DNA of 64,000 bases from Nostoc sp. HK-01 (GTDB lineage: Bacteria; Cyanobacteriota; Cyanobacteriia; Cyanobacteriales; Nostocaceae): contig AP018318.1 in NCBI GenBank assembly GCA_003990705.1, forward strand, positions 3,847,501-3,911,500, given 5' to 3'. This document shows positions 1 to 64,000 of this stretch, one piece after another. A program made the translations under genes and the position numbers. Each line of letters starts with the position of its first letter. The first letter of the stretch is position 1. The notes under the pieces are model-generated. The model was not told the DNA's origin. It was given only the letters and a program-made list of their open reading frames with translations, and did no database searches.

Positions 1-193
1 GTCATAGTTGGTTGTATGGTTTTTTTCCCTTGAAAGTAATTTCTCATTTTATGGGTAACTCTAGGTTAAAGTTTCGTTAAACTCTAATTCTCTAGGTACA
101 ATTATTTTGGTACGAAATATGCTACACAGTACCTCGATCTAATTCCTGAAATTACTGGCTGCGGGTGACAAGTAGAAATGTGCTTGGTTTTAT
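1..193. other. Gene-free left edge
   Basis: This AT-rich stretch lies downstream of the kinase gene, which is read leftwards. I see no open frame of useful length, no clear terminator and no RNA gene in it. Confidence 0.5.
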
Positions 194-1558
194 TTAAAAC
201 ATCATAGATAAGAATTTATATATAAGCTGAAATAGTGTTGTAACGGCAATAGCTATTAAACTGCCAGCAAGTCCTAGTATGACTATTTGTTGAATATCCA
301 TTCCTGCTTGCAAGGAAGGAATGAAAAGAACGATCGCAAAGGTAATTGCTGCAACAATTAACAAATTTGTGGTTTTAATCCAGCGTCGAGTTTGAGCAAA
401 AATGATGACACCCAAAATCACCATTGTGATCATCACAACGATTATGGGTAATGGGATGAGGCTAAATAGAGCGATCGCAATTAATGCACTTTCAAAGCCG
501 CTAACAGCTGCCCCTGATAATAACTCCCTAGTAGAAAAAGCGGAATTTGACTGTATTACCTGGGGTTGAGGTGGTGTGTTTCCCAGAGTTGTTGGGGGTA
601 TGAACTGGGGAAAAAGGTCTTTTAGCACCTCCTCGGCGGATTGAAAGCGTTGACTGACCGCAGGCAAAAGCATTTTATCTAAAACATCAGCTAGGTGGGG
701 GTTAATATTCACATGCGATCGCCATGTCCACTGGTTAATCAATGGGTCGAATAACTGTGTGGCTGGTTCACCTGTGAGCAAGGTAACAGCAGTCACAGCC
801 AAAGCATATAAATCGGTGCAGGGAAATACTTGATTCCCAGTCATTTGTTCTGGGGGTGCAAATCCGGCTGAATAAATTCCTGTGGATGCGGCAACCGCAC
901 CTGTTGCGACATTTGTGACTTGCTTAACTGCACCAAAATCCAAGAGAAATAGTTTCCCATCCTGGCGGCGCATGATATTAGAAGGCTTGATATCTCGATG
1001 AATAATACTTTTATCATGGACAAACTTGAGTACTGTCAGGATTTCTTGCAACATATATAAAATTTCTGCTTCAGAAAATTTACCCTTTTGCGTTAGTTCT
1101 TCCTCAAGATTTAGCCCATCAATATATTCTTGTACTAAGTAAAAAAACTGTTCTTCGTGACTTGGCTGATTAAAGCCAGGAACAGTAATTTGAAAAAAAG
1201 CGTATAGTTCTGGTATTTGTTCGTGTTCTCTGCCAATTTCGGCTAAGACATCTGCTTCTCTTTCAAATAGTTGTTGGGCGATTCGCAGTTGATTGGCACT
1301 GATGTTTTCCGCAGGTTGGAACTGTTTGACTACACAGGCACGAATTCCTGGAATACGGCGATCGCGTGCAAGAAAGGCGGAAGCAAATCCTCCCCGACCC
1401 AGCAATTTGGTGGACATGTATCTACCATCAAGGATGAGTGGCATTCCGCAGGTAGCACAGTATTTTTGCTGGGCTGTTTTTAAGGTTGTCGCTTCATCTA
1501 GGTCGGCAAAATAGTTTTTCGGGCGGGGGCAGCGTGGACGGGTGCAGTAAGCTTCCAT
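194..1558 (-). CDS. Serine/threonine protein kinase with N-terminal Cys motif and C-terminal membrane segments
   Basis: Membrane-anchored eukaryotic-type protein kinase of 454 residues. The N-terminus carries four cysteines in two pairs (CTRPRC near residue 5 and CATCG near residue 34), a putative zinc-binding knuckle seen in many cyanobacterial kinases. The kinase core then shows the Gly-rich loop (LGRGGFASAF), the VVKQF lysine, the catalytic loop HRDIKPSN, the DFG motif in LLDFGAVKQ and an APPEQM activation-segment end. The last 110 residues hold about three or four hydrophobic helices after a Pro-rich linker. All catalytic residues are present, so it should be active. The substrate is unknown. 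It is read in the same direction as pacR, which lies 81 bp upstream, but the intervening repeats make a shared transcript uncertain. Confidence 0.9.
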   Translation of the reverse strand: MEAYCTRPRCPRPKNYFADLDEATTLKTAQQKYCATCGMPLILDGRYMSTKLLGRGGFASAFLARDRRIPGIRACVVKQFQPAENISANQLRIAQQLFEREADVLAEIGREHEQIPELYAFFQITVPGFNQPSHEEQFFYLVQEYIDGLNLEEELTQKGKFSEAEILYMLQEILTVLKFVHDKSIIHRDIKPSNIMRRQDGKLFLLDFGAVKQVTNVATGAVAASTGIYSAGFAPPEQMTGNQVFPCTDLYALAVTAVTLLTGEPATQLFDPLINQWTWRSHVNINPHLADVLDKMLLPAVSQRFQSAEEVLKDLFPQFIPPTTLGNTPPQPQVIQSNSAFSTRELLSGAAVSGFESALIAIALFSLIPLPIIVVMITMVILGVIIFAQTRRWIKTTNLLIVAAITFAIVLFIPSLQAGMDIQQIVILGLAGSLIAIAVTTLFQLIYKFLSMMF

Positions 1559-1639
1559 GTTAGTTTTGAGTCAATAGTCCACAGTTAGTAGTCAATAGCC
1601 TGTAGCCCTTAACTAGTGACTATTGACTATTGACAAGTA
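1559..1639. repeat. AGTCAATAG-type short repeats
   Basis: Several direct and inverted copies of AGTCAATAG/CTATTGACT fill the gap between the kinase gene and pacR. The same unit recurs near 4382-4398 and, degenerate, near 47511-47530. The opposed copies could form a hairpin. Short repeats of this type are common in Nostoc-like genomes. Confidence 0.55.
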
Positions 1640-2653
1640 TCAGCCCTCGTCAGAGGAACTGGGTGTTGCTACATCTAATGTATTAACTACTAGCTTTTTT
1701 TCTGATAATTTTATCAGGTCTTGGTTCCATCCTGGAGTAGCAAACTGCGGCAAAATTTCTTGACTAAATGCCTCCGCTGCTTTAGATCTATACCGATTGG
1801 GATTAAAAATCAGCCACAGTGTGCGTTTAACGATCACTCCTTCAATGGGGGAGCAGTGTAGCACACCCATTTGTAATTCTTTAGCGATCGCTGATGTCGA
1901 AACGAAGGCAGCCCCTAAGCCTGATTGCACAGCATTTTTGATGGCTTCTATGGAGTTGAGTTCCATTTCTATCTTAAAACGTCTGGTATCAATCTCGCAG
2001 CGTGCTAGTACTTGATCGATGACCTTGCGAATAGTTGATTGTGAATCTAAAGCGATGAATTGTAATTTATATAGGTCGTCTTTTTGAATTGTTTCAAGTT
2101 TGGCAAAGGGATGAAAGACTGGCAAAATCAGTGCCAGTTCATCTTCTGCATAAGGAATAATTTCCAAAGATTCTGCTAATTCACCTGGAATTTCACCACC
2201 GATAATTGCTAAATCAACTTGTCCATTGGCTACACTCCAAGCCGTCCGCCGAGTCGAGTGAACGTGCAATTGCACTGCCACATCGGGATATTTTTGGCGA
2301 AACATCCCAATCATTCTGGGCAATAAATAAGTCCCAGTGGTTTGAGAAGCGCCAACAATTAATGTACCGCCTTGGAGATTTTGCAAATCTTCAATAGCGC
2401 GACAGGTTTCTTGACACAAACTGAGGATTTTTTCGCCGTAACTTAAAAGTAGATGCCCTGCTTCGGTTAATTGTGCGCGACGGCCACCACGGTCAAATAA
2501 GGGAACATCTAGTTGCCGTTCCAGGTTCTGCACTTGCAGACTAACGGCAGGTTGGGAGACATACAGGCTATCAGCAGCACGCTTGAAGCTCCCTTCTACA
2601 GCGATCGCTTTTAGGATACGTAACTGATCTAAAGTGAAAGGAAGGTCAGACAT
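1640..2653 (-). CDS. pacR: LysR-type transcriptional regulator, PacR/RbcR family
   Basis: DNA-binding activator of 337 residues. The winged helix-turn-helix is at the N-terminus ([31 protein letters not shown]), followed by a LysR effector-binding domain ending near residue 310. The sequence and the neighbourhood (NnrU-family gene, thioredoxin-like gene, ndhF, ndhD) match the locus of Anabaena PacR (All3953), the cyanobacterial RbcR-type regulator of CO2 assimilation and photosynthesis genes. The ATG at 2653 (MSDLPF) is preferred to a TTG three codons upstream. A nested inverted repeat at 2691-2737 lies 38-84 bp upstream of the start and could be an autoregulatory operator. The name rests on recognised similarity and gene order; no search was run. 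Confidence 0.85.
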
Positions 2654-2690
2654 AAGGCTCAACCCACAAACTTTGAAAGGAGCAACTTTG

Positions 2691-2737
2691 GCAATAAATC
2701 CGATTTCATCACTAAAAAGTGAGAGATGATTTATTGC
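2691..2737. promoter_or_regulatory. Nested inverted repeat upstream of pacR
   Basis: A perfect 10-bp inverted repeat, GCAATAAATC at 2691-2700 and GATTTATTGC at 2728-2737, surrounds a second nearly co-centred dyad, TCACT at 2709-2713 and AGTGA at 2718-2722. LysR regulators usually bind interrupted dyads upstream of their own gene, so an operator is plausible. This is an inference; a folded RNA is the alternative. Confidence 0.45.
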
Positions 2738-2860
2738 ATCTTAAAACTTGAAGACTTGACTAGAAAAAGACAGTAATATTGCATCTTTGCTCAAGTCCCC
2801 TGTTGAATACTTTGTGTTATTGGTTGTACTGTATTAACTTTTGTTTAAATAACTTCACCC

Positions 2861-3583
2861 ATGTCTACGATGCCCGATCCTTGGTTTACTCCCAGTCATT
2901 TTGTCATGTTGGGGTTACAATTTGCTTTTGCGATCGCCCACAGCGGCGGGGCTGCTCTACGTCCATTGGCTGAGAAGCACATAGGAGCAAGGCTTTATCG
3001 CATTTTATTTGCATTAGTTAGTTTACCGTTGGCTGTCATCTTAATTATTTACTTTTTTAACCACCGCTATGATGGCTGGCAAATTTGGCAGGTACAGGGA
3101 TTACCAGGGGTAAAGGCTGTCGTTTGGGTGTTGTCAGCAATTTCGTTTTTGTTTTTGTATCCTGCCACCTTCAATCTACTAGAAATTGCGGCTATTCAAA
3201 AGCCCCAAGTCCATCTGTACGAAACGGGGATTATCCGAATTACCCGTCATCCCCAAATGGTAGGACAAGTTATTTGGTGTATTGCCCATAGTCTGTGGTT
3301 AGGAACTAGCTTTACCCTCGTAACATCTCTGGGATTGGTATTACATCACTTATTTGGAGTTTGGCATGGCGATCGCCGTTTATCTCAACGTTACGGCGAA
3401 GCTTTTGAACTTGTGAAACAAAGAACTTCCATCATTCCCTTTAAAGCAATTATTGATGGTCGTCAATCTATCTTATGGCAGGAATTTATCCGTCCGGCTT
3501 ATTTAGGAGTAGTAATTTTTGTAGCTCTGCTGTGGTGGTCACATCCACTGTTGATAATAGGAACTAGTAAGATAGGATGGTGA
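2861..3583 (+). CDS. NnrU family integral membrane protein
   Basis: Integral membrane protein of 240 residues with about six hydrophobic helices. The fold family (NnrU) includes the plant heme-dependent zeta-carotene isomerase Z-ISO. Histidines typical of the family are visible in AHSGG near residue 28, in TRHPQM near 127 and in IAHSLW and LHHLFGVWHGDRR between residues 140 and 173. The ATG at 2861 opens directly on the hydrophobic start (MSTMPDPWFTPSHFVMLGL). It is divergent from pacR and shares the intergenic region with the proposed operator. A carotenoid-isomerase role is possible but not shown by the sequence, and the NnrU assignment alone is secure. Confidence 0.8.
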   Translation: MSTMPDPWFTPSHFVMLGLQFAFAIAHSGGAALRPLAEKHIGARLYRILFALVSLPLAVILIIYFFNHRYDGWQIWQVQGLPGVKAVVWVLSAISFLFLYPATFNLLEIAAIQKPQVHLYETGIIRITRHPQMVGQVIWCIAHSLWLGTSFTLVTSLGLVLHHLFGVWHGDRRLSQRYGEAFELVKQRTSIIPFKAIIDGRQSILWQEFIRPAYLGVVIFVALLWWSHPLLIIGTSKIGW

Positions 3584-3758
3584 TTTTTGCTGATCCCCAC
3601 TATCAACAAAAAATCTGAGTCAATAGAAACTTCCACTTATCAATTGCTCCCAAATCAATGTAGGATCAAATCAACTAGTAGTCAGTGGGGGTAAACTTAG
3701 CCAGTTTGATCTTCATATAGTGGTAAGTCGCTGATCAAATACTTTGGTTGAGAATTTA

Positions 3759-3893
3759 ATGGCACAGTATTTTCAACGCCCTCTATCACAGAGGAAATCA
3801 GGAGTTAAAAAATCAAAATGCCACTGTGACAATCGCGCTGGCTTTTTTATCAGAGTTAAAATCAAAGCAGAAGAAATTTTTGAATCATCTTAA
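3759..3893 (+). CDS. Possible small basic protein
   Basis: A 44-codon frame opens with ATG (MAQYFQRPLSQRKSG) and contains a CHC motif and many Lys and Arg residues. It lies in the 407-bp gap between the NnrU-family gene and the thioredoxin-like gene. I see no strong ribosome binding site and do not recognise the product. The rest of the gap (3584-3758 and 3894-3990) shows nothing else. It could be chance. Confidence 0.25.
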   Translation: MAQYFQRPLSQRKSGVKKSKCHCDNRAGFFIRVKIKAEEIFESS

Positions 3894-3990
3894 TCCTGAA
3901 TGCTTATTCATAGGTAGGTGCTGACTAGGTTGCCAATTCTCCCTGCTGATAGCTAGTTTGATATTAAAACCTTATAATTTTCGAGGCGTC

Positions 3991-4377
3991 ATGGTGTTGT
4001 CGGTTAGTGAGCGGACATTTACTCAAGAAGTTTTAGAATCTCCAGTACCTGTTTTAGTAAATTTTGAAGCACCCTGGTGCGGCTTATGCCGCATTATCCA
4101 CCCTTTATTGTTGCAATTTAAATCTCAATGTGGGGAGCAAATTAAATTGGTGGGAGTTAATGCTGATGAAAACTTCAAACTATCCAACACTTATCGTCTC
4201 AAGTCACTACCCACTTTACTTTTAGTAGAAAACGGAATTATCCGACATCGCCTAGAAGGTTTTCGTGGCAGAGACGATTTACGTCTGGCGTTAGAAGAAA
4301 TCAAACTCACCTATACCAACCGTTCTAAAACATACAACCATCCCCAAACGGCAGATTTAGAATGTCGTACAGCATAA
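3991..4377 (+). CDS. Thioredoxin-like protein
   Basis: Cytoplasmic thioredoxin-fold protein of 128 residues. The redox centre is WCGLC, a variant of the usual WCGPC, inside FEAPWCGLCRIIHP. The rest of the fold is standard: an Asp-rich VNADEN turn and the cis-Pro loop SLPTLLLVENG. Family length (about 105-110) is exceeded by a short polar C-terminal extension. The ATG at 3991 is preferred over a TTG 33 nt upstream because the thioredoxin fold begins at VLSVSERTF. Leu in place of Pro in the active site should alter the redox potential. A strong hairpin follows at 4457-4482. Its position next to ndhF repeats the arrangement known in Anabaena; its target is unknown. Confidence 0.85.
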   Translation: MVLSVSERTFTQEVLESPVPVLVNFEAPWCGLCRIIHPLLLQFKSQCGEQIKLVGVNADENFKLSNTYRLKSLPTLLLVENGIIRHRLEGFRGRDDLRLALEEIKLTYTNRSKTYNHPQTADLECRTA

Positions 4378-4456
4378 TATAAGTCAATAGTCAATAGATA
4401 ATAATTTTGATTGTTAACTATGGACTTTTGGCTAAATCTAAAACCATGCTTAATTA

Positions 4457-4490
4457 CCCCACCCAATCACCCTTGGGTGGGGTATTTTAT
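4457..4490 (+). terminator. Rho-independent-type terminator
   Basis: CCCCACCC at 4457-4464 pairs perfectly with GGGTGGGG at 4475-4482 across a 10-nt loop and is followed by a T-rich TATTTTAT. It should end the thioredoxin-like transcript and separate it from ndhF. Confidence 0.7.
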
Positions 4491-4530
4491 CATCAGGGGT
4501 GTGTGTCACAATTATTAACAGTTCCGACCT

Positions 4531-4570
4531 GGACAGATGCTTGCGGAGGACAGCCGCCGCAAAACTGTCC
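4531..4570 (+). promoter_or_regulatory. Structured leader of ndhF
   Basis: GGACAG at 4531-4536 pairs with CTGTCC at 4565-4570, and TTGCGG at 4541-4546 pairs with CCGCAA at 4557-4562. This gives a GC-rich two-part stem 37 nt upstream of the ndhF start. There is no T-run, so a role as an mRNA leader element is more likely than termination. No known riboswitch consensus was recognised. Confidence 0.4.
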
Positions 4571-4606
4571 TAAGCTAGTCAAGAATTCTAAAATTACGCG
4601 TCAGTG

Positions 4607-6697
4607 ATGGAAGCAATCTATGAATATGCCTGGCTGATTCCGGTGTTCCCTTTATTAGGGGCAATGCTGGTCGGTTTGGGATTAATTTCGATAAATCAGG
4701 TGACTAACCGCCTGCGGCAACTCAACGCTGTGTTGATTATCTCCTTGATGGGAGCAGCGATGGGTTTGTCCTTTGCCTTGCTATGGAGTCAAATTCAAGG
4801 ACACCCGACTTATCTCCGTACCTTGGAATGGGCAGCAGCGGGAAATTTCCACCTGAGCATGGGCTACACTATTGACCATCTAACCGCCCTCATGCTGGTA
4901 ATTGTGACAACCGTAGCCTTTCTAGTCATGGTTTACACCGATGGCTACATGGCACATGATCCAGGATATGTAAGGTTTTACGCTTATCTAAGCTTATTCG
5001 GTTCCTCAATGTTGGGTCTGGTGGTCAGCCCCAACCTAGTGCAAATTTATATCTTCTGGGAACTGGTGGGGATGTGTTCCTACTTGCTGGTCGGCTTCTG
5101 GTACGATCGCAAGTCAGCGGCAGATGCCTGTCAAAAAGCATTTGTGACCAACCGCGTCGGTGACTTTGGTTTATTACTCGGTATTTTGGGACTGTTTTGG
5201 GCAACTGGCAGCTTTGATTTTCATATCATGGGCGATCGCCTCGCCCAACTAGTGCAATCAGGGACAATCAGCAATTTCCTTGCCGTTCTGTTTGCGATTT
5301 TAGTCTTCCTCGGCCCAGTGGCGAAATCGGCGCAATTCCCTCTCCATGTCTGGCTACCAGACGCGATGGAAGGCCCGACACCCATTTCTGCCTTAATCCA
5401 CGCTGCCACAATGGTGGCTGCGGGTGTGTTCCTGGTTGCTCGGATGTACCCTGTTTTTGAACACGTTCCCGCCGCAATGAACGTCATTGCCTTTACTGGG
5501 GCATTTACGGCATTTTTAGGGGCAACCATTGCGATTACGCAAAACGACATCAAAAAAGGCTTGGCATACTCCACCATCTCCCAATTAGGTTACATGGTGA
5601 TGGCGATGGGAGTAGGCGCTTACAGTGCTGGTTTATTCCACCTGATGACTCACGCTTACTTCAAGGCGATGCTGTTCTTGGGTTCCGGTTCTGTAATTCA
5701 CGGTATGGAGGGAGTTGTCGGTCATGACCCCGCTTTAGCCCAGGATATGCGGCTGATGGGCAAACTGCGGAAATATATGCCCGTCACAGCTACAACCTTC
5801 TTGATTGGTTGCTTGGCAATCTCCGGGATGCCTCCTTTTGCCGGCTTTTGGTCAAAAGATGAAATTCTCGGCAAGGCATTTGAGGCCAATCCATTTCTGT
5901 GGATCATTGGTTGGCTAACTGCTGGGATTACAGCTTTCTACATGTTCAGAATGTATTTCATGACATTTGAAGGCAAATTCCGGGGCAATGACGAGAAAAT
6001 TAAAGACAAGCTCAAAAAAGCATCGACAATCATTCTCGAACTACAAGCCGCAGAACCAGCTCCGAATTTTGGACCTGGGGCAATGAAACACGGTGAACTA
6101 GCTGCCACAGGAGACCATCATGGTTCTCATGGTCATCACAGCGATTCTCCCCATGAATCACCGTGGACAATGACCTTGCCATTAGTAGTGTTGGCTGTGC
6201 CTTCGATTTTGATTGGTTTGGTGGGAACTCCCTTTGCCAATTACTTTGAGGAATTTATTTACTCACCCAACGAAACTCTCAGCGAAGTTCTCGAAAAAGC
6301 CGCCGAGTTTGACCCGACCGAATTTTATATTATGGCGGGGGCTTCAGTGGGGATTTCCTTGATTGGGATTACCTTAGCTTCCTTAATGTACTTGCGCGGG
6401 AAAATCGACCCAGCTGCGATCGCAGCTAAAATCAAACCACTGTACGAGCTATCCCTCAACAAGTGGTACTTTGATGACATTTACCATCGCGTCTTCGTCC
6501 TTGGCTTGCGTCGCCTAGCTAGACAAGTGATGGAAGTTGACTTCCGCGTCGTTGATGGTGCTGTCAACTTGACAGGCTTTTTCACCCTGGTTAGCGGCGA
6601 AGGTCTGAAATATTTAGAAAACGGTCGCGTTCAATTCTATGCCTTAATTGTGTTTGGTGCAGTTTTAGGCTTAGTGATCGTTTTTGGTATCACCTAA
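4607..6697 (+). CDS. ndhF: NAD(P)H-quinone oxidoreductase subunit 5 (NdhF1)
   Basis: Large proton-pumping subunit of the thylakoid NDH-1 complex, 696 residues, with about 16 membrane helices. It belongs to the MrpA/NuoL antiporter-like family. Recognisable stretches are the N-terminal Proton_antipo_N segment (LEWAAAGNFHLSMGY), the core with IYIFWELVGMCSYLLVGFW, HVWLPDAMEGPTPISALIHAATMVAAGVFL and KKGLAYSTISQLGYM, and the lateral helix and C-terminal NdhF extension from about residue 480. A His-rich loop (DHHGSHGHHSDSPHE) lies near residue 503-517. GTG at 4604 and ATG at 4607 are adjacent; ATG is taken. ndhD follows 250 bp downstream, giving the respiratory ndhF1-ndhD1 pair. Confidence 0.96.
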   Translation: MEAIYEYAWLIPVFPLLGAMLVGLGLISINQVTNRLRQLNAVLIISLMGAAMGLSFALLWSQIQGHPTYLRTLEWAAAGNFHLSMGYTIDHLTALMLVIVTTVAFLVMVYTDGYMAHDPGYVRFYAYLSLFGSSMLGLVVSPNLVQIYIFWELVGMCSYLLVGFWYDRKSAADACQKAFVTNRVGDFGLLLGILGLFWATGSFDFHIMGDRLAQLVQSGTISNFLAVLFAILVFLGPVAKSAQFPLHVWLPDAMEGPTPISALIHAATMVAAGVFLVARMYPVFEHVPAAMNVIAFTGAFTAFLGATIAITQNDIKKGLAYSTISQLGYMVMAMGVGAYSAGLFHLMTHAYFKAMLFLGSGSVIHGMEGVVGHDPALAQDMRLMGKLRKYMPVTATTFLIGCLAISGMPPFAGFWSKDEILGKAFEANPFLWIIGWLTAGITAFYMFRMYFMTFEGKFRGNDEKIKDKLKKASTIILELQAAEPAPNFGPGAMKHGELAATGDHHGSHGHHSDSPHESPWTMTLPLVVLAVPSILIGLVGTPFANYFEEFIYSPNETLSEVLEKAAEFDPTEFYIMAGASVGISLIGITLASLMYLRGKIDPAAIAAKIKPLYELSLNKWYFDDIYHRVFVLGLRRLARQVMEVDFRVVDGAVNLTGFFTLVSGEGLKYLENGRVQFYALIVFGAVLGLVIVFGIT

Positions 6698-6698
6698 C

Positions 6699-6796
6699 CG
6701 AGTGCTGAGTATTGAGTAGAAAGAGAATTCGCAATTAGCAAGCAGTACCGCAGACACTATCTTGACTCAGCACTTTTAACTCAGAACTCAGCACTT
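6699..6796. repeat. ACTCAGCAC dispersed repeats
   Basis: Two direct copies of ACTCAGCAC, at 6765-6773 and 6786-6794, and one inverted copy, GTGCTGAGT near 6702, lie between ndhF and the following hairpin. This is the 'CAGCACTCAG' type of low-complexity repeat common in Nostocales intergenic DNA. Confidence 0.5.
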
Positions 6797-6798
6797 TC

Positions 6799-6848
6799 AA
6801 AGATGAAGGCTAGGGTATAGGTTGACCCACCTTCATCTTTCTTTATAT
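6799..6848 (+). terminator. Terminator after ndhF
   Basis: AAAGATGAAGG at 6799-6809 pairs perfectly with CCTTCATCTTT at 6830-6840, with a further GGGT/ACCC pairing in the loop. A T-rich tail (TTTCTTTATATT) follows. It suggests that ndhF and ndhD are not simply one transcript, or that read-through is partial. Confidence 0.65.
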
Positions 6849-6950
6849 TCATTAAATCAACCTAACAAGGAATGCCAAATCTTCAAAAAGCTGCTAGTTA
6901 ATAGCTAGGGCTTCCTTGAAAAACATGATTTTGATTGCAGATAAATTGTG

Positions 6951-8528
6951 ATGAATACAGCTAATTTCCCGTGGCTGACGACGATTATCCTATTTCCGAT
7001 TGCGGCATCACTCCTGATTCCGATCATCCCTGATAAAGATGGTAAAACCGTGCGCTGGTATTCCCTGATTATTGGGCTACTAGACTTCGCACTGATTGTC
7101 TACGCCTTTTATACCGGGTATGACTTCTCCAATCCAGATTTGCAGCTGTTTGAAAGTTATGCCTGGGTACCACAACTAGATTTGAAGTGGTCAGTAGGGG
7201 CAGATGGCTTATCCATGCCCCTAATTCTTTTGACTGGATTCATTACTACCCTGGCAATTTTGGCAGCATGGCCTGTAACCCTCAAGCCCAGGCTATTTTA
7301 CTTTTTGATTTTGGCGATGTATGGCGGACAGATTGCTGTCTTCGCCGTGCAGGATATGCTGCTGTTTTTCTTGGTGTGGGAACTGGAATTGATTCCGGTT
7401 TACCTGCTACTGGCAATTTGGGGTGGTAAAAAGCGCCAATACGCAGCGACAAAGTTTATTTTGTACACTGCTGGTGGTTCGCTGTTTATTTTAGTCGGCG
7501 CGTTGACGATGGCCTTTTATGGCGATACAGTCACCTTTGATATGCGATCGCTCGCTCTCAAAGATTACGCCCTCAATTTCGAGTTGTTATTGTATGCTGG
7601 CTTTTTGATTGCCTATGCCGTCAAATTGCCAATTATTCCCCTGCATACCTGGCTACCCGATGCCCACGGTGAAGCAACAGCACCTGTACACATGTTACTG
7701 GCAGGTATTCTTCTAAAAATGGGCGGTTATGCCTTGGTACGGATGAATGCCCAAATGCTGCCTGATGCCCATGCTTATTTTGCCCCAGTGCTGGTAATTT
7801 TAGGGGTGGTGAATATTATCTACGCTGCTCTGACATCCTTTGCCCAGCGCAACCTCAAGCGAAAAATTGCTTACTCCTCAATATCGCACATGGGCTTTGT
7901 CCTCATCGGTCTCGCCTCCTTTACCGATTTGGGATTGAGTGGAGCAGTTTTACAAATGGTGTCTCACGGCTTAATTGGGGCAAGTTTATTCTTCCTGGTC
8001 GGTGCAACTTACGATCGCACACACACCCTGATGTTAGATGAAATGGGTGGTGTTGGTAAGCGAATGCAGAAAATTTTCGCTATGTTTACTACCTGTTCAA
8101 TGGCTTCTTTAGCATTGCCAGGCATGAGTGGTTTCGTAGCAGAATTGATGATATTTGTGGGTTTTGCCACTAGCGATGCTTATAGCTCTACCTTCAAGGT
8201 TATCGTGGTGTTTTTGATGGCAGTTGGTGTAATTTTAACGCCAATTTATTTGCTATCAATGTTGCGGGAAATTTTCTACGGTAAAGAAAACGAAGAATTA
8301 GTTTCTCACCAGAAACTTATCGATGCCGAACCCCGTGAAGTCTTTATCATTGCTTGTTTGTTAGTACCAATTATTGGTATTGGTTTCTATCCCAAATTGC
8401 TCACTCAAATTTACGACGCTACAACCGTACAATTGACAGCAAGATTGCGTGATTCTGTACCAACGTTGGCACAGGAAAAAGAAGCAGCACCAAAGCTTTC
8501 ATTGAATGCGCCAACAATTGGGAATTAG
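6951..8528 (+). CDS. ndhD: NAD(P)H-quinone oxidoreductase subunit 4 (NdhD1)
   Basis: Second antiporter-like membrane subunit of NDH-1, 525 residues and about 14 helices. Diagnostic segments are [31 protein letters not shown], the lysine-containing [38 protein letters not shown], and [15 protein letters not shown]. The sequence is the respiratory NdhD1 type, paired with NdhF1 just upstream, rather than the CO2-uptake NdhD3/D4 type. This distinction is inferred from context. GTG at 6948 and ATG at 6951 are adjacent; ATG is taken. A terminator follows at 8563-8587. Confidence 0.95.
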
Positions 8529-8562
8529 ACAAGTATTGTTAAGTTCGATTTATGTTTTTGAG

Positions 8563-8588
8563 GGCGGGTTTTATACTCGCCTTTTTTA
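8563..8588 (+). terminator. Terminator after ndhD
   Basis: GGCGGG at 8563-8568 pairs with CTCGCC at 8576-8581 (one G-T pair) over a 7-nt loop and is followed by TTTTTTATT. It has the classical intrinsic terminator form and lies 35 bp past the ndhD stop. Confidence 0.75.
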
Positions 8589-8975
8589 TTCAAGCTAAGA
8601 TATTAACTATTGAGAATTATTATATGGGAATCCGCTTTGATTACTAAAATGATTTGCGTAGGAAGGGAATAGGGAACAGATAAGAAGGGATAAAAGTGTA
8701 CTGAGTTTTTTCTTCAAATCAAATATGAGTCATATATAATCTGATTCATCCAAGAGATATTTTGTTATAAAGTTACTTATTATCTAACCTGTGGGAAGTA
8801 GCTGACGTGTCTATGCGTCATTTGCTATTCGTTGATTATTTTTGGCACTTCATGTCATATTCTCCATAAAAACGCAGTATTAATTTACATTATTAAAACT
8901 TTGCGATATCTACACATATCAAAATTACATTATTTTCTAAAATCTTTCTAGAAATAGCATCTACTAAGACCAGTC
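8589..8975. other. AT-rich intergenic region
   Basis: About 390 bp without a plausible gene between the ndhD terminator and the Uma2 gene. It is AT-rich throughout and should hold the Uma2 promoter, but I cannot pick out convincing -35 and -10 boxes. Confidence 0.4.
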
Positions 8976-9698
8976 ATGTTAAACTACAACCCGTTACACT
9001 GTTTGCCGTCTTCCGAAGAGCTACCAGACTCAGAGGATATACCTGTGGATAATGAACTACAAGATTTAATTCCCAGTTTGCTGAAAGCGACACTGGCGTT
9101 TGTATGGTCAGAACGCTGGGATTGGTTTTTTGGCGTTAATATGGGGATTTATTACGACCCGAAAAAAGCGGCGATCGCTCCTGATGGATTTCTCAGTGTA
9201 GGAGTGAAGCGCTTTATTGATGGTGACTTACGCCTGAGTTATGTTATGTGGGAAGAAAAACAGCCCCCAATTTTAGCACTAGAGGTTGTTTCTCAACTCA
9301 GTCATGACGAATACAGTACCAAAAAAGAATTTTACGCCAAAGAATTAGGAGTTTTATACTACGTTATTTACAAACCCTTACGAAAGAAAAAGCCACATCT
9401 GGAAGTTTATCAATTAATAGATGGTGAATATATCCTTATGTCAGGAAATCCCATTTGGCTACCAGAAATTAATTTAGGAATTGGTAGCGAAATAGGACTT
9501 TATCAAGGTATTGCACGGGAATGGTTGTATTGGTATGACGAGCAAGGACAAAGGTTACCTACCCCAGAAGAACGTATCCAAGAAATAGAAGAACAGTTAT
9601 ATGTTGAGCGACAACTACGTATCCAAACAGAACACAAAATGCAGCTACTTGCAGAACAATTAAAAGCTTTAGGTGTAGAACCCGAAAATTTAGCCTGA
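8976..9698 (+). CDS. Uma2 family endonuclease-fold protein (DUF820)
   Basis: Protein of 240 residues of the Uma2/DUF820 family, a PD-(D/E)XK-type restriction-endonuclease fold greatly expanded in filamentous cyanobacteria. Visible family signatures are APDGFLSVG, the PPILALEVVSQLSHDEYSTKKEFYAKELGVLYYVIY core with the E and K expected of the fold, and the YPL-type end. Residues 195-240 form a charged helix rich in Glu and Gln (EERIQEIEEQLYVERQLR), probably a coiled coil, which many Uma2 proteins carry. A terminator hairpin follows at 9725-9768. The cellular function of the family is unknown, and no transposase or restriction partner is adjacent. Confidence 0.85.
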   Translation: MLNYNPLHCLPSSEELPDSEDIPVDNELQDLIPSLLKATLAFVWSERWDWFFGVNMGIYYDPKKAAIAPDGFLSVGVKRFIDGDLRLSYVMWEEKQPPILALEVVSQLSHDEYSTKKEFYAKELGVLYYVIYKPLRKKKPHLEVYQLIDGEYILMSGNPIWLPEINLGIGSEIGLYQGIAREWLYWYDEQGQRLPTPEERIQEIEEQLYVERQLRIQTEHKMQLLAEQLKALGVEPENLA

Positions 9699-9724
9699 AG
9701 ATTGTTATTCAATCTCTCGTAATT

Positions 9725-9777
9725 ACAAGCCATTTTCCTCAAGAACCCTGTTGAGAAACGTGGCTTGTGATATTTTT
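9725..9777 (+). terminator. Terminator after the Uma2 gene
   Basis: ACAAGCCA at 9725-9732 pairs with TGGCTTGT at 9761-9768, with inner pairing of CTCAA with TTGAG, and TATTTTT follows. Confidence 0.6.
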
Positions 9778-10264
9778 CGTGCAAGGTGGTGAATTAAGCG
9801 GCTAATACCATTTTAGATTTTGGATTGGGAATTGCTGTCTGCGCCTGGGTTGTGTCAATCTATTTGTCTCAATTATTTGGTGAATTGGTATAACGAGGGA
9901 ATTCTATATAGCGATCGCGCTACCATCTCTCTAAGATTGTTGACTACCTCAACAGACAACTCACCCTCTGCTACTAAAGCCTTGAATATCATCAAAATGC
10001 GATCGCCTCATTTCCCAAATTTTCGATCTAGTACAGTGCGCTCGCTCTTTTATGATACTTATGTATTATTTATGCTAACTTACAAACTAAAACCTAGTTT
10101 AAGCAGATTTCTGCTGTACAAATCTAGAAAATGCTAATTTTCTGAAATCTTGTTATAACAGTTTTACTATTTTCGATCAGCAGTTACAGCCGTAAACAGA
10201 TGGAATAAAAAAGTCAATAAGTCTAAATACTGTAGCTATAAGTTGTTGATTTAGTCAAATTTGT
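9778..10264. other. Intergenic region with possible gene remnant
   Basis: About 490 bp without a convincing gene. On the minus strand, 9873-9992 holds a 39-codon frame (MIFKALVAEGELSVEVVNNL...) whose sequence looks protein-like but is preceded in frame by a stop, so it may be a decayed remnant of a longer gene. The plus-strand frame at 9820-10137 has no recognisable features. Two HIP1 octamers are present. Confidence 0.3.
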
Positions 10265-10840
10265 ATGAATTCGGAATTACCAATTATTACTAGCGATCGC
10301 CTACTATTACGCATTGCCATCAAAGAAGATATTCCCCAAATATTAAAATATTTTCGGGAAAACAAAGCTTATCTGACTCCATTTTATCCTCAATGGGTAG
10401 ATGATTTTTTTACAGAGGAGTATTGGGAATATCAACTAGAAAATACATTTTTAGAATTCATTCATGACCAATCTTTAAAACTATTTATTTTTTCTAAAAA
10501 AAATCCTAAACTCATCGTCGGAACTATTAATTTTAATAATTTTATTCGGGGAGCCGCCCATTTTTGCTATGTAGGTTATGGCTTGGCAGAAAATGAACAA
10601 GGTAAAGGCTACATGACAGAAGCACTAAAAGAGGCAATTCAATATGTATTTGATGATTTAAATTTTCATCGCATTATGGCAAATTATATGCCACATAATC
10701 AACGTAGCGGTAATGTGCTAAAACGACTGGGATTTGTCGTGGAAGGATATGCTAGAGACTATTTATTAATTAATGGTAAATGGCAAGACCATATTCTCAC
10801 AAGTCTGATTAATCCTCATTGGCAAGCGGGGCAAGACTAA
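10265..10840 (+). CDS. GNAT family N-acetyltransferase, RimJ/RimL type
   Basis: Acetyl-CoA-dependent N-acetyltransferase of 191 residues. The N-terminal SDRLLLRIAIKEDIPQILKYF is the typical RimJ/RimL opening, and the acetyl-CoA pyrophosphate loop is visible as NEQGKGYMTEALK, a Q/RxxGxG/A-type motif. The C-terminal half has the IMANYMPHNQRSGNVLKRLGFVVEGYARDYL block in which a conserved Asn precedes the GF-EG turn. Such enzymes modify ribosomal protein N-termini, other proteins, or antibiotics; the substrate cannot be read from the sequence. The gene stands alone, convergent with the cupin gene. Confidence 0.88.
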   Translation: MNSELPIITSDRLLLRIAIKEDIPQILKYFRENKAYLTPFYPQWVDDFFTEEYWEYQLENTFLEFIHDQSLKLFIFSKKNPKLIVGTINFNNFIRGAAHFCYVGYGLAENEQGKGYMTEALKEAIQYVFDDLNFHRIMANYMPHNQRSGNVLKRLGFVVEGYARDYLLINGKWQDHILTSLINPHWQAGQD

Positions 10841-10987
10841 TTTATGCCAATTATGGTTATAGCAATCCTAAATATTAAATTGATGACATAGATAAAAGAC
10901 TATACCTCTTGAGTAACTATCATTTTGGATTCTGGATGTAAGCACCCCCAGATATATCAGTAGAATTACTTGACAATAACCCAATAA

Positions 10988-11335
10988 TTACGCTCTTGAT
11001 TCCACTCTTAAACCAAAGTAGGTAAGGACTAGTTCAGTTACGCCATTGTTGATGACTTCATGAACTTCTCCTGGCTCTATGGCGATACAGTTTCCGGGAA
11101 GCAGAGGATATTCTTGGTTGTCAACACGAATTATCCCTGAGCCAGCTTCGACAAAAAATACTTCACACATATCTCGATGGGTGTGTGCTGGTGCGGTGTG
11201 TCCGGGAGCAAAACGGGCTTGAGAAAAGTTAGTGAGGTGAGGTAAATCGCCAAGGCGTAACATCACCTTTTTTTTGATATCGGGGTTGTGAGAAACGGAT
11301 TCTTCCGGCAAATTATTGAGGGAAGTGGTAATCAT
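10988..11335 (-). CDS. Cupin domain protein
   Basis: Single-domain cupin of 115 residues. The two cupin motifs are visible: HTAPAHTHRDMCEVFFVEAG (metal-ligand histidines and Glu) and the PGNCIAIEPGEVHEV stretch with the distal His. A cytoplasmic sugar or small-molecule binding or dioxygenase-like role is possible but unspecified. The ATG overlaps the stop of the upstream PlsY/PEP-synthase fusion by 4 bp (ATGA type), so the two are almost certainly translationally coupled and may act together. Confidence 0.85.
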   Translation of the reverse strand: MITTSLNNLPEESVSHNPDIKKKVMLRLGDLPHLTNFSQARFAPGHTAPAHTHRDMCEVFFVEAGSGIIRVDNQEYPLLPGNCIAIEPGEVHEVINNGVTELVLTYFGLRVESRA

Positions 11336-14226
11336 TGTGGTCTTAAGTCGTTAGATAGTTCTACGATACCCCTAGACCCATCAATGCGGACTCGTTGACC
11401 ATCTTGCAATAGCCAAGTTGCACCTTTGACATCCATTACAGCAGGAATACCATACTCACGGGCGACAATTGCACCATGAGATAATCTACCGCCAGCTTCT
11501 GCAATTAGTCCGCCAGCCCTAACTAACAAAGGGGCCCAGCCAGAATCAGTGTAAGGTACAACCAAAATAGTATCGCGGTCGATTTGTGGTAAATCTTGTA
11601 AGTTCCGCACAACTTTGACTCGACCGACTGCTTGTCCGTGGCTGGCGGGAATACCTTGTAATACTTGGTCAGAGTAGATAGGAGAAGGTGCTAGGGGGTG
11701 CGGTGGTGTATTACCGTAAACTAAAATTGGGACTTGGGGAATTTTGCTATCTTCTATAAATTGCGATCGCCTATATTCGATAATTTCTGGTAAGCGTTCT
11801 CGCAACGGCGGATCAACTTCGGCAATTAGTTGTCTAATTTCGGCTATTTCTAAAAAGAAAATATCTCCGGCTGTTTTGAGTAACCCAGATTTTAGCCAAG
11901 TTTTCTCAATCGCTACAAATCGCCAGCGCAATTCGGCTAATAGCCGCGAATACACCTCTGTCACCCGTCCTTTAATATCTATACGTTCTTGGACAAAGCC
12001 ACGCTTGCGTTTACCTGATAAGGCGCGATTAATCGGGTCAACATCCCCAGTTTCAGGTTGATTACCTTGAATCAACTGGACGAATAACTGCTGAATCGGT
12101 CGGGGGTCTTCTTTCCAGGTGGGAACAGCAATGTTAGTCCCCACATCACTTAAATAACCGTAATCTTCTAGCAGTTCGTTAAATTCGTAAAGAACTTTTT
12201 GTCCTTCGGGAGTTTGTTCTAATTGTTCAAAAACTCTGTCTGGTTCAAACTCTGGTAATACTTGTCTTGCATCGGCGGCTAAAGCACTGAGCGATCGCAA
12301 GGCGGCGACTTCTGGTGTCACACTGTTATCAATCTGCCCATCTTTTACCCGAAAAATTGATTGTCTAATTGCCGCACTCAAGGGCGCTAAAATGCTGTAA
12401 TACGTACCACGTCGCAGTAATTCTAAGTTAAAGTCAATTCTGGCTAAGATTTCCGCCGACTCCATTTCCTCAATTGATTCATGGGCTAATTGAGATAACC
12501 CAGGAATAAATAATTGGCGGTAGTCTTGCTTAAATTCTTTGTCTAAATTTAATTCTTGTTTCAGCAACTGCATTAATCCTGGCAGATTCTGCACTGTTGA
12601 CTGCAACGGCGGGGTACTCATTTTTGCGCCTCTGGTGAGAAATTCTAAACTTTCTGGTGGTAAACCCATCCGCAGAAAAATATCTCCTAAGAGGGAGGCA
12701 TTAAAATAAGCTCTAGAGTAGTGCAATGTAGCAGTATCTGTAAAATCTAACCCAGAAGCGCGATCGCCTAAAACAATTGTGAAAATATCTCCCCACACAC
12801 CACAAGTTAACGGGCGATTAATTGACCAAGTTAAGGGGTGAATCACACCGGGAATCACTTCCGCTGCAATTTTCCTTGTCCAAATTGGTAATAGGGTAGT
12901 AATTGGCCTTGCTTGCAACACCCACAAAGTTTGTCCGTCATAACTCCACTCAATATCTTGGGGAATACCGTGATAACGTTTTTCGATGCGGTGGGCGAGG
13001 TAAGCTACTTGTTTGAGGATGGATTGGGGGACTTGTCCCGTTCCTTCTATATGAATAGATGAAATATTATCTGTCTCGACGACAAAGGCGCGATATGGTT
13101 CTGGTGTAACTTGTCCAGAGACGATTTGAATCGGGCTACCAGGTAAAGCTTCAATGACAATCGCATCACCTTGCTGGGTAATGGGATCACGAGTAAAAGC
13201 CACGCCGGAATACACACTCTGCACTTGCTGTTGTACCAGTACCGTCATCGCTGTTTCTGGTAAACCGCGATCGCTACGATACTGCACAGCAGCCGGATGG
13301 TTGTAAGAATCACGCACTTGGGCGATCGCATTTTGCAATTGCTGTTTGCTGGTGACACTGATTACAGTTTCATACTGTCCAGCGGCGGAAGCGTGTTCGG
13401 AGTCTTCCCCAATGGCTGATGAACGCACAATTAACGGCGATAAATCTGATGGCTGAAGAATGGCGATTAACTTTTCTGGGTCAGCACCAGGAACAATTAC
13501 CCAACCTTTCGGTACAGGATAGCCCCAACGCTTAATTTGCGAGAGAGTAGCAGCTTTCTGCCCAACTATCGCCCCATCTAATTCATTATCTAAAGTCAAA
13601 ATTGGGCGATCGCCCTGTAACTTTTCTAATGTTGCTTGTGTATCTGTCTGTGCTTCTTCGGCTGGTAAATCTAAATCGTCAGGCATTTGCCGATAAATCC
13701 AGCCTAGTAAGCCAGCTAAGGCGATCGCTGCCAGCATTCTAAATACATCATCCGAATGCACAATAGTCACAAGTAAGGGAAACAAAACTAACACCCCGTA
13801 CTTTACTGGTTTTTTGGCACGAAATACTAAAAATGTCGTGATTGCCAAAAAGCTGACAAATACAGTCACTAGGGGATCATGGATGAGAAATCCCCAAGCA
13901 GCATTAGTGGTTCCTGCACCTTTACCTAGCCAAAATCTACCTAAGACTAAGGCTATCAGGGCGACTATTTCCCAAGGTGATCCATCTGGGAAAAATGCAC
14001 GAGTCAGAAAAACGGCGGCGATTCCTTTTAACGCTTCTGACAATACTGCCAAAAGCCCTACTAATGTGCCGCCATGATAAAAAGCAGCCGAGACGCTGAT
14101 GTTTTTTGTGCCTATTTGTGACAATCGCCTACCTGTTAACCCGTTGGTAATCCAGGCTATCAGCGGTAAGCCGCCTAATAAGGGGCAGGCAATTAAAATA
14201 ACTAAGGCACCCCAAAGTTCAAGCAT
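11332..14226 (-). CDS. PlsY-like acyltransferase fused to PEP synthase/PPDK-like protein
   Basis: Large fusion of 964 residues. Residues 1-195 hold about five membrane helices with PlsY (glycerol-3-phosphate acyltransferase, DUF205) features: IGTKNISVSAAF in place of the GSGNPGATN loop, and GRFWLGKGAGTTN resembling the GGKGVAT loop. Both loops are degenerate. Residues about 205-445 are a PPDK_N ATP-grasp domain (LIVRSSAIGEDSEHASAAGQYET; VQSVYSGVAFTRDP; IEWSYDG, LWVLQARPI). A middle linker of about 380 residues follows. The C-terminus is a PEP-utilising mobile domain with the phospho-accepting His in GGRLSHGAIVAREYGIP. A phosphoryl-transfer enzyme anchored to the membrane is the likely form; the substrate is unknown. 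The two halves may no longer do their ancestral reactions. Confidence 0.85.
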   Translation of the reverse strand: MLELWGALVILIACPLLGGLPLIAWITNGLTGRRLSQIGTKNISVSAAFYHGGTLVGLLAVLSEALKGIAAVFLTRAFFPDGSPWEIVALIALVLGRFWLGKGAGTTNAAWGFLIHDPLVTVFVSFLAITTFLVFRAKKPVKYGVLVLFPLLVTIVHSDDVFRMLAAIALAGLLGWIYRQMPDDLDLPAEEAQTDTQATLEKLQGDRPILTLDNELDGAIVGQKAATLSQIKRWGYPVPKGWVIVPGADPEKLIAILQPSDLSPLIVRSSAIGEDSEHASAAGQYETVISVTSKQQLQNAIAQVRDSYNHPAAVQYRSDRGLPETAMTVLVQQQVQSVYSGVAFTRDPITQQGDAIVIEALPGSPIQIVSGQVTPEPYRAFVVETDNISSIHIEGTGQVPQSILKQVAYLAHRIEKRYHGIPQDIEWSYDGQTLWVLQARPITTLLPIWTRKIAAEVIPGVIHPLTWSINRPLTCGVWGDIFTIVLGDRASGLDFTDTATLHYSRAYFNASLLGDIFLRMGLPPESLEFLTRGAKMSTPPLQSTVQNLPGLMQLLKQELNLDKEFKQDYRQLFIPGLSQLAHESIEEMESAEILARIDFNLELLRRGTYYSILAPLSAAIRQSIFRVKDGQIDNSVTPEVAALRSLSALAADARQVLPEFEPDRVFEQLEQTPEGQKVLYEFNELLEDYGYLSDVGTNIAVPTWKEDPRPIQQLFVQLIQGNQPETGDVDPINRALSGKRKRGFVQERIDIKGRVTEVYSRLLAELRWRFVAIEKTWLKSGLLKTAGDIFFLEIAEIRQLIAEVDPPLRERLPEIIEYRRSQFIEDSKIPQVPILVYGNTPPHPLAPSPIYSDQVLQGIPASHGQAVGRVKVVRNLQDLPQIDRDTILVVPYTDSGWAPLLVRAGGLIAEAGGRLSHGAIVAREYGIPAVMDVKGATWLLQDGQRVRIDGSRGIVELSNDLRPQ

Positions 14227-14369
14227 TGTTGATGTTGGATTTTAGATTTATATTGCATCTAAAATCTCAAATCGCAAAGTCTAAAATCTTTTTGAAGTTT
14301 TTTTAAGGGTGTGCAGACATTTTCTCAAAGTCGAATTCCGGGGTCAATGGCCAGAATTCTGCTATTTAA

Positions 14370-14498
14370 TAGAACTTACGCATAAAAGCGCAAAATCAAG
14401 GCTTTGGGCAAGGTTACAGGGGCGTATGGGTGTAGTTATTCAAAACCCTTACACCCCTAAAACCAGTCTCTACAGACAATTGTTGTACGTAAGTTCTA
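14370..14498. mobile_element. MITE-like element
   Basis: A 129-bp element bounded by perfect 11-bp terminal inverted repeats, TAGAACTTACG at 14370-14380 and CGTAAGTTCTA at 14488-14498. It has no coding capacity. The terminal TA fits target duplication by IS630/mariner-type transposases. Elements with AGAACTTACG ends are, from general familiarity, frequent in Nostoc-like genomes. The interior (GGGCAAGGTTACAGGGG) is not obviously structured. Confidence 0.65.
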
Positions 14499-14508
14499 AC
14501 TTTGTTAC

Positions 14509-14649
14509 TTAATTTAGGGCATAAGCCGCTTGCAGCGCCCAAATAATTAGGCCAGCAATCGAACCCAAAAGCAACACGGTAGAAATAGTCACCAATTTTG
14601 GAGAGTCTGCACCCTCAAATTTCATAATTCCTCTATTTAAGTCGGACAT
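14509..14649 (-). CDS. Small single-span membrane protein
   Basis: A 46-codon gene (MSDLNRGIMKFEGADSPKL...) with one clear membrane helix, LVTISTVLLLGSIAGLIIWAL, and a short C-terminus AAYALN. An AAGGAGG Shine-Dalgarno sequence lies about 10 nt before the ATG at 14649; an internal ATG at 14625 would give 38 residues. Size and shape resemble the small subunits of photosynthetic and NDH-1 complexes, and I suspect a thylakoid protein, but I cannot name it. The stop lies 11 bp from the MITE end. Confidence 0.65.
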   Translation of the reverse strand: MSDLNRGIMKFEGADSPKLVTISTVLLLGSIAGLIIWALQAAYALN

Positions 14650-15080
14650 AGCCTTTAATCCTCCTTCGTTAGAGTCCTAATTTGTCCGTTTTGATTGTAG
14701 TCCTTCTGTTAGCAAAACAAGTTAAGTTTCTTCTGTTATTTTGTTTAAGCTTTGCAACAAATACATCCCTAAATTTACTTATGCCGTTAGTAGTACTATT
14801 TTACTTTATACAAAGAAACAAGATACGGCAGGAAATAGGTAGGAAAATCTCTAGGTATATGGCTTTATTCTGAAGATTAATACCTTATTCTGCTGCATTC
14901 TTCTATATACCTGATTTGACTTATTCAGAAATAATCATGTTGGGCGCTAATTAATGAGATTTTTCAGTGAATCTACGAGTTGATAAATCTATGCGTTCAG
15001 AAGGACATACTGAAAAAATATAGTATAGTTGATTACTTTATACTTGTAGATTTGCATAATTTATCGCTGAGGGTTAACAA
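14650..15080. other. Divergent intergenic region
   Basis: About 430 bp between the small membrane-protein gene and the SGNH hydrolase gene. A 63-codon frame on the plus strand (14682-14873) overlaps the promoter zone and has no ribosome binding site. I see no other structure. Confidence 0.4.
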
Positions 15081-16040
15081 GTGAAAGTAGTAATATTCAT
15101 GATTTTGGGAGTAATCGGACTACTAATTGTGATGGAGATGGGATTGCGATCGCTTTTTGGTTTTGGTAATCCCCTCGTTTATATTGGTGACTCCCAGATC
15201 GGTTACTTATTAGCACCAAATCAAAGCACTCGTCGCTTTGGTAATCGCATTGAAATTAACGAATTTTCCATGCGTAGCAGTTCCATCGCTAAAATTCCTG
15301 CACCTTCGACGTTGCGAGTGCTGTTGTTAGGAGACTCCATCGCCAATGGTGGTTGGTGGACGGATCAAAAAAATACCATCTCCAGCTTAATCATGAATTC
15401 GCTAACATCAGCGATCGCTGACAAATATCCCCAAGTCGAAGTTTTGAATGCTTCGGCTAATTCTTGGGGGCCAAGAAACGAACTCGCTTATTTGCAGCGA
15501 TTTGGCAGTTTTGAGGCGCAGGTAGTAGTTTTATTAATTAATACTGACGATTTGTTTGCTCATACTCCTACAGCTTTACCAGTAGGACGCGATCGCAACT
15601 ATCCAGATAGTAAACCACCTTTAGCATTAGTCGAAGTATGGGAGCGTTATATCACTAAACAACAGCCAATTCCCGAACTCAAAGCACTTCAAACAGAACC
15701 AGGCGATCGCGTCGGTGTGAATCTTGCAGCAATTAAGCAAATTCAAGCCATAGTTCGTCAACACGACAGCAAGTTTCTCTTAGCCATGACTCCTTTGCTG
15801 CGAGAACTCGGCGAACCTGGCCCCCTGGATTACGAAATTACAGCGCGTCAACGGTTGAGTGAGTTTACCAAAACCCAGCAAATTTCCTATATAGATTTTT
15901 TACCGCTGTTTAATGAAACTGCCAATGCTCAAGCTTTATATCATGACAGCATTCACATGAACTTACAGGGTAATCAGTTTGTGAGTGCAGCAATTGAGCG
16001 ATCGCTTCTAGAAATTTTGCAGATCAAAAGTCAAAATTAA
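15081..16040 (+). CDS. Membrane-anchored SGNH/GDSL hydrolase
   Basis: Predicted esterase/lipase-like hydrolase of 319 residues, held to the membrane by an N-terminal helix (VIFMILGVIGLLIVMEMGL). Block I carries the nucleophile Ser in LLLGDSIANGG, block III an Asn in NASANSWGPRNE, and the C-terminal catalytic Asp-His pair is in HDSIHMNLQGNQF. The start is GTG at 15081, just after GAGGGTTAACAA. Such proteins often act as carbohydrate esterases or O-acetyl transferases and hydrolases on cell-surface glycans; the substrate is not determined. Flanking genes are unrelated. Confidence 0.8.
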   Translation: MKVVIFMILGVIGLLIVMEMGLRSLFGFGNPLVYIGDSQIGYLLAPNQSTRRFGNRIEINEFSMRSSSIAKIPAPSTLRVLLLGDSIANGGWWTDQKNTISSLIMNSLTSAIADKYPQVEVLNASANSWGPRNELAYLQRFGSFEAQVVVLLINTDDLFAHTPTALPVGRDRNYPDSKPPLALVEVWERYITKQQPIPELKALQTEPGDRVGVNLAAIKQIQAIVRQHDSKFLLAMTPLLRELGEPGPLDYEITARQRLSEFTKTQQISYIDFLPLFNETANAQALYHDSIHMNLQGNQFVSAAIERSLLEILQIKSQN

Positions 16041-17254
16041 CCTGTTTCACTATTTTCAACCGAGAAAAAGCGCCAGTTAAAGCGGAATAAAACTGGCGCG
16101 ATCGTGTTATCGGTTTGTTAGCATGTTATAAACAAAGTGAATTCAACAGAAAACCCAGCTTTCTTTACTCAGTTCGAGAAAATTCTTTGGTTTTCGTTAT
16201 CAGTCTACCTAAAACAAATTAATGCCAAAATAACCGTAGTTTTTCTAACATTTTATTTTAGGTACAAATTATTGCCAGAATAACATATAGCTGAGGAAAA
16301 ATGAGAAACTTACTTAGCATTTCTTAATTTTTTGTCTAGAAAGTAATTTATTTTACTAAACGCATTTATTGATTGTCATTACCAATTAATGATGTATGAG
16401 AAAAAAATAACCTCCGGGGTTAAATAACCACTGGAGGAGATGAGCAAAGACATTTTGTGGACTAGTCTAGATATAAATTTAGCTCTATTACTCAATCAAT
16501 GCACTCCATCTTAAGAAGAATTAAAGGTTAAGTTAATAAGTTATTTGGATGACAATTTTACTAACTGCTTATTTGACTGATATTGTCAGTAAATAAACTT
16601 TAAATAGCAAATATTCTCAAATATTGCTGTAATTGTGATTACCATTAATTTTAAATAATTATACTTGCCATCAACCTAAGTATATATTTAAGAATTTTTC
16701 TGGCAGAGTTTTCTAGTCAATGCCGAGTTCTGCATCTTGATATATGTTGATATCAATATACAAAGCTTACTTTGATTGAAGGATTTTGCCATACAGTTGT
16801 ACAATAAGATATAGATGCGATCGCTCTTCGCTATTCACCTTACAACAAATTGCCTTTGAGCAAGTGTTAGCATCCTGTGGTAAGTTGAGATGCAGAGGGA
16901 ATAGATAAAGAGCCTTATATTTGTAGGCAAAGGGAATATCTCGTAAAACTCGCTCAGATCAGAGTTCATAACTCTGGGGCGGTTATTTTTGGAATCTGCA
17001 AAATTAACACAATACCTGTGTATTAAGCTAGTGCTGCTAAGTATAAACTTATTAGTCATTTTTCAATTTGTTCTCATCAATATTAATGACTAATAACACA
17101 AAACAAACTCTGCAAGCCAATGTGTAACTTAGACAGATAACAGCTTAATCACAAATAGCTTCACATCATTTGCTGCTATGTAAACAAACTAGCACAGATG
17201 CTTTCTTGGTCATTTCTCAACAGTCTTCACAAATTTAAAATTTCCGAGGATTCA
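16041..17254. other. 1.2-kb gene-free region with hairpins and imperfect direct repeat
   Basis: No plausible gene is seen. A hairpin (GCGCCAGTT at 16070-16078 with AACTGGCGC at 16091-16099) lies just after the SGNH gene and may end its transcript, though no T-run follows. An imperfect direct repeat of ACAAATTAATGCCAAAATAAC occurs near 16214-16235 and 16263-16284. A second hairpin (CCTCC at 16411-16415 with GGAGG at 16433-16437, inner GGTTA/TAACC) could mask a ribosome binding site or belong to a small RNA. Confidence 0.4.
16411..16437 (+). promoter_or_regulatory. Hairpin with anti-SD-like stem
   Basis: CCTCC at 16411-16415 and GGAGG at 16433-16437 form an outer stem, GGTTA at 16418-16422 and TAACC at 16425-16429 an inner stem. 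An ATG with 24 codons (MSKDILWTSL...) begins 5 nt after it. It may be a small regulated leader or an ncRNA stem. Confidence 0.3.
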
Positions 17255-17965
17255 ATGACTTTCACTAATTTTACCAAACCCAGAAATGCCTATAAACCTC
17301 TGGAACAAGAATCAGCCTCATCAGGGAAAATTGTCTTGAAGAATCCTGCCAAAATAGACAATTATCACAATAGAGAACCAAGAACTAGCAGTTCAACAAT
17401 CAACGGATTAAACCGTGGGCGAGTTGCAATTTTTATTGATGGTGTCAATCTATTTCATGCAGCTTTACAATTAGGCATTGAAATTGACTATCTCAAACTC
17501 CTTTGCCGTTTAACCTCTGGTTCGCGGTTATTACGAGCTTTCTTTTACACAATAGTTGATGTTACAAGACCAACACCAGCACGCCCACGGGCGAATGAAA
17601 AACAACAAGGCTTTCTGTTTTGGATGCGGCGAAATGGTTATCGAGTAGTTACCAAAGAAGCACAGCTGACAGACACTACAAAAAAACCTAATTTGAATGT
17701 AGAAATTGCTGTCGATATGATCACTTTAGCGCCTTATTACGATACTGCTATTTTGGTCAGTGGCGATGGCGCTTTAGCCTATGCTGTCGAAGCTGTCACT
17801 AGCAAAGGTGGACGAGTGGAAGTCGTGAGTTTGCGACCGATGACCAGTGATAGTTTAATTGATGTAGCTGATTACTTTCTTGATCTCGATAGCATCAAAC
17901 AAGAAATTCAAAAAGATTCCCATTTGGGTTACAACTATCGGTCACTGTCTAATTCTCAACTGTAA
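17255..17965 (+). CDS. LabA-like NYN domain protein
   Basis: NYN-domain (DUF88) protein of 236 residues, related to LabA. The PIN-like nuclease fold opens with RVAIFIDGVNLFHAALQLG (Asp and Asn of the putative metal site) and continues with VEIAVDMITLA, LVSGDGALAYAVEAV and GGRVEVVSLRP; the acidic residues needed for metal binding are present. A disordered 55-residue N-terminal tail precedes it. The ATG at 17255 with CGAGGA upstream is preferred over one 57 nt earlier. LabA itself acts in circadian output in Synechococcus; other family members are candidate RNases. A two-component pair follows 90 bp downstream. Confidence 0.82.
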   Translation: MTFTNFTKPRNAYKPLEQESASSGKIVLKNPAKIDNYHNREPRTSSSTINGLNRGRVAIFIDGVNLFHAALQLGIEIDYLKLLCRLTSGSRLLRAFFYTIVDVTRPTPARPRANEKQQGFLFWMRRNGYRVVTKEAQLTDTTKKPNLNVEIAVDMITLAPYYDTAILVSGDGALAYAVEAVTSKGGRVEVVSLRPMTSDSLIDVADYFLDLDSIKQEIQKDSHLGYNYRSLSNSQL

Positions 17966-18055
17966 ATTCCATTACTTATCCTCCATCGCAAGTTTTTAGA
18001 GTACAATTACAAGCCAGGAAATAACTCTGCGTATTCCGCTAAATTTTGAATTGCG

Positions 18056-18766
18056 ATGGATATTTTAATTGTTGAGGATGAATCTGAAATTGCTCAGTTA
18101 ATCCAACTGTCTTTAGAAAAAGAAGGATTTTCTTGTCGCATCAGCCGCGATGGTGTGAACGCTTTGCGAATGTTTCAGGAGCAACCGCCTGATTTAATTA
18201 TTTTAGACTTAATGATTCCTGGGTTGGATGGATTGGAGGTTTGTGCCAGAATTCGGCAAAAACCTGGTACAAAAGACCCTTATATTTTGATGTTGACGGC
18301 CAAGGGTGAAGAAATCGATCGCGTGATTGGTTTATCTACTGGTGCTGATGACTACATGGTTAAACCATTCAGCCCTAGAGAGTTAGTGGCTAGAGTGCGG
18401 GCGTTATTGCGGCGTAGTCTCCGCCAAGGCGGACAACATCAAGTCACGCGGACGCAAAACTTTATCGTCGATGTTGAACAACGGACGGCTTCTCGTCAGT
18501 TAAATTCTCAAGAAGCAGAAATTTTAGACTTAACCAACCTAGAATTTAATTTATTAAGCACCTTTGTTAGTAATCCTGGGCGAGTTTGGAACCGCACCCA
18601 GCTAATTGATAAACTCTGGGGGGATGATTTTTTTGGTGATGAGCGAGTTGTTGACACCCATGTAGCGCGGTTGCGGAAAAAAATCGAGCCTGACCCAGCT
18701 AATCCCTCATTTATTAAAACTGTTGTTGGAGTCGGCTATAAATTTGAAGACTCTGCTGTAACGTGA
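18056..18766 (+). CDS. OmpR-family response regulator
   Basis: Two-domain response regulator of 236 residues. The receiver has the acidic pocket (VEDES), the phospho-acceptor Asp51 in LIILDLMIPGLDG, Thr in MLTAKG and Lys in MVKPFSP. The C-terminal OmpR-type winged helix is visible from LTNLEFNLLSTF to VVDTHVARLRKKIEPDP and VGVGYKFE. It should bind DNA when phosphorylated by the histidine kinase encoded next, whose GTG overlaps its stop codon (GTGA). The pair resembles BaeR/BaeS-type systems, but the signal and regulon are unknown. Confidence 0.93.
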   Translation: MDILIVEDESEIAQLIQLSLEKEGFSCRISRDGVNALRMFQEQPPDLIILDLMIPGLDGLEVCARIRQKPGTKDPYILMLTAKGEEIDRVIGLSTGADDYMVKPFSPRELVARVRALLRRSLRQGGQHQVTRTQNFIVDVEQRTASRQLNSQEAEILDLTNLEFNLLSTFVSNPGRVWNRTQLIDKLWGDDFFGDERVVDTHVARLRKKIEPDPANPSFIKTVVGVGYKFEDSAVT

Positions 18767-19884
18767 GCGTGATGATTATGAGTTGGCCTTGGACGAAATC
18801 CTTGCCTTTGGCATCACGTTTGTTTTTCTCCCACTTGGTAGTCATGATTGTGGGGGTAGTGAGTTTTGTGATTATCAGCAAAGTCTCTTCACCTCGTTTT
18901 TTTGTACTGCACTTAGAGCGACTACAAAGCCAAGGTTTAGATTTAATTAACGTCCGGACTGAACTAGTGGAAGGTTTTGAAACAGCTTGGCGGCGTAGCA
19001 CAATTTGGTCAGTGATAGTTGGTACTACAGCGGCGGGAGGATTGAGCTACTGGGTGTCTAAACGAATTATGCAGCGGTTGACGGAAATGGAACAAATTAC
19101 CCAAAAGTTTGCCGTTGGTGAGTTAGACGCACGATTACCTCTGTCGGAGATTCCCGAACTGAATCGCTTAGGTGCTAGTTTTAATCGTATGGCTGCCAGT
19201 TTAGAGGGTGTAGAAGCACGGCGACGAGAATTAATTGGTGATATGACTCATGAACTGCGGACACCATTGACTGTTGTGCGCGGTTACTTGGAACAATTAG
19301 CAGATGGTGAAATAGAACCTTCACCAGAAGTTTATCGGCGTTTAGCCAGAGAAACTAGACGCTTAGAAAGATTAGTGAATGATTTGCAAGAACTTTCTAA
19401 GGCAGAAGCTGGTTATTTACCAATTAAAATACAGCCGATAAATCTACTTCCTTTATTAGAGTCTTTAGTAGAAAGATTTAGCGAACAACTGTTAGAAGAT
19501 GGGCCAGTGCTACGTTTAGATTGCCCCACACCATTACCTTTGGTATTAGCGGATGTTGATCGTACGGAACAAGTGTTAGTCAACTTGGTAGGAAATGCAG
19601 TTCGTTACACTACCAATGGCTCAATTACTGTGCAACTTTGGCCGGAAGCATCTCAACTTTGGATTGCTGTGATTGATACTGGTATTGGTATTGCAGCACA
19701 AGATTTACCTCATGTATTTGAGCGCTTTTGGCGAGCCGATCAATCGCGCGATCGCCATTCGGGCGGAACTGGGATTGGTTTAACTATTTCTCGGCATTTA
19801 GTTGAATTACAAGGTGGAATAATTCAGGTTGAAAGCGAATTAGGAATTGGCAGTACATTTCGTTTTTGTCTACCTTTAGCTTGA
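18763..19884 (+). CDS. HAMP-containing sensor histidine kinase
   Basis: Membrane sensor kinase of 373 residues, the partner of the preceding response regulator. It has an N-terminal helix at about 18-40, a very short extracytoplasmic loop (about 41-80), a second helix near 81-100, a HAMP segment, a HisKA dimerisation helix with His163 in MTHELRTPLTVVRGY, and an HATPase_c domain with N box (LVNLVGNAVRYT), DTGIGI, FERFWRAD and GGTGIGL. The loop of about 40 residues is small for a ligand sensor and suggests sensing in the membrane. The start is GTG at 18763 within the upstream stop. Confidence 0.92.
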   Translation: MSVMIMSWPWTKSLPLASRLFFSHLVVMIVGVVSFVIISKVSSPRFFVLHLERLQSQGLDLINVRTELVEGFETAWRRSTIWSVIVGTTAAGGLSYWVSKRIMQRLTEMEQITQKFAVGELDARLPLSEIPELNRLGASFNRMAASLEGVEARRRELIGDMTHELRTPLTVVRGYLEQLADGEIEPSPEVYRRLARETRRLERLVNDLQELSKAEAGYLPIKIQPINLLPLLESLVERFSEQLLEDGPVLRLDCPTPLPLVLADVDRTEQVLVNLVGNAVRYTTNGSITVQLWPEASQLWIAVIDTGIGIAAQDLPHVFERFWRADQSRDRHSGGTGIGLTISRHLVELQGGIIQVESELGIGSTFRFCLPLA

Positions 19885-19986
19885 ACTTTCTTGGGTACAA
19901 AGAATTGACACAAGCTAGTCGCATTACTGTCATACTCAATTGATAGTTTGAAGATATTCAAACTAGAGTTTTAATTGATTTTTGAG

Positions 19987-20088
19987 ATGACTACTTTTGT
20001 ACTGGCTTCTTGTTTAGTGAGTTTACTAACTATCTCTGGCTGGGCGGCGATCGCCTATTTATTCCCGCCAAATCACTCCCAAGATTAA
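19987..20088 (+). CDS. Very small membrane protein
   Basis: A 33-codon frame (MTTFVLASCLVSLLTISG...) consisting almost entirely of one hydrophobic helix followed by a polar end, PPNHSQD. It lies 102 bp after the histidine kinase gene and 12 bp before the convergent DUF4327 gene. The ribosome binding site is weak (TTGAG). Size and shape resemble small cyanobacterial subunit proteins, but I do not recognise it. Confidence 0.4.
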   Translation: MTTFVLASCLVSLLTISGWAAIAYLFPPNHSQD

Positions 20089-20100
20089 TAACTTGGATGA

Positions 20101-20328
20101 TCAACTGCCATCTTCTTCCCAATTTTCACTACCCAACAGATCAATAATTCTATCTCGGAGCAAAAATTCATTTTTTTCAAGTTCAAGTTCAAAAATAGCC
20201 CAGTCACGTTCAGGGATATACTTGCACAAAGCATAAATTGGTCGCTGGCGACTAATAAGTCCCTTTTTAACTAGTTGACGTGCTTCGTCTTTAATTAATT
20301 CAATGTCGTATTTAACAGCAGTGTCCAT
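20101..20328 (-). CDS. DUF4327 family protein
   Basis: Small acidic protein of 75 residues. The N-terminal block YDIELIKDEARQLVKKGLISRQRPIYALCKYIP is the hallmark of the cyanobacterial DUF4327 family, usually 70-110 residues. No catalytic motif or membrane helix is visible; a compact helical protein is likely. The start codon ATG at 20328 has AAGGAACC just upstream. The function is not known. It is convergent with the small membrane-protein gene. Confidence 0.85.
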   Translation of the reverse strand: MDTAVKYDIELIKDEARQLVKKGLISRQRPIYALCKYIPERDWAIFELELEKNEFLLRDRIIDLLGSENWEEDGS

Positions 20329-20651
20329 ACCTGGTTCCTTAGTTTATGATCAAGGAATTAAATTCCCAAGCAATCAATACTGGGACTTTATCTTAAAATT
20401 ATCAAAAGAATTTGAGAAAATTGTGAAGAACTACAGCATAAAACCTAGCTGAAGCTATGTAATAGAGGATATTAATTCATATTCATCAACATATCTAATT
20501 AATTTAGCTTTTAATTTAGTGCTACGTAGACAAATTCTCAATATCTACACTTTGCCCAGAATGACATATTTGCATAAAGTTGTGATCAGCCTCTAGGTAG
20601 AGCAGATTTAGAAAAATTTATGTAGATTGATTAAATTGATACAATGATGAG
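20329..20651. other. Promoter region of the DUF4327 gene
   Basis: About 320 bp, AT-rich, between the DUF4327 gene and the end of the PPK2 gene. No gene or strong hairpin is seen. It should hold the DUF4327 promoter and the PPK2 terminator. Confidence 0.35.
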
Positions 20652-21521
20652 CTATTCTTCTTGCTCTAAAGCATACTTTGCTTGCAAAAGTTGCTGCTTA
20701 TCTTCTTCGCTGACAGTAGGATATTTTAACTTTAGCGACTCTAATTTAGAACAGATAATATCAGCCACTACCATACGCATAAACCATTTGCGATCGGCAG
20801 GAATAATATACCAAGGTGCATGTTTGGTGCTAGTGTGCTGAAAAACCTCTTCATAAGCAGCCATATAATCTGACCAAAAAGCCCTTTCTCGAACATCATT
20901 AGCCGAAAATTTCCAATTTTTTTCTGGAGCATCAATTCTCGCTAAGAATCTTTTTTTCTGTTCAGATTTTGAGACGTTAAGAAAAAACTTTAAAACAATA
21001 ATGCCATTATCTACTAAATATTTTTCAAAATTATTTATTTCCTCAAATCGCTGTTGCCAGATTTTATTGCCTTTTGGTAAATGAGGAAGTTGCTGTTTTT
21101 GGAGAATTTCTGGATGAACTCGCACTACTAAAACTTCTTCATAGTAAGAGCGATTAAATATGCCAATTCTACCCCTTTCTGGCAAAGCTTTCATTGTGCG
21201 CCACAGGTAGTCATGGTCTAATTCTTCATGACTAGGAGATTTGAAACTAAAGACTTGGCAGCCTTGGGGATTAATCCCAGACATCACATGTTTAATGGTA
21301 CTATCTTTGCCAGCCGCATCCATTGCTTGAAAGATAATTAGCAAAGCATAGCTATTTTGGGCATAAAGAGTATCTTGATATTTGGCTAATCTTTCTATGT
21401 CTGACTTTAATTTGAGTGCTGCATCATTTCTGTCATGATAATTAGCTGTATAAGCCGGGTCATAATTGTTGAGGAGAGAAATCTTGGCAGCGGGTGGCAC
21501 AATAAAAGCATCATGATTCAT
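20652..21521 (-). CDS. ppk2: Polyphosphate kinase 2 family protein
   Basis: Cytoplasmic polyphosphate:nucleotide phosphotransferase of 289 residues, the usual length of single-domain PPK2. The Walker A-like loop is [19 protein letters not shown] (about 61-79), the Walker B region is [20 protein letters not shown] (about 119-138), and the lid region is [26 protein letters not shown]. The family converts polyphosphate and (d)NDP or NMP into NTP or NDP, or the reverse. Sequence alone suggests a class III/I-like single-domain enzyme, but substrate class cannot be settled. The start [10 protein letters not shown] matches family N-termini. Confidence 0.9.
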
Positions 21522-21564
21522 ATAAAGTATGAAGTTTGAAATATCAAGTATTTATGGTGTGTAG

Positions 21565-21624
21565 GGTGGGCAATGTTCACATCTGCAAAATTTTATTTTG
21601 ACTGAATTTTCAGCATTACCCACC
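21565..21624. repeat. Inverted repeat GGTGGGYAATG
   Basis: GGTGGGCAATG at 21565-21575 is mirrored by CATTACCCACC at 21614-21624 with one mismatch and a 38-nt AT-rich loop, in the gap upstream of the PPK2 gene. It resembles the short palindromic intergenic repeats of Nostocales. A related GGGTGGG/CCCACCC hairpin is at 23845-23864. Confidence 0.45.
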
Positions 21625-21655
21625 TGAGTTTAATTGCTATAAAACATTGCTCATG

Positions 21656-22144
21656 TTATTTTTTTTTGACCTTTTTTGGCCTGATAGTGGGTCGCATAGT
21701 TTCTCGACCAATCACAAACATCCCCGCTATCCCCAAGCAAACAAACCAAACATATTGGTACCAGTATTGGCGAATCTGCCCAACTGTACTCAGTTCTGGA
21801 TGTAGTGTATTCAAGTACAGTAGCAGCACCAGTATCATTAGTGCGCCAAAACCCACAAAGCTTAAACCTACACGTAGACGTATAGGCTGTAATTCCCAGT
21901 CACTAATCTGCTCTAGGTCAATTTCTGCCAATTTTTGCAAGGATGTTTCGGCAACAGTTGAGGCTTCTTGCATTCTGTTACCCAATTTTGGGGGCAAAAT
22001 TGGCACTAATGTTGTTACTGTAGGCCGACGTAGTAACGCTTCGGTATCTCGTAACAATTCTAGTGGTTTACGTGCCGTAACTGATTGAGCAAATTCTGTG
22101 TTTTTTGTAGCCGTCGTGGCGGTAGCTTCGCCTTCAAAATCCAT
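21656..22144 (-). CDS. Conserved two-span membrane protein
   Basis: Protein of 162 residues that I do not recognise. Residues 1-85 are polar with a Pro-rich segment (TLVPILPPKLGNRM), a short helical acidic stretch follows (AEIDLEQISDW), then two membrane helices at about 92-112 (VGLSFVGFGALMILVLLLYL) and about 128-146 (YVWFVCLGIAGMFVIG), and a Lys/Arg-rich end (RPKKVKKK). The topology predicts both ends in the cytoplasm. It is read in the same direction as the PPK2 gene downstream and the peroxiredoxin upstream, with gaps over 100 bp. Confidence 0.65.
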   Translation of the reverse strand: MDFEGEATATTATKNTEFAQSVTARKPLELLRDTEALLRRPTVTTLVPILPPKLGNRMQEASTVAETSLQKLAEIDLEQISDWELQPIRLRVGLSFVGFGALMILVLLLYLNTLHPELSTVGQIRQYWYQYVWFVCLGIAGMFVIGRETMRPTIRPKKVKKK

Positions 22145-22264
22145 AGCAGGCTATAGAAAAAAGAGGATACAAATAGCCTAACTAATCAGTGGAAGCCACG
22201 CAAATATCTTTAGTGTCTATGTCTTGATGGGTTCAATTTCACCACCAAGACAGATATATAAAGT

Positions 22265-22822
22265 CTAGGAAGCGGAGGATTGTAATTTTTCTAATCTTGC
22301 TAACACTTCTTGACTATGAACAGATGGGTTAACTTTGACAAAAGTTTCGCGCAAAATACCTTCTGGGTCGATGATAAAGCTGTGGCGCATAGAGACAAAA
22401 CCAATCCAAGAACCATAAGCTTTACTGACTGCGCCAGTTGTATCAGCTAATAGGGGAAATTTTAATCCTTCAGAATCACAAAATTCGGCGTGGGAATCGA
22501 CATCATCCGCACTGACACCAATTATTTGAGTATTTTTTGCTAAATATTTGGGTAAGTCTTGCTGAAAACGCCGTGCTTCGATAGTGCAACCTGCTGTAAA
22601 GTCTTTGGGATAAAAGTATAGTACTAGCCACTTTCCGCGCAAATCGGTAAGAGAGATTTGGCCGTCGCCTGTGTTGGTAGGTAAAGTAAACTCTGGCGCA
22701 GGTTGATTTACTGTGGGTAATTTACCACCCAGCGCCTGAGCCGTCGGGGAAAAGTTTAACCAGCTGATGAGGGCAAAACAGCTGGCAAATAATATACTCA
22801 AAAAATTGCGCCGAGAAATCAT
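22265..22822 (-). CDS. Peroxiredoxin, BCP/PrxQ type, exported
   Basis: Thiol peroxidase of 185 residues. The N-terminus is a twin-arginine-like signal (MISRRNFLSILFASCFALISW, cleavage near AQALGG), so it probably acts in the thylakoid lumen or periplasm. The peroxidatic Cys79 is in YFYPKDFTAGCT. The resolving Cys usual five residues later is absent (EARRF follows); a Cys at 115 in EFCDSEGLKFPLL may serve instead. Catalysis would reduce H2O2 and organic hydroperoxides with a thioredoxin-type donor. The sipA gene lies 32 bp upstream, so the two may be co-transcribed. Confidence 0.9.
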   Translation of the reverse strand: MISRRNFLSILFASCFALISWLNFSPTAQALGGKLPTVNQPAPEFTLPTNTGDGQISLTDLRGKWLVLYFYPKDFTAGCTIEARRFQQDLPKYLAKNTQIIGVSADDVDSHAEFCDSEGLKFPLLADTTGAVSKAYGSWIGFVSMRHSFIIDPEGILRETFVKVNPSVHSQEVLARLEKLQSSAS

Positions 22823-22854
22823 GGTTTAGACCAAAATTACAACTTTACATAAGT

Positions 22855-23121
22855 TTATAATTCTTGGTTACTGTTATTATCACCTTGGTCAGATTCACTA
22901 GGACTATCTGTGCTTTCAATGTATTGGCTATCGAGAAGAAAAGCTCCTCTAGTAAAGCGGATACCCCAATAACCGCCAGGACGACGGTCAAGGACAATAC
23001 CTTCTTCGCCAAGATTGATTACATCTGGGGGACGTAACATCGGCATAGGGTCGGCTGTTTTGACGTAAGGTGGTAGCGCCACAACCCGGACTTTACTACC
23101 AATAGCGAATTCTTTGGACAT
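22855..23121 (-). CDS. sipA: SipA, NblS-interacting protein (DUF3148)
   Basis: Small SH3-like protein of 88 residues. The sequence KVRVVALPPYVKTADPMPMLRPPDVINLGEEGIVLDRRPGGYWGIRFTRGAFL is the DUF3148 signature of SipA, which binds the ATPase domain of the histidine kinase NblS and stimulates its activity in the high-light and nutrient-stress pathway of cyanobacteria. The acidic C-terminal tail (DSPSESDQGDNN) is variable in the family. The peroxiredoxin gene follows at 32 bp. Confidence 0.88.
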   Translation of the reverse strand: MSKEFAIGSKVRVVALPPYVKTADPMPMLRPPDVINLGEEGIVLDRRPGGYWGIRFTRGAFLLDSQYIESTDSPSESDQGDNNSNQEL

Positions 23122-23280
23122 ATAAAAAAAGCTAGAAGTTTGAATTAACTCCTAACTTTATCCTAAAGGGGTTGCCAATTTTGTTGGGGTAGAGTAAATA
23201 TAGTTGGGAAAAAATTAGGAATGCGAAAGGAGATGGAACTTATCCCCTCCCGCCATCTTCTGCAAGGAAGCCTAAATTAA

Positions 23281-23302
23281 GTTAAAAGTTAAAAGTTAAA
23301 AG
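23281..23302. repeat. GTTAAAA heptamer tandem repeat
   Basis: Three tandem GTTAAAA units follow an AAGTTAAAA start. They match the short tandemly repeated repetitive (STRR) heptamers described from heterocystous cyanobacteria. They lie just past the coq4-like gene end. Confidence 0.6.
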
Positions 23303-23304
23303 AT

Positions 23305-23820
23305 TTATTTGTCTATAGAAAATATTGATTGCACTTCAGTTAGGGGTAAGTGCCAAACTAATTCAGGCTGCCAAGTATCGGGGTCAAAGTTGGAGTGATT
23401 ACCACGCTGATATGCTTGCCATAATCTTTTCCATGTAAATTCTTGACGAGAATTGAGATTTTTATAAATAACCCTTAATAGACCTAATCCTATAACAAGA
23501 TTAAACAATCCAAATTTTGCACCTAATAAAAATGCTTGTACTTCTGCTTCACCAATGGGGTCTGCACCATAACCTGTCAGAACATGAACACCATCGTGGA
23601 GTTGTTTGCGGCGAAGACCTGTCGTGAAGGGTTTGAGGTTGTGTGTATCGAGAAAATCAACCCAAGCTTGACCAAAAGTGCCGACAGGGAGCGATCGCAA
23701 TTTTTCTACATACACAATTTGTGGTACATTTTTGCCGCGTGCTTCAGCAACGCGATCGAGTTTATCTAAAAATTTTTGGATGGGGGGATGAGATTTTGAG
23801 GAAGCAATATCAGGTTGCAT
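23305..23820 (-). CDS. Coq4 family protein
   Basis: Protein of 171 residues of the Coq4 family, which in eukaryotes supports ubiquinone biosynthesis. The zinc-site motif HDxxH-x11-E is intact in LHDGVHVLTGYGADPIGEAEVQAF, and a Gly-rich hydrophobic helix follows (LFNLVIGLGLLRVIY). In cyanobacteria it may serve in plastoquinone metabolism or lipid binding; this is not established here. The ATG at 23820 is chosen; an upstream GTG at 23862 would place a GGGTGGG/CCCACCC hairpin inside the coding region. Confidence 0.82.
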   Translation of the reverse strand: MQPDIASSKSHPPIQKFLDKLDRVAEARGKNVPQIVYVEKLRSLPVGTFGQAWVDFLDTHNLKPFTTGLRRKQLHDGVHVLTGYGADPIGEAEVQAFLLGAKFGLFNLVIGLGLLRVIYKNLNSRQEFTWKRLWQAYQRGNHSNFDPDTWQPELVWHLPLTEVQSIFSIDK

Positions 23821-23844
23821 AATTTTGAGATTAAGGATTGTGTG

Positions 23845-23864
23845 GGGTGGGTTAATTCCCACCC
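23845..23864. repeat. GGGTGGG/CCCACCC hairpin
   Basis: A perfect 7-bp stem with a 6-nt loop (TTAATT) between the coq4-like gene and the small secreted-protein gene. No T-run is present on the minus strand, so it is an mRNA hairpin or dispersed palindrome rather than a clear terminator. Confidence 0.45.
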
Positions 23865-23875
23865 TACTTAAATAA

Positions 23876-24181
23876 CTAGTCGTGCTTATCTCGGTAGATG
23901 GTACGAGAGAGAAGATTTTCGCGGCGATTGAGTTGTCTTCTTTCTTGAGGAGTTAGATGTCCATCACTACGAATATCCCGTCTTCTTTCAGCTTCCAAAG
24001 ACGCTTCACGCCGTTCTAATTGCCGTAATTCTGCTCTATTAATTGAGCCGTTTTTAACACCGTGATAGATGCGTTGTTGTTGATTCACTTCGCGGTGATG
24101 AATTTCCCCAGCAGAAGCTACGGTAGGTAAAAAAATAGCAGTCGCACATAGAACAATGTATGCAAAGCGGTTCATAAACAT
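23876..24181 (-). CDS. Small secreted Arg/Glu-rich protein
   Basis: Exported protein of 101 residues with a signal peptide (AYIVLCATAIFLPTVASAGE, cleavage after ASA). The mature part is short, helical and highly charged: two related segments, HGVKNGSINRAELRQLERREASL and SDGHLTPQERRQLNRRENLLSR, repeat a pattern of a G-x-(I/L)-(N/T) turn followed by an Arg/Glu helix. This resembles duplicated calcium- or metal-responsive helical units but no EF-hand loop is complete. It follows the Spy-like gene in the same direction at 55 bp and may share its regulation. Confidence 0.65.
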   Translation of the reverse strand: MFMNRFAYIVLCATAIFLPTVASAGEIHHREVNQQQRIYHGVKNGSINRAELRQLERREASLEAERRRDIRSDGHLTPQERRQLNRRENLLSRTIYRDKHD

Positions 24182-24236
24182 AACCTTCTAACTAGTGATA
24201 GTTTTTGCTCTGAACTTCAATGCTGGGGTAGCAGAA

Positions 24237-24767
24237 TTAGCTATTGGGTTGTTGGCGTTGTTGACGGCGCTGTTTGCCATTTTGACGTAATTGCTGAAGT
24301 TTTGTCCGTTGTTCTGGAGTTAAAACTGCTTCAATTTGTTGTTTAGAAGACTCACGTATTTGCCGCATTTGAGTTTTTTGTGCTTCAGTTAAATTCAACT
24401 CAGCAAAACCCTTACCACCTCGACGGCCTGCACGCTGTCCAGGTTGCCGTGGTTGACCTTGATTAGCTTGTCTTTGAGCGCGACGTGCTTCAAAGGCTGC
24501 TTTTAATTTATCTTTTTGTTCTTGTGTAAGAACATTTTCCATTTGACTGCGGGTATTGCGTTGAATTTGCTGAATTTGGGTTTTTTGAGCATCGGACAGA
24601 CCTAATTCTGCCCAAGGGCCTTTTTTACCTTGCCATTGTCCTTCTTTTTGGGCTTGAGCAACTAATAGAGGTGAATGAGATAAGGCTTGAGCTTTAACAG
24701 CGAAGGATGTTGCAGACAGAGTAAGAGCGATCGCACCAGCAATTAATGATAATGACTTCAGTTTCAT
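24237..24767 (-). CDS. Spy/CpxP-like periplasmic protein
   Basis: Exported protein of 176 residues. A signal peptide (LSLIAGAIALTLSATSFAVKAQA) precedes two homologous repeats, each starting L(G/N)L(S/T)(D/E)AQKTQ and ending in a VLT(Q/P)EQ helix, separated by a Gln/Arg/Gly linker (QGQPRQPGQRAGRRGGKG). The LTxxQ motif repeated twice is the signature of the LTXXQ/Spy family of periplasmic chaperone and envelope-stress proteins. It is transcribed divergently from a NarL-type two-component system (start 25051), with an inverted repeat at 24842-24867 between them, suggesting that this pair controls it. Confidence 0.75.
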   Translation of the reverse strand: MKLKSLSLIAGAIALTLSATSFAVKAQALSHSPLLVAQAQKEGQWQGKKGPWAELGLSDAQKTQIQQIQRNTRSQMENVLTQEQKDKLKAAFEARRAQRQANQGQPRQPGQRAGRRGGKGFAELNLTEAQKTQMRQIRESSKQQIEAVLTPEQRTKLQQLRQNGKQRRQQRQQPNS

Positions 24768-24841
24768 TTGTTACCTTGTTTTCTTTTCCTTCTGAGGATG
24801 TCATCATCATAGGAATTTACTCTTACTCATCACATGAGGAG

Positions 24842-24867
24842 AAAGTCATGGTTACACCCATGACTTT
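24842..24867. promoter_or_regulatory. Inverted repeat between spy-like gene and two-component genes
   Basis: AAAGTCATGG at 24842-24851 and CCATGACTTT at 24858-24867 form a perfect 10-bp inverted repeat with a 6-nt spacer. It lies 75-100 bp upstream of the spy-like start and about 185 bp upstream of the kinase gene. A binding site for the NarL-type regulator is plausible; a hairpin is the alternative. Confidence 0.45.
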
Positions 24868-25050
24868 AGTCATACTTTATTTTTGTGTTATTTGAGTAAC
24901 AATAACTTGTAAATTATAGTTACAACAGAATACAAAATTATCTATATATGTACATTTTTTAGTACAACTCTCAATCAAGCTGTAATGATGAATTAATACT
25001 CACTATCATCACCATTAATCAAAGTTTATCATCCAAAATTTCCAATTAAT

Positions 25051-26241
25051 ATGAATCAACCTATTCAAATTAACAATCATCCTTTTCGGTTTTTACTGTA
25101 TCTAGAATGGATATTGCTAACTCTGGCTATTTCCACATCTACTTTTCCTGATCCTTCGCCGCGATTTGCTAATCAGTTCCCTGAACTTACTATTGGCTGT
25201 TTAATTATCTTTGGGTTTATGGGTTTAAGATTACCCACAGGTAAACCTATCTATAAAATAATTTACACAGCAATTGAAATTATCTTACTATTTATTACGG
25301 GGATGTTTGGCGGAAGAGTTGCGCGATTGTTCCCGTTTATTTACCTAATTTTAGTAACTCGCAGTTGTTTAATTTTTCAGTTACCTGGACGCTTAGTTGT
25401 CACAGGTTTGTCTTTCTCTTTATTTTTAATGACTTTGAATGCTCGTTTACCTCGTGCTTTACCCCCACAAGCGCAAGAGCGTTTTCGGTTTATTACTTTT
25501 AACACGGCACTGTTATTTGGATTAAGTTTAATTTTTGTTTTATTATTAATGAATACTGTATTATCAGAACGGCAGAGTCGAGAACACCTAGCGATCGCTA
25601 ATGAAAAACTGCGCCGATATGCTTTACGAATTGAAAATCAAGCTACTCTAGAAGAACGAACTCGCATTGCCCGTGAAATTCATGATTCTTTAGGACATTC
25701 TTTAACAGCATTAAATTTACAATTAGAAACTGCTTTAAAATTGTGGCAGTCTAATCCAGAGAAAGCTCAAACATTTTTATCCAGAGCTAAAGAACTTGGT
25801 TCTAAGGCTTTAAAAGATGTACGCCAGTCGGTTTCAACAATACGGGTTAATCCCTTGCAGGAAAAAACTTTAGAGCAGGCTATCTCTGTACTTTTAGAAG
25901 ATTTTCATCGAGCTAATTGCGTTAGCCCACGTTGTTTTATTAACCTGGATTATTCCCCACCTCCAGAAATTAATATTGCCCTTTATCGCATTATTCAAGA
26001 ATCATTGACAAATATTTCTAAATATGCAAAAGCTACAGAAGTGATCTTAGCACTGACTAGTACGAAAAAAAGCTTACGTTTAATGGTTCAAGATAATGGC
26101 ATAGGTTTTGATATTCAGCAAAATACTACTGGTTTTGGCTTACATAGTATGCGCGATCGCACTTTAGCATTGGGTGGTGAATTTAAGATTAACACTACTC
26201 CCAATTCTGGCTGTCAAATTATAGTTGATATTCCTTTATAA
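25051..26241 (+). CDS. NarL-type sensor histidine kinase
   Basis: Membrane sensor kinase of 396 residues. The first 175 residues contain about five hydrophobic helices (for example [12 protein letters not shown] and [18 protein letters not shown]) with little loop sequence, so the signal is probably sensed within the membrane. A coiled linker leads to a HisKA_3 domain with His211 in [20 protein letters not shown]. The HATPase_c domain shows [22 protein letters not shown] and [11 protein letters not shown]. The response regulator follows 11 bp after the stop. The neighbouring divergent spy-like gene suggests an envelope-stress role, an inference from context. Confidence 0.92.
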
Positions 26242-26252
26242 AGTTGCAGAGT

Positions 26253-26915
26253 ATGATTAGAGTTTTGCTGGTAGATGACCAAAATTTAATTCGTCAAGGT
26301 CTCAAAGAATTATTAAAATTGGAACCAGATTTAGAAATTGTGGGCGAAGCAGAAAATGGTGCGGTAGCTGTAGACTTGGTAGCAAAATTACAGCCAGATG
26401 TAGTGCTAATGGATATTAGAATGCCTATTATGGATGGAGTTGCAGCTACACAAGAAATTCATCAAAATTTTGGGAACATCAAAATTTTAGTACTCACAAC
26501 TTTTGACGATGATGAATATGTTTCCGCCGCATTACAACATGGTGCAATGGGTTATTTACTCAAAGATACACCTTCAGAAGAATTAGCTGCGGCAATTCGC
26601 GCCGTTCACAAAGGTTATACTCAACTAGGGCCAGGAATAGTTAAAAAACTATTGAATCAATTTCCTAGTGGTAGTTCAACACCATCAGAACCTGTACCGC
26701 CTAGTTTAACTGAACTGACACCCAGAGAAAAAGAAGTTTTAAAGTTAATTGCAACAGGTGCTAGTAACCGGGAAATTGCCCAGGAATTATATATTTCTGA
26801 AGGTACAGTCAAGAATCATGTTACTAATATTTTAAATCGCTTAAGTTTGCGCGATCGCACTCAGGCGGCTATTATTGCAAATACATTTTTAGCTTATTTA
26901 AATGAGTCTGATTAA
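26253..26915 (+). CDS. NarL/LuxR-family response regulator
   Basis: Response regulator of 220 residues. The receiver has the acidic pair in LLVDDQ, phospho-acceptor Asp54 in [12 protein letters not shown], Thr in LVLTTFDDD and Lys in LLKDTPS. After a Ser/Pro linker, a LuxR-type helix-turn-helix follows: [36 protein letters not shown]. The ATG at 26253 is taken over an upstream TTG, as [10 protein letters not shown] is the conserved opening. It works with the sensor kinase encoded 11 bp upstream. Confidence 0.93.
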
Positions 26916-26976
26916 TCCAGTCAAGCCAGCCAAACCAACTATCGGTTACATTTAATACCCAAAAATCTTAAAATAG

Positions 26977-27408
26977 CTAATTTTCCATAAATAAAGCCAA
27001 GCATTCATCTTTTAAAATGCCTTTTGTTACTTTAATGTTTCTAAAAGACTTGGCGATAATATCATCACAAAAAACATGAATTTGTGACTGATTTAGCCTA
27101 ATTAAATCTTGAATGGAAACCCCATAAACAATTTCGGATATCCCAGCCCAAATACAAGCTGTCGCACACATAGGACAAGGTTCGCAAGTCGTATATATGG
27201 TGTAACCCTCTAAAGAAGGGTTTTTTAGTTTATTTGTTAAACTGCGAATAACATTCATTTCTGCATGGGCAGATGGATCATTATTTCGCTGCACAGTATT
27301 ATATGCTACCTCAACAACTTCGTCATCCTTGACAACCACAGCACCATAAGGCCAATCACCTTTTTTTGCTGCTTCTAAAGCTAACCGCATAAAATATTCT
27401 TGGTTCAT
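26977..27408 (-). CDS. Nucleoside/base deaminase (CDA superfamily)
   Basis: Zinc-dependent deaminase of 143 residues. The zinc site is complete: His48 and the proton-shuttle Glu50 in SAHAEMNVI, and Cys78 and Cys81 in TTCEPCPMC. The following ACIWAGISEIVYGVSIQDLIRLN block resembles guanine deaminases of the GuaD type more than TadA, which it otherwise parallels; a purine base or nucleoside is the likely substrate. The ATG at 27408 (MNQEYF) matches family start sites and is chosen over one 36 nt earlier. The gene is divergent from the channel gene with only about 85 bp between starts. Confidence 0.85.
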   Translation of the reverse strand: MNQEYFMRLALEAAKKGDWPYGAVVVKDDEVVEVAYNTVQRNNDPSAHAEMNVIRSLTNKLKNPSLEGYTIYTTCEPCPMCATACIWAGISEIVYGVSIQDLIRLNQSQIHVFCDDIIAKSFRNIKVTKGILKDECLALFMEN

Positions 27409-27493
27409 TTTCGTTATTATCAGGGAAAAATCATGCTCAATCATATCTCATGATTTATGAGATGCAAGTACAGACTCGAAAGGTCGAAAAAAT

Positions 27494-28285
27494 ATGTTGT
27501 TAAGTAGAGAAAAAACAGAATTTTATCTAACAGACTTGGAAACACCTACAGGTAAAATTATCAATCTGACAATTGCCGCTTTAGTGCTAATTTCGTCAGG
27601 AATTTTTGTGGCTCAAACTTATAATATTCCTTATAATATTAGGTTTTTGCTAGATTTAATTGATACTGCTATCCTTGTAATTTTTGCAGTAGAATACATA
27701 ATTCGTTTCTGGAGTGCTGAAAACAAACTTAAGTATATTTTTAGCTTTTATGCAATTATTGATTTAATGGCGATATTGCCCTTTTTTCTCGGCGCAGTAG
27801 ATATCAGTTTTATTCGCCTATTAAGATGGTTTCGTATTTTACGATTAATTAGATTTATTGATCAGAAGTTTTTGTTTGCCAGTATCAGCACAGAAGATGG
27901 TTTAATTTTTGCGCGGATACTGTTTACATTATTTGCCATTATTTTTGTTTATTCGGGGTTAATTTATCAAGTTGAACATCCAGTAAATCCACTCTACACT
28001 ACATTTTTGGATGCGTTTTATTTCTCTGTTGTCACTATGACGACTGTCGGATTTGGGGATATCGCTCCGATTTCTGAAGTCGGTCGTTTGTTAACTGTAT
28101 TGATGATTTTAACAGGTGTAGGCTTAATTCCTTGGCAAGTGGGAGATTTAATTAAGCGTTTGGTAAAAAATGCAAATCAGGTAGAAACAGTGTGTTCAGG
28201 TTGTGGTTTAGCTTTTCATGATATGGATGCAGCTTTTTGTAAAAGATGTGGGACTAAATTGAGAATTGGCAGTGGTGGTGGCTAA
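27494..28285 (+). CDS. Voltage-gated-type potassium channel with C-terminal zinc ribbon
   Basis: Six-helix ion channel of 263 residues. An S4-like arginine helix lies at about 108-121 (RLLRWFRILRLIRF), and the pore loop carries the K+ selectivity filter TVGFGD at 184-189. The last 40 residues leave the membrane and end in a C4 zinc ribbon: CSGCG at 234-238 and CKRCG at 249-253. Such a ribbon is not part of the standard KvAP-type channel and may bind metal or a partner protein. The MNIO operon begins 122 bp downstream on the same strand; a shared purpose is possible but unproven. Confidence 0.88.
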   Translation: MLLSREKTEFYLTDLETPTGKIINLTIAALVLISSGIFVAQTYNIPYNIRFLLDLIDTAILVIFAVEYIIRFWSAENKLKYIFSFYAIIDLMAILPFFLGAVDISFIRLLRWFRILRLIRFIDQKFLFASISTEDGLIFARILFTLFAIIFVYSGLIYQVEHPVNPLYTTFLDAFYFSVVTMTTVGFGDIAPISEVGRLLTVLMILTGVGLIPWQVGDLIKRLVKNANQVETVCSGCGLAFHDMDAAFCKRCGTKLRIGSGGG

Positions 28286-28297
28286 AATTGAGTGTGA

Positions 28298-28303
28298 TAT
28301 AAT
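28298..28303 (+). promoter_or_regulatory. Candidate -10 box of the MNIO operon
   Basis: A perfect TATAAT lies 105-110 bp upstream of the first gene's ATG. No good -35 box is at the standard spacing, so it is only a candidate. Confidence 0.3.
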
Positions 28304-28368
28304 ACATTGCAGAGTTAAAAAAGCGAGATGTATTAAAAAACCGCTGCCAAGATTTTGACAATTAATTT

Positions 28369-28384
28369 TTCCTAAATTTAGGAA
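28369..28384. promoter_or_regulatory. 16-bp palindrome upstream of the MNIO operon
   Basis: TTCCTAAATTTAGGAA is a perfect 16-bp palindrome, centred 31 bp before the ATG at 28408 and followed by an AAGGAG ribosome binding site at 28394-28399. Its position suits an operator or a leader element. No regulator can be named. Confidence 0.45.
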
Positions 28385-28407
28385 TTTCCTTATAAGGAGT
28401 AAAAGTA

Positions 28408-29436
28408 ATGGATACATTACTGCATAATCCAGTTGCAGATATGTATGGGCCGAACTTTCTGTTATTGTATGGTGTTGTTATCATCGCAACTTTGTTACTG
28501 TGTGGGCGGTTAGTCCAGGATCCGACAAAAAATCAGCCTTTACCGCTAATTCCGGCGGAACCAGATCCTTACAAAATCGCTTACTTGCGTTCTCAAGCAA
28601 AAGGAATTGCTCATTTAGTATTATTCAACTTGGTGCAGCAAGGCTATTTGCAAGTTAGCGGACAGACTATTAGCAAAATACCCAGCCATCCCGACACATC
28701 AAATTTAGAGCCAATAGAACAGCAAGTATTGGAAAAGTTTTCGGAACCTGCTACAGCTAAAACATCCCTTTTGCTGGCTACCCAGTGTGTACAGTCATTC
28801 TGCATTGCTTATCAAGAACAATTGAATGATGAACAATTGCTGTATGCAGGCAAATGGCAAATATGGAACGTTAAAGTTGGCTTAATTGGGGCAATGCTTA
28901 TTTTGAGCTTAGGCGGTTATAAATTGCTAATAGCTCTGGATAAAGGACGCTATAACGTTAGTTTTTTGATAGTTATGGGTGTATGTTCTATTATCTATCT
29001 GCTGTGGTTTGTGAGCAAGCACCATTCGCCCCTAAGTCATCTGGGAAAAAGGTATTTACAACAACTTCAAACAACCTTCGCGCAACTCATAAAAAAAGCT
29101 AGATATCATATTCCTTCTCTATTTGACTACAACCTGTTAATAGCAATCTTTGGTGTAGAGGCTCTTGCTGGTACTTCCTACGATTCCTATTACAAAGCAT
29201 TCTTTCCACCTACTTATTCTGTAAGAATAAGTAGCCGCACCACTAGCAGATCATCTAATCGTTCAAGTGGTAGTAGTTCTGGTGGTAGTTCATGCAGCAG
29301 TGGTAGTTCTGGATGTAGTTCGTACAGTAGTAGTTTATGCAGCAGTGGTAGTTCTGGCGACAGTTCATGCAGCAGTGGTAGTTCCTGCGGTAGTTCTTGT
29401 GGTGGGGGTTGTGGTGGTTGTGGCGGTGGAGACTAG
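28408..29436 (+). CDS. TIGR04222-type membrane protein with Ser/Gly/Cys-rich tail
   Basis: Membrane protein of 342 residues and first gene of the MNIO operon. The N-terminal part has a membrane helix (FLLLYGVVIIATLLLCGRL), the DPTKNQPLPLIPAEPDPYKIAYLRSQ block typical of the TIGR04222 domain, and two more helices at about 155-203. After a globular stretch, residues 276-342 form a low-complexity tail of Ser, Gly and eight Cys (296, 303, 311, 321, 327, 331, 335, 338), ending GCGGCGGGD. Such tails resemble peptide cores that MNIO enzymes modify. A paralogue with a different tail follows, and the MNIO gene comes next. That the tail is the enzyme's substrate is inferred. Confidence 0.8.
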   Translation: MDTLLHNPVADMYGPNFLLLYGVVIIATLLLCGRLVQDPTKNQPLPLIPAEPDPYKIAYLRSQAKGIAHLVLFNLVQQGYLQVSGQTISKIPSHPDTSNLEPIEQQVLEKFSEPATAKTSLLLATQCVQSFCIAYQEQLNDEQLLYAGKWQIWNVKVGLIGAMLILSLGGYKLLIALDKGRYNVSFLIVMGVCSIIYLLWFVSKHHSPLSHLGKRYLQQLQTTFAQLIKKARYHIPSLFDYNLLIAIFGVEALAGTSYDSYYKAFFPPTYSVRISSRTTSRSSNRSSGSSSGGSSCSSGSSGCSSYSSSLCSSGSSGDSSCSSGSSCGSSCGGGCGGCGGGD

Positions 29437-29506
29437 AGAGAATGTCATCAAGACTTGGACGACAAATGTCATACAACAGGCTGTCTGAAGAATTGAGACT
29501 GAAAGA

Positions 29507-30562
29507 ATGTTAGATAAACCTGTACCAAGCACAATTACAAAATCGGTAATACTCAAGTTACTGATTATTTCAGTGGCGATAGGTTTAGTAGTGGCGATCG
29601 CAACAATAGTACCAGATATGCCTGATCCTGATTTTCTGCTTTTCTATGGTGCTATTGTGACTATCACAGTGCTAGTTAGTAGTTGGCTAGTCCTAGATCC
29701 CACAAAAAATCAATCTTTACCGTTAATTCCTCTTGAACCAGATCCTTACAAAATTGCTTACCTGCGTTCTCAAGAAATCGGAGTCGCTAAGGTAGCAGTG
29801 ATGGACTTGTCACAGCGCGGTTATTTACAAATCACGGAAGAGTTGATTCAGCAAGCGGAAAATCATCCTGATATCTCTTTGCTAACAACAATACAGCGTG
29901 AAGCATTTGATTGGTTTGCTACACCGACAACACCAAGAACATCTGGGTGGTTATTAGCTAGACAATTGCAGCCGCACTGCACAGTTTATCAGCAGCAACT
30001 CCTAAATGAACAACTGCTAACTTCCGACAACCTGAAAGCTAGAACAGAGTTAATCAAATGGATAGGGGCTTCTATCATTGTCGGTTTGGGCGGCTTTAAG
30101 TTGGTAATAGCTTCGTTACATAGTCGCAATAATATGGGTTATCTCGTGCTGATGGGAATATTCTCGTTTTACTTTCTTCAGAATGCCTGTCAGATAACTC
30201 AACATAGAAGTCTACTAGGGGTAGAGTACCTGAAACAACTGGAAGCAACATTTAAGCAATTAAAACAAAAAATTCAAGCTGATATCCCGGAAGCAACTTT
30301 CGCACAGTTAAAACAAAAAGTAGAAATTGGCATTCCTTCTGCGTTTGAATATAACTTGGCTGTAGCACTCTACGGTTTTGATTTACTTGCAGGAACTCGT
30401 TACGACAGATATCAAAATATTTTTGTACCCGTGAGAACTACTACCAGTAGTCAAAATAGTAGTTCTGGCGGCTGTGGCGGAGGGGGATGTAGTGGCGGCG
30501 GTTGTAGCGGTTCCTGCGGTAGCGGTGGTTGTGGGGGTTGTAGCGGTTGTGGCGGAGACTAA
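29507..30562 (+). CDS. TIGR04222-type membrane protein with Gly/Cys-rich tail
   Basis: Paralogue of the preceding protein, 351 residues. It shares the DPTKNQSLPLIPLEPDPYKIAYLRSQ block, the helical pattern, and the 'SAFEYNLAVALYGFDLLAGTRYDRY' segment before the tail. Here there are two N-terminal helices (VILKLLIISVAIGLVVAIA and FYGAIVTITVLVSSWLV). Residues 311-351 form a Gly/Cys-rich tail with seven Cys (323, 328, 333, 337, 342, 345, 348) and little Ser, ending CGGCSGCGGD. It ends 3 bp before the MNIO start, so translation should be coupled. An insertion near residue 255-275 duplicates a 'FxQLKQK' segment (FKQLKQKI, FAQLKQKV). Confidence 0.8.
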   Translation: MLDKPVPSTITKSVILKLLIISVAIGLVVAIATIVPDMPDPDFLLFYGAIVTITVLVSSWLVLDPTKNQSLPLIPLEPDPYKIAYLRSQEIGVAKVAVMDLSQRGYLQITEELIQQAENHPDISLLTTIQREAFDWFATPTTPRTSGWLLARQLQPHCTVYQQQLLNEQLLTSDNLKARTELIKWIGASIIVGLGGFKLVIASLHSRNNMGYLVLMGIFSFYFLQNACQITQHRSLLGVEYLKQLEATFKQLKQKIQADIPEATFAQLKQKVEIGIPSAFEYNLAVALYGFDLLAGTRYDRYQNIFVPVRTTTSSQNSSSGGCGGGGCSGGGCSGSCGSGGCGGCSGCGGD

Positions 30563-30565
30563 AAA

Positions 30566-31390
30566 ATGATGTTATCTCAACTTCCTACTTTGGGTGTCGG
30601 GTTGGGTTTTCGAGAACCATTCAAAAGTGATTTGTTTCTCAACCGTCAACAGGTGGACTTTCTGGAAATTGTGGCGGAACATTATCTTGATGCACCAGTA
30701 CAAAAACAACAAGAGTTAGAAATACTGGCTGCACATTTCCCGATAATTCCCCACGCCATTAATTTGTCGCTGGGTAGTGCGGAAGGTTTAGATACAGATT
30801 ATTTACGCAAACTTGCAACCTTAATTAAACAACTTAACCCGCCTTGGTGGAGTGAACATATTTGTTTTACCAAAGCTGGCGGTGTGGATATTGGGCATTT
30901 ATCACCATTACCTTACACCAAAGAGGCGGTAGATATACTCTGTCGCAATATTGCCGAAGTGCGGCGCTTTGTTGATGTGCCGTTAATTTTGGAAAATATT
31001 ACCTATATGGTAAAACTTCCTGGTGCAGAGATGACCGAAGCCCAATTTTTGGCAGAAGTGGTAGAACGTGGTGACTGTGGGTTGCTGTTGGATGTGACAA
31101 ATTTACATACCAATGCGGTGAATTATGGTTATGATGTGCATGATTTTCTCAATGATTTACCTTGGGAACGTGTTGTACAGTTACATTTCGTTGGTGGACA
31201 TTGGCATGATGGCGTATTAATTGACAGTCATTCCCAGTCCACACCAACCGAAGTCTGGCAAATAATGGAGGAAGTTGTAGGCCGTATTCCGGTGAAAGGG
31301 ATAGTGTTAGAACGGGATGAAAATTTACCCCCGTTCACAGAAATAGCCCAAGAATTGCAAACAGCACGAGAAATTGGTAGGAGTCATTAA
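30566..31390 (+). CDS. DUF692 family multinuclear non-heme iron enzyme (MNIO)
   Basis: Cytoplasmic TIM-barrel enzyme of 274 residues of the DUF692/MNIO family (relatives: MbnB, TglH, BufB, ChrH), which modify Cys and other residues of peptides. Family metal-site candidates are present: His63 in PHAINLSLG, Glu97-His98 in WWSEHICF, His111 in GHLSPLPY, Glu143-Asn144 in LENITY, Asp176 and His181 in LLLDVTNLH, His207 in QLHFVGG, Asp220-His222 in LIDSHSQ, and Glu249 in VLERD. The gene lies 3 bp after the second Cys-tail gene and 2 bp before the partner gene. The obvious candidate substrates are the two Cys-rich tails. Confidence 0.9.
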   Translation: MMLSQLPTLGVGLGFREPFKSDLFLNRQQVDFLEIVAEHYLDAPVQKQQELEILAAHFPIIPHAINLSLGSAEGLDTDYLRKLATLIKQLNPPWWSEHICFTKAGGVDIGHLSPLPYTKEAVDILCRNIAEVRRFVDVPLILENITYMVKLPGAEMTEAQFLAEVVERGDCGLLLDVTNLHTNAVNYGYDVHDFLNDLPWERVVQLHFVGGHWHDGVLIDSHSQSTPTEVWQIMEEVVGRIPVKGIVLERDENLPPFTEIAQELQTAREIGRSH

Positions 31391-31392
31391 AG

Positions 31393-32031
31393 ATGGGGTT
31401 AGCACAAACCCAGCAAGTTTTAGCCCAGCTTTACACTAATGCTGAATTTCGAGAGCGTTTTTTTACTAACCCGCAAGCGGTGGGTGTGGAGTTTGGTTTG
31501 AGTGATGATGAAGCGCAGCAGTTAGCGGAAGTTTCATCGCAGGAAGTCAATATATTTGCCAATTCTCTCAAGTGGAAGCGGTTAGGGGAAATACGGGAAT
31601 TATTACCTAGAACAGCTAAGGCGTTGGGGAAAAATTTTAATACTTTGTTTTGGCGATATGCAGAGACTTATTTACCCACGGGGATTAAAAAACATCGGGA
31701 TGATGCGATCGCTTTTGCTAACTTTATGATTAAGGTGGCGCAAAATGAAAATTTAGCACCTGCTTGGATAGGTGATTTAGTCAGGTATGAAAAAACTTGG
31801 CTTTTAGCTTATCAACCAGGAATTTGCTTGAAATTCTGTTGGTTGCGTTACGCTGTTCATCGTGATTTTACAGCAAAACCAACTTTGGCAATTTGGTGGC
31901 GTTTATCGGGGCGATCGCAATTACGTCATATAATATTACCTCACGCAGAGGAGGACACTTGCGTGGGCGGGTTTCCCGAATTGAGCAAAGTGTCCGTCGC
32001 GCAGAGTCGCGGAGAGTATCAGGAGTTATAG
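31393..32031 (+). CDS. Putative MNIO partner protein, C-terminus remade by a repeat
   Basis: Protein of 212 residues, mostly helical, 2 bp after the MNIO gene. MNIO enzymes commonly need a partner (MbnC, TglI or DUF2063/HvfC-type) for substrate recognition, and position suggests this role. I do not recognise a defined domain; visible are the N-terminal LYTNAEFRERFFTNPQAVGVEFGLSDDEAQQLAEVS helix pair and a basic aromatic region (LRYAVHRDFTAKPTLAIWWRL). The last 25 or so codons come from a dispersed palindrome (31953-31995) with flanking CGCAGAG repeats, so the native C-terminus probably ended near residue 187. Confidence 0.6.
   Translation: MGLAQTQQVLAQLYTNAEFRERFFTNPQAVGVEFGLSDDEAQQLAEVSSQEVNIFANSLKWKRLGEIRELLPRTAKALGKNFNTLFWRYAETYLPTGIKKHRDDAIAFANFMIKVAQNENLAPAWIGDLVRYEKTWLLAYQPGICLKFCWLRYAVHRDFTAKPTLAIWWRLSGRSQLRHIILPHAEEDTCVGGFPELSKVSVAQSRGEYQEL
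31953..31995. repeat. Dispersed palindrome inside a coding end
   Basis: GGACACTTGC at 31953-31962 mirrors GCAAAGTGTCC at 31985-31995, with GTGGGCGGGTTTCCCG between them. The core matches a palindromic repeat frequent in Nostoc intergenic DNA. Flanking CGCAGAG and CGCAGAGTCGCGGAGAG are a second repeat type. It lies in frame within the end of the partner gene. Confidence 0.6.
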
Positions 32032-32044
32032 ATTAACTTTACTC

Positions 32045-32476
32045 ATGAATAAAATAGACCGCCAACGGGAACATCAAGCCAATGAAAGAACTTTTTTAGC
32101 TTGGTTGAGAACTTCCATCGCTTTAATTGGTTTTGGTTTTGCCATTGCAAGGTTTGGTCTATTTTTACGCCAATTAAATACGGCAATTACGCAACAGCAA
32201 CCAACAGTACATCCGCTATTTAACTCGGAGAATTTAGGAGTTGCTTTAGTAATTGTGGGAGTAGGTGCGATCGCTTTAGCTGCTTGGCGATATAATCAGG
32301 TATTCTGGCAAATTGAACGGGGAGATTATCAACCCAATCGTTTACCTGTTTGGTTTATCACCACAATTGTGATGATTTTAGGCTTGCTGAGTATTCCTTT
32401 ACTATTTTTCCGAAATCATGTTACGCCGCGCCCATCTGTAATGTCGCCTCAGCCACAAACGAAAAATATTAGGTAA
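32045..32476 (+). CDS. DUF202 family membrane protein
   Basis: Small membrane protein of 143 residues. The N-terminal HQANERTFLAWLRTSIALIGFGFAIARFG is the DUF202 signature, seen in E. coli YidH/YidG. Three membrane helices are visible: about 24-42, 66-85 and 106-125, with a linker (NTAITQQQPTVHPLFNSENL) between the first two. The start is 13 bp after the previous stop, so it belongs to the same transcriptional unit as the MNIO genes. Function of the family is unknown. Confidence 0.85.
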   Translation: MNKIDRQREHQANERTFLAWLRTSIALIGFGFAIARFGLFLRQLNTAITQQQPTVHPLFNSENLGVALVIVGVGAIALAAWRYNQVFWQIERGDYQPNRLPVWFITTIVMILGLLSIPLLFFRNHVTPRPSVMSPQPQTKNIR

Positions 32477-32936
32477 TAATCATTATTGTTTAATTCATAG
32501 ATTAAGGCATATTTAAAAATTTAATTTTGTGCTTTTAAATATAATCAGCTAAAATTTTAGAATAGATTAAACAATAGAATAAAGCTGATTTTACATTAGA
32601 AATCAAATCCCGAACCTGTACCCCCACGAATGAGAAGTACTCGTTTAAAAACCTTTGCTAGATATTGTTTTGGCGCTTGAGTACATCGTTAATAGATATA
32701 AATAAATAAAGTATTTCGGATGAGATACTAAAGCTTACAATCACTATTTAGAGTCAAATCCAAAGCCCGCAAGTGGTCAATCAAATATTATCGTAACCAG
32801 GGATAATCCTACCTACATATATTGGATTTTCCAGTTAGATGCAGCTAACATGAAACACCAACTTCTAGGCTTTAACTATTCTAATTAGTATCACAACGCT
32901 GTCTGATAGTGCCGTTTAAAGGCTAGGACTACAATT
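32477..32936. other. nifJ upstream region
   Basis: A 460-bp gene-free region. GTTAG at 32834-32838 and CTAAC at 32845-32849 form a small dyad about 90 bp before the nifJ ATG. No NtcA site (GTA-N8-TAC) was found by eye. The first 130 bp are very AT-rich. Confidence 0.35.
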
Positions 32937-36661
<3,725 letters not shown>

Positions 36662-36665
<4 letters not shown>

Positions 36666-37387
36666 AATGATCTCAGTTGGTATTCTGGTTGAGAATGATA
36701 TGGTGCTAAAGCATCCCATTTCAACACATCGTCTAACAAAGCTTGATAGCCTAACGTATTGGGATGTAAACCATCGACGTTCATTCTTTGCTGTAACCAA
36801 GTTTCACCGCGTCCCATCCATTGGTCGAAAATATCCAAGTAAGGAATTTGGCGTTGCTGACAAGCTAGGCGTGTAGCTTCTTTGTAACGGTGTTGGTCGC
36901 TGTGATTAAAGTAAAAACAATCCAGAAATGGCATCTTGGTTTCATCTACGGGTGTCATACCCACAAATAAAACTGGGCAAAGTTGCTGCGCTAAATCTAG
37001 CAAATGGGCAATATCTGCTTCAAAAACCGCAAAATCTGTGTAGTTTTTGCCATTGGGGCGACCTAAACGTGCTGAATCATTCAACCCGACGGAAAGAATA
37101 ATTAAATCGGGAACGCGGTTGCGGAGTTCGCCTCGATGACGAAATTCTACTTCTAATCTTTGGGCTACCTGTTGTGTGCGATCGCCTCTAACACCTAAAT
37201 TATATAAAACATGACCAGCACTACCGGGCAACATCCACCATCGCCGCAGTTGTTCTACCCAACCACCACGTTCGGGATCACCAAAACCGTAAACTATGCT
37301 GTCTCCAAGAGCGACAATCTTCAAAGACTGACATTGATTCGGGGCTAAAGACAGTTGCATTGAAGAAAGAGCTTGTAGTGTTTGCAT
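36662..37387 (-). CDS. SGNH/GDSL hydrolase
   Basis: Cytoplasmic SGNH hydrolase of 241 residues with no signal peptide. Block I is IVALGDSIVYGFGDPERGGW with Ser30-type nucleophile, block III LSVGLNDSAR with Asn, and the Asp-His pair is in DGLHPNTLGYQALL. This is the TesA/arylesterase-like lipase_GDSL group. The 3' ends of this gene and nifJ overlap by 4 bp in convergent orientation. Substrate unknown. Confidence 0.85.
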
Positions 37388-37500
37388 CCTAAAAAAGACT
37401 ATATTTTATATCTTTACAAGATTCTATACATTTCTACACTATTCCAACGTATCTTTTTTGTCATTCATGCTGCAATATTAACTTTTCTGAATTGCGCCGA

Positions 37501-38166
37501 TTATCTGTTAGAAGCTAACTTATCAGCCACACGGGTAGTTTCTGGTAGTCTGTATTTTGGTGTACAGCGCAATACATAATCAATGGCTGTAGTCAAGCTA
37601 ATTTTGTGACCACTAGAAATATACAAAGGTTTAACCCCAATGCGAGTCCGTAAAACTGCACCAATGGTTTCACCTTTATGTATGAGTGGTTGCCAACTAC
37701 CTCTAGTTTCTGGCAATTCCTGATGTTTGCCAATTAACAGCGATTTAGCCACGCCAATAGTTGGCATATCCAAAATTACCCCAAGATGGCTGGCTATACC
37801 AAATCTCCGGGGATGAGCAATGCCTTGTCCATCACAAAGGATAATATCTGGTACTGTTTGAATTTTTTCCAAGGCATCAAGTACAGCAGGAATTTCTCGA
37901 AAGGAGAGAAACCCTGGAATGTAAGGAAATGAAGTCGGACGGTGTGCGAGGGTTGTTTCTACAACTTGCAAATCAGGAAAACTCAGCACTGCTACAGCGG
38001 CGCGGCTAACTGTCCCATCAGCGGTAAAACCCATATCTACACCAGCAACATAACTGATAGGTTCTCTTAATTGATCTTCTGTAATTACTTGTTGACTCAA
38101 ACTTTCTTGAATAGAGATAGCTGCTTCTAGGGTTTGAGGCCAAGTATGAGGTTGATAAATCTTCAT
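37501..38166 (-). CDS. nfi: Endonuclease V
   Basis: Deoxyinosine-3' endonuclease of 221 residues, a DNA (and possibly inosine-RNA) repair enzyme. Visible motifs are VAGVDMGF (first catalytic Asp), the wedge region YIPGFLSFREIP, DIILCDGQGIAHPRRFGIASHLGV (second Asp and His), and GVAKSLLIG. The length equals the family norm. The ATG at 38166 (MKIYQPHTW) is preferred to one 18 nt upstream. It is read in the same direction as the SGNH gene, with about 110 bp between. Confidence 0.92.
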   Translation of the reverse strand: MKIYQPHTWPQTLEAAISIQESLSQQVITEDQLREPISYVAGVDMGFTADGTVSRAAVAVLSFPDLQVVETTLAHRPTSFPYIPGFLSFREIPAVLDALEKIQTVPDIILCDGQGIAHPRRFGIASHLGVILDMPTIGVAKSLLIGKHQELPETRGSWQPLIHKGETIGAVLRTRIGVKPLYISSGHKISLTTAIDYVLRCTPKYRLPETTRVADKLASNR

Positions 38167-38256
38167 GATATATGGATAAAACAATCGAGTTTAATGGTTG
38201 CGTAGACGCAAAGCGGCTTGTCGTTAGACATCGCTAATTTGATGAAAGTTATTTAA

Positions 38257-38418
38257 TTATTTATCAATAGCACTATCAGATAAATCTTTCCTACTGCTTC
38301 TATTTGCTGTATGCTGTAATCCCTCTATACGGTCATCCAGACTAATCAATCTAGCGACTACACTGCACCAACGCCAGATAAAAGCAATAAACAGCCAAAT
38401 TTCCCCATATTCAGCCAC
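38257..38418 (-). CDS. Small single-span membrane protein (candidate)
   Basis: A 53-codon frame starting with GTG (MAEYGEIWLFIAFIWRWCSVVARL...) has one hydrophobic helix, then a charged helix (ISLDDRIEGLQHTANRSSRKDLSD). An in-frame TAG lies 12 codons upstream, fixing the window for a start. The ribosome binding site is weak. The protein-like composition and intact frame support it, but no homologue is known to me. Confidence 0.4.
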   Translation of the reverse strand: MAEYGEIWLFIAFIWRWCSVVARLISLDDRIEGLQHTANRSSRKDLSDSAIDK

Positions 38419-38761
38419 TCTACCTACAGGTTGATTTTCTCCCTAACTCAGAAGCGATAAACTTCACTCTACAGGTCGATCCCAAAGTAGGATGATTCAA
38501 CGTAAATATAAGTTAGGTGAAATTCGCTAGAAAAATTGTTGTGAAGAAACTACACAGAATTGATGGCTATATTAAGTTTTATCTAGCCATAATTAAATTG
38601 ATTCACAGCAATAATTTATGGCAAATATCTACCTAAAAATAACTCACTAGTAAAGCATGGATTAATTTTTTCTGCCACCATTTTATCTGATGATGGCTCA
38701 GTCTGGCTTTGCTAGAAAAATATAACTTATGTGTTGTTAACGTTGTTTTTGAGGAATTCAA
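38419..38761. other. Intergenic region upstream of the secreted-protein gene
   Basis: About 340 bp, AT-rich, without a gene. It should contain promoters for the flanking secreted-protein gene and the small membrane gene. No clear hairpin is seen. Confidence 0.35.
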
Positions 38762-39124
38762 ATGAAAAATATGACTTCTGTTTTATCTCTACTGCGTCCA
38801 GTACGTTTTCTCATTGTAGCTTTTACCTGTGCATTAATATTGGTGTCTAATGCTTTTCCAGCTTTTGCAATTGAAAGCTATAAAAGTGACCCAACAGAAG
38901 CTACAACACAACTGCTAGAAACTCAAAAGAAAACTGATGAAATTGGTAGATCTGCACCTCCTGGACTGAAGAAGGTGCAAGAAGAATCTAATAAAGGGCT
39001 TAACGAAGTGCAAGGAGATGCTGACATTGACAAAATGAAGCGTCCTGATAATTCTCAAGGTGCAACTTCCGTTGAAGATGAAGTTGAAAATCTGTTGGAA
39101 AAAGTCACAGGTAATAAGAAGTAA
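38762..39124 (+). CDS. Small secreted stress-type protein
   Basis: Exported protein of 120 residues. A long signal peptide (RFLIVAFTCALILVSNAFPAFA, cleavage after AFA) is followed by an acidic, mostly helical, low-hydrophobicity domain with the pattern DPTEATTQLLETQKKTDEI, which I associate with cyanobacterial 'low temperature-induced' proteins. Composition suggests a disordered or loosely helical periplasmic or lumenal protein. dps and a YflT/ChaB fusion follow, making a stress-related group; a terminator at 39291-39332 separates it from dps. Confidence 0.7.
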   Translation: MKNMTSVLSLLRPVRFLIVAFTCALILVSNAFPAFAIESYKSDPTEATTQLLETQKKTDEIGRSAPPGLKKVQEESNKGLNEVQGDADIDKMKRPDNSQGATSVEDEVENLLEKVTGNKK

Positions 39125-39290
39125 AAATCAATGAGACTACTTAGCAGATCCAAAGGTAATATAAGTAAGAATATTTGGTAATTATGAGTAATCCTGGAAT
39201 CAGAATTCTTTACCAAATAAATACTTTGACTGCTAGTTAGGAAAAATACTCCTCATACCTCCTCCCTTCTATAGAATAGTTACTCAATTT

Positions 39291-39333
39291 AAACACCTTG
39301 GTTGATTAATTTGACCAAGGTGTTTATTTTTAT
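39291..39333 (+). terminator. Strong terminator before dps
   Basis: AAACACCTTGGT at 39291-39302 pairs perfectly with ACCAAGGTGTTT at 39314-39325 and is followed by ATTTTTATT. It ends the small secreted-protein transcript. Confidence 0.8.
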
Positions 39334-39491
39334 TGATGAAGTTGATTTTTTAATTTTTTCTATTCAAGGTTATAAATCAATCTGAACTTAAGTCATAAAT
39401 AATTTGACTTTGGCAATCATTCCTATGGTTGATGTAAATGATGTTTGAATTTTGTGAACTTATAAATAAGTCTATTTAGGAATTAAATTCA

Positions 39492-40031
39492 ATGCGTGCG
39501 ATCAACATTGGTTTGACAGAAGAACAGCGTCAAGGTGTGGCAAATCTGTTAAATCAAGATTTAGCAGATGCCTATTTACTTTTAGTAAAAACTAAAAAGT
39601 ATCATTGGGATGTTGTCGGCCCTCAGTTTCGCAGTCTGCACCAGCTTTGGGAAGAACACTACGAAAAACTGACTCTCAATATTGATGCACTAGCCGAACG
39701 GGTTCGTGCTTTGGGTTGTTACCCTATTGGGACAATGGAAGGATTTCTGCAAATTGCTACCCTCAAAGAACATTCAGGTGATGTTCCCACAGCTACAGGT
39801 ATGGTAGCCAATCTTGTGGAAGATCATGAGCAGGTTATTCGCAATCTCAGAGAGCATATAGATCAGTCTAGTGAAGAGTTTCATGATGAAGGAACTGCTG
39901 ACTTTTTAACTGGACTTATGGAAGAGCATGAAGAAATGGCTTGGATGCTGCGCTCATTTATTGAAGGACAAGAATTGCAGCCAGATGGAACCAAGCCAGC
40001 TACAGGATCAAAAACTCCTGTGGGTGTGTAG
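39492..40031 (+). CDS. dps: Dps family DNA-binding/ferritin-like protein
   Basis: Ferritin-like miniferritin of 179 residues; oxidises Fe(II) with H2O2 and stores iron, often protecting DNA. The ferroxidase residues are at the Dps spacing: His38 (KYHWD), His50 (LHQLW), Glu54 where many Dps proteins have Asp, Asp65 and Glu69 (IDALAER). The C-terminal tail (GQELQPDGTKPATGSKTPVGV) is disordered. A four-helix bundle follows, with the LMEEHEEMAWMLRSFIEG end helix. Anabaena-type cyanobacteria carry several Dps paralogues; which one this is cannot be told. Confidence 0.92.
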   Translation: MRAINIGLTEEQRQGVANLLNQDLADAYLLLVKTKKYHWDVVGPQFRSLHQLWEEHYEKLTLNIDALAERVRALGCYPIGTMEGFLQIATLKEHSGDVPTATGMVANLVEDHEQVIRNLREHIDQSSEEFHDEGTADFLTGLMEEHEEMAWMLRSFIEGQELQPDGTKPATGSKTPVGV

Positions 40032-40168
40032 TTGAACGCAGATTTATCCCTTTTATCCCTAAATTTTAGAGTCTGACTGAAAATACTAGGCTGCGGGAAG
40101 AACTTATCTCCCGCATTTGCCTCTTTAGCCAGTGCGTTATAAAAAAGCAGATTTTCAGGAGTATTCAA

Positions 40169-40936
40169 GTGCCAGAAGTCTATCAAGCAGAACGTACTAT
40201 CTCAGCGGTAGTTAAAGAACAGAAGCAAGTTGATGATGTAATTCGACGTTTACTAGACAGAGGTGTACCCAGAGATCATATTTCGGTTCTGGGACGAAAT
40301 TTCCAGTCGGAAACTAGAATTGCAGGCTTTATTACTAAGAGAGATGTAATTTTAGGAGGTTTGAGAACAGGGGCGATTTTTGGTTCTCTATTTGGCTCTT
40401 TCCTAAGTTTGCTTACAGGTGTAGGTGTACTGTTCATTCCCTTTGTTGGCCCAATTGTGGCTGCTGGGCCAATTAGTGCATTACTGTTGGGGGCTGCAAG
40501 TGGTGCGATCGCCGGTAGTGCTGGTGCTGGTTTAGTCTCAGTTCTCACCGCTTGGGGAATGCCAGAAGATAAAGCTACAATCTACCAAACTCGCTTAGAA
40601 GCTGGCGAATTTTTATTAATGGCAGAAATCCCCAGCGATCGCGCTGGCGAATTTCAATTGCTTTTAGAAAGTGCTGGTGCTGAAGAAATTAACACAATCG
40701 ATAAAACATTAGCTCATCCTTGTCCTGGGCCATGTAACAGTGCAGAGGATTTATCTCCTGAAGTACGTTCGCATTTGTCTGCACAAGCTCAACAAGTATT
40801 CATTGAGCGTTACAATGCTGTATTGAATGAAACCAGTGATGAGTTTAATGCTGAACAAGCTGCTTGGCAAGCAGTACATCAGCGTTTTGATGAAGACCAA
40901 AACGGTGTTTGGTCAAAGGAAAAAGTTAACGTTTAG
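40169..40936 (+). CDS. YflT-like stress protein fused to ChaB domain
   Basis: Protein of 255 residues with two parts. Residues 5-170 resemble general stress protein 17M/YflT: an ACT-like flavour at [30 protein letters not shown], then a Gly/Ala-rich hydrophobic hairpin ([40 protein letters not shown]) and a second alpha-beta unit. After a CPGPCN linker, residues 195-250 are a ChaB domain ([24 protein letters not shown]...[18 protein letters not shown]). GTG is the start, preceded by CAGGAG. ChaB elsewhere regulates ChaA cation antiport; its role in this fusion is unknown. dps lies directly upstream. Confidence 0.8.
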
Positions 40937-40983
40937 GCGATCGTTTATTTTGGTTTGTTAGCAGGCAATTAATCAAGATTTTG

Positions 40984-41025
40984 GAGTGAAAGGATATGTT
41001 TATTGAGTTCCTTTCACTCTATTTT
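40984..41025. terminator. Bidirectional terminator
   Basis: GAGTGAAAGGA at 40984-40994 pairs with TCCTTTCACTC at 41009-41019, followed by TATTTTTA. It lies between two convergent genes and can serve both. Confidence 0.7.
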
Positions 41026-41032
41026 TATGCTT

Positions 41033-41926
41033 TTATGATTCCTCTCGAAATTCTAGAATGCGTTTAGCCGTAACTTGTGGTTGCTCTAAATGGGGGATAT
41101 GACCTGAGTCTTGTATCCAAATAAGTTTACTGTGAGGAATTGCCCGTTTAAATCTTTTAGCATCTGTAGTGCCTAAGATTTTATCTGAGTCGCCCCAGAG
41201 AATTAATGTTGGCTGTAAAATTTGTGCCAGTTGCTTAAATCTAAAGGCACTGTAGCCACCACTTTTGGTAAAAGCAATTAACGCTAAATGCCAACTAGGC
41301 ATTTCTAGATGCAATCCGCCACAATATGTAGCATCCAGGGAAATCAAACTGGGGTTTTTATAAGCCGTCCGAGAAATGCGATCGCGCACTTTAGGATTAC
41401 GCAAAAATTGCGTAGCCCAATTATCTAACGGCGGAAACATAAATTTCGCTAAAGGTGAACCCGCCTTTAACCCAGCACTATCGATTAATATCAGTTTTTT
41501 GACGACTTCTGGGTAAGTGAGGGTAAAATCAAGGGCGGCTGCACCTCCCATTGATGCGCCTACCAAAATTACAGGCTGCTTGATTAAAGTTTTCCAGAAA
41601 TAATATAAATGGGTTTTAATGGCGACAGGGCTAAATGGTATGCCTGCGAGTCTGTCGGTAAAGCCAAAACCCAGTAAGTCAACTGCCCAAGTTTCATTAT
41701 TTTCTGCCAACAGTGGCAACAGTCGGCGGAATTCTAATACGGAACTATCAAAGCCGTGAATTAGTAAAATCGGTATCCCACCACTACCTTGCTGCACATA
41801 GGTAGTGGTAATTGGCTGATCAGATAAAGGAGTAGCGATCGCTTGACTTTGAATACTCTGCGCTAGGGCGATCGATTCTGGCTCTGTTAATTGACTAACT
41901 GCGGTCGGTAAAAAGCTGGGAAACAT
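41033..41926 (-). CDS. Alpha/beta hydrolase
   Basis: Alpha/beta hydrolase-fold protein of 297 residues. The HG oxyanion loop is IPILLIHGFDSS, the nucleophile elbow ILVGASMGGAAALD, the acid is in LILWGDSDKIL and the His in IQDSGHIPHLEQP. No signal peptide is obvious. Esterase, haloalkane-dehalogenase-like or menaquinone/chlorophyll-metabolic roles exist in the family; none can be assigned. It is divergent from ccmK3, with about 150 bp between starts. Confidence 0.88.
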   Translation of the reverse strand: MFPSFLPTAVSQLTEPESIALAQSIQSQAIATPLSDQPITTTYVQQGSGGIPILLIHGFDSSVLEFRRLLPLLAENNETWAVDLLGFGFTDRLAGIPFSPVAIKTHLYYFWKTLIKQPVILVGASMGGAAALDFTLTYPEVVKKLILIDSAGLKAGSPLAKFMFPPLDNWATQFLRNPKVRDRISRTAYKNPSLISLDATYCGGLHLEMPSWHLALIAFTKSGGYSAFRFKQLAQILQPTLILWGDSDKILGTTDAKRFKRAIPHSKLIWIQDSGHIPHLEQPQVTAKRILEFREES

Positions 41927-42079
41927 AACTTATAATTTACAGCACCCCATTACCAAAATAATATTGATTGGTCAAATGGTGACTCAGTGTAGTGAAAAAA
42001 ACACTACTCAATGTCACAATTGGAGCCAAACCCTCGTAAAATAAAGATTACTTATTTTAGTGTCTCAGGAGCTAATGCC

Positions 42080-42391
42080 ATGCCAATGGCTGTTGGCGTA
42101 ATTGAAACTTTAGGTTTTCCATCTGTGTTAGCCGCAGCAGATGCAATGGTGAAATCTGCCGCAGTCACGCTAGTGTATTATGGCCTAGCAGAAAGTGGCC
42201 GCTTTGTTGTTGCTGTCCGAGGACATGTTGCTGAAGTAAAAAGAGCCGTTGAACAAGGGATAAATGCTGGAGAGCAAGTAAAGGCTGAAACAGTAATCAC
42301 CCATTATATAGTTCCTAATCCCCCGGAAAACGTGGAAACAATACTACCAATCCACTTCACCGCCAAATCAGAACCTTTCCGTATCTTCTAA
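42080..42391 (+). CDS. ccmK3: Carboxysome shell protein CcmK3
   Basis: Bacterial microcompartment domain protein of 103 residues, a minor hexameric shell subunit of the beta-carboxysome. It has the BMC opening [31 protein letters not shown] and the AVRGHVAEVKRAVEQGI segment. The ATG at 42080 is chosen because AGGAG at 42067 gives proper spacing and matches family length; the frame stays open upstream to 42011. Pore-loop residues differ from CcmK4 (LAESGRFVV against RVGSARFTV). The ccmK3-ccmK4 pair is a satellite locus away from the main ccm operon, as usual. Confidence 0.88.
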   Translation: MPMAVGVIETLGFPSVLAAADAMVKSAAVTLVYYGLAESGRFVVAVRGHVAEVKRAVEQGINAGEQVKAETVITHYIVPNPPENVETILPIHFTAKSEPFRIF

Positions 42392-42479
42392 AAGATTTTG
42401 CCATTAAAATCTGTAACGAAGCTTTCTACAATTAACTTGTAGCGTTACCACATACGTTTATTTATACAGGAGATTGCTA

Positions 42480-42833
42480 ATGTCATTACAAGCCGTTGGT
42501 TCGCTGGAAACTAAAGGTTTTCCTGCTGTGCTTGCAGCAGCAGACGCAATGGTAAAAGCTGGGCGAGTTACCCTCGTTGGTTATATCAGAGTTGGTAGCG
42601 CACGTTTTACAGTCAATATTCGCGGAGATGTATCAGAAGTCAAAACCGCGATGGCTGCCGGTGTAGAAGCAGCAGAAAATGTTTATGGTGGAACATTAGA
42701 ATCTTGGGTAATTATTCCCCGTCCCCATGAAAACGTTGAGGCTGTTTTACCAATTGCTTACACTGAAGAAGTGCAACAGTATCGAGACTCTGTAGAAAAT
42801 CCCATCATTGGTAGGTCTGGTAACGGACGCTAG
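42480..42833 (+). CDS. ccmK4: Carboxysome shell protein CcmK4
   Basis: Second BMC shell subunit, 117 residues, 88 bp after ccmK3. The core is [58 protein letters not shown]; the pore-facing GSAR segment lies near residue 40. CcmK3 and CcmK4 are known to form mixed hexamers that tune shell permeability. The ATG at 42480 with AGGAG nearby is preferred over a TTG two codons earlier. The polar C-terminal tail ([22 protein letters not shown]) is typical of CcmK4. Confidence 0.9.
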
Positions 42834-43666
42834 ATTTAAGTTCATTAGCATATTCATCCAACAGCTAAAGTCAAAAGTTCTCAGTCTAATTGCTAATCGA
42901 TGATTAATAATTGAGACTAGACTATTGACTTTTTGCTAGATATGTTATTCCGATTTAATTGAGATAGATGTTAGTCAAAAACATTACCTTGACTCATCTG
43001 ACAAATAACTCTTAAAAGAAACAAATTACTTGTACAACTAGTTGTCAAATTTGCATATAATTAAAAAAAATTTTCTTACCAAGAGTATTAAATTTTAAGA
43101 AAATTGTAGTGTTAGCGATCGCTTCCCAAATTCAAAAGACTTGCCAATAGTCATAAAAAACTAAGGAGTTAACTATAAATTATAGCTTTCGGGCGTGAAA
43201 GCTCTGGGTAAACTACTAAAGATTAATAAGAAAAATTACATAATTACCCAACGGCTAAAAAAAGACTTTATGGGGTGAAACTTATCTACCCAAGATAACG
43301 TCTTTTGGGTAAATCCCACTACTTTTTTTGCAGAAGCATCAACTTTCTAGCTTTTACTAACTGAAGAACTTTAATCGCAATTTTTCTTGATCAGTTTGGT
43401 TGGGGATAAATCTGCTTTTAAAGTATCTTGATGATAAGTTTACAAAAGTTAAAATTTTCAGAGATAGAAACAAAATTTCTGAATCCTGAAATTTATATTA
43501 TTCAGAGAATAAAAGCTAAAACTACAATATGAAAACTTTTGCATAAAGTTTGGGAATAAAAACGTAATAAGAATAGAATCGCTGAAATGTCTTCATGAAA
43601 GCGACCGATTCATGGACAACTGCCAGCCAAAATGTTAAGAGTGATTGACGATAAACGGGGGTTGTG
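42834..43666. other. Long leader region of the HetZ-related gene
   Basis: About 830 bp without a gene. A perfect 12-bp palindrome, ACAACTAGTTGT, is at 43034-43045, and an imperfect hairpin ACCCAAGATAACGTCTTTTGGGT lies near 43290-43312. Long, structured upstream regions are usual for differentiation genes of heterocystous cyanobacteria. Confidence 0.4.
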
Positions 43667-44851
43667 ATGCAAACTTTAAGGCAAGGTTTTGAAGAATACA
43701 ATCTCACTATGGCAAAAGATGCAGACCAACTGGCACAGTATTGGCTTAAACGTTTAGCTGTCGAAATTCCAGAACAAAGTGTATCTGTGAGGGAGAGTAT
43801 TGTTCTGTGGCTTTTGGGAAAAGACTTAAACCGATTTGAACTATTAAATCCCAAAGAACTGGAAATTGCCAAGCAAGCGATGGAATATCGCTGGAAAATT
43901 TTACGTCAACGCTACTTGGGTATTGGCCGAGAACGTGCGTATCGTAACTTAATCACACGATTGGGGAGTTTAGTGAGCTTACGCCATAAAATTCAAACTT
44001 GGGTAGCGTTAAGCCGCGATCGCCAACGCAGTGTCATGGATGTATTACAAGAAGTTATCCAAGAATTACTGCAAAGCGACACCTATATGCAGCAGCAAAT
44101 GGCTTGCATTGTGGAATTTACGCCCGACAGAAGACTACAAGATACACTCCTGTTTGCCAGTGTAGAAGAGTATGCGTTGCGCCCAGTCCGCAATCAACCC
44201 CTACTCGTTTACCGATTTGTCAACTACTTGCGTCGGACTCAGCGTGGTGGCTTAACTCAAGTACCAGGTAGCGACATGGTGAGACTCGTTTCCGAAGAAA
44301 TTCTCACCGACGACAGTGATAATCGCGTTAATTTGGTAGATACCCAAGCGATCGCCGAATATCAAGAAGCACAACAACTAGAAGAACAACAATCACTGCG
44401 CCAATCTGTGCAAACAGAATTTGCCGATTATTTACAAGAAAATCTCGGACAAGACGCAGTCGAGTGGCTGAAGTTGTATCTTCAAGGCAAATCTCAAGAT
44501 GAAATTGCCAAGCAACTGCAAAAGCCGATTCGGGAAATCTACCGCCTGCGCGAAAAAATTAGCTACCATGCAGTCCGTGTCTTTGCCCTTAAAGGCAAAC
44601 CAGAACTCGTCAATAGCTGGTTATCAATTTCCTTAGAAGAACATAACTTGGGACTTACACCTAGTCAATGGCAGCAACTTTATCAAAAATTAACTCCACT
44701 GGGGCAGCAGGTACTAGATTTACGCAAAGCAGGTAATTCTCTTGAAGCGATCGCCCAACAGTTAAACCTCAAAAGCCATCAGGCAATGGGAGAATGGACA
44801 AAAATTTATCTCATTGCCCAATCGTTGAGAACCGAAGAATCAGGAGCATAA
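43667..44851 (+). CDS. HetZ-related protein
   Basis: Cytoplasmic protein of 394 residues that I relate to HetZ, an early regulator of heterocyst differentiation (Anabaena HetZ is about 400 residues). Residues about 1-180 are helical with Arg-rich stretches (YRWKILRQRYLGIGRERAYRNLITRLGSLVSLR). Two helix-turn-helix-like segments are visible: SQDEIAKQLQKPIREIYRLREKISYHAV near 275-305, similar to sigma-70 region 4, and LEAIAQQLNLKSHQAMGEWTKIYL near 355-385. This suggests DNA binding. It may be a paralogue, not hetZ itself, because patU5 and patU3 do not follow in the usual form. ATG at 43667 sits next to a GTG. Confidence 0.75.
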   Translation: MQTLRQGFEEYNLTMAKDADQLAQYWLKRLAVEIPEQSVSVRESIVLWLLGKDLNRFELLNPKELEIAKQAMEYRWKILRQRYLGIGRERAYRNLITRLGSLVSLRHKIQTWVALSRDRQRSVMDVLQEVIQELLQSDTYMQQQMACIVEFTPDRRLQDTLLFASVEEYALRPVRNQPLLVYRFVNYLRRTQRGGLTQVPGSDMVRLVSEEILTDDSDNRVNLVDTQAIAEYQEAQQLEEQQSLRQSVQTEFADYLQENLGQDAVEWLKLYLQGKSQDEIAKQLQKPIREIYRLREKISYHAVRVFALKGKPELVNSWLSISLEEHNLGLTPSQWQQLYQKLTPLGQQVLDLRKAGNSLEAIAQQLNLKSHQAMGEWTKIYLIAQSLRTEESGA

Positions 44852-45084
44852 TCAGCGATCGCCGCAATTCCTACCCATAAATAAATTGGGGACTTTGCGG
44901 AACGCAATTGGGAGGGTTTTTCAACCTAGCAACCTTTCCCCTGCTCCCTTAATGATTTAACTAAGTATCATCTTACTGAGAGTGATTAATTTAATTTTTA
45001 CCAAGATAACAAAGTATCTTTATTTACTGCCAATCAACTTAGAGCAAAATAAAATATAAGGAAACTTTAAAATAATCAAAAATT

Positions 45085-46215
45085 ATGTTGTCTTCAGAAG
45101 ACAAGCCAGTTGATACCGCAACCAGTGAGCAGCAGGTACTATCAAACATATCGATCAACTTAGAGCAAGAAAGCGATCGTCAACAAATATTTCAGCTAAT
45201 TGATCATCTCCTGTCCTTTGAAGCTTGTCTATACCATCAAATTTTGCCCTTTCGATTAGAAAGTAACAAATTACTCCTAGGTATGGTGCATCCACAAGAC
45301 AGCAGCGCCCTAGATTATGTGAATCGCATCTTAGCTTATATCAACTGCACAATGATGACTCAAGAAATTGCCAGTGACAGCCACCGCCACATCCTTTCAG
45401 CCTACCTCAACTATAAAAATACCTTTAGCGCATCTCAAAATCAGCAGCAACCACCAGCATCAATGGTGGCAAATATGGAAACTCCTGAAAATACTCAAAA
45501 ATTAACAGATTTTCCCCCGCTTCCAGAACCGAATCTTTCAGCTTTAGCCAAAAAGCTCAGAGAAGAGATCACCGAAGCAGTACTCACCAATAATTTAACT
45601 ATCCTGCCAGTCCCTGCACCAGAACTATCTACTCCTGTAGAAGTGTTAGCATTACTCCCACCCAAAAAACTACTAGAAGAATTACTCGGTCGAGTGCTTG
45701 GTGGCGGAATTGGTCGCTTGTATTTAGAAAGACAACCTTACAAAGGTAGGATACTCTGGAGTGATAATGGTGTTGTGCAATCGGTATTAGAAAATTTACC
45801 GCTATCGGTTTTTCAAGGCGTACTGAATGAATTAAAGCGATTTGCCAGCTTACCTGTTACCACAATTACAGAACCAAAACAAATTGAAAAAGAATGTGTA
45901 TATCAACAAAACCGTGTATTATTACGTCTGCGAGTGATGCCAGGAATTTACGGTGAAGAAGCTACACTACAAGTGTTACGGGGAGCCGCCTTAAAGTTTC
46001 ATCAACAACAACAGTTAGCCCGTCTCAGCCGAGATGTTTTGGGTATTTCTCAACAACTCAGCTATAAATTACAGGAACTAAATCAACGACTAATACTCAA
46101 CTCTAACCTTACATCAGAGCAATCAGATGCTTTAGATAGCTTAAATCGCATAGTCGAAAATTTAGAACAACAAGTCAAAATACTCACAGCAAATAGCGAT
46201 TCAATGGGCAAATAA
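45085..46215 (+). CDS. PilB N-domain-like protein without ATPase
   Basis: Protein of 376 residues. Residues 30-110 resemble the N-terminal MshEN domain of PilB/GspE-type ATPases (ACLYHQILPFRLESNKLLLGMVHPQDSSALDYVNRILAYINC), and residues 195-310 resemble the second PilB domain (RVLGGGIGRLYLERQPYKGRILWSDNGVVQSVL), but the Walker A/B ATPase core is absent. A Pro/Glu-rich linker and a coiled C-terminus are present. PatU3 and related heterocyst-patterning proteins are candidates because a HetZ-related gene lies 230 bp upstream; this is inferred from context. It may bind c-di-GMP if the MshEN site is intact. Confidence 0.65.
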   Translation: MLSSEDKPVDTATSEQQVLSNISINLEQESDRQQIFQLIDHLLSFEACLYHQILPFRLESNKLLLGMVHPQDSSALDYVNRILAYINCTMMTQEIASDSHRHILSAYLNYKNTFSASQNQQQPPASMVANMETPENTQKLTDFPPLPEPNLSALAKKLREEITEAVLTNNLTILPVPAPELSTPVEVLALLPPKKLLEELLGRVLGGGIGRLYLERQPYKGRILWSDNGVVQSVLENLPLSVFQGVLNELKRFASLPVTTITEPKQIEKECVYQQNRVLLRLRVMPGIYGEEATLQVLRGAALKFHQQQQLARLSRDVLGISQQLSYKLQELNQRLILNSNLTSEQSDALDSLNRIVENLEQQVKILTANSDSMGK

Positions 46216-46419
46216 TAAATCACAATTGGGTCAGTAAAACCGCTGATTTCGATCCCTGACATAATTGCTATGTTGTAAAAGAACATTAGACCGAATTACC
46301 ATAATTTTAAGTATTAATCATTACATATTTTAACTGTATTAATACTATGGTAGCGGTTTTTAAACTTATATTTAGTCAACTTAATTTTCCATTATTGAAT
46401 TCATTTTTACAGATATTTC

Positions 46420-47103
46420 ATGCAGACTGAGGTTTTTAGTGAACTTTTCCCCTTGCTGAGTACAGCCAACCCACAAACTTTAGAATGGCTGCTCAATGTT
46501 GCAATTGATCACGAATATCCCGTAGGACGTGCCGTGTTAATGGAAGATGCCTGGGGTAACGCAGTTTACTTTGTGGTATCTGGGTGGGTGAAAGTCCGCC
46601 GTACTTCCGGAGAAGATTCTGTTGCTATAGCAATTTTAGGTCGGGGCGATTTTTTTGGAGAAATGGCGATTTTAGATGAATCTCCGCGTTCAACTGATGT
46701 CATTGCCCTTTCGCCTGTGAAGTTACTCAGCATTTCTCGTGAGCGTTTTATTCAAATCTTATTTAAAGATCCGCAATTGCATCATCGGATGCTGCAACTG
46801 ATGGTGCGAAGAATCCGGCAATTTAACCAACGCTTACAGATTCGCTCTTCTCCACCAGCTGTAAAACTGGCGCACACCTTAGTAAGTTTGGGTGAAAGCT
46901 ATGGACAAGACTCAGCCCCAGGTAAAGAAATTTTTAATATTCCCTTTAAAGATCTGGCTGAAGTGACAGAAATCGGAGTAGAAGAAACCACCAAAATCAT
47001 GGAAAAATTACATGAAAAGGGATGGATTACAATTGATAATGTTAATAACATCATTTACTTGGTTAACTTCAAGCAATTGATGAATTTGGCAGGCAAAATC
47101 TAA
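46420..47103 (+). CDS. Crp/Fnr family transcriptional regulator
   Basis: Two-domain regulator of 227 residues. The cyclic-nucleotide-binding-type beta-roll includes VYFVVSGWVKVRRTSGEDSVAIAILGRGDFFGEMAILDESPRSTDVIAL, with the GEMA-x-(L)-x-x-x-PRS(T) pocket retained (Glu and Arg visible). The dimer helix is FIQILFKDPQLHHRMLQLMVRRIRQF, and the C-terminal HTH is FKDLAEVTEIGVEETTKIMEKLHEKGWI. The retained pocket suggests that cAMP or another ligand is bound. It could act with the adjacent HetZ-related protein, but this is only suggested by order. Confidence 0.9.
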   Translation: MQTEVFSELFPLLSTANPQTLEWLLNVAIDHEYPVGRAVLMEDAWGNAVYFVVSGWVKVRRTSGEDSVAIAILGRGDFFGEMAILDESPRSTDVIALSPVKLLSISRERFIQILFKDPQLHHRMLQLMVRRIRQFNQRLQIRSSPPAVKLAHTLVSLGESYGQDSAPGKEIFNIPFKDLAEVTEIGVEETTKIMEKLHEKGWITIDNVNNIIYLVNFKQLMNLAGKI

Positions 47104-47577
47104 TTTGAGTTGAGTGTAGGGTAGCCACAATTTCAGATACTGTGACAATTAATCCTATATCAGTTTGCCAACTCACAGACTCGCTAACAATAGCACTAAC
47201 AGCTGATGTCTTTGTCAGGAAGCCTTTACGAAGTTATCAACGGCAAAGACCCCAGATGCGACTTTTGGCAATGGTGTTGAGCATGAAGATATTGAGTTAC
47301 AAGTTTTGAAATCACCTTTATTGACTATTGTGGATGAAACACTTCTGAGCATCAAAAATGCTGGAAACACATGCTTGGTAAGAAAAATTAATTAATTATG
47401 GATAAAAACACCTGAAACTTTGACATCAACTATAAAATATTAATTAATTGTAAATTTTTTCCAATCTCACGTTCAGACTATTTTATTCATAGTTCTTTAC
47501 AAACTCCCTCCATTGACTATTAATTATTGACTAATAACTATAAACTCATAACTTATCACTCCTGTCTACTACTACAA
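47104..47577. other. Intergenic region with possible gene remnant
   Basis: A 474-bp stretch without an intact gene. Between about 47230 and 47395 an open frame without a start codon encodes KLSTAKTPDATFGNGVEHEDIE followed by LQVLKSPLLTIVDETLLS, which looks protein-like but does not match a family I know; it may be a decayed gene. TTGACTATTAATTATTGACTAAT repeats precede the M61 start. Confidence 0.3.
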
Positions 47578-49362
47578 ATGACTGAAGCAACAGCACCTCG
47601 TCTCGAAATTGGCGTTAAGGAAACCGTACCGACGATTCACTACCTGGTAGCAATGCCCCAACCAGAAACCCATCTGTTTGAGGTGAGCTTGCTGCTGGTT
47701 AATCACTCATCCCCAACACTCGACTTGAAAATGCCCGTCTGGACACCAGGCTCCTACTTAGTGCGGGAATATGCGAAAAATTTACAAGATTTTGCTGCTT
47801 TTGCCGGGGAGCAGCCCTTATCTTGGCGCAAAATCAGTAAAAACCACTGGCAGGTAAACACAAACGGTATTTCTGAATTAACCGTGCGTTACCGCATATT
47901 TGCCAACGAGCTATCGGTACGGACAAACCATTTGGATAGCACTCACGGTTATTTCAACGGTGCAGCTTTGTTTTTTAGATTACGAGGCTGTGAAGGGTTG
48001 CCAATTCAAGTGACTATTGTACCGCCCCATCCTGAATGGCGAGTAACTACTGCCTTGCCATCAGTTGATGGACAGTCTTCTACTTTTTATGCTGCTGATT
48101 TTGATACTCTTGTAGATAGTCCCTTTGAAATTGGTTATCACGAGTTATATCACTTTGAGGTCTTGGGAAAACCTCATGAACTAGCTATTTGGGGTCAAGG
48201 AAATTACCAAGCACAACAAATAATTGCCGATATTCAAAAAATCATTCATGTAGAAGCCCAGATGTTTGGCGGTTTGCCTTACGACAGGTATGTGTTTCTA
48301 CTGCATTTGTTTGCCCAAGCTTATGGCGGTTTAGAGCATAAAAACTGCTGCTCCTTAATTTATCAGCGTTTTGGTTTTAGCTCACCAGATAAATACGATC
48401 GCTTCATTCAGCTGGTGGCACACGAGTTCTTTCACTTGTGGAATGTTAAACGGATTCGCCCAAAAGCTTTAGAAGTTTTTGATTACGACCGGGAAAATTA
48501 TACATCTTCTTTGTGGTTTTGTGAAGGGACTACCAGTTACTACGATTTGTTAATTCCCTTGCGGGCAGGAATTTATGATGCGAAGTCATATTTTCATAAT
48601 TGGAGTAAAGAAATTTCGCGGTTTTTAACTACACCAGGGCGGAAAGTGCAATCACTGGCTGAGTCAGGTTTTGATGCTTGGATTAAACTTTATCGCCCAG
48701 ATGCCAATAGCAATAATTCCCAAGTTTCCTACTATCTGAAGGGAGAAATGGTTTCTTTATTGCTAGATTTGCTAATTAGACAGCGGTCTAGAAATCAGCG
48801 ATCGCTAGATGATGTGATGCGGCTGATGTGGCGGAAATTTGGCAAACAAGAGATTGGTTACACACCCGAAGAATTGCAGGAAGTCATTGAATCTGTCGCA
48901 GAAATGGATTTAACTGACTTTTTTAATCGCTACATTAATGACACAGAAGAATTGCCTTTTAATCAGTACCTAGAACCTTTTGGCTTACAAGTGATTGCCG
49001 ATAGAGAAGAAGAACCTTACTTTGGTCTGAGGTTAAACACCGAAAATGGACGAGAGATCGTCAAATTTGTCGAATTTGGTTCACCCGCACAATTGGCGGG
49101 AATTGATGCAGGTGATGAGTTACTGGCTATTGCCGGCATACGAGTAACATCTCATCAACTAAGCGATCGCTTAAAAGATTACCAACCAAACGACATCATT
49201 CAAGTTACAGTTTTTCATCAAGATGAACTCCGCACTTGTTCTGTCACCCTGGCTGCACCACGTCCTAGTAAGTATCAGGTAGTTCCAATCAACAATCCTG
49301 ATGCTACACAAAAAGAAAATTTTGCTGCTTGGTTAGGTGTACCACTGACCTCTCTTCGTTAA
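47578..49362 (+). CDS. M61 family peptidase with PDZ domain
   Basis: Glycyl aminopeptidase-like metalloprotease of 594 residues. The N-terminal beta domain has the typical YLVAMPQPETHLFEVSLLLV opening and PVWTPGSYLVREYAKN. The zinc site is H282-E-F-F-H286 in VAHEFFHLWNVKRIRP, with downstream Glu in SLWFCEGTTSYYD. Residues about 485-570 are a PDZ domain (EEPYFGLRLN...VKFVEFGSPAQLAGIDAGDELLAIAG). There is no signal peptide, so it is cytoplasmic. The start at 47578 (MTEATAPRLEIGV) is chosen; a TTG 51 nt upstream lies in repeat-like sequence. Confidence 0.92.
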   Translation: MTEATAPRLEIGVKETVPTIHYLVAMPQPETHLFEVSLLLVNHSSPTLDLKMPVWTPGSYLVREYAKNLQDFAAFAGEQPLSWRKISKNHWQVNTNGISELTVRYRIFANELSVRTNHLDSTHGYFNGAALFFRLRGCEGLPIQVTIVPPHPEWRVTTALPSVDGQSSTFYAADFDTLVDSPFEIGYHELYHFEVLGKPHELAIWGQGNYQAQQIIADIQKIIHVEAQMFGGLPYDRYVFLLHLFAQAYGGLEHKNCCSLIYQRFGFSSPDKYDRFIQLVAHEFFHLWNVKRIRPKALEVFDYDRENYTSSLWFCEGTTSYYDLLIPLRAGIYDAKSYFHNWSKEISRFLTTPGRKVQSLAESGFDAWIKLYRPDANSNNSQVSYYLKGEMVSLLLDLLIRQRSRNQRSLDDVMRLMWRKFGKQEIGYTPEELQEVIESVAEMDLTDFFNRYINDTEELPFNQYLEPFGLQVIADREEEPYFGLRLNTENGREIVKFVEFGSPAQLAGIDAGDELLAIAGIRVTSHQLSDRLKDYQPNDIIQVTVFHQDELRTCSVTLAAPRPSKYQVVPINNPDATQKENFAAWLGVPLTSLR

Positions 49363-49406
49363 TACTTCTACTCTTGAATATTTTGGGGACTAGGTGACAA
49401 CTAATA

Positions 49407-49428
49407 GGGGCGCAATATCTTGCGCCCC
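49407..49428. terminator. GC-rich hairpin after the M61 gene
   Basis: GGGGCGCAA at 49407-49415 pairs perfectly with TTGCGCCCC at 49420-49428 around a 4-nt loop. It lacks a following T-run, so it is probably an mRNA-end stabiliser or a weak terminator. Confidence 0.5.
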
Positions 49429-49582
49429 TCAGCATGTCTACCATTAAATATCATCATACAGATAAAATAAATCATAATTTTCTGAAAGCAAATTAAGTTG
49501 CTTCAGCCTATCTCTAGGGCGTGTTTTAAAACTCGGTAAAATGGTTGAGAATACTAAAAATTAACGAAGTTAACATTTATCT

Positions 49583-49951
49583 ATGATCCTTCCACCGCAA
49601 AGTCGGGGCGACTTGACAGAGCGACAATGGAAGCTCCTGATGCCGCTGCTTCCCGCTCAAAAACCAAAAACAGGCCGTCCGAGCAAAGACCACCGCACAA
49701 TGATTAACGGTATGTTGTGGATTTTACGAACCGGAGCGCCGTGGCGCGACCTCCCAGAACGTTATGGAGAGTGGGAGACAGTCGCAGGTAGATTTTACCG
49801 TTGGCGTAGAAGTGGCATCTGGCAAAAGATTCTACAGTCCTTGCAACAACAAGCTGATGCTTCGGGGCAACTGGATTGGGAAGTACATTATGTAGATGGT
49901 AGCGTTATCCGTGCCCACCAACATTCGGCCGGAGCAAAAAGGGGGAGCTAG
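49583..49951 (+). CDS. IS5-family transposase, N-terminal part (orfA)
   Basis: First half of the transposase, 122 codons. It begins with a helical DNA-binding region (LTERQWKLLMPLLPAQKPKTGRPSKDHRTMINGMLWILRTGAPWRDLPERYGEWETVAGRFYRW) and reaches the first catalytic Asp in VHYVDGSVIRAHQHSAG. It stops at 49949-49951, just after an A5-G5 run (49936-49945). The second half is open in the -1 frame from before this point. Confidence 0.88.
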   Translation: MILPPQSRGDLTERQWKLLMPLLPAQKPKTGRPSKDHRTMINGMLWILRTGAPWRDLPERYGEWETVAGRFYRWRRSGIWQKILQSLQQQADASGQLDWEVHYVDGSVIRAHQHSAGAKRGS

Positions 49952-50001
49952 ACCCCGAAAGTGAGTTATCTGTAATTGAACAGGTACAACAAAGAGAGGC
50001 T

Positions 50002-50442
50002 TTGGGACGTTCTAAAGGTGGTTTTAGCACCAAGATTCATCTGCGTTGCGATGGTAATGGCAAACCTATTACATTTTTGCTGACTGTTGGTGAACGTCAT
50101 GAAGCAGTGGTATTTGAGCAACTAATGGCACAAGGCGCGGTCAAACGCCCAGGTGTTGGTCGTCCTCGCTTACGCCCAAAGCGATTAGTCGGTGATAAAG
50201 GTTACAGCAGTGGTAATATTCGTCGCTATTTGCAGCGACGTGGCATTCGCTTAACCATTCCACGTAGGTCGAACGAACGCAGACGCGGTAAGTTTGATAA
50301 ATCTATTTATCGCCAAAGAAATCGGGTCGAGCGATGTTTCAACCGTTTGAAGCAATTTCGTCGGATTGCTACACGCTATGAGAAGAAAGCTGATAACTAT
50401 CTTGCAATGTTGACGCTTGCTTCTATCATTCTTTGGCTATAG
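50002..50442 (+). CDS. IS5-family transposase, C-terminal part (orfB)
   Basis: Second half of the transposase, 146 codons as an isolated ORF from 50002, but its frame is open upstream through 49921 (RSKKGELDPESELSVIEQ), across the end of orfA. It holds the second Asp in LVGDKGYSSGN and the Glu in RNRVERCFNRLKQFRRIATRYEK, completing the DDE triad. A -1 slip in the A5-G5 run would give one protein of about 286 residues, the normal size of an IS5 transposase. Confidence 0.88.
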   Translation: MGRSKGGFSTKIHLRCDGNGKPITFLLTVGERHEAVVFEQLMAQGAVKRPGVGRPRLRPKRLVGDKGYSSGNIRRYLQRRGIRLTIPRRSNERRRGKFDKSIYRQRNRVERCFNRLKQFRRIATRYEKKADNYLAMLTLASIILWL

Positions 50443-50613
50443 TTTTAGTTTTAAAACACACCCTAGCTTGAGCATAACTACTTTATACTTGAGCAATATT
50501 AAAATAAAATATTAATTACAACTTAATATTTCTACAATAAAAGACATACATCACCTGAATGTAATGAATTGATATTACTTATCTATTTTCTTTTCAAGCT
50601 TGATAAATAAATT

Positions 50614-52047
50614 ATGCAATTTTTTGATAAATTATACACAAATATTACCCAAAACCAAAGCTTACTATTTGTAGGGCTTGATCCCAACCCAGAGATGATA
50701 CCTAGTCGTTATCGGTCTCAAGATGTGATTACTGGTTTGGGGGATTGGTTGCAATTTATTATTCAAGAAACTGCGGATTTTGTTTGTGCATATAAGCCAA
50801 CACTCGGCTTTTATCAAGCTTTAGGTATTCCTGGTTTGGAACTGTTATACAAAACTTTAGCAGCTATCCCCAGTCATATTCCCATTATTTTGGATGCCAA
50901 ACATAGTGATTTAAATACCAGTAGTATTTTTGCCCACACTGTATTTGCAGAATGGCATGTGGATGCAATTACTCTCAGCCCATATACAGGGCAAGATCAT
51001 GTTGCACCATTTTTGGTTTACCCTGATAAAGCAGTGTTTATTTTATGCTGTACTTCTAATCCTGGAGCCGAAACTCTACAACAGTATCCTGCTAATGATT
51101 CACCGCTTTATTTGCAGGTGGTCAAAGAAGCAAAAAACTGGGGAACCCCAGAAGAATTAGCTTTAGAAGTAGGAACGACTAATCCTGAAGTTTTGGGTTT
51201 AATTCGGGCAGTGGCACCAGAAAGAACTATAATGGCACGCAGCATTTGGGCTGAGGGTAGTAATCTTAAGCAAATTTTAGAAGCTGGCTTAAATAGTAAT
51301 GGTGATGGATTGCTAATTCCTGTACCTCAAGATATGTTGTCAAACCCAAACTTATCCCAGGAAATCCAATCTTTACGTGCCGAAATTAATCAAACAAAAA
51401 GTCAAATTAATGCTGATGCTTCTAGCTGTTCTGTATGGCTACCTGATGTTCATTTTGAAGATCAGCAACTCCAGAATGATTTAATTTTGCAACTTTATGA
51501 TATTGGTTGCATTATGTTTGGTAAATTTGTGCAAGCATCAGGAGCGACATTTCCCTATTACATAGACTTACGCAAAATTATTTCTAATCCGCAAGTTTTT
51601 AATCAAGTTCTCAGTGCCTATGAAAAAATTATCAGAAACTTGACTTTTGATAGATTGGCGGGTATACCTTATGGTTCTTTGCCAACGGCGACTGGTTTAG
51701 CGTTGCGTTTGAATTGTCCAATGGTTTTTCCCCGTAAAGAAGTGAAAGCACATGGAACACGTAAGGTAATTGAAGGAAACTTCGCGCCTGGTGAAATAGT
51801 AGTAGTAGTAGATGATATTCTCATCAGTGGTAAAAGTGTGATGGAAGGAGCCGAAAAATTGAAATCTGCTGGCTTAAATGTGCATGATATTGTGGTGTTA
51901 ATTGACCATGAACAAGGAGTGCAAGCCAGACTCCGAGAAAATGGTTATCGAAGTTATGCAGTTTTCACTATTTCCCAAATCGTCAAAACTTTGTACCAAG
52001 CAGGAAGAATCAATGATGAGCAACTTTTAGCTTTTACTGAAAGCTAG
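50614..52047 (+). CDS. pyrFE: Bifunctional orotidine-5'-phosphate decarboxylase/orotate phosphoribosyltransferase
   Basis: Fusion of the last two steps of UMP synthesis, 477 residues, cytoplasmic. The first 270 residues are a type 2 PyrF: LLFVGLDPNPEMIPSRY, ADFVCAYKPTLGFYQALG, and ILDAKHSDLNTSSIFAHTVFAEWHVDAITLSPYTG with the catalytic Lys/Asp array. Residues about 295-477 are PyrE, with the PRPP loop in VVVVDDILISGKSV and IVLIDHEQGV. The fusion order (decarboxylase first) is the reverse of eukaryotic UMPS and is known from some cyanobacteria. The AI-2E gene follows 8 bp later and may be co-transcribed. Confidence 0.9.
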   Translation: MQFFDKLYTNITQNQSLLFVGLDPNPEMIPSRYRSQDVITGLGDWLQFIIQETADFVCAYKPTLGFYQALGIPGLELLYKTLAAIPSHIPIILDAKHSDLNTSSIFAHTVFAEWHVDAITLSPYTGQDHVAPFLVYPDKAVFILCCTSNPGAETLQQYPANDSPLYLQVVKEAKNWGTPEELALEVGTTNPEVLGLIRAVAPERTIMARSIWAEGSNLKQILEAGLNSNGDGLLIPVPQDMLSNPNLSQEIQSLRAEINQTKSQINADASSCSVWLPDVHFEDQQLQNDLILQLYDIGCIMFGKFVQASGATFPYYIDLRKIISNPQVFNQVLSAYEKIIRNLTFDRLAGIPYGSLPTATGLALRLNCPMVFPRKEVKAHGTRKVIEGNFAPGEIVVVVDDILISGKSVMEGAEKLKSAGLNVHDIVVLIDHEQGVQARLRENGYRSYAVFTISQIVKTLYQAGRINDEQLLAFTES

Positions 52048-52055
52048 GAATAATT

Positions 52056-53153
52056 ATGAATTTATCAGTTAATCGACTTCTAAAATGGCTAATTTTAACA
52101 TTGTTATTTCCCCTATTATTTCTTAATGGATGGTTATTATTGCGATTTTTTCAATATTTTCAACCTTTAGTAGCTATTCTTGTCTTAGCCTCTTTGTTTG
52201 CTTTTATTTTAAACTACCCCGTTTCGTTACTGGAACGACAAGGAGTTAAACGTAACTATGGAGTCACACTAGTTTTTATCTTAGCTACTTTTATTCTGGT
52301 GACTTTGGGAATTACATTATTACCCATAGTTTCCGAGCAATTTAATGAAATGGTTAAATTATTGCCTCAATGGATTGATTCTAGTGAGGCAAGATTACAG
52401 GGTTTAAATGATTGGGCTTTTAGCCAGAGTAGTAGAATAGATTTCAGTCAAATTTTTACTAAAGTTACTGATAAAATTCCTGATGAATTGGAGTATCTTT
52501 CCGATAAACTTTTAAGCATTATCGTCGACACAATTGATAGTGTTTCGGGAGCATTAATTACAGTAGTTTTAAGTTTTTACTTGTTGTTAGATGGGCCAAG
52601 ACTGTGGGAGGGAGTATTTAAAAAGCTTCCTTGGGATTTCGCCCAACAAATTAGTAAATCTATTCAACAAAACTTTCAAAATTACTTGATTGGTCAAGGG
52701 ACATTAGCTTTACTGATGGGACTTGCCCAAACATTCATGTTTTTGTTGTTTCAAGTCCAGTTTGGCTTGCTTTTTGGTTTGGGAGTGGGAATTTTAAGCT
52801 TGATTCCCTTTGGAGATGTGTTGAGTTTGATTGTTATCACTTTAATTATAGCTACCCATGATTTTTGGTTAGCCGTGAAAGTGCTGGCAGTAGCGGTGAT
52901 TATTGATCAGTTAATTGACCAAGCGATCGCACCGCGATTATTAGGCAGTTTCACAGGGTTAAGACCAATCTGGGTGTTAATTTCTTTATTAGTAGGAACT
53001 TATATTGGTGGGGTTTTGGGATTAATTATTGCTGTACCAGTGGCGGGTTTTATTAAAGATGTTGCCGATGGTTTTGCTGTATCTAATGATGGTAATACTG
53101 CGGTTGCAGGTGAAGAGGGAGAAATGCTTCCACAAGAATCTACATCTGGGTAG
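52056..53153 (+). CDS. AI-2E family transporter
   Basis: Membrane protein of 365 residues with about eight helices, of the AI-2E (UPF0118/PerM) family. The N-terminal helix pair (LILTLLFPLLFLNGWLLLRFF, LVAILVLASLFAFILNYPVSLLERQGVKRNYGV) and the C-terminal FGLGVGILSLIPFGDVLSLI and GGVLGLIIAVPVAGFIKDV are typical. The family includes putative autoinducer-2 exporters and Na+/H+ antiporters; the cargo here is unknown. A disordered acidic tail follows the last helix. Start ATG with AGGAA upstream lies 8 bp after pyrFE. Confidence 0.85.
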   Translation: MNLSVNRLLKWLILTLLFPLLFLNGWLLLRFFQYFQPLVAILVLASLFAFILNYPVSLLERQGVKRNYGVTLVFILATFILVTLGITLLPIVSEQFNEMVKLLPQWIDSSEARLQGLNDWAFSQSSRIDFSQIFTKVTDKIPDELEYLSDKLLSIIVDTIDSVSGALITVVLSFYLLLDGPRLWEGVFKKLPWDFAQQISKSIQQNFQNYLIGQGTLALLMGLAQTFMFLLFQVQFGLLFGLGVGILSLIPFGDVLSLIVITLIIATHDFWLAVKVLAVAVIIDQLIDQAIAPRLLGSFTGLRPIWVLISLLVGTYIGGVLGLIIAVPVAGFIKDVADGFAVSNDGNTAVAGEEGEMLPQESTSG

Positions 53154-53170
53154 GTTGAAAATATTAAATA

Positions 53171-54226
53171 TTAAATGCCTTTAAATCCCATTTCGCTTTC
53201 TACTTGTTGTACTTGTGTAGAGTTTACCTGATCGGCCGCGGCGGTAAGACGAGTGTGACGCATAACTCCCAGTTGGCTAATTAATATCCCCACGATAATC
53301 AAACTACCACCGATATATTGAGGTAGGGTTGGGGCTTCATCTAAGATAAAATAAGCAGCCACAATACCTGCAATGGGAGTAAATGAGCCAACTAAGGAAG
53401 CGACAGATACCGTAGTAGCTCTCAAACCTTTAAACCATAGGGACTGGCCTAATACTACAATCACCACACTATAAAGCAACATCCACCGCCACAAAAAAGG
53501 CGAAAATACTTCGGCAAAATGATGTTGACCATATAGCCGTAAAGCCAGAAAGAAAAATACTATAGTCCCTACAGCAGTGCGATAGATTGTAAAAATTCCT
53601 AAAGGAATATGGAAGACATATTTTTTACCAAGAACTGTAGCTACTGCTGCGGCGACTGATCCCACTGCTGTCAGAATTTCGCCTGTACCCAAATGAAAGC
53701 CTGGCGTATTCATTATGGTATGTCCTGCTGGTTGGAGTAAGACAGTCAGTGCGACACCCACAAAAGCTGCGATCGCCCCAATAATTTCCCAAATATTTAC
53801 TCGTTCTCTTAATAACCAAATTGATAAAGCTAAAGCCAGTGGCGGTTCTAATCTACCAACTAAAATCACATTGTTGACATTGGTGAGTGCTAGTGCCTGA
53901 AAAATTAACCCAGGAGCCAACGCCCCTGATAAGATTGCTACTACCGACAACACTAGCCAATTATTCACCGATATTTGCTTCAATGTTGTTTTGTTCCACT
54001 GTTGCCGATAGATGATAATCAGCACCAGCAATGCACAGATATTGCCAACGAACAAAACATTACACAGAGAAATTGGATTTCTCCCATTTATTAAGTTTTG
54101 CGAACCAATTTCTGTTAACTTGCGCGTAACTGCACCTGATGCGCCAAAAATGAGGATTGCTACCCAGAGATAGGCTTGGTTAGGAATTCTGTCAATGAAA
54201 CGATGCCATCTTCTCAGGCTAGTCAC
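53171..54226 (-). CDS. EamA family (DMT) transporter
   Basis: Ten-helix drug/metabolite transporter of 351 residues with two EamA halves. The first half begins LWVAILIFGASGAVTRKLTEIGSQNL, the second near TVLGKKYVFHIPLGIFTIYRTAVGT, and each ends in the RLEPPLALALSIWLLRERVNIWEIIGAIAAFVGVAL or VGSFTPIAGIVAAYFILDEAPTLPQYIGGSLIIVG motif. The substrate cannot be inferred. Its end lies 17 bp from the end of the AI-2E gene, convergent. Confidence 0.87.
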   Translation of the reverse strand: MTSLRRWHRFIDRIPNQAYLWVAILIFGASGAVTRKLTEIGSQNLINGRNPISLCNVLFVGNICALLVLIIIYRQQWNKTTLKQISVNNWLVLSVVAILSGALAPGLIFQALALTNVNNVILVGRLEPPLALALSIWLLRERVNIWEIIGAIAAFVGVALTVLLQPAGHTIMNTPGFHLGTGEILTAVGSVAAAVATVLGKKYVFHIPLGIFTIYRTAVGTIVFFFLALRLYGQHHFAEVFSPFLWRWMLLYSVVIVVLGQSLWFKGLRATTVSVASLVGSFTPIAGIVAAYFILDEAPTLPQYIGGSLIIVGILISQLGVMRHTRLTAAADQVNSTQVQQVESEMGFKGI

Positions 54227-54487
54227 AGCAATACCACTTGCAGTTGCAATAAAAGTAACGTCAACAATACTAAAAATCTTAGCTTAAGTCTAGGTGAGAA
54301 CAATCTGAAACAGCCTTAAAAATTAGCTGAGATTTTTGACATCACAATTACCTGAGAAAATGCTGAGTTTAAACTGAATCTTATTAAGGAATAAATTCAG
54401 ACAATTTATGGCTAAGTTTCAGATGAGCTTCAGTAGTATCTGAGATGCTCTGAATAGCTACGAAGCTCAAACATAAGGAATTAACCC

Positions 54488-54865
54488 ATGAAATTCGCCC
54501 CTTCATTACTTACAGGTGTTGCCATAGCTGGTTTATTGACAGTTGGGAATGTTTCATTTCAGGCTGTAAAACCTTCAATTTCACTACTTCCAGCCTCAGC
54601 GGCTGATGCTACAGGTTTGTCTGCTCAACAAAAAATTGATTTGATCACTAAGAATAAAGGTGTTTTTGGTAATGGTGATCAGCTGCGTCGTTTCTTCTTT
54701 GGCGACCTTGAACCTATCGGAATTCAACCTGGTGGTGCAGGTCATGTAGTTAATCTCTACAACAAAGCTAACGATGTGACATTTTCTTACTGTTCTACCT
54801 TTGATGTAGTTGTAGCTGTGAAAAAAGGTAGAGTCGAGAAGTTTGCAGCTAATGAAGTTAAGTAA
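54488..54865 (+). CDS. Small exported protein of unknown function
   Basis: Protein of 125 residues with a signal peptide or N-terminal anchor (LLTGVAIAGLLTVGNVSFQ). The mature part begins near SAADATGLSAQQKIDLITKNKGVFGNGDQLRRFFFGDLEPIGIQPGGAGHVVNLYNKANDVTFSYCSTFDVVVAV. It is small, with one Cys (SYCST) and a VVVAVKKGRVEKF beta-type end, but I do not recognise the family. A strong terminator at 54899-54941 follows. ATG with AAGGAAT upstream is convincing. Confidence 0.7.
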   Translation: MKFAPSLLTGVAIAGLLTVGNVSFQAVKPSISLLPASAADATGLSAQQKIDLITKNKGVFGNGDQLRRFFFGDLEPIGIQPGGAGHVVNLYNKANDVTFSYCSTFDVVVAVKKGRVEKFAANEVK

Positions 54866-54898
54866 TTGTTTGTAGTAATTAAGTAATATAAATATATT

Positions 54899-54941
54899 TT
54901 AGGGTAGCGAACATGATACTTGTTGCTACCCTAATCTTTTT
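54899..54941 (+). terminator. Terminator between exported-protein gene and tRNA-Ser
   Basis: TTAGGGTAGC at 54899-54908 pairs with GCTACCCTAA at 54925-54934, followed by TCTTTTTTT. It is a strong intrinsic terminator for the plus-strand gene ending at 54865. Confidence 0.85.
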
Positions 54942-54964
54942 TTCGGCTAGTTTGGATATAACAA

Positions 54965-55049
54965 CGGAGAAGGGGAGATTCGAACTCCCGGAACCTTTCG
55001 GTTCATCCGATTTCAAGTCGGACGCATTCGACCACTCTGCCACCTCTCC
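54965..55049 (-). tRNA. tRNA-Ser (anticodon TGA)
   Basis: An 85-nt type II tRNA. The acceptor stem 5' GGAGAGG (ending at 55049) pairs with CTTCTCC, leaving G as the discriminator base. The D-loop region GGCAGAGTGGTCGAATGCG, the anticodon loop CTTGAAA (anticodon TGA), the long variable arm (GATGAACCGAAAGGTTCC) and the T-loop GTTCGAATC are all present. A CCA end is not encoded. Confidence 0.95.
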
Positions 55050-55158
55050 AGTAAAACTGTCGAGCAACTGCTTACCCTATATTTTTTGGTGAGCAACAAA
55101 GCTGACAGATAATAATATATCTTACATCTACGCAGGTTGCACTACTGAAAGTAAATAT

Positions 55159-56079
55159 CTACAATTTACTAGGGGAAAGCTCATACAAAATTTCCTCTGA
55201 GATCACTTGTAAATCTTGGCCTACCCAAACCAAGGCAGCTTGTGTAACTACACCTGCCTCTAAGTTGACAATAGAGAAATTCCGCTGCTTGTGTCCATCA
55301 TTTTCAACAATTCTGGGGACGCTGGCTGCATTTAAGTAAATTGTGCCTTCGGGACTTCTAAACACTGATGTGCGTAACACTTTTTTGGTGTGCCGCAAAG
55401 TGTGGTGCATGTGTCCAAAGGTAACTAGGGGAATGGTTTTACCAAGGTTGATTGTCTGAGAAATAGCTTCGGCAAAATCTGGATCGCCAAAGTCGCCGCC
55501 GATAGGATGCCAATCTTTACCACAGGGGTCTTCGGGGCGATCGCCTAATCCACTTGGCCCATTGTGTCCGAGAAAAATAACTGCGTCGCCAGCAGCACTT
55601 TTGACCGCAGCCGTAATTTTAGCTGCTGATTCTTCCATGTCTGTGACACCATAACGTTCTTTGCAGATATCGGCAAATCTCCATTCTGGGCCACCCCAAC
55701 TAAAAGGACGACCGCCAACTACTGTTAAATTCCATTCAGGAAACTCCAGCTTGCTGTAACCGACATGGGCTGCACCCAATAAATCAAGTTGTTCTTGTAC
55801 CCAGTCTTCTTGAGAGCGATCGTAGGGACATTTCTTTCGTCCCCATTCTGTAGCAGTGTACCAAGCATCGTGGTTGCCCATAATTGCTGCTTTGGGGATA
55901 TCAATGGAAGCGATCGCTTTTACCACTTCCACTGATTCATTGCCAAAATCTCCCACAAATAGCACTAAATCCACACCCAAAGACTTGAGTGCAATGGCAT
56001 CGTCCACTTCCCATTGGTCGTGAATATCTCCAACTACAGCAATTTTGAGAGTTTTTGATTGTTTTTTCTGACTGGTCAT
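55159..56079 (-). CDS. Calcineurin-like metallophosphoesterase (TIGR04168 type)
   Basis: Metallophosphoesterase of 306 residues. The dimetal motifs are present: VVGDIHDQW (DxH), LVLFVGDFGNES (GDxxD-like), IMGNHDAWY (GNHD), VIFLGHNGPSGLGD and VTFGHMHHTL (GHxH). The length and the central long insert match the cyanobacterial and plant TIGR04168 group. The substrate (a phosphoester, possibly a nucleotide) is unknown. The ATG at 56079 (MTSQKKQ) is preferred; a longer frame starts 57 nt upstream. tRNA-Ser lies downstream on the same strand. Confidence 0.85.
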   Translation of the reverse strand: MTSQKKQSKTLKIAVVGDIHDQWEVDDAIALKSLGVDLVLFVGDFGNESVEVVKAIASIDIPKAAIMGNHDAWYTATEWGRKKCPYDRSQEDWVQEQLDLLGAAHVGYSKLEFPEWNLTVVGGRPFSWGGPEWRFADICKERYGVTDMEESAAKITAAVKSAAGDAVIFLGHNGPSGLGDRPEDPCGKDWHPIGGDFGDPDFAEAISQTINLGKTIPLVTFGHMHHTLRHTKKVLRTSVFRSPEGTIYLNAASVPRIVENDGHKQRNFSIVNLEAGVVTQAALVWVGQDLQVISEEILYELSPSKL

Positions 56080-56513
56080 GCCGCTTTCCTTGCTGTCTAT
56101 CTCCAGGATATGAAACTCAGCCAAATTTGAACACAATCTTCTGATGAGTGTGGAAGAGAAGACGATAAACCGAGCGATCGCTAAACTATCATCTTACCTA
56201 CAAGAGTTGTTTTCATCTGCTCAAGACTAATTATTAAAGAATAAATATTATCTAGATTGGGCATTAATTACTATTTTTTCTTAAATTGATAGTTTAATTG
56301 AACACTCTGACTAGATTAAGTGAATCCTAATTTTTTTACTTTTCAAGTAAGTTATTATTTGCTGACGTGAGTAGGAAAACCGTACTGTCTTGGGGCGCAA
56401 TCTCTACCTGATAAATATGTGTTGGGATGGATACAATCTATATGTGGCTTAAGTAATGCTGTGATTGATCAAAGCTGAAAAAAATCATACAGCATTAATA
56501 GGAGAGCATAAAT
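56080..56513. other. Divergent upstream region of htpX
   Basis: About 430 bp between the phosphoesterase start and htpX. AT-rich, with one HIP1-like site. No gene or strong hairpin is seen. It should hold two divergent promoters. Confidence 0.35.
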
Positions 56514-57380
56514 ATGGGAAATCAATTTAAAACAGTTGCATTGCTTGGTGCGCTCAGTGGTTTATTAATTGCTATCTGTTATTGGGTAATTGGTGGCACT
56601 AGCGGCTTAATTACAGGTATAGGTTTAGCAGCAGTAACTAATTTAATTTCTTGGTATCAATCAGATAAGATTGCATTAGCAGCATATCGCGCCCAGCCAG
56701 TGAGTGCAGCCGACGCACCAGGACTTTATCGGATGGTTGAGAAATTAGCTGCACGCGCTAATATCCCCATGCCTGGAGTTTACATCGTTCCCGGTCAAAC
56801 TGCTAATGCTTTTGCTACAGGACGCGATCCAGAACACGCGGCTGTGGCTGTGACTGAAGGGATTTTACGTATCCTGCCAGAAGATGAATTAGAAGGTGTA
56901 ATTGCCCACGAACTGACGCACATTATCAATCGTGACACCTTAACCCAAGCTGTAGCTGCTACTATTGCCGGTGCTATCTCTTTCTTGGCACAAATGGTGA
57001 GTTATGGTTTGTGGTTTAGCGGTGGTTCACGCGATGATGATAGAGGCGGTAATCCGTTAGGAATATTGTTAACTGTATTGTTAGCGCCAATAGCTGCAAC
57101 AATCATTCAATTAGGCCTTTCTCGCACAAGAGAATTCTCCGCAGATGCTGGTTCTGCGAGATTAACAGGTAATCCCCGTGCATTAGCTCGCGCCCTCCAA
57201 AGATTAGAAGCTACAGCACGACAGTTACCTTTAGATGCGAATCCAGCTTTTGAACCGTTATTAATTATTAATCCTATCTCTGGTAAGTTTTTGGGTAACT
57301 TGTTTTCTAGTCATCCTGACACAGAGTCACGGGTTGAACAATTGCTGAAATTAGAACAACAACTGTCTACAAAATATTAG
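56514..57380 (+). CDS. htpX: HtpX-like zinc metalloprotease
   Basis: Membrane-bound M48B protease of 288 residues, which degrades misfolded membrane proteins. Two N-terminal helices span about 8-27 and 29-46, the zinc site is H132-E-L-T-H136 in VIAHELTHIINRD, with a distal Glu in LSRTREFSADAGSARLT, and two further helices lie at about 146-165 and 178-200. It is 5' to the 57426 gene by 45 bp. AGGAG is at proper spacing before the ATG. Confidence 0.92.
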   Translation: MGNQFKTVALLGALSGLLIAICYWVIGGTSGLITGIGLAAVTNLISWYQSDKIALAAYRAQPVSAADAPGLYRMVEKLAARANIPMPGVYIVPGQTANAFATGRDPEHAAVAVTEGILRILPEDELEGVIAHELTHIINRDTLTQAVAATIAGAISFLAQMVSYGLWFSGGSRDDDRGGNPLGILLTVLLAPIAATIIQLGLSRTREFSADAGSARLTGNPRALARALQRLEATARQLPLDANPAFEPLLIINPISGKFLGNLFSSHPDTESRVEQLLKLEQQLSTKY

Positions 57381-57425
57381 TCATTTGTCCTTTGTGGGAA
57401 AATTAATTACGAGGATATTATAACT

Positions 57426-57833
57426 ATGACTGGTAATAATTTTGAATCCATTGAATCTACTGTAGTTGTAGAAATCAGTTCTCAAACTAATGAAATGGTA
57501 GAAGCAGAAATGGCTGGGGAGACTGATGAAGTGAAGAACGAAACCAAAGCTTTAATTGAAGCACTCAAAAGACGCGCCCAAGCCGAAGCAGAATCAGCCG
57601 GTACTCTTACCCGCGAAACATATTTAAATGCTGTGCGCCAAGCGAGAGAAGCCATTGAAGGCGAAAAATTAATTGAACGCGATCGCCTGGAAAATGCTTG
57701 GGCTGTTATCCAAGAAGAAACAGAGAAAAACTGGCACTTACTTTGGAAAGAATTTGCTGATTTTGGCGATCGCCTCCAAAGTGCGGCCAAAGCCGCCTGG
57801 GAAGCTTTCAACACACCTCGCGATCGTCATTAA
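57426..57833 (+). CDS. Acidic coiled-coil-like protein
   Basis: Protein of 135 residues of unknown function. Acidic N-terminus (EISSQTNEMVEAEMAGETDEVKNETKALIEALKRRAQAEAESAGTLTRETYLNAVRQAREAIEGEKLIERDRLENAWAVIQEETEKNWHLLWKEF) is predicted to be largely helical with a heptad-like pattern. Located 45 bp after htpX, likely co-transcribed, and ended by the terminator at 57864-57885. I do not recognise the family. Confidence 0.65.
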   Translation: MTGNNFESIESTVVVEISSQTNEMVEAEMAGETDEVKNETKALIEALKRRAQAEAESAGTLTRETYLNAVRQAREAIEGEKLIERDRLENAWAVIQEETEKNWHLLWKEFADFGDRLQSAAKAAWEAFNTPRDRH

Positions 57834-57863
57834 TTAATTTAGTTTATTGATAAACTTCTTGTA

Positions 57864-57893
57864 GGGTAGGCCGAAAAGCCTGCCCGTTTTTTG
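57864..57893 (+). terminator. Terminator after the htpX unit
   Basis: GGGTAGGC at 57864-57871 pairs with GCCTGCCC at 57878-57885 (one G-T pair), followed by GTTTTTTG. Confidence 0.75.
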
Positions 57894-57914
57894 TTAATCT
57901 AAAATTTAAAAAAT

Positions 57915-58478
57915 ATGGTATTGAATATTATCTTGATTGGCCCTATGGGTGCTGGTAAATCTACTATTGGTGAATTATTAGCAAATCAGCTTGGTATTTC
58001 TCAATGCTCAATGGATGAATTACGATGGGGCTATTATCAAGAAATTGGTTATGATGAGGAATTAGCAAAACAAAAACGTGAAACAGGAGGCTTATGGAGT
58101 ATTTGCCAATATTGGAAACCTTTTGAAGCTTATGCAGTAGAAAGATTATTATCAGAACATAAAGACTGTGTGATAGATTTTGGTGCAGGGCATTCTGTTT
58201 ACGAAGATACTTCTTTATTTCAAAGAGTACAAAAAGTTTTAGAACCATTACCTTATGTTATTCTTTTGCTACCATCACCTGATTTACAGGAGTCGCTGCA
58301 AATTTTAAACGATCGCAACGAATATATCTCTGATGGCACTCCCAACATTAATGAACACTTTCTGCGTCATCCCTCAAATTATCTTCTGGCAAAGTTTACT
58401 GTATACACAAAAGATAAGACACCACAGGAAATTTGCAATGAAATTTTAGATTTGTTGGGTTATGGCTATAAAACTTAG
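57915..58478 (+). CDS. P-loop kinase, shikimate-kinase-like
   Basis: Small P-loop kinase of 187 residues. Walker A is IGPMGAGKSTIGE (about 8-20), followed by a Leu-rich switch (LLANQLGISQCSMDEL), and the lid and ADENYLATE-type region in CVIDFGAGHSVYEDTSLF. A shikimate kinase or related small-molecule kinase fold is likely, but the shikimate-specific residues are not evident, so the substrate is left open. It begins 30 nt after the terminator at 57864-57885 and is therefore its own unit. Confidence 0.78.
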   Translation: MVLNIILIGPMGAGKSTIGELLANQLGISQCSMDELRWGYYQEIGYDEELAKQKRETGGLWSICQYWKPFEAYAVERLLSEHKDCVIDFGAGHSVYEDTSLFQRVQKVLEPLPYVILLLPSPDLQESLQILNDRNEYISDGTPNINEHFLRHPSNYLLAKFTVYTKDKTPQEICNEILDLLGYGYKT

Positions 58479-58678
58479 AACGTTTAAATCTGTAACCTTC
58501 ACCGATAAAGCATTTCAGCCCTAGAACCGGGCGAAACACAAGCAATCTGCCGCTTACCCCTAGCCTTCTGCTAAGATATTGTGTCATTGGTTCTTCTATT
58601 AGATACTATTGATGCTAGATAATGGGAAAGCTTTGACTTTTATTGACCCATCTAGCCCGGAAGAACAGATTAACTACT

Positions 58679-60466
58679 ATGCGAACTCACTATTGCGGCG
58701 AACTCCGAAAAGAAGATATTGGAGAAACTGTTACCTTGTACGGATGGGTAGACCGTCGCCGCGATCATGGGGGCGTGATATTCTTAGATTTACGCGATCG
58801 CTCTGGAACAGTCCAAATTGTCAGCGATCCGCAACGCACCCCCCACTCTTATGAGCAAGCCAATGCTTTGCGGAATGAATACGTCGTCGAAATCACCGGC
58901 AGAGTAACGCAACGTCCCGAAGAATCTCTCAATACCCGCATCCCCACAGGTGAAGTGGAAATCTACGCGGACAAAATTACATTGTTAAATGCAGTCCGCA
59001 AGCAGCTACCATTCCAGGTTTCCAGTGCTGACACTGAATCGGTGCGGGAAGACTTAAGACTAAAATACCGTTATTTGGATTTACGGCGCGATCGCATGGC
59101 GCAAAATATGCAGTTGCGTCATCAAGTTGTCAAAGCTATGCGTCGCTATTTAGAAGATGGCGAAAATTTCATCGAAGTGGAAACACCCGTCCTCACCCGT
59201 TCCACCCCAGAAGGTGCGCGGGATTATGTTCTACCCAGTCGTGTCAACCCTGGCGAATGGTTTGCGTTACCCCAATCACCGCAACTATTTAAACAGATTT
59301 TGATGGTATCTGGTATGGACAGATACTATCAAATTGCCCGTTGCTTCCGTGATGAAGATTTACGCGCTGACAGACAGCCAGAGTTCACCCAATTAGACAT
59401 GGAAATGAGTTTCATGTCTCAAGAAGAAATTATCGAACTCAACGAAAAGTTAGTTTGTCAGATTTTCAAAACCGTTAAAGGGATTGAGTTACCCCATCCC
59501 TTCCCGCGTTTAACCTACGCTGAGGCGATGGAACGTTACGGTAGCGATAAACCAGATACTCGCTATGATTTGGAATTAGTCGATGTTTCCGATATCCTCA
59601 AAGACTCTGGTTTCAAAGTCTTTAAGGATGCTGTTGCTCATGGTGGTATCGTCAAAATCCTTCCTATTCCTAACGGTAACGACCGAATTTCTAATGTCCG
59701 CATTAAACCAGGTGGCGACATTTTCCGAGAAGCTAGTGAAGCCGGGGCGAAAGGTTTAGCCTACATCCGCGTCAGAGAAGATGGTGAAATTGATACCATT
59801 GGTGCAATCAAAGACAACCTCACAGCCGAACAAAAAGCCGAACTTCTCCTTCGCACAGGTGCAAAAGCCGGACATTTGTTATTGTTTGCTGCTGGGGATG
59901 TTGGTACTGTTAACAAAACTTTAGACAGATTACGGCAATTTGTTGCTAAAGAATTTGGGTTAATCAATCCCGAAAAACTCAATTTGTTATGGATTGTTGA
60001 TTTCCCAATGTTCGAGTGGAATGCTGACGAAAAACGTTTGGAAGCATTACACCACCCATTTACTGCACCCCATCCCGACGACATACACGACTTAAAAACC
60101 GCTCGCGCCCAAGCTTACGACTTAGTATTTAACGGCTTTGAAATTGGTGGTGGTAGTCTGCGAATTTATCAGCGAGAAATTCAAGAACAGGTGTTTGAAA
60201 CCATTGGCTTATCACCAGAAGAAGCTCAAAGTAAATTTGGTTTCCTTCTAGAAGCCTTTGAATACGGTACACCGCCGCATGGTGGTATCGCCTACGGTTT
60301 AGATCGTTTGGTGATGTTACTTGCTGGGGAAGAATCTATCCGTGATGTGATTGCTTTTCCGAAGACACAACAAGCCCGTTGCTTGTTAACTGATGCGCCT
60401 TCTGGGGTAGATGTCAAGCAATTGAAAGAATTACACGTTGCTTCAACATACAAGCCAAAGGCTTAA
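58679..60466 (+). CDS. aspS: Aspartyl-tRNA synthetase
   Basis: Class II synthetase of 595 residues. The N-terminal OB-fold begins [47 protein letters not shown]. Motif 2 is [23 protein letters not shown], the GAD insertion domain spans about 290-420, and motif 3 is [29 protein letters not shown]. The length matches bacterial non-discriminating AspRS, which in cyanobacteria also charges tRNA-Asn. The ATG at 58679 is chosen over an upstream TTG-starting frame. An AAAAGT-type repeat and hairpin follow. Confidence 0.95.
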
Positions 60467-60476
60467 TAAAAAGTCA

Positions 60477-60535
60477 AAAATAAAAAGGTAAAAGTAAAAA
60501 GGTAAAAGTAAAAAGACATATTCTTTTTACTTTTG
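60477..60535. repeat. AAAAAGGTAAAAGT tandem units forming a hairpin
   Basis: Three imperfect copies of AAAAAGGTAAAAGT lead into AAAAAGACATATTCTTTTT, which pairs back through CTTTTTACTTTTGACC. The stem is about 15 bp with one mismatch. It may end aspS transcription or be an STRR-type repeat. Confidence 0.5.
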
Positions 60536-60650
60536 ACCTTTAACTTTTGCCTTAATTTCTGCTATCTAACTTTTCCCCAACAAAAAACCCGCCGCAGCGG
60601 GGATTTCCACACAACAAAACTATAAACAATCAACTCTTGCTTTAGGGAAG

Positions 60651-60806
60651 TTAGCCAAGGTATCTCATTTCTGCTTCTAGTTGATTAATCAACCTTTCAT
60701 TACCTTGAGCTTTCGCTACTTCTAAGCGATGCTCTAGATTTTTTCTCAGGTTTTGTCTGTGGACTTCTTTGGTTTGTCTCATAGCTTCTAATCTATTGTG
60801 ACTCAT
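60651..60806 (-). CDS. pirA: PirA-like small protein
   Basis: A 51-codon gene (MSHNRLEAMRQTKEVHRQNL followed by RKNLEHRLEVAKAQ). The protein is one charged helix pair with the pattern HRxNLxxxLxxRLxxA-x-GNE-x-LI-x-QLEAEMRYL, and the length equals that of Synechocystis PirA (51 residues), which binds PII and adjusts arginine synthesis. I assign it from length and pattern; it should be checked by alignment. It is antisense to the end of the aspS region and stands between aspS and the SAM hydroxide adenosyltransferase gene. Confidence 0.55.
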   Translation of the reverse strand: MSHNRLEAMRQTKEVHRQNLRKNLEHRLEVAKAQGNERLINQLEAEMRYLG

Positions 60807-60917
60807 AGTAATTAACCTCATTATTCTTTCTTATGTCTATTAATCATAACATAACATATATTTTGTAGCTGTTGCTACAGAAAATTATGTCTTAATACAT
60901 ATTTTAATAATTGGCTT

Positions 60918-61721
60918 ATGTTAGAGAGTCCAGAAAATCCAGCATCGCTCCTAACTTTACTCAGCGATTTTGGCGATCGCGATGTTTATGTCAGCGTAAT
61001 GAAAGGTATAATTGCCCGAATCAACCCAATACTCAGGGTTGTAGACTTAACACACCAAATTCCGCCACAAAATATTGCTGCTGCTAGATTTTGTTTGATG
61101 AATGCTTATCCTTACTTTCCCGATGGAACAGTACATATAGCAGTAGTAGATCCCGGTGTGGGTGGTAAAAGAAGGGCGATCGCAGTAGAATTTGCAAATG
61201 GGTTTTTAGTCGGCCCCGATAATGGCATATTCAGTGGAGTATTAAGCCAAACTTCCGCCATTGCAGCCGTGGAACTCACAAACTCTGATTACTGGCGCAC
61301 TCCCCAACCTAGCCGCACCTTTCACGGTAGAGATATTTTTGCACCTGTGGGAGCTAACCTTGCTAGTGGTGTTCCCTTGAAATATCTGGGAAAAGAAATC
61401 AATCCCACAACTTTATTACAGCTAGGTATGGGCAAATGTCAAACAACTAGCCGTGGTGTGTTGGGACATATTCAATATATAGATCACTTTGGTAACTTAA
61501 TCAGCAACATTCCCGGCAATTATGCAGAAGGTAAAACTTGGCAAGTGCAAATTTCTGGGTTGACAATACCAGGGTGTGAAACGTACAGTGATGGCGAAGT
61601 TGGCGCAGCTGTCGCCCTAGTTGGTAGTCATGGCTGGGTAGAAATTGCCATCAATGGCGGAAATGCACATTTACAGTTGCAGATCAACTGGCAAGATACT
61701 TTAGAAGTGATTAATCATTAG
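60918..61721 (+). CDS. SAM hydroxide adenosyltransferase (DUF62)
   Basis: S-adenosylmethionine hydrolase of 267 residues that splits SAM to adenosine and methionine. The DUF62 signature is clear: LLTLLSDFGDRDVYVSVMKGIIARINPILRVVDLTHQIPPQNIAAARFCLMNAYPYFPDGTVHIAVVDPGVGG, then NGFLVGPDNGIFSGVL and RTFHGRDIFAPVGANLASG. The Asp in DFGD and the RHGR-type FHGRDIF loop are in place. It may spare SAM or act in adenosine recycling. Its role in cyanobacteria is not established. Confidence 0.9.
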   Translation: MLESPENPASLLTLLSDFGDRDVYVSVMKGIIARINPILRVVDLTHQIPPQNIAAARFCLMNAYPYFPDGTVHIAVVDPGVGGKRRAIAVEFANGFLVGPDNGIFSGVLSQTSAIAAVELTNSDYWRTPQPSRTFHGRDIFAPVGANLASGVPLKYLGKEINPTTLLQLGMGKCQTTSRGVLGHIQYIDHFGNLISNIPGNYAEGKTWQVQISGLTIPGCETYSDGEVGAAVALVGSHGWVEIAINGGNAHLQLQINWQDTLEVINH

Positions 61722-61762
61722 ACTAGAAACAGGCATTACTGCACACTCATTACTGTTGTTAT

Positions 61763-62419
61763 ATGACTACGCAAACTCTATCTCCATCACCAGTGTATCA
61801 AGGCCAGTTTGGCGAATTCACCATTAATCAAAGCGATCGCACTGGTGTAATTATCTATCGCGCTGGGTTAATGGTAGCTGCACTTAGCTTTGCTGCGGGT
61901 ACTGTTTTGGCATTGTTTTACAATAACCCAGCTACCATCCAAGCAATTACCCCGTTATATACCTGCTTTAGTTTAGCTCTCGGTGTCAGTTTGCTAACTA
62001 TCCATATATATATGGCTCCACTGCACCGACTGTTACAAGTTTTTTGGTTAATTGGGAGTATTTCGGCGTTTATTTTTGCTCATGTTGACAGTCAACCTTT
62101 TGCTGTGACTGTATACACAAACCCATTGACTATTTTAGGTATAGGTTTTACTTTTGCAGCGTTGACAGGCATTTATTTTAAAGAAGCATTTTGCTTTAAC
62201 CGTTTAGAAACCAAAGCTTTAACTTTTACAGTTCCCATACTTTTATTAGGACATCTTGTCGGAGTTTTACCAATTCAGGTAGAACAGGTTTTTTTGGGTG
62301 TTTGGGCAACTTTATTTTTAGTATTTGCTTTGCGAAAAACCTTCCAAGCAATTCCCGCCGATATTGGTGATAAATCGGTATTTGCTTATTTAAAAGCCCA
62401 AGGTTCAGCTAAGGTTTAA
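61763..62419 (+). CDS. DUF2301 family membrane protein
   Basis: Integral membrane protein of 218 residues with about six helices (for example IYRAGLMVAALSFAAGTVLALFY, CFSLALGVSLLTIHIYM, LLQVFWLIGSISAFIFAHV and KALTFTVPILLLGHLVGVLP). The N-terminal QFGEFTINQSDRTGVIIYRAG opening is that of the cyanobacterial DUF2301 family. Function unknown. Its TAA overlaps the ATG of the next gene by 1 bp. Confidence 0.85.
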   Translation: MTTQTLSPSPVYQGQFGEFTINQSDRTGVIIYRAGLMVAALSFAAGTVLALFYNNPATIQAITPLYTCFSLALGVSLLTIHIYMAPLHRLLQVFWLIGSISAFIFAHVDSQPFAVTVYTNPLTILGIGFTFAALTGIYFKEAFCFNRLETKALTFTVPILLLGHLVGVLPIQVEQVFLGVWATLFLVFALRKTFQAIPADIGDKSVFAYLKAQGSAKV

Positions 62420-63069
62420 TGCGGTTAATTCAACGCCAAGAAATTTGGACACTTACGGCGCAGGGATGGGCTTTATTGTTGACAATTTTGGCTGCTACTA
62501 TATTTTTTGTCATTCATAATTTGTACCCATTTCTCGCCGTAACTTCCCCAATTAAATCAGCAGATGCGTTAGTAATTGATGGTTGGATATCAGATTACGC
62601 TTTAGAACAAGCCGCTGCCGAATTTCAAGCTGGTTCTTATCGCCAAATATTTACCATCGGCTCAAAAATAGAACAAGGATTTTATCTGTCTGAGTATAAT
62701 AATTTTGCTGAGATTGCTGCTAATACATTATCTAAATTAGGCGTACCAGAAGAGAAATTGATTGTTGTTCCTGCTTTTAATGTAGTTAGGGATAGAACTA
62801 ATGCTTCTGCTTTAGCATTATTGCAGCACATATCAGATAAAAATTTACAGATAGATTCAATTAATTTATTTACAACTGATGCTCATGCTCGTAGAAGCTG
62901 GTTGATATTTAAGAAGATATTTACACCTAAAATTCAAGTCGGAATTATTTCTGCCAAACCCCAAGACTATGATCCGCAAAAATGGTGGAATTCTAGCCAA
63001 GGCGTGCGGGTAGTCATGAGTGAAGCGATCGCCTACATTTATGCCAGATTGATAAATTGGCAATTATAG
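62419..63069 (+). CDS. YdcF/ElyC-type DUF218 membrane protein
   Basis: Protein of 216 residues with one N-terminal helix (WALLLTILAATIFFVIHNLYPFLAV) and a DUF218-type alpha/beta domain (ADALVIDGWISDYALEQAAAEFQAGSYRQIFTIGSKI..., VVRDRTNASALALLQHI, INLFTTDAHARRSWLIFKKIF). The family includes ElyC and SanA, which affect the cell envelope. Overlap with the DUF2301 stop implies translational coupling. Confidence 0.82.
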   Translation: MRLIQRQEIWTLTAQGWALLLTILAATIFFVIHNLYPFLAVTSPIKSADALVIDGWISDYALEQAAAEFQAGSYRQIFTIGSKIEQGFYLSEYNNFAEIAANTLSKLGVPEEKLIVVPAFNVVRDRTNASALALLQHISDKNLQIDSINLFTTDAHARRSWLIFKKIFTPKIQVGIISAKPQDYDPQKWWNSSQGVRVVMSEAIAYIYARLINWQL

Positions 63070-63207
63070 TCAATAATTACATATTTTCTCCCCTATACCC
63101 TAACGCCCTCATACAGTCTTTAATATCTTTGTCTCCTATTTTTGGTAAAAACTACTATAATTGAATCCACTGGACAAAACATTTGCAACCCAAAACAACC
63201 CCTAACT

Positions 63208-64000
63208 GTGTTTACAACTGCATTTGCACCAACAGACAAAACCCAACTGGGTGAACTACCACGCGATTTATTTGCGGCTATTGAGCAGCTTAAAAAAGAA
63301 CTCAACGCGGTCATTTTAGCCCATTACTATCAAGAACCAGATATTCAAGATATTGCAGACTTTATTGGTGATTCATTACAACTAGCAAAAGCCGCAGCAC
63401 AGACGAATGCAGATGTGATTGTCTTTGCGGGTGTACATTTCATGGCTGAAACCGCCAAAATACTTAATCCTGATAAATTAGTACTGTTACCTGATTTAGC
63501 AGCTGGTTGTTCTTTAGCCGATAGCTGTCCACCAAAAGAATTTGCAGCTTTTAAAGCAGCGCACCCCAATCATCTGGTAATTTCCTATATCAACTGCTCG
63601 GCTGAAATTAAAGCCATGAGTGATATTATCTGCACCAGTTCTAATGCGGTCAAAATTGTACAGCAGATCCCAAAAGACCAACCAATTATTTTTGCGCCAG
63701 ACCGGAATTTAGGGCGCTATGTAATGGAACAAACTGGTAGAGATTTGGTACTGTGGCAAGGTAGCTGCATTGTCCATGAAACCTTTTCGGAAAAGAAAAT
63801 CGTCCAGTTAAAAATAGCACATCCCCAAGCTGAGGCGATCGCTCACCCAGAATGTGAAACTAGCGTTTTGCGCCACGCCAGCTATATTGGTTCGACAGCA
63901 GCTTTACTCAAATATTGTCAAACCAGCCCTTCTCAAGAATTTATTGTGGCGACAGAACCGGGAATCATTCACCAAATGCAAAAACTTGCTCCCCAAAAGC
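63208..64000 (+). CDS. nadA: Quinolinate synthase NadA (cut by the window end)
   Basis: [4Fe-4S] enzyme of NAD synthesis, which condenses iminoaspartate with dihydroxyacetone phosphate. The first 264 codons are present: [74 protein letters not shown] (first cluster Cys region), [22 protein letters not shown] and [18 protein letters not shown] at 63208 is the likely start, since MFTTAF lies a suitable distance before the conserved region. The gene continues beyond 64000, so the C-terminal Cys ligands are not visible here. Confidence 0.93.

Follow-up and report, generated by a model that had tools for sequence, protein, structure and literature searches.

The question raised by this locus, in a window of 64,000 nucleotides from Nostoc sp. 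HK-01, is what its MNIO (DUF692) enzyme modifies and on which side of the membrane. Four ORFs lie on the plus strand: T1 (28408..29436, 342 aa) and T2 (29507..30562, 351 aa), both TIGR04222 membrane proteins; the MNIO (30566..31390, 274 aa); and P (31393..32031, 212 aa), a candidate PME-type 2 partner. The sequence-only reading had described a tight order of two Cys-tailed TIGR04222 paralogues, a DUF692 enzyme and a small protein, and this agrees with the ORF coordinates and with the gaps of 3 bp between T2 and the MNIO and 2 bp between the MNIO and P. The family assignments hold as well: T1 (88 bits) and T2 (56 bits) exceed the curated TIGR04222 (near_uncomplex) cut-off of 43 bits and carry 8 and 7 tail Cys, and the MNIO scores 302 bits against PF05114 (cut-off 25). 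At E ≤ 0.001, TIGR04222 matches twice in the HK-01 genome and MNIO once, every time at this locus.

By hydropathy, and for T1 also by an AlphaFold2 model (pLDDT 77.5, pTM 0.64), T1 and T2 look like multi-helix membrane proteins. T1 has a short N-terminus predicted to lie outside, TM1 (residues 14-35), a soluble helix/hairpin domain (54-141), TM2 (148-179), TM3 (184-204), a Lys/Arg-rich stretch, short helices, and a tail predicted to be disordered; T2, by hydropathy, has one extra N-terminal hydrophobic segment and a Lys-containing N-terminus. TIGR04222 (NCBIfam) is the only model matched by either protein, DUF2207_C/DUF742 (Pfam) being sub-threshold, and a fold search of the PDB with T1 gave 81 matches at E ≤ 10 and 0 at E ≤ 0.001. 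The candidate modified regions are the Ser/Gly/Cys-rich tail of T1 (residues 272-342; 29221..29433, plus strand), ending in CGGCGGGD, and that of T2 (about residues 311-351; 30437..30559, plus strand), ending in CSGCGGD. The last 60 residues of the MNIO-linked T proteins hold 508 Cys, with Gly or Ser before 494 of them and after 494.

The enzyme keeps the eight His/Glu/Asp positions common to MbnB (7dz9), TglH (8hci) and 3bww (H63, H98, E143, D176, H207, D220, H222 and E249), which we take to be the iron ligands, and these are invariant in all nine cassette copies. Its best-scoring curated model is BufB, at 245.9 bits under an equivalog cut-off of 310, and TglH aligns with residues 9-250 at 119 bits. 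On a tree that omits weak or unfetched MNIO matches (e.g. L053 and L196), the enzymes of T loci and of loci with minimal anchors (described below) fall in one 70-row part (support 93/93), with the long-branched L194 beside it; the other placed cyanobacterial MNIOs lie outside this part, except that of L058, which has a stripped T. Even so, the T label still needs five changes on this tree.

P had been described as a small helical protein. Helices are indeed predicted, followed by three strands, in a low-confidence AlphaFold2 model (pLDDT 53), but the protein is more than that: its N-terminal stretch (residues 7-59; 31411..31569, plus strand) is NHLP/Os1348-like, matching the NHLP-clan model NF038399. 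This match recurs in 16 of the 21 aligned members, HK-01 included (best E 5e-10), with HK-01 itself at 34.8 bits under a cut-off of 40. Weak profile matches point to a nitrile hydratase alpha chain, at E 0.009 over the whole sequence but 0.82 in its best stretch, and, at E about 0.08, to the SonA precursor. A 21-partner profile searched against solved structures found no MNIO partner, with 3dee and 8hi7 unmatched at E ≤ 10. The sequence-only reading saw no leader peptide, and in T1 and T2 only TIGR04222 is above threshold; a leader-like domain is nevertheless present, on P, whose N-terminus, as judged from profiles, resembles RiPP leader (NHLP) domains. That P acts as a leader in trans is an idea we entertain with considerable doubt.

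The T-MNIO-P trio is a conserved cassette. Its order is kept in 9/9 cyanobacterial loci, in at least three distinct flanking contexts. The co-occurrence search that the sequence-only reading had proposed gave an excess over chance in two phyla, with relatedness ignored in both tests: in 386 cyanobacterial genomes, TIGR04222 occurs in 22, MNIO in 28 and both in 10 (E ≤ 0.001; hypergeometric P 3e-7), and in 291 genomes of the phylum of G405, TIGR04222 (over cut-off) occurs in 22, MNIO (E ≤ 0.001) in 18 and both in 7 (P 1e-4). A scan of genome contigs seeded with two MNIO peptide motifs yielded 54 full-length relatives, 43-96% identical. P lies beside 53 of these. A Cys-tailed T lies upstream of 39, in most cases no more than 300 bp away but at about 0.9 kb in L095 and 1.0 kb in L090. 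One further T sits on the far side of a contig break (L122/L141), and in four loci the T is present in trans (L099, L115, L117, L132). By record titles and taxonomy, T-type cassettes occur in Cyanobacteriota, Armatimonadota, Acidobacteriota, Myxococcota, Planctomycetota, Verrucomicrobiota and Actinomycetota. A plasmid tblastn with the HK-01 MNIO returned 354 records, all below 60% identity, and H2, H3 and H13 (actinobacterial) were examined among 15 listed.

The tail persists when its scaffold is cut down or replaced, and this makes it the likely target. The stripped T of L058 keeps three hydrophobic segments, the Lys/Arg flank and the tail, but has neither a soluble domain nor a fourth hydrophobic segment. 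In three Verrucomicrobiota genomes TIGR04222 is replaced by mini-anchors of 65-88 residues, with one or two TM helices and the same tail (L118, 67 and 87 aa; L124, 65 aa; the L123 genome, 88 aa). An NT-like gene after P is common to L118, L123 and L124 and also neighbours the T-type loci L106, L107, L110 and L116. YxzE was considered as a relative of the mini-tails and rejected, with a Pfam score of 23.7 bits (cut-off 40) in one of three mini-tails scanned; what is described of its regulation in Bacillus (PMC3498285, PMC12563154) therefore plays no part in the argument. From these sequence patterns, then, the tail is probably the MNIO substrate. This much of the earlier proposal that the Cys-tailed membrane proteins are the substrates is supported by cassette conservation, scaffold swaps and a clade-bound MNIO, but it sits less well with the long T proteins, which keep Cys tails without an MNIO.

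Indeed, 16 of 21 long T without an adjacent MNIO have at least 4 Cys in their last 60 residues. Part of what the tail does is thus independent of the MNIO, and the notion that the Cys tail is strictly tied to the MNIO is rejected. The MNIO-less short T of G629 and G053 likewise keep 6 and 4 tail Cys. One could therefore suppose that the tails are plain, unmodified metal-binding or redox Cys tails whose role does not depend on the MNIO, and that the MNIO and P either act on a different residue of T or serve to regulate it. We consider this improbable though far from negligible, since almost all short T belong to MNIO loci (of 96 rows, with redundancy not removed, the MNIO-linked ones comprise 70 short and 2 long T, the MNIO-less ones 3 and 21; Fisher test 6e-16, relatedness ignored), MNIO-linked tails have more Cys (median 7 versus 5 in the same rows), the MNIO-less short T of G334 has lost its tail, and a tail with a membrane anchor remains beside MNIO-P after the scaffold is replaced or stripped. 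As to the scope of these counts, alignment A1 holds 21 of the 28 cyanobacterial T matches and omits G253, G237 (two pieces), G118 and G053 (three: the short one with 4 tail Cys and no MNIO, and two Cys-less, from a genome with 9% contamination); T statistics from 57 related loci exclude matches of ≤ 100 bits, here the second T of L119, which has no Cys tail; T rows for the phylum of G405 come from its 22 over-cut-off genomes alone, the G416 row being a fragment without its C-terminus; and G360 is scored MNIO-less because its MNIOs are not adjacent. Alternatively, the MNIO and P might act on an unlinked small precursor, T being an accessory membrane protein for immunity, transport or assembly. 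Seven draft genomes with MNIO and P, all of one verrucomicrobial-type subclade, show no T and no tail with the motifs searched, and Cys-less T can stand beside an MNIO: Streptomyces L229, one of three actinobacterial loci examined, pairs its MNIO with a weakly matching P (E 0.0014) and, downstream, a Cys-less TIGR04222 protein. But the consistently co-occurring unrelated substrate gene that the sequence-only reading had named as one possible refutation was not seen across clades in the 40 largest neighbour clusters (57 related loci, ORFs ≥ 60 aa, a floor below which smaller precursors without a Cys/Gly/Ser tail may escape). Moreover, the HK-01 genome has its one MNIO and no DUF2063 match (PF09836, the PME-type 1 partner; E ≤ 0.001), and the sole other CGGC[G/S]G gene found there sits in a cluster that by eye looks YcaO-type, with its own enzymes; we regard the unlinked precursor as very unlikely. 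Least credible of all is that the tails are functionless low-complexity repeat expansions: the T1 tail DNA does consist of tandem repeats and tail length varies widely, but T proteins of different phyla retain the Cys and a C-GG-C-GG-like pattern at the end, which closes 80 of 96 T and is carried by unrelated anchors too.

The side of the membrane is a separate matter. From AlphaFold2 models and the predicted topology of selected TIGR04222 proteins, the text of Antoine et al. 2025 (PMC12452194) places the tail in the periplasm, where it could be a bufferin-like chelator that leaves the cytoplasm together with T, whether modified beforehand or not. The hydrophobicity of segment 235-253 (in short T its best 19-residue KD averages about 1.5) speaks for this placement, but in the T1 model it forms only a short, broken helix of 11 residues (238-248), leaving three membrane helices, and it is lost in L058. 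Charge points the same way, with Lys/Arg in 59 non-redundant short T at 0.22 per 17 residues before TM1 versus 6.4 per 31 after TM3; judged by the density of Lys/Arg, the tail-in orientation is favoured in 70 of 79 T, and of the 9 where it is not, 8 are long T. An internal lipobox-like motif stands at the TM0 end in 19 of 21 long T, and one-helix mini-anchors have RR or K soon after the helix. A soluble cytoplasmic enzyme, moreover, would need to act before export. The periplasmic tail is thus disfavoured, and we think it distinctly unlikely; on the charge bias, the lipobox of long homologues, the 3-helix model and the mini-anchors, the tail very probably lies in the cytoplasm with the enzyme. 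With such a topology, the puzzle of how a soluble enzyme reaches a periplasmic tail becomes a directly testable question.

Our main reading, to which we give a probability of roughly 0.6, is a three-part modification cassette in which a membrane-tethered multi-Cys tail is modified on the cytoplasmic side, with metal binding as its probable purpose. T1 and T2 would be integral to the membrane, their disordered Cys/Ser/Gly tails reaching into the cytoplasm, where the soluble MNIO, held by P, would oxidatively modify several Cys per tail. P would probably position the tail, its leader-like N-terminal domain taking over the function of an ordinary RiPP leader peptide, and the product would stay attached to the cytoplasmic membrane on its inner side, most likely as a multivalent (Cu(I)-type) metal-chelating sponge or sensor. 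That the modified tail binds metal is, taken by itself, a tentative suggestion; inspection of the 40 largest neighbour clusters by eye brought no metal-efflux gene to light. If the main reading is true, MNIO chemistry extends from released peptides to integral membrane proteins that are modified in place and carry permanently tethered tails. A broader and more speculative idea, which we think rather unlikely, is a scaffold-blind, leader-in-trans system, in which the MNIO and leader-bearing P would modify any membrane-anchored Cys/Gly/Ser tail cytoplasmically, be it on TIGR04222, a stripped scaffold or a single helix, while in long T a fused cytoplasmic domain with an invariant W-H-x-H...C...HH would replace the MNIO in cis. 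Such a system would make a RiPP-like cofactor or metal sponge that is attached to a protein and stays in the membrane, not a released peptide. The N-terminal domain of long T was also considered under the label DUF1399/GRDP, which was discarded because Pfam gave no match to it in any of five long T.

Among known systems, bufferins (a BufB MNIO with a DUF2063 partner and a precursor that bears a Sec signal peptide) share Cys-bearing substrates and the best curated MNIO model; in contrast, the HK-01 enzyme falls under the BufB cut-off and its candidate substrates are multi-helix membrane proteins. The pearlin enzymes TglH-TglI also pair an MNIO with a non-DUF2063 partner, and TglH aligns with the HK-01 MNIO, but pearlin is made on a carrier peptide, with excision of the Cys beta-carbon and no membrane anchor, whereas the HK-01 candidates are membrane-anchored. 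YcaO-type thiazole/oxazole peptides such as microcin B17 have a Gly/Ser/Cys-rich core, and the HK-01 tails are microcin-like in composition, but no YcaO-type enzymes were seen among the genes around the locus. A YcaO-like cluster, recognised by eye, lies elsewhere in the genome. In captophorins/fontiphorin, EGKCG peptides, an MNIO works with an RRE-type partner and several Cys-Gly sites in one chain become 5-thiooxazole, with an association with copper (PMC13097082); theirs, however, are peptides with a PME-type 1 partner, and in HK-01 the candidate sites are Gly/Ser-Cys-Gly/Ser in the tails of membrane proteins. A 5-thiooxazole type of tail chemistry is suggested by the analogy with captophorins only. 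The available portion of PMC12710340 has nothing on the TIGR04222/MNIO family.

Closest are the TIGR04222-MNIO-PME-type 2 clusters of Antoine et al. (PMC12452194), whose main text describes the same membrane family, Cys/Ser/Gly tails, an adjoining MNIO and a non-DUF2063 partner (there a DUF2063-like helical domain, then an RRE or truncated RRE fold). HK-01 has the arrangement that marks such a cluster, a Cys-tailed TIGR04222 gene next to an MNIO. Their text already proposes the Cys tails as MNIO substrates in silico, and hence the substrate hypothesis is not new. It differs in the periplasmic tail and in its mostly Actinomycetota clusters (its main text has 0 occurrences of "cyanobacter"). The present analysis appears to add to that text the mini-anchors and the stripped T, the division into short T with an MNIO and long T without one, the internal lipobox and the NHLP-like partner domain. 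Among these, the natural minimal anchors (65-88 aa) are small, tractable substrates for mass spectrometry.

The four genes at 28408-32031 on the forward strand encode two TIGR04222 membrane proteins (T1 and T2), a DUF692 enzyme (MNIO) and a partner protein (P). T1 and T2 score 88 and 56 bits against TIGR04222 (cut-off 43) and the MNIO scores 302 bits against PF05114; T2 and the MNIO are separated by 3 bp, the MNIO and P by 2 bp, and the C-terminal tails of T1 and T2 hold 8 and 7 Cys. Open reading frames and profile matches thus bear out the gene order, tight spacing and Cys counts of the sequence-only reading. At E <= 0.001 the genome of the window has no further match to either TIGR04222 or MNIO, and a genome search returned no DUF2063 match. 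The closest MNIO, 96% identical, belongs to Nostoc sp. LEGE 06077, and in alignments the window enzyme keeps the positions common to MbnB, TglH and 3bww, which do not vary across the 9 close copies compared. The core of the sequence-only reading, that the Cys tails of T are the substrates of the MNIO, must be considered a re-discovery, since the idea was already published by Antoine et al. 2025 (PMC12452194). With scaffold-swap evidence now added, we put its probability at about 0.65.

Among 386 cyanobacterial genomes, TIGR04222 was found in 22, MNIO in 28 and both in 10. T and MNIO are adjacent in 9 of these 10, and lie on different contigs in the other (G360); all 9 adjacent loci have T (1-3 copies), MNIO and P in common, with variable flanks. 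A scan of genome contigs with an MNIO alignment, which favors near relatives because it was seeded by two short peptide motifs, gave 57 loci, including two with partial or remote MNIO matches only (L133 and L135) and one with a cut MNIO behind a Cys-tailed T (L134). The search for co-occurrence across genomes that the sequence-only reading had proposed came out in its favor: P accompanies 53 of the 54 full-length MNIOs, the single locus lacking it (L105) stopping at a contig edge, and T lies upstream in 39 of the 54, each of these loci having one or more tails whose last 70 residues contain a minimum of 4 Cys. Among the other 15, T is placed across a contig break (L122, the beginning of whose MNIO sits in L141), or a Cys-tailed T is found at another place in the genome, short in L099 and L115 and long in L117 and L132, or mini-tail proteins take the place of T (L118, L123 and L124). 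No tail or T was found in 7 MNIO genomes (L120, L121, L125, L127, L128, L130 and L131), and in the MNIO tree these seven loci belong to the same subclade as L117 and L132. In the second phylum, to which G405 and G414 belong, MNIO matches occur in 18 of 291 genomes; the whole profile is spanned by 8 of these matches, 7 of the 8 having a T within about 2 kb.

The added evidence comes from loci in which the scaffold differs. In L118, MNIO-P is followed by a nucleotidyltransferase-like (NT-like) gene and then by proteins of 67 aa, with one hydrophobic helix, and 87 aa, with two; L124 encodes a 65-aa protein with one such helix, and the L123 genome an 88-aa version on a separate stretch. The L118 and L124 mini proteins each end in a T-like Cys/Gly/Ser tail. 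No TIGR04222 match was found in the genomes of these three loci, and the three mini proteins scanned matched no NCBIfam model at E <= 0.1. Moreover, the T of L058, directly preceding MNIO-P, keeps its tail and three hydrophobic segments and lacks the soluble domain and the fourth hydrophobic segment; a long MNIO-less T (G118, L072) is likewise short of the soluble domain. The mini-anchors and the stripped T of L058 therefore indicate that what the cassette keeps is the tail together with a membrane anchor. The T-type and mini-type loci are tied together by the NT-like gene because it neighbors both; this recurrent neighbor outside the cyanobacteria occurs in 7 loci (L106, L107, L110, L116, L118, L123 and L124), and against PF01909 it gives E 0.09 in L106 and no match in L118.

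Against these scaffold swaps and the conserved trio must be set the tails found on long T without an MNIO, and the Cys-less T of a Streptomyces locus. In the T statistics, a redundant set of 96 rows, 70 MNIO-linked T are short, the 2 rows scored as long being one genome counted twice, whereas 21 of 24 MNIO-less T are long. Three short MNIO-less T entered the count: one has lost its tail (G334), one runs to the contig end (G452) and one keeps 6 Cys (G629); a fourth, with 4 tail Cys, comes from a contaminated genome (G053) and was excluded. At least 4 Cys stand in the last 60 residues of 16 of 21 long T. Since long T keep Cys tails without the enzyme, the tail does something in its absence, and their fused N-terminal domain may stand in for the MNIO. 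This domain of about 170 aa (for example in L074:6739-8331, reverse strand) has W, H, H, C, H and H invariant in 21 of 21, as W-H-x-H, C and HH; it gave no Pfam match at cut-off in the five proteins scanned, and its appearance suggests metal binding or catalysis. As for the tail, the metal binding that had been suggested could by analogy be its function, a tentative assignment with the odds somewhat against it. The Actinomycetota sample consists of three loci from a plasmid collection: in Nonomuraea L228 two Cys-tailed T stand ahead of the MNIO, in Tsukamurella L230 a small gene accompanies T and MNIO, and Streptomyces L229, with a T lacking Cys after the MNIO, is a clear exception to the pattern. 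T-like proteins without a Cys tail adjoin the MNIO at L119:4018-4917 and L229:4448-5254, one of them being the second of two T genes. The TIGR04222 gene of L230 (Tsukamurella tyrosinosolvens plasmid), annotated at 1064-2995, has two stretches matching the T model and, mid-gene, a second Cys-tail reading frame that is out of frame.

The tail probably lies on the cytoplasmic side, against the published placement. The T1 model (pLDDT 77.5, pTM 0.64) shows three long hydrophobic helices and a disordered tail, with the soluble domain placed between TM1 and TM2, an arrangement that puts soluble domain and tail on the same side; segment 235-253 forms a helix of only 11 residues. Positive charges generally stay inside, and in 59 non-redundant short T Lys and Arg average 0.22 per ~17 residues before TM1 versus 6.4 per 31 after TM3. 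Their density favors an inside tail in 70 of 79 T; all but one of the 9 exceptions are long T, in which the short TM2-TM3 turn of 5 residues has a strong influence on the result. In the one-helix mini-anchors, RR or K follows shortly after the helix. By the general lipobox consensus, 19 of 21 long T have a lipobox-like motif at the end of their extra helix TM0, which would put the loop on the outer side and leave the tail on the inner one. The motif ends in GC, SC or AC and lies well over 100 residues into the protein; an internal lipobox is unusual (L068, L069, L071, L073-L076, L078 and the second-phylum long T).

The N-terminus of P matches the NHLP-clan model NF038399 in 16 of 21 aligned sequences (best 5e-10), the window P falling under the cut-off; in a single narrow literature search, no published account of an MNIO partner with a leader-like domain turned up. 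Among PDB sequences P has weak matches to SonA (E about 0.08) and nitrile hydratase alpha (E about 0.009), and its structure model is poor (pLDDT 53). The 3' end of the window P (about 31940-32031) is 16 residues longer than in the near relative L059, which looks like a small insertion, and this stretch holds the motif GGGCGGGTTTCCCGA, found once in the window.

An ion-channel gene with a zinc-ribbon-like end (27494-28285) precedes T1, and 20 of the 27 cyanobacterial loci from the contig scan have a homologue close to the cassette, against none of the remaining loci. Downstream, a 45-bp tandem repeat of 3.8 copies (33992-34164) runs in frame within a 1242-aa gene at 32937-36665, which we take to be pyruvate:flavodoxin oxidoreductase-like. 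Outside the window, at L225:4776-11050, the same genome has what looks like a separate thiazole/oxazole peptide cluster, in which a 125-aa Cys-repeat precursor with CGGC/CRGC repeats lies among ORFs that by eye resemble an ABC transporter and proteins of the ThiF, YcaO and SagB types.
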